From the IMG/VR virus record IMGVR_UViG_3300030104_000822, positions 1 through 33,542 of that record: a DNA stretch of 33,542 bases. The stretch is one strand, 5' to 3'. The first letter of the stretch is position 1. Every line of letters starts with the position of its first letter. The notes under the pieces were generated by a model, which searched no databases, had not been told where the DNA came from, and worked only from the letters and a program-made list of their open reading frames with translations. Below are positions 1-33,542 of the stretch, piece after piece. Position numbers and translations under genes: made by a program. Source of the DNA: a virus.

Positions 1-1
1 C

Positions 2-163
2 TTCTATGGAGAAGAAGTATCATTTAAACCGGATATAAAGCTCGTGGAGGACACTAAACCACCAAAGATAGGTGCATTATCCGGAGAGAAAAAAGTGATA
101 TCCTTTGCAGAGAAAAGAGCATTGGTTAAAGCTAGAAAATTATTAGAGGATAAAGATGAGTAA
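2..163 (+). CDS. C-terminal end of an unidentified charged protein (partial)
   Basis: An open frame enters from the left edge and stops with TAA at 161-163, leaving 53 residues. It is lysine- and glutamate-rich and ends in a likely helix (KRALVKARKLLEDKDE). No catalytic motif is visible and the start lies outside the window. The stop overlaps the ATG of the next gene by 8 nt, so this is probably the tail of an expressed early gene. Function unknown. Confidence 0.6.
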   Translation, partial: FYGEEVSFKPDIKLVEDTKPPKIGALSGEKKVISFAEKRALVKARKLLEDKDE

Positions 164-323
164 AAAAATTAAATGTCAAAGAGAAGGTTGTTCTAATGAA
201 GCATACCCAGAAGATATGGAGAATGGTGCATCTAATCTTTTATTATGTGATGATTGCTATACAGAAATAAGATATTTACTTGCAGATTATTTAGATATAC
301 ATATACAAGATATTAAGATATGA
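156..323 (+). CDS. Small Cys4 zinc-binding-like protein
   Basis: This 55-residue frame starts at ATG 156 inside the end of the preceding gene and stops with TGA at 321-323. Two cysteine pairs are visible: KCQREGC (C-x4-C) near the N-terminus and LCDDC (C-x2-C) about 25 residues later, followed by a probable helix. That spacing suits a small zinc-ribbon fold. Such proteins are common among phage early genes, where they may bind nucleic acid or host proteins. No specific family is recognised, and zinc binding is inferred only from the cysteine spacing. The overlap with both neighbours supports a real gene. Confidence 0.6.
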   Translation: MSKKIKCQREGCSNEAYPEDMENGASNLLLCDDCYTEIRYLLADYLDIHIQDIKI

Positions 324-335
324 GAGTTGCACAGA

Positions 336-512
336 ATGATTATGTATGATATCATAAACATAGACAAAGTTATGACAAAAATAAAACCTATAATAAGAGT
401 ACCAAATATTGTGGCAAAAAATTTACTTGACACAAGATATAGGCAGAGGATTGTGAAGAACAAAAAGAAATATAATAGAAGGAGAAATAAAAATGTATGT
501 GATAGCACATAG
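336..512 (+). CDS. ArfA-like (alternative ribosome-rescue factor) small basic protein
   Basis: A 58-residue strongly basic protein. Its C-terminal half contains LLDTRYRQRIVKNKKKYNRR. As I recall it, E. coli ArfA has [20 protein letters not shown] followed by YMRKGK. The two share an N-x-x-x-x-x-L-x-D spacing, then [FY]-R-Q-R-[VI]-x-K-N-K-K, then a Tyr and an Arg/Lys tail, with about three residues missing after KNKK. ArfA binds stalled ribosomes lacking a stop codon and recruits release factor 2; the basic tail enters the empty mRNA channel. ATG 336 is chosen. TTG 327 and ATG 372 are alternatives, and none has a strong ribosome site. The 3' end overlaps the next gene by 20 nt. Function here is inferred from similarity alone. 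Confidence 0.55.
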   Translation: MIMYDIINIDKVMTKIKPIIRVPNIVAKNLLDTRYRQRIVKNKKKYNRRRNKNVCDST

Positions 513-705
513 TTTATTTAAATCAAATAAGTGGTTAAGAGAATGTCCTTGGGAGGAGAACTTTCCAGTAGACCAGTTAGTTGATGACAATAATAGAATA
601 TTAAAATTTAAAACAAAACAAGAAGCTCTGGATAATTTAAAATCCTGGGGAGTTAATGTGAGCATTGCTCATGAACAAGGTGTAACAATAGAAGGTATAA
701 ATTAA
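493..705 (+). CDS. Small phage protein of unknown function
   Basis: A 70-residue protein starting at ATG 493, preceded by a good Shine-Dalgarno (AGAAGGAG, 479-486), and ending with TAA at 703-705. It starts MYVIAHSLF and continues with ILKFKTKQEALDNLKSWGVN, the kind of short alpha/beta segment seen in many small phage hypothetical proteins. It has no cysteine and no membrane segment. The start overlaps the ArfA-like gene by 20 nt and the stop overlaps the next ATG (TAATG), so it sits in a translationally coupled string. I do not recognise a named family. Confidence 0.6.
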   Translation: MYVIAHSLFKSNKWLRECPWEENFPVDQLVDDNNRILKFKTKQEALDNLKSWGVNVSIAHEQGVTIEGIN

Positions 706-797
706 TGACTGAAATATTTATGTTATATTATTTTTTAGGCGGAATACTATTAGGAATGTTTTTAATTTTATTAGCATATCTTTTAACCAAAAAATAG
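705..797 (+). CDS. 30-residue single-pass membrane peptide
   Basis: ATG 705 overlaps the preceding stop (TAATG) and the frame ends with TAG at 795-797, giving 30 residues. Nearly the whole peptide is one hydrophobic helix (LGGILLGMFLILLAYLL) capped by two lysines, so it probably spans the inner membrane with the positive end in the cytoplasm. The TAG is fused to the strong Shine-Dalgarno (AGGAGG) of the next gene. No function can be assigned. Confidence 0.5.
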   Translation: MTEIFMLYYFLGGILLGMFLILLAYLLTKK

Positions 798-805
798 GAG
801 GTAAA

Positions 806-1054
806 ATGTACGACCCAGTAGTAATAACAATGTTAGAAAAGAATGTGAAGGATTTACAAGAACAATTAAAAAACTCTCACATTAGAATTAAACAGTTAAA
901 TGAAGAGAATTATAAATTAAGAAGAGCATTAGGCATAGAAAAAGATAACGGAAAAAACATAACTAATTCTTCTGATGGAGTGTGGTTAGGAGATGCACAG
1001 ATGCCTGATGCGGAGCATTTAAAAAAACAGTCTAGTATAGATAAAGATGAGTAA
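806..1054 (+). CDS. Small coiled-coil protein
   Basis: An 82-residue protein with a near-perfect Shine-Dalgarno (AGGAGGTAAA) directly before ATG 806. Residues 8-45 (LEKNVKDLQEQLKNS onward to LRRALG) have heptad-like leucine and isoleucine spacing and a high charge, predicting a coiled coil and probably a dimer. The rest is polar and likely disordered. It ends in DKDE, and the stop overlaps the next ATG by 8 nt. Function unknown; the strong ribosome site suggests abundant early expression. Confidence 0.65.
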   Translation: MYDPVVITMLEKNVKDLQEQLKNSHIRIKQLNEENYKLRRALGIEKDNGKNITNSSDGVWLGDAQMPDAEHLKKQSSIDKDE

Positions 1055-1187
1055 GGCAAGAGAAAGAAGATTAAAGGCAACCGGTAAATGGTTTAAGAAA
1101 AATGAAAGGCCAGAAAATTTATGGTACAACCACATCTTTCCTATTGCGTTATTAATAAGTTTATTTTTTTTAATTTATAATTTATAG
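1047..1187 (+). CDS. 46-residue basic membrane-anchored protein
   Basis: ATG 1047 overlaps the end of the coiled-coil gene and the frame stops with TAG at 1185-1187. The first 27 residues are very basic (MSKARERRLKATGKWFKK), followed by one hydrophobic helix (IFPIALLISLFFLIYNL) that reaches the C-terminus. This predicts a tail-anchored protein with a cytoplasmic basic domain. The stop overlaps the Shine-Dalgarno of the next gene (TAGGAG). No family recognised; the compact packing is the main support. Confidence 0.5.
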   Translation: MSKARERRLKATGKWFKKNERPENLWYNHIFPIALLISLFFLIYNL

Positions 1188-1196
1188 GAGTTTGAA

Positions 1197-1382
1197 ATGA
1201 ATAATCTTTGGGATAAAGATGCAAAAAAAATGTATCGAAAATTATTTAGAGAGTACAAACGAGAGGGTTGCTCTAATGAAGAGGCAAAAAGATATGCTGA
1301 AAACGATTGTAAAAACAGCATCGGACTTGATATTTTTTCAGCAGGAAAAGTTTATAAAAATAAGTTAGAAGATTTTGATTGA
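1197..1382 (+). CDS. Small charged helical protein, function unknown
   Basis: A 61-residue protein with Shine-Dalgarno TAGGAG eight bases before ATG 1197. It is charged and mostly helical (DKDAKKMYRKLFREYKREG then SNEEAKRYAENDCKNS), ending with TGA at 1380-1382. Two cysteines about 13 residues apart do not form a recognisable zinc motif. The last codons overlap the -35 box of a consensus sigma70 promoter, so this gene seems to close the first small-gene cluster. No function assigned. Confidence 0.6.
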   Translation: MNNLWDKDAKKMYRKLFREYKREGCSNEEAKRYAENDCKNSIGLDIFSAGKVYKNKLEDFD

Positions 1383-1518
1383 CATAAAAAAATATCTCGA
1401 TATAATATATAAATATTTTAATATAATAATTAATATAATAATTAATATATTTATTTTATTATTATCCTTATGGGTATTATATATTTTTATTATGATGTTT
1501 TATTATACTTTTAAATAA
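1375..1518 (+). CDS. Possible small membrane protein in the AT-rich leader (doubtful)
   Basis: A 47-residue frame from TTG 1375 to TAA 1516-1518. The first half is low-complexity Ile/Asn/Tyr imposed by the AT repeat. The second half (IFILLLSLWVLYIFIMMFYY) reads like one transmembrane helix. The start overlaps the previous stop, and a weak AGAAG lies upstream. Against it, a consensus promoter and tandem repeat lie inside, which alone could produce this composition. It is listed because it is the only frame that covers this gap. Confidence 0.22.
   Translation: MIDIKKYLDIIYKYFNIIINIIINIFILLLSLWVLYIFIMMFYYTFK
1379..1406 (+). promoter_or_regulatory. Consensus sigma70 promoter upstream of the replication genes
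   Basis: TTGACA (1379-1384), a 16-bp spacer, then TATAAT (1401-1406). Both hexamers match the bacterial consensus exactly. Transcription would begin near 1413, just before an AT-only repeat, and run into the primase-helicase gene. It implies that host RNA polymerase reads the replication genes. The region is AT-rich, so a chance TATAAT is likely, but a perfect TTGACA at the right distance is not. Confidence 0.7.
1420..1449. repeat. AT-only tandem repeat, candidate replication origin
   Basis: Two and a half copies of the 12-mer AATATAATAATT run from 1420 to 1449, inside about 100 bp with almost no G or C (1401-1510). It lies just after a consensus promoter and before the primase-helicase gene. 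In T7 the primary origin is an AT-rich stretch directly downstream of promoters, so this arrangement fits a transcription-primed origin. The origin role is inference from layout. Confidence 0.4.
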
Positions 1519-1539
1519 ATAAAAAGAAAGGAAAATAAA

Positions 1540-1620
1540 TTGATAGGATTAGAATTTATATTAATATACACTGCGATATACACTATCATAGGTTTAAGCA
1601 ATAGCATAGGTATGATGTGA
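1540..1620 (+). CDS. 26-residue hydrophobic leader peptide coupled to primase-helicase
   Basis: TTG 1540 follows a clear Shine-Dalgarno (AGAAAGGAAAATAAA), and the frame ends at TGA 1618-1620. The peptide is hydrophobic (IGLEFILIYTAIYTIIGLS) and could be one membrane helix. Its stop overlaps the ATG of the primase-helicase gene (TGATG). That gene has no strong ribosome site of its own, so translation of the peptide probably delivers ribosomes to it. Whether the peptide itself acts or serves only as a coupling leader cannot be told. Confidence 0.45.
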   Translation: MIGLEFILIYTAIYTIIGLSNSIGMM

Positions 1621-3254
1621 TGCAGAGTAAGTGGATAAGCAGAGGAGAATGCCCTTCGTGTGGGTCAAGTAATGGTTACAACATTCATGTTGATGGACAT
1701 GCCTTCTGCTTTTCCTGTAACAAAAGATTTAACAATGTAGGAGAGGCAAAAGTGCAAAGCAAAGTAGTAGAAATACAAAATAAAATTTCTAGCACAGGAG
1801 ATTATGGGAGTATAACTGATAGAAGAATATCAGAACAAACTGCTAGAAAATACAGAACAAAATTAAGAAGGAATGGTACAGTAATAACACACCATTACTA
1901 TGAATATTTTAATACAGATGGTAGCCATGTTGCTACAAAGATTCGCCAGGTAGAAGGTAAAAGAATATGGTCTCAAGGAGATATGGGAGATGCCTTACTG
2001 TTTGGTCAAAACTTATTTAAGTCAGGCGGAAAATATATTACTATCGTTGAAGGAGAGATAGATGCCATGTCTACTTACGAAATGTTAGGTAGCAAGTGGG
2101 CGGTGGTGTCAATCAAGAATGGAGTACAAAGTGCTGTGCAGAATTGTAAACAACACTTGGAGTACCTAAACAGTTTCGATAATGTTGTTGTATGTTTTGA
2201 TAACGACAAGCCTGGGATTGAGGCCTCACAAAAGGTTGCTCAATTATTTGAACCTAACAAGTGTAAGATTGTAAGATTAGATTACAAAGACCCTAACGAA
2301 TATCAGAAGATTGGAAAGTCAAAGGAGTTTGTTCAGGACTGGTGGAGTGCAGAATCATACACACCGGCAGGCATAATGAACCTTGCCAAGTTAGGAGACT
2401 CTTTGTATGAAGAAGATTATTGTGAAACTATACCCTATCCTTGGAGTGCTATGAACGAAAAAACATATGGCATGAGAACAGGAGAGTTAGTTACATTTAC
2501 TTCCGGTGCCGGCATGGGTAAGTCTTCAATCATGCGTGAGTTGATGCACCACATTCTTAAAAACTCTAATGACAATATAGGAATACTAGCATTGGAAGAG
2601 AGTACAAAGAATACTGCCTTCAACATCATGTCAGTAGAAGCCAATCAAAGATTATACATAAAAGAAATACGTAATCAATTTTCAAGAGAACAATTAAATC
2701 AATGGCAGAAAGATACGATTGGTTCTGGTAGGTTCTTTGCCTTCGACCACTTTGGTTCAATAGGTAATGATGAGATACTATCTAGGGTTAGATACATGGC
2801 CAAGTCTTTAGATTGTAAGTGGATATTTTTAGACCATTTATCTATCCTAGTTAGTGGGCAAGATGAAGGAGATGAAAGAAAATCTATTGATGTATTGATG
2901 ACTAAATTACGTTCACTGGTAGAAGAAACTGGAGTTGGTTTATTATTAGTATCACATCTTCGTAGACCATCAGGAGATTTAGGACACGAGAATGGAAAGG
3001 AAGTTACTCTATCACATTTGAGAGGGAGTGCAAGTATTGCTCACCTATCTGATAGTGTGATTGCTTTAGAAAGAAATCAACAAGCAGATGATGAAGTTAT
3101 AGCATGCACAACAACAATTCGTATATTAAAGAATAGATATACTGGAGAGACAGGTGTATGTTCTTACTTGCATTATGATAAAAAGTCTGGTAGAATGTCA
3201 CAAATAGACAATCCTTTTGAAGATGAATTTAACGAAGCACAAGGAGTAATGTAA
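1620..3254 (+). CDS. T7 gp4-like primase-helicase
   Basis: A bifunctional replisome enzyme of 544 residues, close to T7 gp4 (566). In order: an N-terminal zinc-binding primase domain (CPSCGSSNGY, then CFSCNKRF); a Toprim primase core with VEGEIDAM near residue 145 and VVCFDNDKPG near 190; and a RecA-type hexameric helicase with Walker A SGAGMGKSS (lysine near 301), Walker B WIFLDHLSIL, and the later SHLRRPSGD and HLRGSASIAHLSD segments. It makes primers on the lagging strand and unwinds DNA ahead of the polymerase encoded nearby. ATG 1620 is chosen over GTG 1617 because it forms a TGATG junction with the leader peptide. The stop overlaps the next ATG. Confidence 0.95.
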   Translation: MQSKWISRGECPSCGSSNGYNIHVDGHAFCFSCNKRFNNVGEAKVQSKVVEIQNKISSTGDYGSITDRRISEQTARKYRTKLRRNGTVITHHYYEYFNTDGSHVATKIRQVEGKRIWSQGDMGDALLFGQNLFKSGGKYITIVEGEIDAMSTYEMLGSKWAVVSIKNGVQSAVQNCKQHLEYLNSFDNVVVCFDNDKPGIEASQKVAQLFEPNKCKIVRLDYKDPNEYQKIGKSKEFVQDWWSAESYTPAGIMNLAKLGDSLYEEDYCETIPYPWSAMNEKTYGMRTGELVTFTSGAGMGKSSIMRELMHHILKNSNDNIGILALEESTKNTAFNIMSVEANQRLYIKEIRNQFSREQLNQWQKDTIGSGRFFAFDHFGSIGNDEILSRVRYMAKSLDCKWIFLDHLSILVSGQDEGDERKSIDVLMTKLRSLVEETGVGLLLVSHLRRPSGDLGHENGKEVTLSHLRGSASIAHLSDSVIALERNQQADDEVIACTTTIRILKNRYTGETGVCSYLHYDKKSGRMSQIDNPFEDEFNEAQGVM

Positions 3255-3532
3255 TGAATTGTTGGCACTGCGGAGTAGAACTAATATGGGGTGGAGACCA
3301 TGACCTTGAAGAAGAAGACCATTATGATATTGTTACTAATTTAAGTTGTCCTAAATGTGAAACACATGTAGACGTATATCATAAGTTTGATTTTCCTACT
3401 ATGAAAAAACAACAAGAGTTATTTAGTGAACCTGAGATGTGGAGTCATTATTGTCCAGAAGAAAAATCAGAAATGGAAATAGGTAAAGGAGAAGACTGTA
3501 GTTGGTGTGGAGCAAATGAAAGTAGTTCTTGA
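3254..3532 (+). CDS. Zinc-ribbon protein between helicase and polymerase
   Basis: A 92-residue protein starting MNCWHCGVELIWGGDHD, with a second pair CPKCETHVDVYHKF about 25 residues on; two C-x2-C pairs give a classic zinc ribbon. A further HYC and CSWC near the C-terminus might hold a second metal. Proteins with this N-terminus are familiar among marine phage hypotheticals, but their role is not established to my knowledge. Shine-Dalgarno GGAG lies 8 bases before the ATG. Its 3' end overlaps the DNA polymerase start, so a role with the replisome is possible but unproven. Confidence 0.75.
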   Translation: MNCWHCGVELIWGGDHDLEEEDHYDIVTNLSCPKCETHVDVYHKFDFPTMKKQQELFSEPEMWSHYCPEEKSEMEIGKGEDCSWCGANESSS

Positions 3533-5162
3533 TATTGAGACAGATGGATTTAATCCTAGCAAGATACATTGTATAGTGGCAAAGGATATAGATACTAATA
3601 CTGTATATGTATGGGACTCATCTAACATGTATGGTTTTAAAAGTTGGGCTAAAGGTGTAGATAAATTTATCATGCATAATGGTTTATCTTTTGATGCTCC
3701 TGTTTTAAATAAATTATTAGATGCAGAGATACTTCCAGGTAATATTGTAGATACATTAATATTATCTCAGTTATTTAATCCTATAAGAGAAAAAGGTCAT
3801 GGCCTTAAAGCATGGGGAGAAAAACTAAACATGCTTAAAGGTGGTGAGGGAGTAAACTTTTTAAAATATAATAAAGCTATGTTAGATTATTGTAAACAAG
3901 ACGTAGAGATTACACACGCTGTTTACAAAGAGTTGTTAAAAGAAAGTAAAGGGTTTACAAAAGAGTCTATAGATTTAGAACATGATATTAGATTAATCAT
4001 AGACCAACAAGAGAAGAATGGTTTTGCTTTTGATATAAGAAAAGCACAGGAGTTATTAGCAAAACTAAAAGATGATATCTATGATTTAGAACAATGGTCT
4101 TTGGAAGAGTTTGAACCCACCATTGTAGAGATGAAGACGAAGACAAAGGAGATACCTTTCAACATAGGTTCTCGTCAGCAGATAGCAGATAGGTTGATGA
4201 AGAGAGGTTGGAAACCAAAACAGTTTACTGATAAAGATAATATTATAATTAATGAAGCTGTTTTAAAAACAATTAAAGAGCCAGAGTTGAAACTAACTGC
4301 AGAAAGATTTGCAAAGTATTTCTTACTGCAGAAAAGGGCAGTAATGGTAGAGTCTTGGATTGAGGCATGTGACACTAATAATAGAGTACATGGAAGAGTA
4401 ATGACATTACGAACTGTTACTGGTCGCATGGCACATAACTCACCTAACATGGCACAAGTGCCGGCTACATACTCACCTTATGGTAAAGATTGTAGAGGTC
4501 TCTGGACTATATCAGATACTATAAATTATAAATTGGTAGGCACTGATGCTAGTGGTTTAGAGTTACGTTGTCTTGCACATTATCTTAATGATACATCTTA
4601 TACAGATGAGATATTGAATGGAGATATACATACAAAAAATATGGAGTTGGCCGGTATAAAAGATAGAGACCAGGCAAAGACTTTTATATATGCTTTTCTT
4701 TATGGTGCTGGTGCAGAGAAGATAGGTAAGATAGTAGGAGCTGGAAAACAACAGGGTAATGTTTTAATTAATAGGTTCTTATCTAACTTACCTTCTCTTA
4801 AAAGACTACGTAGTCAGGTAGAAAGTGCTGGCTATAAAGGAAGAATAAAAGCTATTGATGGTAGGTACTTAAAAGTTAGGAGTCCGCATTCGGCATTAAA
4901 TACTTTATTACAAGGAGCAGGTGCAATTATTTGTAAGCATTGGTTACTAAGAATTATACACAGAGTTTATAATAAAAAACTAGATGTAAAACTTGTGGCC
5001 TCTGTGCATGATGAGTACCAGTTTGAAGTACATAATAAAGATATATCAGAGTTTTGTAATATTACAAAGATAGCTATGAAAGAAACGGAGAACTTATTAA
5101 AACTAAGATGTCCTTTAGATAACGATTACAAGGTAGGAGTAACATGGGCAGAAACTCATTAG
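3516..5162 (+). CDS. T7-type family A DNA polymerase with 3'-5' exonuclease
   Basis: The replicative polymerase, 548 residues from ATG 3516 (GTG 3507 is an alternative), shorter than T7 gp5 (704). Proofreading motifs: DIETDGF (D6, E8), HNGLSFDAP and YCKQDVEITHAVY. Polymerase motifs: TDASGLELR (motif A, D344), RDQAKTFIYAFLYGAG (O-helix) and VHDEYQF (motif C, H498-D499-E500). RSPHSALNTLLQGAGA closely resembles T7 gp5. The residue matching E. coli Pol I Phe762 is Tyr392, as in T7; tyrosine here has been associated with virulent marine phages. The length suggests the thioredoxin-binding insert is reduced or missing. It overlaps genes at both ends. Confidence 0.95.
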   Translation: MKVVLDIETDGFNPSKIHCIVAKDIDTNTVYVWDSSNMYGFKSWAKGVDKFIMHNGLSFDAPVLNKLLDAEILPGNIVDTLILSQLFNPIREKGHGLKAWGEKLNMLKGGEGVNFLKYNKAMLDYCKQDVEITHAVYKELLKESKGFTKESIDLEHDIRLIIDQQEKNGFAFDIRKAQELLAKLKDDIYDLEQWSLEEFEPTIVEMKTKTKEIPFNIGSRQQIADRLMKRGWKPKQFTDKDNIIINEAVLKTIKEPELKLTAERFAKYFLLQKRAVMVESWIEACDTNNRVHGRVMTLRTVTGRMAHNSPNMAQVPATYSPYGKDCRGLWTISDTINYKLVGTDASGLELRCLAHYLNDTSYTDEILNGDIHTKNMELAGIKDRDQAKTFIYAFLYGAGAEKIGKIVGAGKQQGNVLINRFLSNLPSLKRLRSQVESAGYKGRIKAIDGRYLKVRSPHSALNTLLQGAGAIICKHWLLRIIHRVYNKKLDVKLVASVHDEYQFEVHNKDISEFCNITKIAMKETENLLKLRCPLDNDYKVGVTWAETH

Positions 5163-5581
5163 AGCCAAAGACAGAAGATAGAAAGAAGTTTGACCTGGAT
5201 TTACAGTATGGTCAAGTAAGAGAAAAGATTGTGGCCGACATGCTACAAGATAAAAAAATAGAAGTAAAGTCTGAAAGAGGTATGTGGTTACAGACAGGTA
5301 ACATAGCTATAGAATATGAAAGCTATGGTAAACCTAGTGGTATTAATGCTACTAACTCAGACTATTGGTTTCATAATTTATGTGTGGGAGATGAAGTGTT
5401 TGGCACATTAGTGTTTGAAACAAAGATGTTAAAGAAAATTATTAATGCATCTATTAATAATAACCAGGTTAGGAGTGTATCTGGTGGAGACCATAACGCA
5501 TCTAGAATGTATTTACTAAATATACAGAATCTTTTTTCTCAAAATATAATTAAAAATTCAACAGGAGATGTCAATGACTAA
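5144..5581 (+). CDS. PD-(D/E)XK nuclease-like protein (possible endonuclease)
   Basis: A 145-residue protein with Shine-Dalgarno AGGAG before ATG 5144, overlapping the polymerase end by 19 nt. The core is QVREKIVADMLQ, KKIEVKSERGMW, GNIAIEYESYGKPSGI and NSDYWFHNL. The E-x-K of IEVKSE, with a following hydrophobic strand carrying IEYE, fits the catalytic pattern of the restriction-endonuclease-like superfamily. T7-type phages carry an endonuclease I of this superfamily for Holliday junctions near the polymerase, so a resolvase or host-DNA nuclease role is plausible. It is not recognisably T7 gp3. The catalytic aspartate before IEVKSE is not certain. Confidence 0.55.
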   Translation: MGRNSLEPKTEDRKKFDLDLQYGQVREKIVADMLQDKKIEVKSERGMWLQTGNIAIEYESYGKPSGINATNSDYWFHNLCVGDEVFGTLVFETKMLKKIINASINNNQVRSVSGGDHNASRMYLLNIQNLFSQNIIKNSTGDVND

Positions 5582-6182
5582 AGAGACATGGAAACAAATT
5601 ATATATCCAATTTTTTTTAGAGGTTATGAAATAAGTAACGAAGGTAATATAAGAACTAATTGGAAAAAACATGCTAATCAATATAAAAGAGAACAACAAG
5701 AAACTTGGAGAGAACACAAAACATTTAAATATCATAAAGGAAAAAAAACTACAAGTCCTAATAAAAAGTATGTGCAGACAAGATTGAATATTAATAATGA
5801 TGAATTAGAAAAACAAACAGACCATAATTATTATAAGAAACACAAAAATACAACCACTAGGAGTTTAGATGTTCATAGATTAGTTGCACTACATCACATA
5901 GAACTTAAACCAAGTAATCTAAAAGGTTTAAATATGACAGATGAAGAATGGAAAAATGTTCCTAACGTATTAAAAGATTTTGTAAGAGAATGTATAATAG
6001 TTAATCATAAAGATAATAATGGTTTAAATAATAACGTTAGTAATTTAGAATTTTGTACTCAAAAATATAATACTCAACATTATTATAGAGAACATTTTAC
6101 AGAAGAAAAAAGAGAAGAGAGTAGAAAAAAAACATTAGAAGGATTAAAAAGAAAAAAAGTATTGACAGTAAATAATTTTTAA
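5574..6182 (+). CDS. NUMOD4/HNH free-standing homing endonuclease
   Basis: A 202-residue protein. The N-terminus has a NUMOD4-type element (GYEISNEGNIRTN), the middle DVHRLVALHHI, and the HNH core IIVNHKDNNGLNNNVSNLEF followed by CTQKYNTQH. In this family, VNHxDxNxxNNxxxNLE supplies the metal-binding and catalytic histidine and asparagines. Such enzymes cut a specific site in related genomes and spread their own gene. ATG 5574 is chosen because AGGAG lies 6 nt upstream; ATG 5568 is too close to it. The gene is more AT- and lysine-rich than its neighbours, consistent with recent insertion, and carries the -35 box of the next promoter in its 3' end. Confidence 0.85.
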   Translation: MTKETWKQIIYPIFFRGYEISNEGNIRTNWKKHANQYKREQQETWREHKTFKYHKGKKTTSPNKKYVQTRLNINNDELEKQTDHNYYKKHKNTTTRSLDVHRLVALHHIELKPSNLKGLNMTDEEWKNVPNVLKDFVRECIIVNHKDNNGLNNNVSNLEFCTQKYNTQHYYREHFTEEKREESRKKTLEGLKRKKVLTVNNF

Positions 6183-6190
6183 TATACAAT
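6162..6190 (+). promoter_or_regulatory. Sigma70-type promoter for the ssDNA-binding protein gene
   Basis: TTGACA (6162-6167), a 17-bp spacer, then TACAAT (6185-6190). The -35 is perfect and the -10 has one mismatch. Transcription would start near 6197, giving a leader of about 26 nt that carries the AAAGGAG ribosome site of the gene at 6223. The -35 box lies in the last codons of the HNH gene, so this promoter lets the DNA-binding protein be made independently of the upstream operon. Confidence 0.65.
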
Positions 6191-6222
6191 ATAAGTTTAT
6201 TAACTAAAAAAGGAGTACACCA

Positions 6223-6681
6223 ATGAGTGTAATAAGTGGAACTGCTTACTGGGCGAGCATACAAAGCCCAAACACAAAGTTTGAACCAAGCTGGCAAATA
6301 GATGTTGGTAATCTAGATGATGCTAACAAAGCTATTGCAGAGAGTGATGGTCTCAATATAAAGACTGATGAGACTAAAGGAGATTATGTTACCATCAAAA
6401 GAAAAGTTAAGAGAAAAGATGGTAATGATAATACTCCACCTGTAGTAGTTGATGCACAGAAAAGACCTATGATGGATTTAGTAGGTAATGGTTCTAAAGT
6501 TAATGTACTATACACAACGTATGAGTGGAAGTACGCAGGTAAGGAAGGAATATCCGCAGACCTAAAAAAGATTCAGGTTGTTGATTTAATTCCTTACGAA
6601 GAGAGAGAAGACTTTGATGTTGTCTCTGATGGTTACGCATCTGCAGAAGCAGGTGGTGAAAAAATTCCTTTTGCCTCTTAA
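6223..6681 (+). CDS. Single-stranded DNA-binding protein (T7 gp2.5-type candidate)
   Basis: A 152-residue protein with a strong ribosome site (AAAGGAG) and its own promoter. It opens MSVISGTAYWASI and contains MDLVGNGSKVNVLYTTYEW and KKIQVVDLIPYEE, which fit the beta-strand pattern of an OB-fold phage ssDNA-binding protein. The C-terminal third is acidic (EEREDFDVVSD) and phenylalanine is the third-last residue, like the acidic tails of gp2.5-type proteins that contact polymerase and helicase. The place between polymerase and exonuclease fits. Assignment rests on pattern and context, not on a diagnostic catalytic motif. Confidence 0.65.
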   Translation: MSVISGTAYWASIQSPNTKFEPSWQIDVGNLDDANKAIAESDGLNIKTDETKGDYVTIKRKVKRKDGNDNTPPVVVDAQKRPMMDLVGNGSKVNVLYTTYEWKYAGKEGISADLKKIQVVDLIPYEEREDFDVVSDGYASAEAGGEKIPFAS

Positions 6682-6690
6682 TAAGGAATA

Positions 6691-6740
6691 GTGGGAGTTC
6701 CGGCTAAAACCTCCATCCGGTAATCAGCGAGGTCTCCCAC
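6691..6740 (+). ncRNA. GC-rich pseudoknot-like RNA element in the exonuclease leader
   Basis: This 50-nt island is far richer in G and C than its surroundings. Outer stem: GTGGGAG (6691-6697) with CTCCCAC (6734-6740). Inside, CCGG (6700-6703) can pair with CCGG (6717-6720), and ACCTC (6709-6713) with GAGGT (6729-6733). The order a-b-a'-b' makes an H-type pseudoknot enclosed by a 7-bp stem, and b' runs directly into the outer 3' strand. There is no T-run, so it is not an intrinsic terminator. It ends 8 nt before the next ATG, which has no normally spaced Shine-Dalgarno. A cis-regulatory RNA controlling the exonuclease is the likeliest reading; I recognise no named class. Confidence 0.5.
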
Positions 6741-6748
6741 AACACATC

Positions 6749-7600
6749 ATGAAAAAAATAGAAACATTAGTAGAAGATATCTACAACTTATTTGAAAAGA
6801 AGAATGAAAACTTAACAGAAAAAGAAGTAGATAAATGTATAGATAATTTTGCTAAGTCTGTTAAAGTTCATGTAAAAGATTTTTTAAAACAAAGACCTGA
6901 AGAAAAACCTAGGTTGAGATTATCAACAATAGGTAGACCTGATAGACAGTTGTGGTATGATTTTAAAAAGCCACATAATAAACCTTTAGCACCAAGCACT
7001 AGAATTAAATTTCTTTATGGTTATATATTAGAAGAGTTATTAATTATGTTGTCTTCTATTGCCGGTCATAAAGTAACACAACAACAAAAGCAAGTACAGG
7101 TTGAAGGAATAAAGGGACACCAAGATTGTTTTATTGATGGAGTATTAGTAGATTGTAAGAGTGCATCTGGTATAGGTTATAGTAAATTTAAATATAATAA
7201 CTTATCTAGTGATGACCCTTTTGGTTATATACCTCAAATATCTGCATATGCTGAAGGCAATGGTGTAGAAGAGGCCGGCTTTCTAGTTATTAATAAATCA
7301 ACAGGAGAAATATGTTATACAAAAGTACATTCATTGGAGATGATAAATGCAGGAGATAGAATACAAAAAATTAAAAAAGTTGTTAAATCAAATGCACCAC
7401 CAAGTAGATGTTATCCTGCGATTCCTGATGGAAAATCTGGTAACTTTAGGCTCAATACTCCTTGTGTTTATTGCAATTATAAGTTTGATTGCTGGAGTGA
7501 TTCTAATGATGGTAAAGGACTTCGTTCTTTTAAGTATTCAACTGGGCAAAGATATTTCACACATGTTGAGAAAGAGCCTAATGTAGAAGAGATAAAGTGA
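6749..7600 (+). CDS. Cas4/RecB-like PD-(D/E)XK exonuclease
   Basis: A 283-residue nuclease. Motifs in order: a helix with YILEELLIML, the core GHQDCFIDGVLVDCKSASG (catalytic D, then D-x-K), and the helix YIPQISAYAEG (QxxxY motif), all typical of the RecB/Cas4 nuclease family. The C-terminal part has CVYCNYKFDC, a C-x2-C-x5-C cluster spaced as in Cas4, where with a fourth cysteine it holds an iron-sulfur cluster; the fourth ligand here is not certain. T7-type phages use a 5'-3' exonuclease (gp6) for recombination and host DNA breakdown, and this is the likely counterpart. The start follows the pseudoknot-like element; the stop overlaps the next GTG (GTGA). Confidence 0.8.
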   Translation: MKKIETLVEDIYNLFEKKNENLTEKEVDKCIDNFAKSVKVHVKDFLKQRPEEKPRLRLSTIGRPDRQLWYDFKKPHNKPLAPSTRIKFLYGYILEELLIMLSSIAGHKVTQQQKQVQVEGIKGHQDCFIDGVLVDCKSASGIGYSKFKYNNLSSDDPFGYIPQISAYAEGNGVEEAGFLVINKSTGEICYTKVHSLEMINAGDRIQKIKKVVKSNAPPSRCYPAIPDGKSGNFRLNTPCVYCNYKFDCWSDSNDGKGLRSFKYSTGQRYFTHVEKEPNVEEIK

Positions 7601-7941
7601 AGAAAGAACCTGATATAATACAGATAGAAAACATATTTTATTCAGAACCTATTAACTCTGAAAGAAGATTATTTTTGTCTGTAATACTTCAGGCACTATT
7701 AGATGTATCTAAAAAAATTATTACACCACAAGATAAAGTAAATAAGTCTAGAGCAGAGTCGTGGTTTTTTACAAGTGTGGGAGTAACTTGTGAAAACTTT
7801 GAATCAGTTTGCCAAATGGCAGGAGTACAACCAAGTAAAGCTAGGTCATTTGCTTATCAGGTTATACGTTCTACTGATAAAAACTTTTTAAGAAAAAGAA
7901 TAAGAAATGTTTTGAGAGGTGAAGATGACAAAGAAAAATAA
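7597..7941 (+). CDS. Conserved phage protein, possible DNA-binding helical protein
   Basis: A 114-residue protein starting at GTG 7597 in a GTGA overlap with the exonuclease stop. The central part (SRAESWFFTS, then ENFESVCQMAGVQPSKARS) resembles the helix-turn-helix-like segment of small proteins common in alphaproteobacterial phages, where an A-R-x-W-[FL] stretch precedes F-x-x-V-C-x-x-[AL]-G. The C-terminus is basic (RKRIRNVLRG). Such proteins are usually annotated as hypothetical or as putative transcriptional regulators. I cannot give a definite function. Its place between nuclease and nucleotide genes suggests a middle-phase role. Confidence 0.6.
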   Translation: MKKEPDIIQIENIFYSEPINSERRLFLSVILQALLDVSKKIITPQDKVNKSRAESWFFTSVGVTCENFESVCQMAGVQPSKARSFAYQVIRSTDKNFLRKRIRNVLRGEDDKEK

Positions 7942-8302
7942 AGATTTGACATTTGCAGAAAGTCATGCTAAACTATATGCTGATATGATAAATTATGAGG
8001 AGCAAGAAAACATGGGAATGATGGACGAAGCAATAAAAGAAACAGTAAAAAGTAAAGGCTTTGTAAAAACAGATTTAAAAAAACAAGCATTAAAAGCTAC
8101 ATTAAAACAAATAGGTGGTAATCATTATAAAGATTGTAAGATACAACCTATAGAATATATTTATGCTAATAACTTAACTTATGCCGAAGGTAATGTAATT
8201 AAATATGTTACAAGAAGTAGAAGAAAAGGTGGAAGAAAAGATTTAGAGAAAGCAAAGCACTACATAGAAATGATTTTGGAGATGGAATACAATGATGAAT
8301 AA
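7925..8302 (+). CDS. DUF3310 protein (phage nucleotide-kinase-like)
   Basis: A 125-residue protein from ATG 7925 (GTG 7919 is an alternative), with AGAGGTGAAG just upstream. The C-terminal half carries the DUF3310 signature: GGNHYKDCKIQPIEYIYANN, then EGNVIKYVTRSRRKGG and DLEKAKHYIEMIL. The family is often labelled a putative nucleotide kinase, but its activity is poorly established. The first 55 residues are charged and look disordered. It overlaps the reductase gene that follows, consistent with a shared role in nucleotide supply. Confidence 0.85.
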   Translation: MTKKNKDLTFAESHAKLYADMINYEEQENMGMMDEAIKETVKSKGFVKTDLKKQALKATLKQIGGNHYKDCKIQPIEYIYANNLTYAEGNVIKYVTRSRRKGGRKDLEKAKHYIEMILEMEYNDE

Positions 8303-10217
8303 TTATTTACCAACAGAGTATCAAAGTTTTATACACTTATCTAGATATTCTAGATGGTTGCCTGACGAAGGCAGAAGAGAAACATGGATTGAAACAGTAT
8401 CTAGATTTAGTAACTTTATGCAGATACATTTAAAGAAAAATTTAGGTGTTGAAATAGAAAGTGAAACATGGAGACAGATAGAAGATTATATTATTGGTCT
8501 TTCTGTTATGCCTTCTATGAGAGCACTAATGACTGCCGGCACTGCATTAGAAAGAGAAAACATTGCTGGTTATAATTGTTCTTATATTCCTATTGATAAT
8601 CCAAAAGCATTTGATGAGATACTTTATATTCTTATGAATGGCACAGGTGTAGGTTTTTCTGTTGAAAGACAGTACGCAGATAAGTTGCCTACTATTCCGG
8701 ATAGAGAGTTTGAAAAAACAGATGATGTAGTATCTGTCAGTGATTCAAAAGAAGGGTGGGCAAGAGCATTTAAAGACTTAATATCTTATCTTTATACTTG
8801 TAGAATACCAAAGATAAATGTTAGCAAAGTAAGACCAGCAGGTCAAAGATTAAAAACATTTGGTGGTAGAGCAAGTGGGCCACAACCTTTGGTTAATCTT
8901 TTTGATTTTGTTATTGATAAATTTAAAAATGCAAAAGGTAGAAAATTAAACTCTATGGAGTGTCATGATATTGCATGTAAGACAGGTGAAGTTGTAGTTG
9001 TAGGTGGTGTGCGTAGGTCTGCTTTAATATCTTTGAGTAATTTATCTGACCAAAGATTAAGAGCAGCAAAGTCTGGTGCTTGGTGGGAGACAACTCCTGA
9101 AAGAGCATTAGCAAATAACTCTGTTGTATATACAGAAAAACCAGATGCAGGTATTTTTATGAAGGAGTGGTTGTCTTTATATGAAAGTAAGTCTGGAGAA
9201 AGAGGTATATTCAACAGAGTATCAGCACAAGAAAAAGCTAGAGAAAATGGTAGACGTAATGGAGGTTATGATTTTGGTACTAATCCTTGTAGTGAAATAA
9301 TATTAAGACCTAATCAATTTTGTAATCTAACAGAGGTAGTTGTAAGACCTATGGATACTGAAGAAAGTCTACACAGTAAGATAGAAGTTGCTACTATACT
9401 AGGAACAATACAATCTACATTAACTAACTTTGGTTATCTTAGAAAAAGATGGCAACAGAATACTGAAGAGGAAAGACTTCTTGGTGTATCTCTTACAGGT
9501 ATTATGGATAATTCTCTTCTTAATAGAAGAAGACATAAACTACCAGAGATGTTACAAAGTATGAAAAATAAAGCTGTGGTTATTAATAAAGAGTGGGCAA
9601 ATAAATTAGGCATACCTCAGTCAACAGCTATTACTTGTGTCAAACCTTCAGGAACAGTAAGTCAATTAGTTGATAGTGCTAGTGGTATTCATGCTAGACA
9701 TAACTCACATTATATAAGAACAGTTAGAGGTGATAACAAAGACCCACTTACAGAGTTTATGAAAGAACAAGGTATTCCAAATGAGCCAGACGTAATGAAG
9801 CCAGACCATACCACAGTGTTTTCTTTTCCTATGGAATGTGATGCAGGTGCTGTATTTAGAAACACATACTCAGCTATTGAACAATTAGAAATATGGAAAT
9901 CTTATGCACAACATTGGTGTGAACATAAACCTTCCGTAACTATCTCTGTTAAAGAAGAAGAATGGGTAAACGTAGGTAACTGGTGTTGGGATAATTTTGA
10001 TTATCTTTCTGGTGTATCTTTCTTACCTTTCTCAGACCATACTTATCAGCAAGCACCTTATCAAGATATAGATAAAGAACAATATGAATCTTTACAATCT
10101 AAGATGCCGGCTAAAATAGATTGGTCTAAGTTACAAGACTTTGAGAAGGAGGATAATACTAGAGGTTCACAAGAGTTAGCATGCACTGCAGGTTCATGTG
10201 AGTTAGTAGATATTTAA
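8292..10217 (+). CDS. B12-dependent (class II, monomeric) ribonucleotide reductase
   Basis: This enzyme reduces ribonucleotides to deoxyribonucleotides using an adenosylcobalamin-derived radical. At 641 residues it is shorter than the Lactobacillus leichmannii enzyme (739), but the key cysteines match in order and spacing. C96 in YNCSYIPID and C344 in FCNLTEV form the active-site dithiol. C333 in NPCSEI is the thiyl-radical cysteine with E335 nearby; the 11-residue step to C344 matches C408-C419. C631 and C636 in ACTAGSCEL are the C-terminal shuttle pair, matching C731-C736. GGVRRSALISL and VKPSGTVSQL are further family segments. The phage therefore depends on host cobalamin. ATG 8295 is an alternative start. 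Confidence 0.92.
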   Translation: MMNNYLPTEYQSFIHLSRYSRWLPDEGRRETWIETVSRFSNFMQIHLKKNLGVEIESETWRQIEDYIIGLSVMPSMRALMTAGTALERENIAGYNCSYIPIDNPKAFDEILYILMNGTGVGFSVERQYADKLPTIPDREFEKTDDVVSVSDSKEGWARAFKDLISYLYTCRIPKINVSKVRPAGQRLKTFGGRASGPQPLVNLFDFVIDKFKNAKGRKLNSMECHDIACKTGEVVVVGGVRRSALISLSNLSDQRLRAAKSGAWWETTPERALANNSVVYTEKPDAGIFMKEWLSLYESKSGERGIFNRVSAQEKARENGRRNGGYDFGTNPCSEIILRPNQFCNLTEVVVRPMDTEESLHSKIEVATILGTIQSTLTNFGYLRKRWQQNTEEERLLGVSLTGIMDNSLLNRRRHKLPEMLQSMKNKAVVINKEWANKLGIPQSTAITCVKPSGTVSQLVDSASGIHARHNSHYIRTVRGDNKDPLTEFMKEQGIPNEPDVMKPDHTTVFSFPMECDAGAVFRNTYSAIEQLEIWKSYAQHWCEHKPSVTISVKEEEWVNVGNWCWDNFDYLSGVSFLPFSDHTYQQAPYQDIDKEQYESLQSKMPAKIDWSKLQDFEKEDNTRGSQELACTAGSCELVDI

Positions 10218-10225
10218 TTTTTTTG

Positions 10226-10254
10226 TTGCACCTAAATAAAAAAAATGTTATAAT
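10226..10254 (+). promoter_or_regulatory. Extended -10 sigma70 promoter giving a leaderless transcript
   Basis: TTGCAC (10226-10231, one mismatch to TTGACA after alignment at the fourth base and another at the fifth), a 17-bp spacer, then TATAAT (10249-10254), preceded by TGT (10246-10248), which makes an extended -10. The expected start of transcription, about 7 nt past the -10 box, falls on the ATG at 10261. The promoter follows the reductase stop and would drive the unit to 15872. Confidence 0.7.
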
Positions 10255-10260
10255 ATCCCT

Positions 10261-10404
10261 ATGGCAAGAAAAGCAATAGGAGCAATTAAGAAGTTTAAAT
10301 CTTTTTTTAAGAAGGTTACTTCTATAGGTGACTCTGTAAGAAGTAGACCAAAGAATAAACATAAACGTAGAAACTATAAAAAATATAAAGGACAAGGTAA
10401 ATGA
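10261..10404 (+). CDS. 47-residue very basic protein from a leaderless mRNA
   Basis: The frame runs from ATG 10261 to TGA 10402-10404. About 40% of residues are lysine or arginine. The N-terminal helix (ARKAIGAIKKFKSFFKKV) is amphipathic and the C-terminal half (RPKNKHKRRNYKKYKGQGK) is likely disordered and nucleic-acid binding. There is no Shine-Dalgarno; instead a sigma70 promoter ends 6 nt before the ATG, implying leaderless translation. The stop overlaps the next ATG (ATGA). Similar lysine-rich microproteins ending in a KYKGQG-like tail seem familiar from other marine phages, but I know no function. Confidence 0.6.
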   Translation: MARKAIGAIKKFKSFFKKVTSIGDSVRSRPKNKHKRRNYKKYKGQGK

Positions 10405-10649
10405 AAATAATTTTATTATTAATAGTAAGTTTAATTACAGTACAATTAAAAGCAGATGCATGGTTTGATTCAGTAGGATATAGATACTACCATGATTTAG
10501 ATAATGAACGTAAGGGTTCTAAGTTTAGAAGTTATGCTACTAAAAAATTATCTAATGATGATAGATTAAAGATAGCATATGAAAGACAAAGACCTGGTAG
10601 TGGTTTTGAATCAGGTGTGTTTTTTATAGATTACGAATGGAAGTTCTAA
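10401..10649 (+). CDS. Small exported protein, possible outer-membrane fragment
   Basis: An 82-residue protein with a clear signal peptide (MKIILLLIVSLITVQLKADA) and a mature part of about 62 residues. The mature part has alternating aromatic and polar residues (YRYYHD, FRSYATKKL, LKIAYERQRPG, GVFFIDYEWKF) and a C-terminal phenylalanine, the signature of outer-membrane beta-strands. It is too short for a whole barrel, so it may oligomerise or simply be a small periplasmic protein. It could alter the host surface or lysis. It lies in an ATGA overlap with the leaderless gene. Function is not established. Confidence 0.55.
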   Translation: MKIILLLIVSLITVQLKADAWFDSVGYRYYHDLDNERKGSKFRSYATKKLSNDDRLKIAYERQRPGSGFESGVFFIDYEWKF

Positions 10650-10650
10650 T

Positions 10651-11445
10651 ATGAATATGAAAATTAGAAATGACATGGATACAGTTTATATTGGTTATGA
10701 CCCTAGAGAACATGCGGCATACGAAGTTTTAAAGTTCTCTATAGAAATACGTGCCAAGAATCCTGTAAGAATTATACCTCTTAAAAAAGAAGCATTAATT
10801 AAAAATGGTATGTTTAGAAGAAGGTCTAATAAAATAGGCAATCAACAGTATGATGAGATAGATGGTAGACCTTTCTCTACTGATTTTAGTTTTACTAGAT
10901 TTCTTATACCACATTTAAGTTTATATACTGGTTTATCTTTATATATGGATTGTGACATGTATTGTTATGGAGATATAACAGAGTTGTTTGATATGTGTAG
11001 AGATAGTTACTATCCTGTGTGGGCAGTGCATCATAAATACGCACCTGAAAAAGGAACTAAAATGGATGGTCAAGCACAAGAACCTTACAACATGAAGAAC
11101 TGGTCTAGTCTTATGATGTTTAATAACGAACATCACTATCTTGATACGTTAAGTATTGATGCTGTGAATACACAAAAAGGTAGATGGTTACATACATTTA
11201 AGTGGTTGCCTGATGAAGAGGCAGATATAGGGCAATTACCTGAAGAATGGAACTGGCTTGATGGTCATTCATCAATAGATATAAAACCTAAGATTGTGCA
11301 CTTTACAACAGGTGGGCCTTGGTTTGCTAAATGGAAACCTAGAGGAGTAACTGAAGGTAAGTATGCTGTGAAATGGTGTGAAGATGCTAGATGGTTACAG
11401 ATGAAAGGTATTATACCTAGAGAAAAAGATTATTTAATACAATGA
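10651..11445 (+). CDS. GT8-like glycosyltransferase
   Basis: A 264-residue protein (ATG 10657 is an alternative start). The N-terminus, TVYIGYDPREHAAYEVLKFS, is the nucleotide-sugar binding start common in GT-A enzymes. LSLYMDCDMYCYGDITELF holds the DxD motif (D100-C-D102) that binds metal and the sugar nucleotide, and PKIVHFTTGGPWF near the C-terminus matches the HF-x-G-x-x-PWF end of glycogenin-like GT8 enzymes. No membrane segment or signal is seen, so it acts in the cytoplasm. It opens the sugar/methyl cassette. The acceptor is unknown: virion protein, host polysaccharide precursor and modified DNA base are all possible. Confidence 0.8.
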   Translation: MNMKIRNDMDTVYIGYDPREHAAYEVLKFSIEIRAKNPVRIIPLKKEALIKNGMFRRRSNKIGNQQYDEIDGRPFSTDFSFTRFLIPHLSLYTGLSLYMDCDMYCYGDITELFDMCRDSYYPVWAVHHKYAPEKGTKMDGQAQEPYNMKNWSSLMMFNNEHHYLDTLSIDAVNTQKGRWLHTFKWLPDEEADIGQLPEEWNWLDGHSSIDIKPKIVHFTTGGPWFAKWKPRGVTEGKYAVKWCEDARWLQMKGIIPREKDYLIQ

Positions 11446-11669
11446 GAGAACTAACAAATACATTATATATGTCTTTGAGATGCCATTATAAGAGTCAAGT
11501 AAATAAAGCATTATATCAACTTGACTTGGCATTTCAAAAACCTGTTGCAATAGGAGAACATCCTAAGTTAGTAGATGATTGTGTTATTTTAATTAAACAG
11601 TTATCAGAAGCGGAAGAAGCATTAGAAACATTGGAGAAAAATTTTGGAATCTACAAAGAAAGAAGTTAA
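11442..11669 (+). CDS. Small helical phage protein of unknown function
   Basis: A 75-residue protein in an ATGA overlap with the glycosyltransferase stop. It starts MRELTNTLYMSLRCHYKSQV, contains KPVAIGEHPKLVDDC, and ends in an acidic helix (LSEAEEALETLEKNFG). Two antiparallel helices around the IGEHP turn are likely. The same layout is familiar from hypothetical proteins of marine phages, with no function known to me. Its last part carries the Shine-Dalgarno and TTG start of the next gene. Confidence 0.65.
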   Translation: MRELTNTLYMSLRCHYKSQVNKALYQLDLAFQKPVAIGEHPKLVDDCVILIKQLSEAEEALETLEKNFGIYKERS

Positions 11670-13956
11670 TATTGTTACATCATTTAGTGAGACCATACTA
11701 AAAGATACAGCAATACATTTATTAAATTCAACAAAAGAAAACTTAGACAATAGTATTAATTTTACTGCTTATTATCATGACTGTAAGATAGATGCCTACT
11801 CTTTACCAGATTATACTTATAAAAGTTTACATGATATAAAAGACCATGAAGATTTTTTAAAAAGATATGCAGAGCATGATGGTACAGAAGAAGGTAAGAT
11901 ACCATACAATGAAAAATTAGATGCATTAAAATGGTCACATAAAGTATTTGCCTTAACAGAAAAAGCATTTGAACTAGCGGAAAAAAGTAGAGAAGCTGGT
12001 TGGTTAATTTGGATAGATGCAGATTCTTATTTAAAGAAAAGATTAACTAAACAGGATATGTTATCTATGTTAAATGATAAAGCTGATATTGTTTATAATC
12101 CTGATGAACCTTTCTTCATGGCTTTTAATTTAGATAAACAACCTACTGTAGATATACTTGCAGATTTACGTGGTGCATATATACTAGGTGAAATGATTAA
12201 GTATAGAGAGTGGCATGATTACTATGTATTTTCTAGGCTGTTAAATATTTATCAAGCACATGGTATGAAAGTAGAAAAGATAAATTCCATGAATGATTAC
12301 TTTTATCATTTTGCTGGTAGACCAGACTTTTCTAAAGTAGCAATACGAAAAGGTAATGGTGAACGAGCTTTTCCTTTATCAGACAATGTTGCTCCTGATA
12401 TTAAACCTAATAGGTATCAACAAATATCACAGATAATGAAAGAGTATAAACCAAAAACTGTTATTGAGACTGGTACATGGAATGGTGGTAGAGCTATAGA
12501 GATGGCATTAACTGCATTTGATTATACTGATACGTTTACTTATCATGGTTATGATTTATTTGAAGATGCGACTATTGAAACAGACCATGAAGAGTTTAAT
12601 GCAAAGGCACATAATAAATTATCCGCAGTTAAGAAAAGACTAGAAGAGTTTGCAGAACATATGAAAGAAAATAAAAATAAAACTTTTATATTTGAACTTA
12701 ATAAAGGTAATACTAGAGATATCTTAAAAGACCAAAGTGAATGGTTTGACATGGCACTTATAGGTGGTGGTAATAGTATTAAAACTGTAGCTCATGATTA
12801 TGATTGTGTAAAGCAAACACCTATTGTAATGCTTGACCATTACTTCAGAGAAGATGATGATAAGATGGCACCTAATGATGCATATTGTGGTGTGAATAAA
12901 GTATGGGAGAAATTAAAAGATAATAAAAATATTCGTAAACATGTATTACCTTCCGGAGATAAAGTAAAAGATGGTGGGTTTACACATTTTATGATAGTGT
13001 TAAATGATAAAAGTTTAGCTAATATACCTGCTGATTTACAAAGAGTTCCTATTGTAGTTAATCCTAGAGATTGTGTTCCTAAAGATTATATACGTGGTAA
13101 TATAAAAGATAATATGAAATTAATACCACAGGATAAATTTATACAAAAATGTAGAACACATAATGACCATGCTATTATTATATCCGGTGGGCCAAATATA
13201 GATTATGAAGAATTAAAAAATACATTAGCTAAATATCCTGATGCTATAACTATGTGTGTTAAGCATGCATACCCTGGTCTTATAACTAACAATATAAAAC
13301 CTAACACATGTATATTATTAGACCCACGTTCTATAGAAGGTGAGAGCACACATGGAATTAAGAGAAAAGATTTATTAAAAGATTTAGATAAAGATACTAA
13401 GTTTCTTGTTGCATCTATGACAGACCCTTCTGTTACTAATTATCTTATGGAAAAGAAAGCAGACATCTGGGGTTGGCATGCATTTACAGAATCTTTAAGA
13501 GATGAAGAAGATAGAAAACATGCTATCAAAAATAATCAAGTAAAGATTAGAGAAGATATAGGTTTACCTGTAGGTGCTACATTAATTACTGGTGGCACGT
13601 GTGCAGCTATGAGAGCTATTGGTATGTTACATACTATGGGTTTTAGAAACATGCACTTATTTGGTTTTGAATGTTCATTAGAAAAAGAACCTACAGATGA
13701 TATGAAGAAAGAAACTACTGGTGCAGATGATGAACCTAAAAGACCAAAGTATTTTCAAGTATCTGTTGGTGATAAATCATATTGGACAACTGGTGAGCTT
13801 TTAGCAATGGCACAAGATTGTGAGAAAACTTTTGCTGATAAAACTATGGGTATTAATTATTATTTTTATGGTAAAGATAGTTTAGTATCTGAGATATGGA
13901 AAGGTGCTCAACAAAAAGAAACATTACCTAACTATAAGGATATGTTAAATGCATAA
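11644..13956 (+). CDS. Three-domain fusion: GT-A-like + SAM methyltransferase + DUF115/MptE-like
   Basis: A 770-residue protein starting at TTG 11644, with GGAG 7 nt upstream. Domain 1 (about 1-235) resembles a GT-A glycosyltransferase: WLIWIDADSYLKKRL supplies a DxD (D125, D127), followed by PDEPFFMAFN and a helical part. Domain 2 (about 255-470) is a Rossmann methyltransferase: VIETGTWNGGRAIEMA (near 275), HGYDLFED, MALIGGGNS and VMLDHYFRED. Domain 3 (about 500-770) resembles DUF115, the MptE/Maf family: HAIIISGGPNIDYEEL, then TCILLDPRS, LITGGTCAAMRAIGML and MHLFGFECS. DUF115 proteins include archaeal pterin diphosphokinases and flagellin glycosylation factors. The stacking of three activities suggests sequential modification of one substrate. 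Domain borders are estimates. Confidence 0.75.
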   Translation: MESTKKEVNIVTSFSETILKDTAIHLLNSTKENLDNSINFTAYYHDCKIDAYSLPDYTYKSLHDIKDHEDFLKRYAEHDGTEEGKIPYNEKLDALKWSHKVFALTEKAFELAEKSREAGWLIWIDADSYLKKRLTKQDMLSMLNDKADIVYNPDEPFFMAFNLDKQPTVDILADLRGAYILGEMIKYREWHDYYVFSRLLNIYQAHGMKVEKINSMNDYFYHFAGRPDFSKVAIRKGNGERAFPLSDNVAPDIKPNRYQQISQIMKEYKPKTVIETGTWNGGRAIEMALTAFDYTDTFTYHGYDLFEDATIETDHEEFNAKAHNKLSAVKKRLEEFAEHMKENKNKTFIFELNKGNTRDILKDQSEWFDMALIGGGNSIKTVAHDYDCVKQTPIVMLDHYFREDDDKMAPNDAYCGVNKVWEKLKDNKNIRKHVLPSGDKVKDGGFTHFMIVLNDKSLANIPADLQRVPIVVNPRDCVPKDYIRGNIKDNMKLIPQDKFIQKCRTHNDHAIIISGGPNIDYEELKNTLAKYPDAITMCVKHAYPGLITNNIKPNTCILLDPRSIEGESTHGIKRKDLLKDLDKDTKFLVASMTDPSVTNYLMEKKADIWGWHAFTESLRDEEDRKHAIKNNQVKIREDIGLPVGATLITGGTCAAMRAIGMLHTMGFRNMHLFGFECSLEKEPTDDMKKETTGADDEPKRPKYFQVSVGDKSYWTTGELLAMAQDCEKTFADKTMGINYYFYGKDSLVSEIWKGAQQKETLPNYKDMLNA

Positions 13957-14596
13957 CAGGGCCGAGCCTTCACAAGATTATGTGGATTTATTAACAGAAT
14001 ATAAAGAACTACACAAAGACCCTAAATACTTTAATGGTATTTGTCTAGTAACACATTTAAATACACTATCAAATATTATAATAAAAGAAGGCACTAAAAG
14101 TATTTTAGATTATGGTTGTGGTAAAGGATTATTGTATGATGATGAAAAATATAAAACAATGAAACTTAATAAACAAGGACAGTCATTGCCTAAACCTTTA
14201 CAAAAAATATGGCAACTTGATTATCATGCTTTATATGACCCAGCATATCCTAAACATAGTAAGCTACCAAAAGGTAGATATGATGCTGTTATATGCACAG
14301 ATGTTATAGAGCATATAGATGAAAAAGATGTTGATTGGATACTAGAAGAAATATTTTCTTATGCTAGAAAGTTTGTATTCTTAACTATAGCTTGTTACAA
14401 AGCATTAAAAACATTTAAAGATGGTAGAAATGTGCATGTAAATATAAAGACACCGGAGTATTGGACAGATAAATTATTAAAGTTACATGATAGACACCCA
14501 CATTTAAATATACATTATAGTTTAGATGTGTTAGAAGATGAGAATGCGGAGAAGCTAGTATCATTAACAGAGTTTAAAAAAATAGAAAGGAAATAA
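13949..14596 (+). CDS. Class I SAM-dependent methyltransferase
   Basis: A 215-residue protein overlapping the fusion gene by 8 nt, with AAGGA before its ATG. Motif I is ILDYGCGKGLLYD (SAM binding) and motif IV-like is RYDAVICTDVIEHI, both usual for small Rossmann methyltransferases acting on small molecules or sugars. EIFSYARKFVFLTIAC follows as the next strand. The C-terminal part (HVNIKTPEYWTDKLL) may form the acceptor pocket. It lacks the [DNS]PPY motif of DNA-amino methyltransferases, so it is unlikely to be a DNA adenine or N4-cytosine methylase. It ends the sugar/methyl cassette just before the holin. Confidence 0.8.
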   Translation: MHNRAEPSQDYVDLLTEYKELHKDPKYFNGICLVTHLNTLSNIIIKEGTKSILDYGCGKGLLYDDEKYKTMKLNKQGQSLPKPLQKIWQLDYHALYDPAYPKHSKLPKGRYDAVICTDVIEHIDEKDVDWILEEIFSYARKFVFLTIACYKALKTFKDGRNVHVNIKTPEYWTDKLLKLHDRHPHLNIHYSLDVLEDENAEKLVSLTEFKKIERK

Positions 14597-14597
14597 T

Positions 14598-14996
14598 ATG
14601 GCACTATTAAGTTTAATAGGACCTGCTACAAAGTTACTCGGTAAGTTTATAGAAGATAAAGATGTAAAAAATAAACTTGCTCATGAGGTAGCTACAATGG
14701 CAGAGAAACATGCACAAGAATTAGCTAAAGGACAACTAGAAATAAACAAAGCGGAAGCAAAATCTGGTAATATATTTATTGCCGGTTGGAGGCCCTTCAT
14801 AGGTTGGGCATGTGGAGTTGCCTTGGTATGGCACTTTATTGCAGCTCCGTTTATTATTTTTTTTGCAGCTTTATTTGGTGCAACATTGCCACCATTACCA
14901 GAGTTTGACATGGGTAGTTTAATGACTGTGTTAATGGGTATGCTTGGTCTTGGCGGTCTTAGAACTTTTGAAAAGTATAAGAAAGTTACTAAGTGA
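14598..14996 (+). CDS. Holin of the 3-TM (GTA-type) family
   Basis: A 132-residue protein with AGAAAGGAAATAAT before ATG 14598. An N-terminal helix rich in Lys/Glu (DVKNKLAHEVATMAEKHAQE) is followed by AGWRPFIGWACGVALVWH, the hallmark of the 3-TM holin family found in phages and gene transfer agents, then IAAPFIIFFAALFGATLPP and a C-terminal hydrophobic stretch, MTVLMGMLGLGGL. It would collect in the inner membrane and time the access of the lytic transglycosylase, encoded on the opposite strand, to the cell wall. The stop overlaps the next GTG. Confidence 0.88.
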   Translation: MALLSLIGPATKLLGKFIEDKDVKNKLAHEVATMAEKHAQELAKGQLEINKAEAKSGNIFIAGWRPFIGWACGVALVWHFIAAPFIIFFAALFGATLPPLPEFDMGSLMTVLMGMLGLGGLRTFEKYKKVTK

Positions 14997-15229
14997 AAAC
15001 TTGCATATTAAAAAAAGGTGAGCAAAGTATTAGTGTTAATGTAAGTAAAAAGAAAGGCACGTGTAGTTTTAAATACTATGGTATGAAACCAGTTAGAGGT
15101 TTAGCACCTGGTAACATAGATAGTTGGGCGGAAGGTGAGGAAGATGAAGATTTTATTAATACAGATATTTATGATGGTCAATTAATTTGGGACCAACACA
15201 TGAATCAAGGATTTAAAATAGCTTTTTAA
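14993..15229 (+). CDS. Small beta-rich protein of unknown function
   Basis: A 78-residue protein starting at GTG 14993 in a GTGA overlap with the holin stop. It reads as short strands (MKTCILKKGEQSISVNVSKK, then GTCSFKYYGMK) followed by an acidic middle (EGEEDEDFINTD). Two cysteines could pair. No signal peptide, membrane helix or known motif is seen. Its place in the lysis/packaging unit is the only clue to role. Confidence 0.55.
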   Translation: MKTCILKKGEQSISVNVSKKKGTCSFKYYGMKPVRGLAPGNIDSWAEGEEDEDFINTDIYDGQLIWDQHMNQGFKIAF

Positions 15230-15240
15230 AAGGAGAAAAA

Positions 15241-15414
15241 ATGCAACAAGGAATTTATATATTATGTTTATTATCTATAGCAGTTTTTGTAGGTTTATTA
15301 GCAGGAAGTTTAAGAGATAATGAAGAAGTTAGTAAACCTATTCCAGAGCCTGTTATAGAAGAAGTAGTAGAAGAAAAGGTATATGAAAAATATGAGATGG
15401 GTAACTATAGGTAA
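15241..15414 (+). CDS. 57-residue N-terminally anchored membrane protein
   Basis: A strong Shine-Dalgarno (AAAGGAG) precedes ATG 15241; the frame ends with TAA at 15412-15414, overlapping the terminase start (TAATG). Residues 4-22 (GIYILCLLSIAVFVGLLAG) form one membrane helix, followed by an acidic tail with PIPEPVIEEVVEEK. The cysteine is not in a clear lipobox. Placed after the holin, it could be an accessory lysis or antiholin protein, but it is shorter than typical spanins. Function not assigned. Confidence 0.55.
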   Translation: MQQGIYILCLLSIAVFVGLLAGSLRDNEEVSKPIPEPVIEEVVEEKVYEKYEMGNYR

Positions 15415-15872
15415 TGGCACTCAATGAGCAACAAGAAAGATTTTGTCAGTCGTATATTCTACACCGCAATGCCTCAGAAGCTGCGAGAGCTGCTGGGTAT
15501 TCGCAAGAACATGCCGCACGACAAGGGCATAGATTATTACAAAATGAAGAGATTATCGAAAGGATTACAGAGCTCGAACAAAACTTAACTACTGATGTAG
15601 ATGTTATCTCTGAAATAGAGAAGCAGTATGAGTATGCTAAAGCAAATGGTCATACTAATAGTGCAATAAAAGCATTAGAGTTACTCTCTAGAATTAGAGG
15701 TACACAGGAAGATAAAGAAGATACTACTGACCCTGAAAAATTAGAACAAGATTTAGCAGACTCAGCTAAGATATGTGGTAAAGAATTTTATATTAAGATA
15801 GGTAAGATGGCCGGATTCTTAGACACTCATAACAAGATAGAAGATATAAATAATAAAGAAAATAAAAAATAA
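15414..15872 (+). CDS. Terminase small subunit
   Basis: A 152-residue protein. The N-terminal LNEQQERFCQSYILHRNASE, then AARAAGYSQEHAARQGHRLL, is the helix-turn-helix DNA-recognition domain of the Terminase_2 family, which selects phage DNA for packaging. The middle (ISEIEKQYEYAKANG, IKALELLSRIRG) fits the oligomerisation helices, and the end is polar and lysine-rich. The large subunit is not in the window. It is the last plus-strand gene, and its last 54 bp overlap the opposite-strand gene ending at 15819. Confidence 0.85.
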   Translation: MALNEQQERFCQSYILHRNASEAARAAGYSQEHAARQGHRLLQNEEIIERITELEQNLTTDVDVISEIEKQYEYAKANGHTNSAIKALELLSRIRGTQEDKEDTTDPEKLEQDLADSAKICGKEFYIKIGKMAGFLDTHNKIEDINNKENKK

Positions 15873-16265
15873 AATAAAACCACCGATAACAGTATTCTCT
15901 ATTATCTGACGTTGTTTTCTTTTTGCCTCTTCTTCTGCCTCTTTCTTTTGCTTTCTTATCTCTGCTTGTATTCTTATTACTTCATTCCAAGCATTAGGGC
16001 CATAGTTTAGGTTTACAAAGTTACGTAATTCATTCTCCATTGCTATAGCTTTCTTCTTCATAGCAAATGTTTCTAATGCCTCTTCTTCTACAGAGCCAAA
16101 GATTCTATTTTTCTTTTTATTGTGCCCTTCTTTAACTGTTTGAATTGCACCCATCCACCTGCCTAAATCTTTAGACATGCTTTCTACTTGTTTACCTACT
16201 TTGAATCCTGCTACAATAGTTTTGTATGCAGTCGTAGCCACACCAAATGCTGTAACTGGGTCCAT
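15819..16265 (-). CDS. Coiled-coil protein with C-terminal membrane anchor
   Basis: A 148-residue protein starting MDPVTAFGVATTAYKTIVAG. The middle is a long charged helix (EALETFAMKKKAIAMENEL and EIRKQKKEAEEEAKRKQ), and the C-terminus is one strong membrane helix (GGFILFFIFFIIYIFYLV). The N-terminal pattern is familiar from tail-module hypotheticals of marine podoviruses; the function is unproven. Membrane anchoring and the place next to the lytic transglycosylase allow a role in DNA entry or lysis. It is the last gene of the minus block and overlaps the terminase gene tail to tail. Confidence 0.65.
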   Translation of the reverse strand: MDPVTAFGVATTAYKTIVAGFKVGKQVESMSKDLGRWMGAIQTVKEGHNKKKNRIFGSVEEEALETFAMKKKAIAMENELRNFVNLNYGPNAWNEVIRIQAEIRKQKKEAEEEAKRKQRQIIENTVIGGFILFFIFFIIYIFYLVMSV

Positions 16266-16283
16266 TTTGCCTCTTAATTTTTG

Positions 16284-17156
16284 TTATATAAAACGTGGTT
16301 GTCTTTTGTAAGGGTCTCTACTTACCATTCCTCCTGCTTGTTTTGTAATTATTCTATAATCTTTTGGTTTTTTTACCTTTCCTCCTTTACGACCTAATTC
16401 TTTATACATTTTTGATAGATAATTTTTTGTTTCTAAAGCTAAAGGCTGACCTTCAAATAAATATTTATCTATATTTCCTGGACCTGTGTTATATGCCATG
16501 ACACCTAAATCAAAAGCATCTTGGTCAGAATAACCTTTATTTTTATAATTATTAATTAATCCATAAAAATATTGTTTTCCTATTTTATAATTTATTTCTG
16601 GGTTTTTTAAATCATCTAATGTATATTTATTAGTAACACCAAAACCTGCAGGGTTATCTGGATTTGTAAAACCTTTGGGAACTAACTGCATTATTCCTAT
16701 TGCACCCTTTGGTGATGTTTTAATTTCTCCTTTCTTATTTAAGTGTTCATAACTACTTTCTATTTTCATTAAAGCTGATAAAACAGGGTCTTCAGTATTA
16801 TATTTTTTTGTTTCTGAATTATATGTTAAACCAGAATCATATATTATTATATTACTAGGTTTTTTATTAGTAACTTTTTTTTCTTCTTGTTGTTTTTTTA
16901 ATTCCTCTTGAAACATGGCATCACGTTCTTCAGAATTTTGTTTTAATAATTGACTTTCAATAGATTCTTCTTCAGGTTGTTGTCTTTTATTTATAATGTC
17001 CTCCCTTTGTTGCTCAACTGCATCCATTATAAAACTTTTAACTTTACCTAATTTTCCTCTAAGTAAAGAACTTAAACCTTCTTCAGATACTTTTTCAGAA
17101 CCTTTATCTTTTCTTAATTGATTTATTTGTTGTGCATCTTCTTTAGTAAAGAACAT
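16284..17156 (-). CDS. Lytic transglycosylase (SLT domain)
   Basis: A 290-residue peptidoglycan-cleaving enzyme. The catalytic domain starts near residue 120: ALMKIESSYEH supplies the catalytic glutamate, then SPKGAIGIMQLVP, YKIGKQYFYGLI and GVMAYNTGPGNIDKY, all standard goose-lysozyme/SLT motifs. The first 110 residues are Gln/Glu-rich coiled coil (EELKKQQEEKKV), and the C-terminus is basic. There is no signal peptide. Among virion genes it is probably either a virion-carried enzyme that opens the wall during DNA entry or the endolysin released by the holin; the long non-catalytic N-terminus favours the former. Confidence 0.88.
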   Translation of the reverse strand: MFFTKEDAQQINQLRKDKGSEKVSEEGLSSLLRGKLGKVKSFIMDAVEQQREDIINKRQQPEEESIESQLLKQNSEERDAMFQEELKKQQEEKKVTNKKPSNIIIYDSGLTYNSETKKYNTEDPVLSALMKIESSYEHLNKKGEIKTSPKGAIGIMQLVPKGFTNPDNPAGFGVTNKYTLDDLKNPEINYKIGKQYFYGLINNYKNKGYSDQDAFDLGVMAYNTGPGNIDKYLFEGQPLALETKNYLSKMYKELGRKGGKVKKPKDYRIITKQAGGMVSRDPYKRQPRFI

Positions 17157-17168
17157 AGTCTTACCCTT

Positions 17169-17375
17169 TCATCTATAAACTCTAATCTTTGGATTATTTA
17201 TATCTACTTCTATAGGTCTACATATTGCTGTATATCTTTTTTTTGTTTGTGGATTTGCCGGCTGTTTCATAACTCTAGCTGCAAAATATTTACATCTATT
17301 TATATCAGCAAACATCATATTACTTTCTTGTTGTGCTTGACCAAGATACAATACCAGTAGAAAAACAGTTGTCAC
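17169..17375 (-). CDS. Small exported two-cysteine protein
   Basis: A 68-residue protein starting at GTG (17375-17373) in a GTGA overlap with the preceding gene. The N-terminus, MTTVFLLVLYLGQAQQ, is short and hydrophobic, like a weak signal peptide or anchor. The rest has MFADINRCKYFA and RYTAICRPIEV with one cysteine each, which could form a disulfide in the periplasm. The same arrangement is common in marine podovirus genomes beside lysis and internal-virion genes. No function is established. Confidence 0.6.
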   Translation of the reverse strand: MTTVFLLVLYLGQAQQESNMMFADINRCKYFAARVMKQPANPQTKKRYTAICRPIEVDINNPKIRVYR

Positions 17376-17620
17376 TTCTCGGCTGCCCTTCTAATCATAT
17401 CATCTATCTTACCTTCTAGTCTATCAAATCTTTGCATGAGTTGTGACATATCATCTTTCACATCTTCTTTTGTGGCATACGTTAGTGCCATGTTTTCTTT
17501 TGACTTTGCCAGTTCATCTTTTACTTTACTAATAGCAGCAGACGTAGAACGTATCCACCATAGAAATCCACCTATTGCCATTGTTAGTATTGCATTCCAT
17601 ATCATTGTCATATCTGCCAT
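17372..17620 (-). CDS. N-anchored coiled-coil protein, lysis-related candidate
   Basis: An 82-residue protein. Residues 5-25 (TMIWNAILTMAIGGFLWWI) form one membrane helix; the rest is a charged coiled coil (ISKVKDELAKSKENMA and LMQRFDRLEGKIDDMIRR). One N-terminal helix plus a long coiled coil is the layout of inner-membrane spanins and of some class III holins. No outer-membrane spanin lipoprotein was found beside it, so spanin is a guess. It lies between the 1303-residue virion protein and the small exported protein. Confidence 0.6.
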   Translation of the reverse strand: MADMTMIWNAILTMAIGGFLWWIRSTSAAISKVKDELAKSKENMALTYATKEDVKDDMSQLMQRFDRLEGKIDDMIRRAAEK

Positions 17621-17621
17621 T

Positions 17622-20600
17622 TTAGTCTCCTATATTTATATCTGGTAATGATTCTGTTTGTAAAGGTTTATCTAAATATTTATCTTCTAATCTATTTAAA
17701 TTATTTTGAATATTATTTACATACTTTCTTATATCTGGATTATTATTTGCTGCCTCTCTTAATTCTTTTTTATTAAATCTAGGTATTGTAAATCTACCAT
17801 CAATAATATTTTCTATTTCTTTATTAGAAAAACCACCGGCTGCTTTTATTTTTCTATCTCTTAATAGAGCTCTAATTTCTGGAACAGTCATAAAAGATTT
17901 TAAATCATTTATTAACTCATGTACTCCTTGTTGTGCAACAAACTGTTCTTCAATAGCTTCTTGATAATCTTTAATAATACCTGATAGTTTTAGTGTTTTT
18001 GTTACATTAGGATTACTTAAATTATTTTTTATACTTCTAGTAGTTCCTTTTAAAGTTCCATTAGCATTTCTCATAAGATTACTAACAGCAAAACCTATTT
18101 GTTTTTTAGGTTTATAGTCTTGTTCTTTAATACCAAATCTAAAAGGATATAATGCTAGACCAAGAGCACCTCCAGCAGGCTCAAAACCTAATTCAGTTAA
18201 AGACTTAGATAGTTTAGCAGTATCCCCAAAGTATGATGGATTTAAAGCATCTCTAACTTTTGTTCCTATCTCACCTCTACCATAAAGTTTTTGTGATAAC
18301 ACATTAAATGCTCCTTCAACTGCGGCATCACCACCTACATCTCTTAATAATTTTACAAAGCCAGGCTCTATTAGTTTGTAAGTGTTTGTTAAATGTCTTA
18401 TTCTACCTTCATCTGTATCTGCTTTTGCATAATTTAAAAAAGATAAACCTAACTCTGTTGCCATAGAAGGGCTCAGATATGGCTCATATGTTTTCTTTAC
18501 AGCATACGGAAATAACTCATCTAATTTTTCTGTAACATCTTCACCACTAGCTGCTGCCATCATTAAAGGTGTAATAATATCTAATACATATTGGTCTGGA
18601 TTATTATAAGATAAATCAGTAACACCATATGTATCATTGCCTTGTTTATCTTTACCTTTAAATCTTATTTGTAAAGCATGATACTTGGCCCATTCTGGTT
18701 GTGTTTTTCTAATAGCGGACTCTACTTTATCTGTACCCATAACTTGATTATAAGTATATGCAGCAACAGTAGGTATAGCAGCCATTGCTATTTGTTGTCT
18801 AAGTCTTTGTGCACCAGCTTTTTGTAATGCTTTATTACCTGTTTCAAAACCCTCTCGTAATTGTTGTGCACCTAGTTTTAATATATTATATTTATTACGT
18901 AAGTTTTCTGCAGGAAAAGCAGTAAAGGCACCAAGTATAGGTATGTCTCTCATTTTTTCTAATATCTTTGGCACTCTATCATATGTAGGTATAACATTTA
19001 ATGTATTACCTGCAGCATCTTCAAGCAACATTTCTTCATCAAATTTAACTAATTTTTTTTGATAGTCTGCTTCAAACTTATCTTTTAAAGTTGATTTACC
19101 TCTAGTAGACTGCTTTAACATAGTGTCTATTTGTTTAGCAGTAGGCTCTTTAATTTTTGGTAATTCAATACCAAAGTTTTCTGAAAATTCTGCTCTCTTT
19201 AATTCTTTTTGTGCTGGTGTTAATTCACTAAATATTTTTTGTGCATTAGTTAATTCACTTAATAATGTCATTACTTTACCAACATCATCAGTACCAGTAT
19301 AAGTTCTTTCTGCTTTTCGTGATACTTTTTTTCCTATACCTGTTCTTTCAGCAGCAGAAATACCACCAGAAGATAAATCTAAAAATCTTCTACCTAAAAA
19401 ACCAGCAAGACCTTTTTCATCTTCTATTTTTCTCGCATCAGATAATCTACCTAGTATTTGATTAATTTCAACATTGGTGGCTGTTACTCCTAATCTATCT
19501 GCTATCTTTTGAAAATTACTAAAACCCTCTTTGTCATTTAAAAGTTTATTTGCAAAGTTTGTTATACCTTTTAAATTACCAGAAGCAGCAACATATTGTG
19601 GCACACCCATAGCATTTCTAACATGACCATAAGGATTATAAACTGTTACTCCTTTTTTTAAATAACCATTAGCACCAGAAAATAAACTACCTAACATAGA
19701 ATTACCAAATACAGGTTTAGTATCGGTTAATACACGTAACTTTTCTGCTATCTGTCTAGGCACAAATATTTGTCCTAACTCAGGATTAAATATATCAGTT
19801 CTTGGTAATCTAATTGCTGCAGTTTTACTATCTGCATCACCCACTAAAGGAACCATATCATCATTAGGTCTAGCCTCTATAGCTTTAGCAAGAGCAACAT
19901 CTTTATCTCCTGTAACTCTTATACCTATACCTCTACCCAGTAAACTTTTTCCTATTTGGTCTGCAACTAAAACTTCTGAAATAGGTTCTGTAATTGCACC
20001 TATAGTTTCTGCTGCTCTTACTGCAGGGCTAGTATTAACACCCCATATTTTTTGTAATATAGGGTTAATATCTTTTCTTCTTTTTAATCCACCAAACTTT
20101 GTGGGTTTACCTTTGGGATAAAAACTTTCATAAACTTTTCTTTCTACAAAATTATCTATCAGTTTTTCTTGTCTAGGAATATCAAGTTTACCTTCAGACT
20201 TAGGTTCAAAAGTCTTTTTTAAATCACCCACTTTTTCTACTTTTTTAGTGGCTTTATCTAATGTGCCCTCTCTAATACCAAACTGAACTTGTAATTCTTT
20301 GTTTGTTTTTACTTCAGCTTTTAATTGCTTCATTAAATCTTCATTTGCTTCATAAGTTTTCCAAAATTTAAAAGGAACTAATCTTTTATTTTGAGATAAA
20401 TTATTTACTCTTTTAGTATATTCCTGTGGTTTTATTTTATATATACCCTCTATTTTTTGACTTTGTGGGTCAGTATATTTAAATACAGTTTTATATACTC
20501 TTTTTCTTAATTCTACAAAATCATTAACAGCTTTGAACATTTCTGAATCATTTTTAGATAAAGTTTCTAATGCCTCTTTGTTACCCTCCATAGCACTATT

Positions 20601-21533
20601 AACATCATCTAAACTACCACCTTTATTTAAATATCTTTGTTCTTGTATTTTAATATTATCAACTACGTTTTCTGTATCCACCTTTATTTCTTTAAATATA
20701 GCTCTGCCTCTTTCAAAGTTTCTTTGAGTAATATCATCTACTCCTCCAAAAGGGAGTAAATAATTTTTTATAAAATTCATATATTGAGCAGCTTCTTCTC
20801 CAGCTTTAGTTTTTGTAGCTAATGAACCAATTTTTTTAAAACCAGTTACACCAGCTTTACCTATACCTGCTAATGCTACACCAGCAACAGGGCTAGCAAT
20901 ACCCTCTATTGCACCTTGAGTTACAGCAGAACCTATATCAAATTGACCAGGAGCTCTTCTACCTATTGCCATGTCAACTTCTTGTGCTTTTAAGTTTTGA
21001 CCTACACCACCAACACCGGCAATAGTGCCTTCTGCTGCAAGAGTTTTAGCTAATGCTTTTCTTTGTTGTTGTTTTGTAATTACTTTTATTTTTTTTTGTA
21101 ATGTTTTTTTAAGTCCTGCTTTTGCTGTTTCTTTACCTGCTTGTATAGCAGCACCACCAGTGCCGAAAGTAAATGCACCAGCAAGAATAGATATTAAGTT
21201 TGTTGGGTCAGTAACTCCTGCTACAAGATAATCTTTAATTAAATCAGAGGTTGGTGCAGCTCCAATTTTACCTACACTTGGAAGTTGTTCTACTTTAGTG
21301 ACAGCTCTAGAGTACGATTGTTTATTAGCATCAGACATTTTTTTAACTTCATCACCAATAACAAAAGTAGATGCTAAATTAGTATCAAAATATCTTTTAT
21401 TAGTAAGAAATCTATCTACTATATCTTTTCTTTTTTTACTAACATTAATACCTTGTGCACGTAATGAATGGTATGCATCATTAAGAAATTTATCATCTCT
21501 TAACAGAGAGTTATAAGTAATTTTTTCTGTCAT
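17622..21533 (-). CDS. Very large internal virion / DNA-ejection protein candidate
   Basis: At 1303 residues this is the largest product in the window. The N-terminal quarter has Gly/Ala-rich amphipathic or membrane-like stretches (TNLISILAGAFTFGTGGAA, EGIASPVAGVALAGIGKAG), typical of internal core proteins that enter the host envelope. Long helical, Lys/Glu-rich sections and many weakly hydrophobic segments (ITPLMMAAASG, GALGLALYPF) follow. No protease, peptidase or nuclease motif was found. The last gene of the 503-677-1303 series, it sits where T7-type phages carry gp14-gp15-gp16. Assigned by size, composition and order; sequence similarity to T7 gp16 is not evident by eye. Confidence 0.55.
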   Translation of the reverse strand: MTEKITYNSLLRDDKFLNDAYHSLRAQGINVSKKRKDIVDRFLTNKRYFDTNLASTFVIGDEVKKMSDANKQSYSRAVTKVEQLPSVGKIGAAPTSDLIKDYLVAGVTDPTNLISILAGAFTFGTGGAAIQAGKETAKAGLKKTLQKKIKVITKQQQRKALAKTLAAEGTIAGVGGVGQNLKAQEVDMAIGRRAPGQFDIGSAVTQGAIEGIASPVAGVALAGIGKAGVTGFKKIGSLATKTKAGEEAAQYMNFIKNYLLPFGGVDDITQRNFERGRAIFKEIKVDTENVVDNIKIQEQRYLNKGGSLDDVNSAMEGNKEALETLSKNDSEMFKAVNDFVELRKRVYKTVFKYTDPQSQKIEGIYKIKPQEYTKRVNNLSQNKRLVPFKFWKTYEANEDLMKQLKAEVKTNKELQVQFGIREGTLDKATKKVEKVGDLKKTFEPKSEGKLDIPRQEKLIDNFVERKVYESFYPKGKPTKFGGLKRRKDINPILQKIWGVNTSPAVRAAETIGAITEPISEVLVADQIGKSLLGRGIGIRVTGDKDVALAKAIEARPNDDMVPLVGDADSKTAAIRLPRTDIFNPELGQIFVPRQIAEKLRVLTDTKPVFGNSMLGSLFSGANGYLKKGVTVYNPYGHVRNAMGVPQYVAASGNLKGITNFANKLLNDKEGFSNFQKIADRLGVTATNVEINQILGRLSDARKIEDEKGLAGFLGRRFLDLSSGGISAAERTGIGKKVSRKAERTYTGTDDVGKVMTLLSELTNAQKIFSELTPAQKELKRAEFSENFGIELPKIKEPTAKQIDTMLKQSTRGKSTLKDKFEADYQKKLVKFDEEMLLEDAAGNTLNVIPTYDRVPKILEKMRDIPILGAFTAFPAENLRNKYNILKLGAQQLREGFETGNKALQKAGAQRLRQQIAMAAIPTVAAYTYNQVMGTDKVESAIRKTQPEWAKYHALQIRFKGKDKQGNDTYGVTDLSYNNPDQYVLDIITPLMMAAASGEDVTEKLDELFPYAVKKTYEPYLSPSMATELGLSFLNYAKADTDEGRIRHLTNTYKLIEPGFVKLLRDVGGDAAVEGAFNVLSQKLYGRGEIGTKVRDALNPSYFGDTAKLSKSLTELGFEPAGGALGLALYPFRFGIKEQDYKPKKQIGFAVSNLMRNANGTLKGTTRSIKNNLSNPNVTKTLKLSGIIKDYQEAIEEQFVAQQGVHELINDLKSFMTVPEIRALLRDRKIKAAGGFSNKEIENIIDGRFTIPRFNKKELREAANNNPDIRKYVNNIQNNLNRLEDKYLDKPLQTESLPDINIGD

Positions 21534-23566
21534 TATGTTTGGTTTTCATCTGTAATTTTTACTTCTTCTGACAGATTATTTGAATCAGAGCTTGTTTCTC
21601 CTTGTATATCTTGTTTAAAATAATCATAGTCTGCTTTACTTAAAGGACCTCTTCCACCTTGATATAAATTATCAAGTCTATTTATTGCTGTGTTGCCAGT
21701 AATACCTCCGGTTCTATAAGTGGCTAAAATATCTGCTCCAAGTTGTGTGGATTGTATTAATGCTTGATTATCTCTATCTAATACTTGTTGTCTAATAGTT
21801 AATAATTGTATTGCATCATTATAAATTTTTGAGTCTATTTCTCCTAGTTGTAACATAGTATTTAGTCTTTGTATTTCTGTTTCATATTGTTGTTTAACTA
21901 AGTTTCTAGCTACCTCTCTTTCCTCTCTATTTAGTTTTTTAAACTGGTCTCTAAAAGGTTTTGTTGATTCTACTGCTGCTTCTCCTCCTCTTGTTAAATC
22001 AGCTAATAAACCACCTCTAGTGCCACCTTGTAATAATCCTTTAGATAAACCCATAAGAAAGTCTATTGCTCCCTCTCTTTTAGTTTGTTGTCTTTCACTT
22101 TCAATAGATGCTTTATCTTCTTCAGCCATTCTTTTTTGTTCATCTCTTAGACCTCCTAATTGGTCTGCTATTCCTTCCACTATTCCTTTTTGGTCTTCTC
22201 TACCAGTTCTTACTTTTTGTAGTAAACCTTCAATATCTATAGCAGGTTTTTCATTTATTGTTGATGATTGCCTTTCATCTAAATCTTTTAGTATTCTTTC
22301 TCTTTCTTTTTCCTGTTTAGTATTTTCTTCTTTTTTAATTTTTTCTTTTTCTTTTTCTTCTTTTTGTTTTAGTAATTGTTTAGTAGAACCTTTAGTAAGA
22401 ATAGTTTCATCTGGTATATCTATTTCTTCACTTCTACCTAAACCTGAAAAAAATTCAACTACAGGATTAACAACATCTGCTCCCATTTGATATATGTCTG
22501 CAGGAACTCTAGCAGCAGCTCTTCCTATTGCACGAACTCCTTCACCTAAATTACTAACAGCTTTATTTGCTGCAGTTTCATTCATAAGAATACCAGCATC
22601 AGCACGCTTTACTACAGGTAAATCAACAAGACCACCAGCTTTACTACCAAATAAATTTAAATCTTGTGCAGCTTTATAAGTACCAAGACCTGTTCCAATA
22701 GTTCCTAATGCACTAGCTATAGGACTAGGTTGAAATGTTTGTGGTCCCATTGTGGTTTGTGTTGTTCTTAAAAATGGTGAAGCACCTTGAACAACACCTT
22801 GATATAATCCTAATTGTTGTTCTGGGAATTGTCTTTCTTGTAAAAATCTTTGATAAGATTCATCTAGTAACTGTTGTTGTCTTTGTTGCTCTTCTCTACC
22901 TACAGCTTCTAGACCACCAAGCTCTGCTCTTTTTGCTTGAAACTCTTTACCTGTTAAACCAGTAAGACCTTCAGCAGCTTGTCTCTCTCTAGTTTTCTGT
23001 GCTTCAAATGCTTGTCTTGCATCTTGAAATGCAGCTAAATCACCTTTGGCTTGTATATCAGCTAATAGTCTTGCCTGTGCATCTTGTGCCTGTGACTCTC
23101 TCATAGCAGCTCTAGAACCACCAAATGAACCAGCATCTATTGCCTGCTTCCTAAGACCAGGTAATGTTTCTTGCTCAAATCTTTCTTGTGCTTGTCTTTT
23201 AGAAATATCAGTAACAGCTTGTTGATATGGATTCATAAAAGGTTGTAATGTATCAGCAGTAGCTTGTTGTGTTTGTCCTCTAACTAAATCTCTTGCTTCT
23301 TGTAATCCACCAGCTTGTGTCCCTACTAAACTTCGTAATCCTTCTTGAGCAGCTAATTGGTCAGCACTAACATCAGCAAGTGTTTGTCCTTCAAAAGGTA
23401 CAAATCCTTCATCCATCCTTTGTTTGTATAATGCTTGACCTTTACCTAATATATCTTTTATAAAAGGTGCTACCTCTTTTGCTATCTCAGTTGTCTGAAT
23501 AGCTTGTGGTATTTGCTGTGTTGGTGCTCCTTGTCCTAATTTTAATAAAGATGATAATATACTCAT
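21533..23566 (-). CDS. Gln-rich internal virion protein candidate
   Basis: A 677-residue protein. The N-terminal third has LQPFMNPYQQAVTDISKRQA, then DAGSFGGSRAAMRESQAQDA, both recurrent in internal or tail proteins of podoviruses of marine bacteria. The first 270 residues are helical and Gln/Ala-rich. The middle (about 395-425) is a Lys/Glu-only coiled coil with QLLKQKEEKEKEKIKKEE, followed by GLLQGGTRGGLLADL and more helix. It starts at the stop of the 503-residue gene and ends at the start of the 1303-residue gene, suggesting the three are made in fixed proportion and assembled together. Confidence 0.6.
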   Translation of the reverse strand: MSILSSLLKLGQGAPTQQIPQAIQTTEIAKEVAPFIKDILGKGQALYKQRMDEGFVPFEGQTLADVSADQLAAQEGLRSLVGTQAGGLQEARDLVRGQTQQATADTLQPFMNPYQQAVTDISKRQAQERFEQETLPGLRKQAIDAGSFGGSRAAMRESQAQDAQARLLADIQAKGDLAAFQDARQAFEAQKTRERQAAEGLTGLTGKEFQAKRAELGGLEAVGREEQQRQQQLLDESYQRFLQERQFPEQQLGLYQGVVQGASPFLRTTQTTMGPQTFQPSPIASALGTIGTGLGTYKAAQDLNLFGSKAGGLVDLPVVKRADAGILMNETAANKAVSNLGEGVRAIGRAAARVPADIYQMGADVVNPVVEFFSGLGRSEEIDIPDETILTKGSTKQLLKQKEEKEKEKIKKEENTKQEKERERILKDLDERQSSTINEKPAIDIEGLLQKVRTGREDQKGIVEGIADQLGGLRDEQKRMAEEDKASIESERQQTKREGAIDFLMGLSKGLLQGGTRGGLLADLTRGGEAAVESTKPFRDQFKKLNREEREVARNLVKQQYETEIQRLNTMLQLGEIDSKIYNDAIQLLTIRQQVLDRDNQALIQSTQLGADILATYRTGGITGNTAINRLDNLYQGGRGPLSKADYDYFKQDIQGETSSDSNNLSEEVKITDENQT

Positions 23567-25077
23567 TATACACTCCTTCTCATTCTATTTAATGCTGCTA
23601 GACCATCTATTTCTTTTTGTTGTTTCTTTTGTCCTGTTGCTGCCATTCTAATATCTTTTACTGTTTGGTCCATAATCTCTGCACCTTCATCTGGATTACC
23701 ATTACCTAGTAAAGACATTGTGTTAGCATCTACTACATATTCTTTAGGACTTACTGCTAGTGTTGCCACTTGCTGTCCATTATCTCTTTCTACGATAGGC
23801 ATATAAACATTATCCTCCATGCCATCTCCACGACCTCCTACCATCCCTGAAAACTCTTTATATTTTATATCCATGTTATTCATAGGCATTTGACCACCAT
23901 ATGCCATACCTATTAAACCACCTGATGCACTTAATACTGGGTCATCAACTCTATCAAATCCATATGTTACACCTGATGCTACTTTTTGACCACCAGCTCC
24001 AACATTTTGTGAGGCTTGTTGTATTAATGCAAGTGCTTCATCTCTAGTTAATATATTACCTTGTCTATCTCTATATGTAAATTGTTGTTTATCAAAATCA
24101 GTTTCAACTGGTGTTAATCCTGCCATAGCTAATTGGTCTTGTGGTATTTGTTCTTGTCCTTGTAAAGCAGCAACTCCACTTAATACACCTGCTCCTGCAG
24201 CTATTTTACCCACTGTGCTTTTAGGTATTAAACCTTTTGCTTTATCTACAACATTACCTAATGTTTGACTACCTAGAATTTTATCAGGTAGCTGTCGTGA
24301 CTCAACATATTTTTGAACATTTAAATCCTTACCTGTGGTATAATCTATTTCAGGTGTAGAAGAAGGTAAACCTAATCTTTCTCCAAGGCCTAGACCTTCA
24401 AATTGTCCTTTTCCTGAAAATCTATCTAATACTCTTCCTAAACCTGTGCCTTCTGGGTCATAATTTTTATCTGTTGCACTTCTAAATAAATCTTTAAATA
24501 AACTTGTTTCTGCTGGAGGAGCTTCTAAAGAAGATAAAGGAACATTACCAGTGTAATTAGCCATATTAGGGTCTGGACCAGTTGCCATAGAACTTGTAAC
24601 TCCTGATTTAGGTGTAGTTAATCCTCTTGTTACACCTGTTGTTAACGCAGCTAAACCACCTCTTTTAATAGCATCTCCTGGTTTAGCACCACCTAATAAA
24701 CTTGTCCCTGTTCCAGCTAAAAAAGAAGTTAATATAGGTGAACCAGCTAAAGCTGGAAACATAGCAGGTAATGCATATGGTGCAGCAATACCTAAAGCCA
24801 CAGCACCTATTGGTGATTTAGCAACTCGCTTAACAGTTTTAGCAATAGTTCTAGGTATTCTAGTTATTTTTTTTATGAAACCACCAAATCCAGCTTGTGC
24901 TACAGGTAGGGACATAAGACCTGTATTCATCATGGGATTAGGTTCATTCATATAATTTTCTGCTGCCATTCCTTGCATAGTAAGTGCCTGTAAGTTTCTC
25001 AGGTTATCCATGCCTGTAGGTTCCGGCTGCTGTAAATTATCTCTGAACATCATTAAGTCTTGTAGTCCCATTGTCAT
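23566..25077 (-). CDS. Internal virion protein candidate with Gly/Ala-rich core
   Basis: A 503-residue protein. Residues about 90-150 (PIGAVALGIAAPYALPAMF, SPILTSFLAGTGTSLLGG) are hydrophobic and glycine-rich, suggesting membrane insertion. The C-terminal quarter has GRGDGMEDNVYMPI, SPKEYVVDANTMSLLGNGNP and KDIRMAATG, a module found near the end of many phage virion proteins (E-[YF]-V-[VI]-D-A, then L-G-N-G). A second hydrophobic part, GKIAAGAGVLSGVAAL, lies near 290. It overlaps the preceding small gene as ATGA. Function by position and composition only. Confidence 0.6.
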   Translation of the reverse strand: MTMGLQDLMMFRDNLQQPEPTGMDNLRNLQALTMQGMAAENYMNEPNPMMNTGLMSLPVAQAGFGGFIKKITRIPRTIAKTVKRVAKSPIGAVALGIAAPYALPAMFPALAGSPILTSFLAGTGTSLLGGAKPGDAIKRGGLAALTTGVTRGLTTPKSGVTSSMATGPDPNMANYTGNVPLSSLEAPPAETSLFKDLFRSATDKNYDPEGTGLGRVLDRFSGKGQFEGLGLGERLGLPSSTPEIDYTTGKDLNVQKYVESRQLPDKILGSQTLGNVVDKAKGLIPKSTVGKIAAGAGVLSGVAALQGQEQIPQDQLAMAGLTPVETDFDKQQFTYRDRQGNILTRDEALALIQQASQNVGAGGQKVASGVTYGFDRVDDPVLSASGGLIGMAYGGQMPMNNMDIKYKEFSGMVGGRGDGMEDNVYMPIVERDNGQQVATLAVSPKEYVVDANTMSLLGNGNPDEGAEIMDQTVKDIRMAATGQKKQQKEIDGLAALNRMRRSV

Positions 25078-25265
25078 TTTATTTTCCTTTTGTCCATATA
25101 GTTTGATTGTGCTTTTGTTTCATCTGCATAAAATCTATTACTTACATCTCGTAAAGGTTCTATCTTTTGTTTCTGACTATATATACCTCTTATTAATCCT
25201 GTCTTACCTTGATTAATATTTTGTATGTAGTTACTAGAGTTTATTAAATTAAAATAATCTTTCAT
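25074..25265 (-). CDS. Small polar protein in the tail block
   Basis: A 63-residue polar protein (MKDYFNLINSSNYIQNINQG, ending NYMDKRKIK), rich in Asn, Gln and Lys. No motif or membrane segment is visible. The frame fits between its neighbours with single-base and ATGA overlaps, the best evidence that it is translated. Function unknown. Confidence 0.5.
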   Translation of the reverse strand: MKDYFNLINSSNYIQNINQGKTGLIRGIYSQKQKIEPLRDVSNRFYADETKAQSNYMDKRKIK

Positions 25266-25546
25266 TAAAAAAATGCCTTGAATGTTGTTGAAGCTGCAGT
25301 GCTAACAAATCCTTTGTATTTACCAGAGCTTGTTGAATATACCACATCACCTTTTTGTGGATTCGTAATTGTGCCTGAAGTTACTGCTACTCGTATTGTT
25401 GTTGATGGTCTATTATCTACTTGTGCATCTCTTGCATCTAATTCATTTAATAATGTAGCACCCCATCTTTGTATCTCATTATATAAATCACGTAATTCTT
25501 TTGTAGGTATATTTACTAAATTAGATAATTCAGGATATCTTGCCAT
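25265..25546 (-). CDS. Small conserved tail-module protein
   Basis: A 93-residue protein: helical ELSNLVNIPTKELRDLYNEI, then LLNELDARDAQVDNRPSTTI, then a beta C-terminal part with TITNPQKGDVVYSTSSGKYK and GFVSTAASTTF. A helical trimer joined to a small beta module suits a tail-tube or fibre-joint component. The pattern is familiar from marine podovirus tail modules. It abuts the genes on both sides with a one-base overlap. Confidence 0.65.
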   Translation of the reverse strand: MARYPELSNLVNIPTKELRDLYNEIQRWGATLLNELDARDAQVDNRPSTTIRVAVTSGTITNPQKGDVVYSTSSGKYKGFVSTAASTTFKAFF

Positions 25547-27408
25547 TATCTCCCACCATCTTTTTGTAACGCCATTCTAAGTGAACCCCATCTCCAACTG
25601 GTTCCTGTTGAATTACAAGATACCCTGATTCGTGCTTGCCTTCCTCGTGCTCGCATACTTATTTTTTCAGTAGTATTAGATATCGTAAATGGGCCTTTTT
25701 CAGTTATCTCTTGGCTTTCAGGATATCTTTTTGTTTTCACACTAAATTTTATATTACCTGTATTAATATCATAGTCTGGTACAATCTTATCCATAAATAT
25801 TAATTCATTACCTTCATCTAAATCAAAGTCTGCAGATTCTATAAAAGAACTTTGAGCTGCATTATTTTCAGTAAACACAGACACTGGTTCATTATTATAT
25901 AAATTACTACCACCAGCAGATGTTCCTGTTGTTATTGTATTTCCAAATACTGTTCTATCTGCAAAGGTTGTAAATAATCCTGTACCATAAACCCAGTAGT
26001 TTTCTTCCGGTGAATGTACTACATACTTATTACATTCTTCTGAATCATTGCCTGGATATAACCAAATTATTTCTTTAAACTCAGAATTAATACCGGCAAA
26101 CACTTTATCTTTTACATCATAATTTAAATCATCAAAGATAAATCTTCTTACAGTACAAGGTAGTGTTTTTACTTGACCATCATATGCATAAAAGTTTTCA
26201 TCACCCATCCAGTATGACACACCATTATAATCAACACCAGCATGTGCTCCTATCATTCCACAGTTACTACCAGCTTGTCTAAAACTAAAAGTAAATGGTG
26301 GCCCTGTAAATTGCATTAACCATAATGAATTATCTGTCCATATGTTAATAGCATTTCTACTTCTAACTGCACCTATTATTTTTGTACCATCAGTTAATAC
26401 TGTTTCACCAGATGTAGAACTTGTACTTGGTACCCAGTTTGTTATGTCTTCTTGATTAGACCAACGAACAGTCATAGGGTCAAATGTTCCTGTTGGTGAT
26501 GATGTAGTATTAAACTTATTACTACCTAAACATATTAAATGTCTATCATTTGGTGATACAATAATAGAGGTTACAGTTGTTGGTGTTGAATTTGTAGCAC
26601 CAGATACTTTTGTTGCTCTTTCTGGTGTTGCAGAAGCATCAGTATCAAATCTAAAAATAGTACCACTTCTTCTTACTGCAATAACATCTTCACCAAAGTT
26701 ATCCAAACTCCATTGTGTAATTTCACTTATAAAATCACTAGCACCTGTTGATGTTGGTTGATTCCAACCTCTACCACCTGCGGCACATACACCGGCTGTA
26801 AAAGAACCTGCACCATAACCTAAACCTGCTACAGCAACTCCTGTACCTGTTCCTATTAAAGAATGTAGCGTACCACTTCCTGAACTAGATTGTGCCGCAC
26901 TAGCAGTGGTTGCCACATTAATAGCAAATGTATTTGAATCTATAACACTAACAGCATAAGTAGATGAACCTAATAATATATTACCACCTACTGTTGTAGA
27001 ACTTGTAAAGAAGATAAAATCTCCTGTACTTCTACCATGTGCTGTTGCAGATACTGTTACTACATTTGCACTCAAGGCAACAGAAAAAGCATTTGCTAAT
27101 GTTACACTTACAGATACTGGTGTGATATCTACAATTCTATCACCATCATGTTCAAAGAGTTTTTTCTCTGTACCAAAGACTGCTCTTTTTAATCTTCTAT
27201 TATCAGCAAAAGTAATTAAATCTCTAGCAGTACCATCAAAGGTATCACTAACTCTGGTTTCATAACCACGTATTACTTCTGGTTTTCCTGCTCTAAATCG
27301 TACTCTGTCTCCATCATACCATTTACCTTCTTCAGCATATTGAGTTGACTCTCTATGAAAACCAGGAGCAAATTCTAATTTTAATAGTTTTGCGTCAGGA
27401 TTAGACAT
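25546..27408 (-). CDS. Tail structural protein, beta-propeller-like (P22 gp10-like candidate)
   Basis: A 620-residue protein whose N-terminus (LLKLEFAPGFHRESTQYAEE, then GKWYDGDRVRFRAGKPE) is a familiar opening of tail proteins in marine podoviruses. The body is almost all beta, with repeated WSLDNFGEDVIAVRRSGTIF, NDRHLICLGSNKF, WTDNSLWLMQFTGPPF and SYWMGDENFYAYDGQVKTL segments spaced like propeller blades. Similar proteins are compared with the P22 packaged-DNA stabilisation/hub protein gp10. A low-complexity Ser/Thr/Ala insert lies at about 100-190. Role: part of the tail near the connector. The exact homology is inference. Confidence 0.65.
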   Translation of the reverse strand: MSNPDAKLLKLEFAPGFHRESTQYAEEGKWYDGDRVRFRAGKPEVIRGYETRVSDTFDGTARDLITFADNRRLKRAVFGTEKKLFEHDGDRIVDITPVSVSVTLANAFSVALSANVVTVSATAHGRSTGDFIFFTSSTTVGGNILLGSSTYAVSVIDSNTFAINVATTASAAQSSSGSGTLHSLIGTGTGVAVAGLGYGAGSFTAGVCAAGGRGWNQPTSTGASDFISEITQWSLDNFGEDVIAVRRSGTIFRFDTDASATPERATKVSGATNSTPTTVTSIIVSPNDRHLICLGSNKFNTTSSPTGTFDPMTVRWSNQEDITNWVPSTSSTSGETVLTDGTKIIGAVRSRNAINIWTDNSLWLMQFTGPPFTFSFRQAGSNCGMIGAHAGVDYNGVSYWMGDENFYAYDGQVKTLPCTVRRFIFDDLNYDVKDKVFAGINSEFKEIIWLYPGNDSEECNKYVVHSPEENYWVYGTGLFTTFADRTVFGNTITTGTSAGGSNLYNNEPVSVFTENNAAQSSFIESADFDLDEGNELIFMDKIVPDYDINTGNIKFSVKTKRYPESQEITEKGPFTISNTTEKISMRARGRQARIRVSCNSTGTSWRWGSLRMALQKDGGR

Positions 27409-27416
27409 TGATACTC

Positions 27417-28337
27417 CTAGTCAAAGTTTTTTAATAAAGCTGCATCTATAGTAGTTGAACTTCTTGTTGTAAATAATAATATATCCACATCACTTGCACC
27501 AGTGCTTAATGTAGGTGTTGCACCGGATACAAATTGATATACAGAATTATATGCTAAAGTTCTAGAACCTGTACTATCTTGTATAATATGTATTTGTCCT
27601 GATTGGCCGGCCACTGCATTTGTAGGTGCTGCTAGTGTTCTATTACCACCCAATGTTACTACAAAATTATTTCCTAATGCAAAATTAACTGCTATACTTG
27701 TAGCATCTGTTAGTGTTGTTGGTACATTAAATGCTCTAGCAGATGTGGCTACTTTTAGAGAACCTGCCTCTACGACAAAGTCACCTCTAACTGTTGTATT
27801 AGCTGTAACAGAACTTCTAACATATCTTGCATCAGCTATAGATACATCAGGTACATCTGTAGTGCCTGTTCCTATATCTGCAGAAGCTGCTGTACCAAAA
27901 CCTAAACCTTTTGTATTCGTAGCAAATACACTTGTACCATCACAGATAACCAAACCAACAGAACCAAAAGGTATAGTATAACCAGTGCCTCCTGCAGTTT
28001 TTATTTTAACAATATCACTAGCTGTGGTGTTAGCAGACACTTTATTATTAATTACATAACTTTTAGAATTAGAAGGTATCTCTAACGTAATAGTAGTATT
28101 AGCACCACCTACAGAACCTTTAACTTCTAGAAAGGCAGACCTTGCTGTATCACCTGCACCATTAACTGCAGATAATGTAACTGTTGCTGCTGAACCTATT
28201 GATATAGTTGTGTATGCTGCAATAGCATCATCTACTAAACTAATAACACCATCATTTAATACAACACCCCATGAGTTAGGATTATCTCCATCACCCTGTT
28301 TATTTAATCTTATTCTACTTGTAAATGTTGATGCCAT
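27417..28337 (-). CDS. Tail fibre protein
   Basis: A 306-residue protein. The start, FTSRIRLNKQGDGDNPNSWG, is the typical beginning of tail-fibre proteins in marine phages. The middle is Thr/Ala/Gly beta repeats (TVRGDFVVEAGSLKVATSA). The C-terminal 100 residues (FVVTLGGNRTLAAPTNAVAG, QSGQIHIIQDSTGSRTLAYN, then LSTGASDVDILLFTTRS) form a module also present at the end of the partial fibre at 31972-33542. It is therefore one of at least two paralogous fibres that may contact the host receptor or join the fibre to the virion. AGGAG precedes the start. Confidence 0.75.
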   Translation of the reverse strand: MASTFTSRIRLNKQGDGDNPNSWGVVLNDGVISLVDDAIAAYTTISIGSAATVTLSAVNGAGDTARSAFLEVKGSVGGANTTITLEIPSNSKSYVINNKVSANTTASDIVKIKTAGGTGYTIPFGSVGLVICDGTSVFATNTKGLGFGTAASADIGTGTTDVPDVSIADARYVRSSVTANTTVRGDFVVEAGSLKVATSARAFNVPTTLTDATSIAVNFALGNNFVVTLGGNRTLAAPTNAVAGQSGQIHIIQDSTGSRTLAYNSVYQFVSGATPTLSTGASDVDILLFTTRSSTTIDAALLKNFD

Positions 28338-28346
28338 ATTATTCTC

Positions 28347-28643
28347 CTATTTAAATATAAGTCCTTGTTCTCCACCAACTAAACCACAGGACAAACCATT
28401 TGTATTTGTAAAGATAATAGTCCAACTGTCTTTACTATCAGTTGTAAATATTTCTATTAATTCATTTTGTGTGCTAACACCCCATGCTAATCTTTCTTTT
28501 TTATGTCTTGTAATTAAATCATTTGTAAGATAATCATAAGAAGCACAAGTATATTTTGTTGATAAAGTAAATTGTTGAATATTTGGATTAGAAAAACTTA
28601 CAGTGGCGATAAAAAATAATAATATTATTAAAATATATTTCAT
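28347..28643 (-). CDS. Secreted small cysteine protein
   Basis: A 98-residue protein with signal peptide MKYILIILLFFIATVSFS. The mature part has two cysteines (KYTCASYDYL and GLSCGLVGG) and the segment WGVSTQNELIEIFTTDSKDS, then WTIIFTNTNG. A similar series, E-[IV]-[FW] then S-W-T-[IM]-[IL] then G-x-S-C, recurs in small periplasmic proteins of alphaproteobacteria and their phages. It probably acts in the periplasm of the infected cell rather than in the virion, although it sits among fibre genes. Its function is unknown. Its ATG overlaps the stop of the 25-residue gene (TAATG). Confidence 0.65.
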   Translation of the reverse strand: MKYILIILLFFIATVSFSNPNIQQFTLSTKYTCASYDYLTNDLITRHKKERLAWGVSTQNELIEIFTTDSKDSWTIIFTNTNGLSCGLVGGEQGLIFK

Positions 28644-28720
28644 TAATCATTACACTCGCAAAGTTTACCAAATAATCTTTTTTTTATTTTTTTATAAAAC
28701 TTTTTTATTCTATCTAACAT
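28643..28720 (-). CDS. 25-residue basic amphipathic peptide
   Basis: On the minus strand ATG (28720-28718) lies within the end of the 206-residue gene, and TAA (28645-28643) overlaps the next ATG as TAATG. The peptide starts MLDRIKKFYKKIKKRLFGK and ends CECND. It is a basic amphipathic helix with two cysteines in C-x-C. It fills the only gap in this part and is linked to both neighbours. No clear Shine-Dalgarno is seen. Function unknown. Confidence 0.4.
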   Translation of the reverse strand: MLDRIKKFYKKIKKRLFGKLCECND

Positions 28721-29330
28721 ACTGTTGAACGTCATAATCATCACTCCATCTATTAATTCTATTTATAGTTTTAATTGTACCATCACTATTTAATTCATCT
28801 GTGTATAAAGCTTTAAAAGCTGCCATATCACTAGCATTATCTATAGCTGTTTCTATTTCAGCACAATCAGTTTTAATAGCTGCTACATAAGTGCTAACTG
28901 CACTTGGTATAGATTTACTACTATCATAGATACTTCTTTCTACTAACCAATTAAATCTAGATATATAACCATTAGCTTGTTTTTTAGCTAAATTTTTAGC
29001 TTCTGATTTTAATCCTAATATAACTATAGCATTACCTTTTTCATCTTTTTCACTTAAAGTTGTATCATCTAATTTTAAATCTGTTACTGTATAACTTGTT
29101 GTTACTCTTTTATTTGTTGCATCAAAAGTATAAGTAGCTTGAGAAGTTGATTGAAACCTATCATCTCCTGCTATTCCATTATCAATAACTGGATAAATAC
29201 CTATTGCTTCTTTTTCTGCATCAGTATATTTAGTAAACATATTTGATGGATAACGAACATTATTTATTATTAAAGATTTTGGTCTTTGATATATTTGTTC
29301 TATTTTTCCATCTATTACTTGTGCCCACAT
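28710..29330 (-). CDS. Fibre-associated or tail-assembly protein candidate
   Basis: A 206-residue protein with a near-perfect Shine-Dalgarno (AGGAGGTGATAAT) before its ATG. It starts MWAQVIDGKIEQIYQRPKSL and continues NVRYPSNMFTKYTDAEKEAI, like proteins that accompany fibre genes in marine phages. The middle is beta (ATYTFDATNKRVTTSYTVTD), and the C-terminal half is helical (LAKKQANGYISRFNWLVERS), resembling fibre-assembly chaperones. Placed directly after a large receptor-binding candidate, it may fold or cap that protein. The chaperone role is inference. Confidence 0.55.
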   Translation of the reverse strand: MWAQVIDGKIEQIYQRPKSLIINNVRYPSNMFTKYTDAEKEAIGIYPVIDNGIAGDDRFQSTSQATYTFDATNKRVTTSYTVTDLKLDDTTLSEKDEKGNAIVILGLKSEAKNLAKKQANGYISRFNWLVERSIYDSSKSIPSAVSTYVAAIKTDCAEIETAIDNASDMAAFKALYTDELNSDGTIKTINRINRWSDDYDVQQYVR

Positions 29331-29341
29331 ATTATCACCTC

Positions 29342-31177
29342 CTATATTGTGTTATTATATTTAAATGGAGCTGCACCACTCCATGCCATTACTATATATT
29401 TTGTACTACTATTATTTATATGGCTGTCACTTGTTCTTATTTTAAATCCATTACTTAAAAAATCTACAGAACAATCAGTAGCTCTATTATTACCAGTATT
29501 AATTTCTAATCTTGTAGCAACAGCATTTCGTTTTAAACTTATATAACTAGAATTTACAGAAGTATCATGCACAGAAAAACAACTCCAATCTCCTGTTGCA
29601 CCAATAGACTTAATCCATACCATAGTAGGTTGCATACCTGTATAAATAAAAGGACCATTTGCATTACCATTTCCTATGTATTGAGTATATTTTGAGAACC
29701 CTTCTACTGTATGCATAGCCCATCCAATATAATCATCTCCACTTCTATTAAACCAATATTGTGCGTTACCATTATTAGGCACATGAAATGTAGTAGATGT
29801 AGGGGTAAATCCTAATCCAGTTCCATCTGATGAAGTATAAAAGTTTGCACCACCATTTGTGTCATTAAAATCAAGGCAATGGTCATCTCCATTTATTGCT
29901 CTAAAAGGACTACCAGTTGCTTGACTTAAAGCTACTACCCAGTCCATAGCTACTGGAGTAGAACCTTGGTCTCTATTTTTAAAGACTACTAGTTCAGGGG
30001 TAGCTGATAATCCATGTCCTATTGTTTGTCCTTGACTTCCATTACCATTATATAAAACCATAGACATACCAGTAGCATCTGATGCTTGAGTTGTACTTGA
30101 TATATTACCTTCACTATTTGATGCTGTAGTTCCACCATTTAATTTCCAAGCATAATGTGTAATTAAATTATTCAAAGCATTTTCAGTACCATAATATGTT
30201 TCTCCTGTAGCACCTACACTAAAACCATTTGTATCAAAACTTTTTAATGTATTAGCTACTGTTGCTTCTGCATTAGAATGATTTAACATCATATTTTTTA
30301 ATGCACCTCTGCTTGAATCATAGAACCACCAATTAGAAGTAGATGCACCAGCACCTCTTGATGTACTACTTCCTGATTGGTCAGCACTTTTAAATAAAAC
30401 AATATCAGGTTTGAATCCTATTGTTACGCTTTTATCAGCATTAGTTCCATTATAATTTCCAGCATGAAATAATTTATCAGGATGGTTGTCATCAGTCTGT
30501 GCAGGGTCTATGTCATCTGATATAACCATATTTGCTGTAGTATTTGCAAAAAATCCTGTTGGTGGTGAATATTTAAATACACCAAAACCATTACCATCTG
30601 CATTACCTGCTGCTGTTTCTTGTCCACCAAATGTATCGTCCTGTCCAAAATTCCAAGTTACTGTCATTCCATTAGCACTACCTTTACCACCTCCCCAAAA
30701 AACATCTGTTACTTGGTCAAATTGAGTTGCTGAACCTTCATATATAAAACCAGTACCATTAGCAGGGTCTCCAGAGTTTCTCCATGTGCCATTAACACCA
30801 ACCCACCATTTAAAAGTAGCAGGGTCATAAGCCATCATAACTACAGCTCCTGTTGCAACAACACCACCTATGTTTCCAGGACTTGTTTGTTCTGAAGTTC
30901 CTTTAAGATAATACATTGCTCCAGAAGAATAATTTGTTTGAAATGTTACTGAATCACTAAAAGCACCTTGACCATCTCCACTTCTAAGTCCTACAGAACC
31001 TCCATAATTAGATTGAGCATCTATTCTTACTTCACAATAAGTTTTTGTGGTCATAGGTTGTGTTACAATAAATCCATCTGTACCACTTAATGCATAAGTT
31101 AAATTACCATTACTAAATGTTCCTGTAGATATTTTTTGTAAAGGATTTATAGTTGTAAAATTTCCACTACTTGCCAT
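29342..31177 (-). CDS. Receptor-binding tail protein with SPRY-like and repeated domains
   Basis: A 611-residue protein. Residues about 45-190 (TYCEVRIDAQS, GSVGLRSGDGQGAF, KWWVGVNGTWRNSGDP) look like a SPRY/B30.2-type beta sandwich. Two copies of another module follow: GFKPDIVLFKSADQSGS to HYAWKLNGGT, and LSATPELVVFKNRDQGSTP to YIGWAMHTVEGFSKYT. A third, TGMQPTMVWIKSIGATGD to YIVMAWSGAAPF, ends the protein. The repeat G-x-x-P-x-[LIM]-V-x-x-K is frequent in tail proteins of marine phages. Its role is probably to bind host surface sugars or proteins. The repeats suggest growth by duplication. Confidence 0.7.
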   Translation of the reverse strand: MASSGNFTTINPLQKISTGTFSNGNLTYALSGTDGFIVTQPMTTKTYCEVRIDAQSNYGGSVGLRSGDGQGAFSDSVTFQTNYSSGAMYYLKGTSEQTSPGNIGGVVATGAVVMMAYDPATFKWWVGVNGTWRNSGDPANGTGFIYEGSATQFDQVTDVFWGGGKGSANGMTVTWNFGQDDTFGGQETAAGNADGNGFGVFKYSPPTGFFANTTANMVISDDIDPAQTDDNHPDKLFHAGNYNGTNADKSVTIGFKPDIVLFKSADQSGSSTSRGAGASTSNWWFYDSSRGALKNMMLNHSNAEATVANTLKSFDTNGFSVGATGETYYGTENALNNLITHYAWKLNGGTTASNSEGNISSTTQASDATGMSMVLYNGNGSQGQTIGHGLSATPELVVFKNRDQGSTPVAMDWVVALSQATGSPFRAINGDDHCLDFNDTNGGANFYTSSDGTGLGFTPTSTTFHVPNNGNAQYWFNRSGDDYIGWAMHTVEGFSKYTQYIGNGNANGPFIYTGMQPTMVWIKSIGATGDWSCFSVHDTSVNSSYISLKRNAVATRLEINTGNNRATDCSVDFLSNGFKIRTSDSHINNSSTKYIVMAWSGAAPFKYNNTI

Positions 31178-31183
31178 ATTTAT

Positions 31184-31972
31184 TTAACTCCCAAATGTAG
31201 GACTATCAAGAACTTGATGGTCTGCTCCAAGTCCTGTAGGTGTCCAATCTCTATTATTACCACTAGAATCATTTCCTAAATCACTAGCATTTTCAAATTT
31301 TAAATAAAAATCTTGATTAGATAAACCACTTATGTCAATAGGTCTCCATACACCATTATGCTCTTCTGCAAAAGAAGTTGGTGTTAATACTCCTGCACTT
31401 CCACTTGCACTTATCATCATCATTTCTGCTAAATATCCATCAACATAGTTGCCATCTGCATTTCTACCTCTACTTATATAATGGGCACACCCCGTATTAT
31501 TTATTACACTTCCTGTACCACCATCTAAAGAACCACTTCCTACTTGAGTTCCATTTATATATAAAAGAGTAGTTCCTGCATTATTACTCCAAACAAGATG
31601 TGTCCATCCTGTAGGGTCACGAAATACTGCAGTTGTATCAATTATATTTGTTGCTCCAGAGTTAACTCTTATAAACTGGCCATGACTTGCGTCCATTAAG
31701 CCTATTCTTAATAAAGTATCTGAAGAACTACTACCACCATTACCAGCAGATAAAAACTCTTGTGATGTTCCTGAAGATAGTGAATGTGTTTTAAACCAAA
31801 AAGAAAATGTCCAATAATCATTATTACCACTTCCTTCAGGTAATCTTAAATAAGAAGGAGTTGCTTTATCAAATCTACAACTTTGTTCTATTTGATAATC
31901 ATAAAAAGCTGCTCCACCTGCACTTGCTGCTGCTGCAGCTCCTGCTAATAAATTATTTTGAAAAACTCCCAT
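31184..31972 (-). CDS. LamG/concanavalin-like adhesin tail protein
   Basis: A 262-residue protein opening MGVFQNNLLAGAAAAASAGG, then FYDYQIEQSCRFD, a conserved virion-attachment start in marine phage adhesins. Residues about 40-200 form a LamG jelly-roll: YWTFSFWFKTHSL, TLLRIGLMDAS, GWTHLVWSNNAGTTLLYING and VDGYLAEMMMISAS, with the characteristic W-x-H-[LIV] strand. Such domains bind carbohydrates, so this is a candidate host-recognition fibre tip. It starts in a TAATG overlap with the repeat-rich fibre gene, implying linked production. Confidence 0.75.
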   Translation of the reverse strand: MGVFQNNLLAGAAAAASAGGAAFYDYQIEQSCRFDKATPSYLRLPEGSGNNDYWTFSFWFKTHSLSSGTSQEFLSAGNGGSSSSDTLLRIGLMDASHGQFIRVNSGATNIIDTTAVFRDPTGWTHLVWSNNAGTTLLYINGTQVGSGSLDGGTGSVINNTGCAHYISRGRNADGNYVDGYLAEMMMISASGSAGVLTPTSFAEEHNGVWRPIDISGLSNQDFYLKFENASDLGNDSSGNNRDWTPTGLGADHQVLDSPTFGS

Positions 31973-33542
31973 TATGCGTATGCCTGTGAAATTACCATTT
32001 GTATATCTCCACCAACTCCATCACTAGATGCAGATACTACAATATAATCTAATCTATCTACTGCACCATTTGCTGTTGATAAGGTTGGGTCTGTACCACC
32101 AATAAATTTAAAATCTGCGTTATAAGCCATTGTACCACTTCCTCCACTTTGTGTCAAGAAAATACTTCCTGTTTGTCCTGTTCTACATCCTGTGGGTTTA
32201 GCTAGTGTATGTGCTGCTGTAACTGTTGTACTAAAGTTTTGTGCATTACCAAAGTTTAATGATACTGAAGCTACACCATTAATAGCTGTTGCACAAACAA
32301 CTGCTGCTGCACTTTTTGTTAATTGTAATTGTCCTTCTAATGAAGTATTACCTGATACTCTTACTGTTCCTAAGAAACCTGTATTACCTGTGACTGTTGT
32401 AGCACCTGTTACTTTTAACGTGCCTACTAATTGTGAATTACCTGATACACAAACATCTCCATCAAACTCTGCTTTACCACCTACTGTTAATGTACCACCT
32501 ACAGATGTATTACCACCTATAGTTGCAGTTCCACCTATATTTAAATTGCCAGATACAGATGCATTACCTGCTACATCTAATGTACTTCCAAGAGATACAG
32601 CACCTGTTATAGTTGTTGTTCCACCTATTGCAACATTACCACTAACTGATACATCATCTTCAAATTCAGCTTTACCTGTAATATTAGATGTACCACCTAT
32701 AGAAACATTACCAGCTATTGTAGCTGTTCCTCCTATAAAAGCATTGCCTGATATACAAACGTCATTATCAAACTCTACTTTATCGCCAAAAGTTTTATTT
32801 GTAAATGTTTGTGTTGCTGCTAATCCTGCTAATGTATCTGCAGATGCAGGCATTACTAAAGATATATTTCCAGAAAAATCTGCGTGTGCAGGTGCTTTTA
32901 ATGCAGCATAATGAGCATTTGCTGATTCACAATACATTCTAAGTTCAGAACGTGAACCTGTATTTTTTAAATCAATAATACCACCACCAACACTTACAGT
33001 TCCTTTAATAGTAGCACTACCACTTACAGAAACATCATCTTCAAATTCTGCTTTACCTGTTGCTAAAAATGTACCTCCTATTGAAGTATTACCTGTTACA
33101 TCTAAAGTAGAACCTAATGATACTGCTCCGGCTATTGTAGTATGACCTCCAATATTCATATCACCAGATACTGATACATCACCATCAAATGTTGCATTAC
33201 CAGTTATAACTGCAGTTCCGCCTAATGAAGTATTACCTGCTACATCTAAAGTACCACCTATTGTAGTATTACCAGAAACTCTTGCTGTTGTTAAAAATCC
33301 TGCAGCTCCTGATACAGTAACTGTGCTTATAAAATTAGCTGCACCACCTACACTTAATGTTCCTCCTATTGATGCGTTGCCTACAATAGTAGCTGTGCCA
33401 CCTATAACTGCATTACTTGCGACACTTAATGTGCTTTGTAAATGTGCAGCTCCTACAACTGTAGTAGTACCACTTACATATAAATTACCACCTATAGTAG
33501 CATTTGAAACTGATATATTACCTTGAACAACAGCAGTAATAT
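31972..33542 (-). CDS. Repeat-rich tail fibre protein (5' end outside the window)
   Basis: The frame is open from 31972 to the right edge, at least 522 residues; the in-frame ATG at 33159 is internal, because no stop occurs upstream of it. Most of the protein is a degenerate repeat of the form [VA]-[ST]-G-N-x-x-[IV]-G-G-T-x-x-[IV], with recurring AEFEDDVSVSG and LDVTGN. Short Gly/Ser/Thr turns with alternating hydrophobics predict a triple-stranded beta-helical fibre shaft. The last 110 residues (TGQTGSIFLTQSGGSGTMAY, then LSTANGAVDRLDYIVVSASS) match the end of the fibre at 27417-28337. Role: a long tail fibre or its shaft. Confidence 0.75.
   Translation of the reverse strand, partial: ITAVVQGNISVSNATIGGNLYVSGTTTVVGAAHLQSTLSVASNAVIGGTATIVGNASIGGTLSVGGAANFISTVTVSGAAGFLTTARVSGNTTIGGTLDVAGNTSLGGTAVITGNATFDGDVSVSGDMNIGGHTTIAGAVSLGSTLDVTGNTSIGGTFLATGKAEFEDDVSVSGSATIKGTVSVGGGIIDLKNTGSRSELRMYCESANAHYAALKAPAHADFSGNISLVMPASADTLAGLAATQTFTNKTFGDKVEFDNDVCISGNAFIGGTATIAGNVSIGGTSNITGKAEFEDDVSVSGNVAIGGTTTITGAVSLGSTLDVAGNASVSGNLNIGGTATIGGNTSVGGTLTVGGKAEFDGDVCVSGNSQLVGTLKVTGATTVTGNTGFLGTVRVSGNTSLEGQLQLTKSAAAVVCATAINGVASVSLNFGNAQNFSTTVTAAHTLAKPTGCRTGQTGSIFLTQSGGSGTMAYNADFKFIGGTDPTLSTANGAVDRLDYIVVSASSDGVGGDIQMVISQAYA

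Follow-up and report, generated by a model that had tools for sequence, protein, structure and literature searches.

A conserved pseudoknot RNA that alternates with plain hairpins in replication-gene operons of uncultured phages

The window analyzed here, a 33,542-nt stretch of viral DNA, carries a 50-nt element on its plus strand (positions 6691–6740) between the genes of a single-stranded DNA-binding protein (SSB) and an exonuclease. The element folds as an H-type pseudoknot enclosed by a stem and almost certainly belongs to a real RNA family. The family covaries strongly, is new to Rfam, and is found in many uncultured phages, where it sits in operons of replication genes. On balance, we regard the element as the pseudoknot allele of an exchangeable intercistronic mRNA structure, which probably protects the end of the upstream message and, at the window junction, bridges a ribosome-binding site. 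The observation behind this work, made in a preliminary description of the same DNA, was confirmed and proved stronger than first claimed.

All parts of the element lie on the plus strand. The outer stem P0 is formed by GTGGGAG (6691–6697) and CTCCCAC (6734–6740). Inside it, a UU linker (6698–6699) leads to the inner stem P1, in which CCG (6700–6702) pairs with CGG (6718–6720), while in P2 the strand ACCTC (6709–6713) pairs with GAGGT (6729–6733), which abuts the 3′ arm of P0 with no gap. Between these strands lie the conserved segments GCWAAA (loop 1, 6703–6708), CAUN (6714–6717), and UAAYCAGC (loop 3, 6721–6728). The stem P0 is free in sequence, and the loops of the pseudoknot (P1 of 3 bp, P2 of 5 bp) are near-invariant. 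As originally described, the element forms a G+C-rich island in AT-rich DNA, with a G+C content of 0.54 in the bin 6700–6749 against mostly 0.2–0.45 nearby. Folding of the strand without the pseudoknot gave −19.9 kcal/mol compared to −13.2 kcal/mol for shuffled sequences (z −2.4, 3/200 shuffles). Three complementary pairs had been proposed; the 7-bp outer stem and the 5-bp P2 were upheld, and the inner stem was shortened from 4 to 3 bp. A fourth P1 pair (6703/6717) was not supported, because all four bases occur in column 28 of the alignment opposite a constant G. A small conserved open reading frame starting at the GTG of the stem was also rejected, as its frame and stop differ between contexts.

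Scanning of viral contigs with the core pattern revealed 50 stretches in two contexts, the SSB–exonuclease junction and the gp32-type SSB–UvsX junction of T4-like phages, and relaxed patterns returned many further members. The family consensus is [stem]AG-UU-[xyG]-GCWAAA-[AYNNN]-CAUN-[Cy'x']-UAAYCAGC-[N'N'N'RU]-CU[stem']. In the relaxed pattern, P1 and P2 were free except for one G and the final C, and pairing was not imposed. All 44 distinct 52-mers recovered with this free-stem pattern formed the three stems (P1 at 3/3 pairs, P2 at 5/5, and the outer stem with 4 bp or more), as expected for the pseudoknot inside an outer stem that had been proposed. Two-sided changes were found at 13 of the 16 pairs of alignment A1, including seven of eight outer pairs and four of five pairs of P2, the latter being 100% paired. 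P1 occurred as CCG/CGG, ACG/CGT, CTG/CAG, GCG/CGC, and CAG/CTG, and the 3′ arm of P0 was supported both by covariation and by intact outer pairs in the hairpin alleles described below. The covariation score was 0.668, compared to 0.190 ± 0.014 after shuffling, a value reached by none of 500 shuffles; slid-register controls scored 0.07–0.15, and 97.3% of paired cells in the alignment could pair versus 72.3% in shuffled alignments. Loop conservation is partly a product of the search patterns, which set UAA and AGC in loop 3 and partly the G, C, and AAA of loop 1, and the family may extend beyond them. The C at position 36 in loop 3 was left free and was still invariant in alignment A1. The linker read TT in 44/44 sequences, its letters being set by the search pattern, and was also retained among members from another relaxed scan.

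The element matched no Rfam 15 family at the gathering score, and no relevant match lay on it at E values up to 5–10. Covariation analysis and comparison with Rfam were among the checks suggested in the preliminary description, and both outcomes agree with its proposal of a new structured RNA outside the known classes. The pattern scans covered viral contigs. The element had no match in 399 genomes of one bacterial phylum. Comparison with cultured phages by blastn yielded partial matches alone (E ≥ 0.6) for three short queries and no match for one 3.4-kb query of the flank.

Each of 20 records contained one copy by pattern, and with a covariance model the true matches scored at least 62 bits and nothing else rose above about 21. 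A dispersed repeat is ruled out by this single copy per genome. The genes upstream of the element fell into 21 unrelated clusters, among them a Gp2.5-like SSB, a gp32-like SSB, a DnaB-like helicase, a CobS-like AAA ATPase (assigned to a porphyrin-biosynthesis PHROG, with a von-Willebrand-like protein encoded after it), and many unknowns. All upstream genes identified lay on the strand of the element, placing the element in sense orientation. The upstream stop codon was at most 21 nt away in 15 of the 21 clusters (−2 to 21 nt), and in the other six no open reading frame ended shortly before the element. The distance to the downstream gene ranged from 0 to >600 nt. Two loci had a tRNA gene directly 3′ of the element, within about 30 nt: tRNA-Trp (L187, 3758–3831, minus strand), starting about 10 nt past it, and tRNA-Leu (L233, 5210–5294, minus strand), starting about 30 nt past it. 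Proximity to the stop codon, together with the variable downstream distance, is as expected for an element at a message end and not for a leader of the gene that follows. Neither this placement nor the CobS-like, DnaB-like, and unknown genes of the other contexts agrees with a riboswitch or operator serving the exonuclease alone, as first suggested.

From this placement, we give about an even chance that a message-end structure is the function shared by all contexts. The element would mark and protect the upstream coding unit at its 3′ end in the transcript as a barrier to 3′–5′ decay, and such protection would favor an abundant upstream product such as the SSB. In contexts where a U-rich tail follows, it may act as a terminator in addition.

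The Gp2.5-like SSB gene (6223–6681, plus strand, 152 aa; PHROG 112, E = 1.2e-9) ends with the codons for IPFAS and a stop, and the Cas4-like exonuclease gene (6749–7600, plus strand, 283 aa; PHROG 1990, E = 5.2e-46) begins 8 nt after the element, as stated in the preliminary description. An HNH endonuclease gene (5568–6182) lies just 5′ of the SSB gene; it is inserted in some relatives, and most are without it. We rejected the junction as a homing-endonuclease target, since the HNH gene accompanies cassette types A, B, D, and G (see below) and is missing with the others, and is thus unlinked to cassette type. A promoter-like site, TTGACA-17-TACAAT (6162–6190, plus strand, 11/12 matches), lies within the final part of the HNH gene, 5′ of the SSB gene; promoter-like matches totaled 15 versus 13.2 in shuffled sequence, which is not above chance. 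At the far end of the window, the minus-strand structural region 32446–33514 contains degenerate repeats with 18- and 36-nt spacing and is likely a tail or fibre gene.

The exonuclease had been described as lacking a normally spaced Shine–Dalgarno (SD) sequence. This is correct for the 8-nt spacer 3′ of the hairpin (6741–6748), which holds none; an AAGGA lies on the 5′ side of the hairpin (6683–6687, plus strand). AAGGA was present in all 27 distinct SSB–exonuclease junctions, 1–4 nt past the SSB stop and 2–3 nt ahead of the hairpin. Its linear distance to the ATG was 43–61 nt in these junctions. When the hairpin was looped out, the distance became 11 nt in 23 junctions and 10 nt in four, composed as 3+8, 2+9, or 2+8 nt on the two sides of the hairpin, a constancy that is partly due to common descent, with two main flank types. 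At the window junction, the folded hairpin would place AAGGA 11 nt ahead of the exonuclease ATG. The bridge is specific to the SSB–exonuclease junction, since UvsX genes carry a normal SD 3′ of the hairpin. These spacings make it likely that the exonuclease is translated from a split, hairpin-bridged ribosome-binding site in the window. In addition, ATTCCTT (6664–6670, plus strand), within the IPF codons of the SSB gene, is complementary to the SD region (6683–6689), and this complementarity was kept in relatives in two registers (AAGGAAT or AAAAGGA) in each junction variant examined. Judged from sequence, a hairpin between them could sequester the SD and be opened by ribosomes finishing the SSB gene, a possible means of translational coupling of the two genes.

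We further examined the variation of the junction. An exonuclease-based scan gave 60 loci, and the junction was inspected in 56. Every one of these contained a hairpin with identical outer stem ends, and the interior was one of several cassettes: type A is the pseudoknot, and types B–G are plain hairpins. The seven outer pairs were unbroken among 17 distinct hairpin alleles of this junction. The window and locus L003 differ by 1 nt per 200-nt flank, and the window has the pseudoknot whereas L003 has a plain hairpin. Likewise, the pairs L048/L046, L022/L024, and L019/L017 differ in their hairpins, with each 200-nt flank at most 1 nt apart, and in L025/L026, L011/L010, L048/L046, and L019/L017 the swap falls exactly inside the stem. 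A scan for the loops of types B and D gave real matches confined to the SSB–exonuclease junction; others resembled chance matches in coding sequence. On an exonuclease tree of 51 loci, cassette type changed at least 20 times, compared to 30 ± 1.7 in shuffled data, indicating clustered types, while pseudoknot presence changed 13 times, compared to 12.3 ± 1.1, that is, at random; these counts are approximate, as many forks are unresolved and recombination within the gene is possible. Near-identical phages with swapped alleles represent natural isogenic pairs of pseudoknot and plain hairpin.

At the gp32–UvsX junction, nearly all relatives had a strong hairpin, which was plain, a pseudoknot, or one of further conserved types. 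The 160-kb T4-like phage record L085 carries at this junction a copy identical to that of the window at 49 of 50 positions, with unrelated flanks. A second class of structured hairpin was seen there directly past the gp32 stop, approximately CGGCUCGGGCCUCU..inner stem..UACGCCCGAGUU, at loci L304, L312, L267, L270, L293, L306, L322, L324, L325, L328, L331, and L334–L336. Its inner and outer stems seem to change together, and it is sporadic on the gp32 tree; the members L304, L322, and L334 had no match in Rfam. A third type past the gp32 stop, in L257 and L323, has a CCCCCC..GGGGGG stem and a partly common interior.

A plain hairpin would suffice as a barrier or a bridge, and the conserved loops therefore imply something beyond the message-end and bridge explanation. 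It is possible, although we hold this tentatively, that the conserved pseudoknot has an activity of its own, as an accessory RNA (a decoy of a host protein, a ribozyme, or a ligand sensor) that moves as a 40–50-nt cassette among unrelated phages, with intercistronic hairpins as its landing sites. The sporadic occurrence of the pseudoknot may point to mobile RNA modules of very small size that are common to unrelated phages.

Among specific activities, a counter-defence RNA appears unlikely. In this reading, the core would sit at a hairpin site where it is tolerated and act as a decoy of a host protein, for example by mimicking a type III antitoxin that targets a ToxN-like RNase. The random presence of the pseudoknot on the exonuclease tree, where hairpin types are clustered, resembles a sporadic accessory; near-invariant loops on covarying stems and the occurrence of the element in unrelated phages are also consistent with a decoy, and ToxI mimicry has a precedent in phage PhiTE, which evades ToxIN through expression of a ToxI-like RNA (PMC5772629). 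However, the element occurs as one copy and not as a tandem array, matches nothing in Rfam at E values as high as 10, and as a decoy would have no need for tight placement after a stop codon.

Slightly less probable is an operator bound by a protein, such as autoregulation by the SSB encoded upstream in the manner of T4 gp32, or a ligand-binding riboswitch. SSB genes are the most frequent upstream neighbors; they precede the element in its two commonest contexts and come from unrelated families, Gp2.5-like in one and gp32-like in the other. T4 gp32 itself binds a pseudoknot in its leader (PMC3014915). Nonetheless, the element is found after CobS-like and DnaB-like genes and ahead of tRNAs as well, and it is placed by the upstream stop and not by the downstream start. 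Many relatives, including close ones, retain both flanking genes and have a plain hairpin instead of the pseudoknot, an outcome that the preliminary description had named as counting against its proposal. Of the SSB-bound operator suggested there, the recurrence beside two unrelated SSB gene types stands; in view of the other contexts it cannot be the general function of the element, and it may still apply at SSB loci.

We consider it improbable that the structure is simply an intrinsic transcription terminator with an incidental pseudoknot loop. U-rich tails follow the element in the CobS, gp32, and L208/L229 contexts, but there is no U-tract at the window junction (0 terminator-like sites) or in L181, L197, L200, L175, and L232, and the conserved core would be left unexplained. 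Least probable is a small self-cleaving ribozyme separating the units of a polycistronic transcript: its size, free-sequence enclosing stem, pseudoknot, about 20 near-invariant positions, and location between coding units and ahead of tRNAs would fit, but it is interchangeable with plain hairpins that are themselves incapable of self-cleavage, matches no Rfam ribozyme model, and has no recognizable cleavage site. Permuted HDV-like or pistol ribozymes were rejected, as their knot-in-stem topology fits and their conserved catalytic positions do not.

T4-type phages carry PeSLs, stem-loop cassettes that sit between genes and are mobile. The exchangeable structure described here resembles them as intergenic stem-loops traded among related phages, and differs in that the cassette has no promoter and its interior can be a conserved pseudoknot common to unrelated phages. 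With ToxI and its phage mimics, the element shares a small H-type pseudoknot, ToxI units being pseudoknots with a 36-nt core, and phage-borne RNA mimicry is established (PMC5772629). Unlike type III antitoxins, which form a tandem array beside a ToxN-like RNase gene, it is a single copy within a hairpin, without repeat array or Rfam match and with no toxin gene seen, and its neighbors are SSB, exonuclease, UvsX, and other genes. The T4 gene 32 mRNA likewise has an H-type pseudoknot in a phage transcript containing an SSB gene; that pseudoknot lies 5′ of the gene 32 start, whereas the element is stem-enclosed, lies 3′ of SSB genes, and also follows unrelated genes. The closest parallel to the bridge is the split site of T4 gene 25 (the 26–25 junction) and gene 38, in which SD and AUG are brought effectively closer by an intervening hairpin, in gene 25 from 27 to 11 nt (PMC3014915), a value comparable to the 10–11 nt found here. 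The T4 bridge is a plain stem, whereas here a pseudoknot from a conserved family can form the bridge, and the alleles that replace one another are 32–50 nt long. Since the looped-out spacing is constant, bridging of ribosome sites by hairpins, which is known for a few T4 genes, appears to be stable in another group of phages.

Follow-up and report, generated by a model that had tools for sequence, protein, structure and literature searches.

Which product is assembled by a compact run of sugar- and methyl-transfer genes in a marine phage, and on which molecule is it placed? The run lies in IMG/VR virus record IMGVR_UViG_3300030104_000822, whose 33,542 nucleotides were analyzed as one stretch, referred to here as the window. 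A first-pass annotation had described a four-gene sugar/methyl modification cassette and had offered virion proteins, the host envelope and a hypermodified base as its targets. Our analysis reduced the conserved unit to three genes and favors, with a probability of roughly 0.55, a soluble cytoplasmic pathway that would build and methyl-cap a short glycan on a phage particle protein.

Gene order and the conserved unit

The four open reading frames are all present at 10651–14596 (Table 1), with successive overlaps of 4, 26 and 8 bases, and the stop codon of the separate methyltransferase (MT) gene lies 2 bases from the holin start. The placement between nucleotide metabolism and lysis genes also held, with the ribonucleotide reductase keeping its upstream position in 40/40 cases. 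The abutment of the cassette on the holin gene suggests, from gene layout, late co-expression. TerL and capsid genes were absent from the window.

Table 1. Features of the cassette and its neighbors, in window coordinates.
Feature	Coordinates	Strand	Basis
Ribonucleotide reductase, upstream (context)	8292..10217	+	phrog_367, E 1.4e-186
Exported 82-aa protein, just upstream of the cassette	10401..10649	+	signal-peptide-like N-terminus
GT8-type glycosyltransferase, 264 aa	10651..11445	+	phrog_28018, E 9e-53; Pfam GT8, E 4e-4 (below cut-off)
Small protein, 75 aa	11442..11669	+	phrog_1811
Fusion protein, 770 aa, TTG start	11644..13956	+	GT-A domain, SAM-fold domain and PF01973 Maf-type domain
Fusion domain N, predicted GT-A-type glycosyltransferase	11644..12378	+	DxD D125/D127; structure model
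Fusion domain M, predicted class I SAM-methyltransferase fold	12391..13029	+	motif ETGTWNGG; structure model
Fusion domain D, PF01973 (MptE-like/DUF115/Maf_flag10)	13030..13953	+	Pfam profile match
Separate SAM-dependent methyltransferase (MT), 215 aa	13949..14596	+	PF13489, E 2.4e-7, above cut-off; phrog_24759, E 1.6e-23
GTA-type holin, directly downstream (context)	14598..14996	+	PF11351, E 1.3e-21; phrog_3427

A neighborhood survey of homologous loci with enough flanking sequence confirmed that the core genes travel together: the GT8 gene was directly upstream of the fusion gene in 63/63 distinct loci, and the MT gene directly downstream in 55/55. Purifying selection was evident in dN/dS values of about 0.04–0.25 for every fusion domain (values for the GT8 of L004 and the MT of L021 were left out owing to indel misalignment). 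This invariant order, together with the low dN/dS, argues that the arrangement is not due to chance, and conservation of gene order within the group may reflect simple vertical inheritance in one phage lineage. The 75-aa gene was found between the GT8 and fusion genes in only 32/64 loci and had been relocated, now between the exonuclease gene and o114, in L032, L042, L103 and others. Because it is missing from its position in half of the loci, the four-gene unit was rejected, and the conserved unit comprises the GT8, fusion and MT genes. The exported 82-aa protein, which flanks the cassette on either side in many relatives and has relatives after the MT gene in other phages, was not counted among the core genes.

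Domain composition of the three core proteins

The AlphaFold2 (AF2) model of the GT8 protein resembled LgtC (1g9r; Z 16.6, rmsd 3.3 over 212 residues) and also matched glycogenin (Z 14.9), LARGE1 (Z 15.2) and UGGT, so that the protein models as an LgtC/glycogenin-type enzyme. Its DxD motif (D100/D102, at 10948–10956) and H217 were kept in 81/81 distinct homologues; we infer that these three residues are equivalent to the LgtC ligands, with H217 the probable metal-binding histidine. The fold, the DxD and this histidine are thus shared with the GT8 family, whereas the window protein scored 20.4 bits against PF01501, below the gathering cut-off of 24.3, and carries HFTTGGPWF in place of the HxxGxxKPW-type ending usual in that family. 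The homologues L053 (30.9) and L049 (36.6) were above the cut-off.

The fusion had no direct sequence match to solved structures, and its domain N and internal SAM-fold domain were found only through the structure model (mean pLDDT 78; pTM 0.47, a low inter-domain confidence). The Foldseek search with the whole model matched domain N to alpha-1,3-galactosyltransferase (E 1e-6) and LARGE1, and the domain is modeled as a GT-A-type glycosyltransferase. The DxD (12016–12024) was found in 60/61 homologues, the exception being L056, which has NTN. The idea that domain N and the GT8 protein are duplicates was rejected, no profile similarity being detectable between them (hhalign 0.6%).

Domain D matched PF01973 with E of about 1e-14 to 2e-15 (57.3 bits against a cut-off of 34.6); it contains the motifs SGGP (13183–13194), LDPR, LITGGT and LFGFE/D, and the family was found in 20/20 diverse fusion members. 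Alignment with bacterial PF01973 proteins by hhalign gave 81% (E 1e-5). When domain profiles were compared with solved structures, the only matches were the Maf glycosyltransferase 5mu5 for domain D (E 0.94) and weak methyltransferase hits; 5mu5 was also the best PDB match of the whole fusion model (E 3.5e-8). Flagellin is O-glycosylated on Ser/Thr by Maf enzymes, one of which, CbMaf, is able to use Kdo (PMC11339370). Domain D is best read, from profile and model, as a third, Maf/sialyltransferase-type glycosyltransferase.

The sugar-transfer role is not certain from family membership alone, because PF01973 also holds archaeal pterin diphosphokinases (MptE), after which it is named and whose archaeal control sequences were matched. 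Were domain D an MptE-type diphosphokinase, the cassette might make a soluble small molecule, such as a nucleotide-sugar or pterin product, or modify a host protein, and the resemblance of the SAM-fold domain to COMT and other small-molecule methyltransferases would fit such a product. We regard this as improbable, given the best match of the whole model to a Maf glycosyltransferase, the fusion of the PF01973 domain to a GT-A domain, and its pairing with glycosyltransferases in homologous sets.

Domain M was modeled as a COMT-like class I SAM-fold domain with motif I (ETGxxNGG; 12466–12489), with Z of about 15 and rmsd of about 3 to SafC, COMT and TrmR (SafC/COMT Z 15.5). E275, G277, G282, D304 and D398 were present in 61/61 homologues, as was G374, which probably occupies the position of the metal-ligand Asp after strand 4, an equivalence judged by motif order. 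An alternative is that domain M corresponds to the degenerate Rossmann domain at the N-terminus of Maf rather than being a methyltransferase, which would make the fusion a GT-A domain joined to a Maf enzyme. The order of a Rossmann domain followed by PF01973 is that of Maf (PMC11339370), VIA aligned fusion residues 241–754 with Maf 31–502, and the invariant Gly374 replaces the probable metal ligand. However, the VIA match (Z 17.1 over 322 residues) spans several domains at an rmsd of 13.8, neither SAM motif I nor the acidic D304 varies, and a profile comparison of domain M with the N-terminal portions found in bacterial PF01973 proteins gave no similarity (hhalign 0.2–1.5%). Identity with the Maf N-terminal domain was thus unsupported by sequence, and only domain D was therefore classed in PF01973, the fusion as a whole not being classed as a Maf protein. 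We consider the Maf-counterpart assignment possible, though doubtful; it is a sub-question of mechanism, compatible with any target.

The separate MT carries the motif DYGCGKG (from 14108) and DVxEH, with D54, G56, G58, D118, E121 and H122 kept in 57/57 homologues, and is assigned by fold family and SAM motif I as a predicted class I SAM methyltransferase. Its derivation by duplication of the internal domain, or the reverse, was rejected (11.8%, the SAM motif alone aligning). Catalytic residues were thus kept across homologues of all three core genes. Taken together, the cassette probably encodes three enzymes that transfer sugars and either one or two that transfer methyl groups; the domains first counted as two glycosyltransferase-like, two methyltransferase and one DUF115 are all present, with DUF115 better read as the third glycosyltransferase.

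Distribution and closest known systems

Relatives of the fusion numbered 127 in IMG/VR, with none in 50,697 phage records at E 1e-5 and none in isolate phages. The one match in bacterial genomes was on a contig binned in a Sneathiella MAG; since that contig bears phage genes, it was not taken as host evidence. The carriers form a large group of uncultured marine phages. By DNA polymerase, the closest isolates are HTVC103P-type pelagiphages, HTVC115P, HTVC104P and HTVC103P being the top three of 4040 records (HTVC115P at 46%), but the cassette is missing from HTVC115P. The window group may correspond to the group IV metagenomic genomes (PMC8528129). The HMO-2011/CRP-9 literature that we searched did not mention a glycosyl- or methyltransferase.

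Relatives of the cassette parts recur independently in unrelated phages. In Caulobacter Ccr phages, PF01973, a GT8 homologue and an MT follow directly after the tail genes and before the lysis genes; in podovirus ctDrO704, MT and GT8 separate the major capsid gene from later structural genes; and the head-tail run of virus S20 includes a PF01973-like protein, GT-D and MT. Stenotrophomonas phage DLP_6 encodes an MT, a GT8 homologue and a GT29-like protein, and cyanophage S-SCSM2R has a GT8 near CMP-Kdo synthesis genes. In pelagiphage Mosig EXVC030M, the GT8 homologue (41% identity) and gp189, a stand-alone homologue of domain N (E 1e-16), lie side by side with methyltransferases, likewise downstream of a ribonucleotide reductase; unlike the window, Mosig has separate genes, FkbM-type methyltransferases, a sulfotransferase and no detectable PF01973 domain.

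In chlorovirus PBCV-1, the terminal part of the capsid glycan is made by A064R (GT-GT-MT, 638 aa) together with A061L (MT, 209 aa) (PMC9614988), and the cassette would, by functional analogy, resemble this pair. Both systems have a long soluble polypeptide, its activities here being predicted, with a DxD-type glycosyltransferase, a second unusual glycosyltransferase and a methyltransferase domain, encoded together with a separate MT of about 210 aa. They differ in domain order (GT-GT-MT against GT-MT-PF01973), in the family of the second transferase (A064R-D2 against PF01973), in the additional GT8 gene here, and in host, algal there and bacterial here. The Maf flagellin glycosyltransferases (Magnetospirillum Maf 5mu5 and CbMaf) share, by fold and profile, PF01973 after a Rossmann domain; the fusion has an extra N-terminal GT-A domain and a SAM-fold domain dissimilar in sequence to the Maf N-terminal region, and none of the evidence here indicates flagellin as its substrate. 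Mycobacteriophage glycosyltransferases decorate the capsid and tail tube (Freeman et al. 2023, as cited in PMC12619734), although both the hosts and the genes involved differ from those here.

Target of the pathway

Of the three targets first offered, the virion protein is the one we favor, because homologous sets sit among virion genes (Ccr, ctDrO704 and S20), because the parts recur also in DLP_6, Mosig and S-SCSM2R, and because gene order is invariant, selection is purifying and the catalytic motifs are conserved. The GT8 fold match to the protein glycosylators glycogenin, UGGT and LARGE1, and that of the DUF115 domain to a Maf transferase, point in the same direction, as do the lack of membrane segments in the three core proteins and the adjacent holin gene; A064R and A061L provide the experimental precedent.

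The cassette lies outside the structural gene run here, and the acceptor protein is putative. These points weigh against a virion target, as do the possibility that vertical inheritance accounts for the conserved gene order, the MptE members of PF01973, the apparent absence from domain M of a metal ligand that COMT/TylF-type enzymes probably use, the loss of the DxD in L056 and the low pTM of the fusion model.

Remodeling of the host envelope (LPS or a surface glycan), for example against superinfection or the binding of new particles to debris, is unlikely in our judgment. LgtC and like GT8 enzymes, which the window protein matches in fold, act on LPS, the exported 82-aa protein lies beside the cassette in many relatives, and the cassette adjoins a holin. 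Positive evidence is otherwise scarce: the three enzymes are without membrane segments, the homologous sets in other phages are placed among virion genes, and neither a flippase nor a lipid-linked glycosyltransferase was seen in relative G004, a near-complete genome with TerL and major capsid matches.

A glycosylated hypermodified DNA base is a still weaker candidate, which we think has little chance of being correct. It would be in keeping with the adjacent ribonucleotide reductase, found both in the window lineage and in Mosig. We know, however, of no Maf-type or LgtC-type enzyme that acts on DNA. PF00303 (thymidylate synthase/dCMP hydroxymethylase) had no member in 14 virus records of the group, several of them 54–62 kb, in a profile search whose controls matched, and no base-modification gene was found in the near-complete gene set of G004. 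The relatives yielded neither a hydroxymethylpyrimidine synthase nor an additional glycosyltransferase or nucleotide-sugar gene. In favor of the base, DNA is a known substrate of phage glycosyltransferases (Pyle et al. 2024, as cited in PMC12619734).

For the virion-protein glycan, we infer donor sugars, order of steps, acceptor and benefit as follows. The PF01973 domain would attach a CMP-activated ulosonic sugar, either directly to Ser/Thr or onto a chain, and CMP-Kdo of a Gram-negative host would serve as its donor. The GT8 enzyme and the GT-A domain of the fusion would transfer sugars from NDP-donors, with a divalent metal as the probable cofactor, and the separate MT, perhaps with the SAM-fold domain of the fusion, would O-methylate the terminal sugar. 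The particle surface may thereby be shielded or altered. More tentatively, the fusion may unite in one polypeptide an NDP-sugar transferase, a methyltransferase and a CMP-ulosonate transferase of Maf/sialyltransferase type. Acting with GT8 and MT, it would assemble on a virion protein an O-glycan that is methylated and contains an ulosonate, and the cassette would then do in a bacteriophage, with another set of domains, what the capsid glycosylation enzymes do in chloroviruses.

If this is true, abundant marine phages would not depend on host machinery for the glycans of their particles but would produce them through a small set of enzymes of their own, which would bear on how stable the particles are in the ocean and on their grazing and adsorption. 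The cassette would also supply an enzyme ready for glycosylation and methylation in several steps. With a Maf-type O-glycosyltransferase carried by a phage, a role of the widespread phage MptE-like/DUF115 genes in protein O-glycosylation would become directly testable.

The conserved gene unit and its surroundings

The first-pass annotation had placed a cassette of four overlapping sugar/methyl modification genes in this 33.5-kb virus record (G+C 33%), and all four ORFs and their overlaps were confirmed in the sequence. The cassette is preceded by a ribonucleotide reductase gene and by an ORF of 82 aa whose N-terminus is signal-like, and followed by genes for a GTA-type holin and the small terminase subunit. 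Its adjacency to the holin gene, where starts and stops overlap or adjoin, suggests that the two may be co-expressed late. The DNA polymerase was closest to those of Pelagibacter phages HTVC115P, HTVC104P, and HTVC103P (45–46%), and group IV, a related group that lacks cultured members, has been described in a survey of these genomes (PMC8528129). No cassette genes were found in the left 31 kb of HTVC115P.

Coordinates of the features discussed
Feature	Location	Strand	Remarks
HNH endonuclease gene	window 5568-6182		also in a few relatives (L001, L024, L062), missing there in the majority; a probable mobile homing gene
82-aa exported protein	window 10401-10649		GYRYYHD...DNE; C-terminal aromatic-lysine-Phe
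GT8 gene	window 10651-11445	+	
75-aa gene	window 11442-11669	+	phrog_1811
Fusion gene	window 11644-13956	+	770 aa
Methyltransferase gene	window 13949-14596	+	
395-aa protein	window 31972-33159		structural side; tail-fibre-like
Mosig EXVC030M gp189	L053:7312-8028		annotated as hypothetical
S-SCSM2R GT8 homologue region	L229:9001-12526		

The conservation of the cassette was examined by IMG/VR scans, covering 46 close loci and then, more widely, 127 fusion relatives and 417 GT8 relatives (the best 80 of each were used). Among 66 distinct fusion loci, wherever the flank was available, the GT8 gene lay directly upstream of the fusion gene (63/63) and the separate methyltransferase gene directly downstream (55/55), and in 40/40 a ribonucleotide reductase gene lay no more than 6 kb upstream; the three-gene unit was still intact as fusion identity dropped to ~50%. 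The proposed joint travel of all four genes thus held for these three, but not for the 75-aa gene, which stood between GT8 and the fusion in only 32/64 loci. Since all loci come from one phage lineage, these data show a stable inherited unit of that lineage rather than repeated gain. The dN/dS ratio was ~0.04–0.25 in every fusion domain.

The 82-aa protein flanks the cassette on either side, being upstream of GT8 in the window and, with a membrane anchor, downstream of the methyltransferase in other phages (relatives in L097, L103, L105, L108, L118, L150, and others). Its C-terminus resembles an outer-membrane beta-signal; its length is too small for a barrel. L056, a phage contig in which the replication-cassette-terminase run is complete, was binned in a Sneathiella MAG.

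Domains of the encoded enzymes

The GT8 protein matched Pfam GT8 at E 4e-4, under the cut-off. Its AlphaFold2 model (pTM 0.78) aligned with LgtC (Z 16.6, rmsd 3.3 over 212 residues) and also with LARGE1, glycogenin, and UGGT, and residues D100, D102, and H217 were kept in 81/81 homologues. The separate methyltransferase matched PF13489, with its catalytic residues kept in 57/57. In the fusion, the DxD motif of the N-terminal GT-A-type domain was kept in 60/61, the exception being L056 (NTN). For the three core genes, neither a lack of catalytic residues across homologues nor separation of the genes was seen, the two outcomes that would have spoken against the first-pass annotation.

The fusion model (mean pLDDT 78, pTM 0.47) is usable for domain folds but not for mutual domain placement; its fold matches were, in order, the Maf glycosyltransferase 5mu5, COMT-like methyltransferases, and alpha-1,3-galactosyltransferase with LARGE1. 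No fusion relatives were found among 50,697 phage records. The best match in a viral model library was A0A6J7X5Q0 (714 aa, uncultured phage, E 2e-50, 26% identity), suggesting that the architecture probably reaches outside this phage group; the second-best viral match of the GT8 model, A0A6J7X573, has an accession near it.

Residues 242–457 of the fusion resembled SafC, COMT, and TrmR (Z ~15, rmsd ~3; VIA), and SAM motif I was retained, the SAM motif residues E275, G277, G282, and D304 being kept in 61/61. Gly374 occupied, in 61/61, a spot matched by motif order alone to one of the COMT metal ligands D141, D169, and N170; D398, with H or N after it, was kept. The domain could be a methyltransferase with an altered centre. 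It could instead be the counterpart of the degenerate Rossmann domain that precedes PF01973 in Maf as well (PMC11339370), but profile comparison lent this no support.

PF01973, the DUF115 domain (fusion residues 486–680), was detected in 20/20 diverse members, with S514, G515, G516, D560, and P561 kept in 61/61. Profile comparison with bacterial PF01973 proteins of 814–919 aa gave 81% probability (E 1e-5), the alignment spanning the motifs SGGP, IKP...LDP, and MGF...L.GFD. Maf enzymes put nonulosonic acids on flagellin Ser/Thr, their PF01973 domain is similar to the sialyltransferase Cst-II, and CbMaf takes Kdo (PMC11339370). Given this match and these precedents, the domain most likely acts as a third sugar transferase with a CMP-sugar donor. 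This assignment is an inference, because the Pfam family also includes the archaeal pterin kinase MptE.

Related gene sets in unrelated phages

Unrelated phages carry more weight, since synteny within one lineage can be inheritance. Caulobacter Ccr phages encode a PF01973-like protein, a GT8 homologue, a methyltransferase, and a GT9 straight after the tail genes and ahead of the lysis genes. Stenotrophomonas phage DLP_6 has two methyltransferase-profile matches, a GT8 homologue, and a GT29 sialyltransferase-like protein; the major capsid gene and more structural genes flank a methyltransferase and GT8 in podovirus ctDrO704; and Tetraselmis virus S20 has a weak PF01973 match, a GT-D, and a methyltransferase within its head-tail run. 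In Pelagibacter phage Mosig EXVC030M, gp189 is a stand-alone homologue of the fusion N-domain (E 1e-16); it adjoins a GT8 homologue, and FkbM methyltransferases and a sulfotransferase are also there. In podovirus ct7QV12, an N-domain homologue is accompanied by a methyltransferase, an aminotransferase, and the large terminase. In the Synechococcus cyanophage S-SCSM2R, the GT8 homologue lies within a few kb of KdsB- and KdsA-type genes of CMP-Kdo synthesis, suggesting phage-made CMP-Kdo. The recurring set is a GT8 enzyme with methyltransferases, often with a sialyltransferase-type enzyme or CMP-Kdo supply, and several times inside virion gene blocks.

Target of the cassette

Proteins are substrates of Maf-type enzymes and of several enzymes with a GT8 fold, and sets homologous to the cassette stand among virion genes; we therefore favour a virion protein as the target (probability roughly 0.55). 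Action on the envelope is unlikely, as the three core proteins lack membrane segments (hydropathy over 19 residues peaks at 1.2) and the matches listed for a 57-kb relative (G004, L184–L186) included neither a flippase nor a lipid-linked glycosyltransferase. Modification of DNA is more doubtful still: none of 14 virus records from the group, contigs of 54–62 kb included, gave a PF00303 match, while positive controls did. Nor was a base-modification gene seen among the matches listed for G004, where small ORFs leave some room; the same matches, with the same room, included no further glycosyltransferase and no nucleotide-sugar gene. With primase and polymerase at its opposite ends, this relative is near complete. 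Other products are about as improbable as DNA. The 57-kb relative also encodes Hsp20, GroES, glutaredoxin, and a ferredoxin-like protein, and one of its structural-side proteins matches the Chlorovirus glycoprotein repeat PF06598.

Phage-encoded virion glycosylation, for which PMC12619734 cites a mycobacteriophage precedent, and MptE-like phage genes are already known; the literature searched contained no description of a GT-A/SAM-fold/PF01973 protein with fixed GT8 and methyltransferase partners. The nearest worked-out system is that of chlorovirus PBCV-1. There, a single polypeptide, A064R (638 aa), combines two rhamnosyltransferases, the first metal-dependent and retaining and the second unusual, with a methyltransferase; A061L (209 aa) attaches another methyl group, finishing the capsid glycan end (PMC9614988). 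The fusion and separate methyltransferase share this logic as a functional analogy only, using other parts in another order. The 395-aa protein of the window consists of repeated GNxSxGGT-type units and could be a candidate acceptor.
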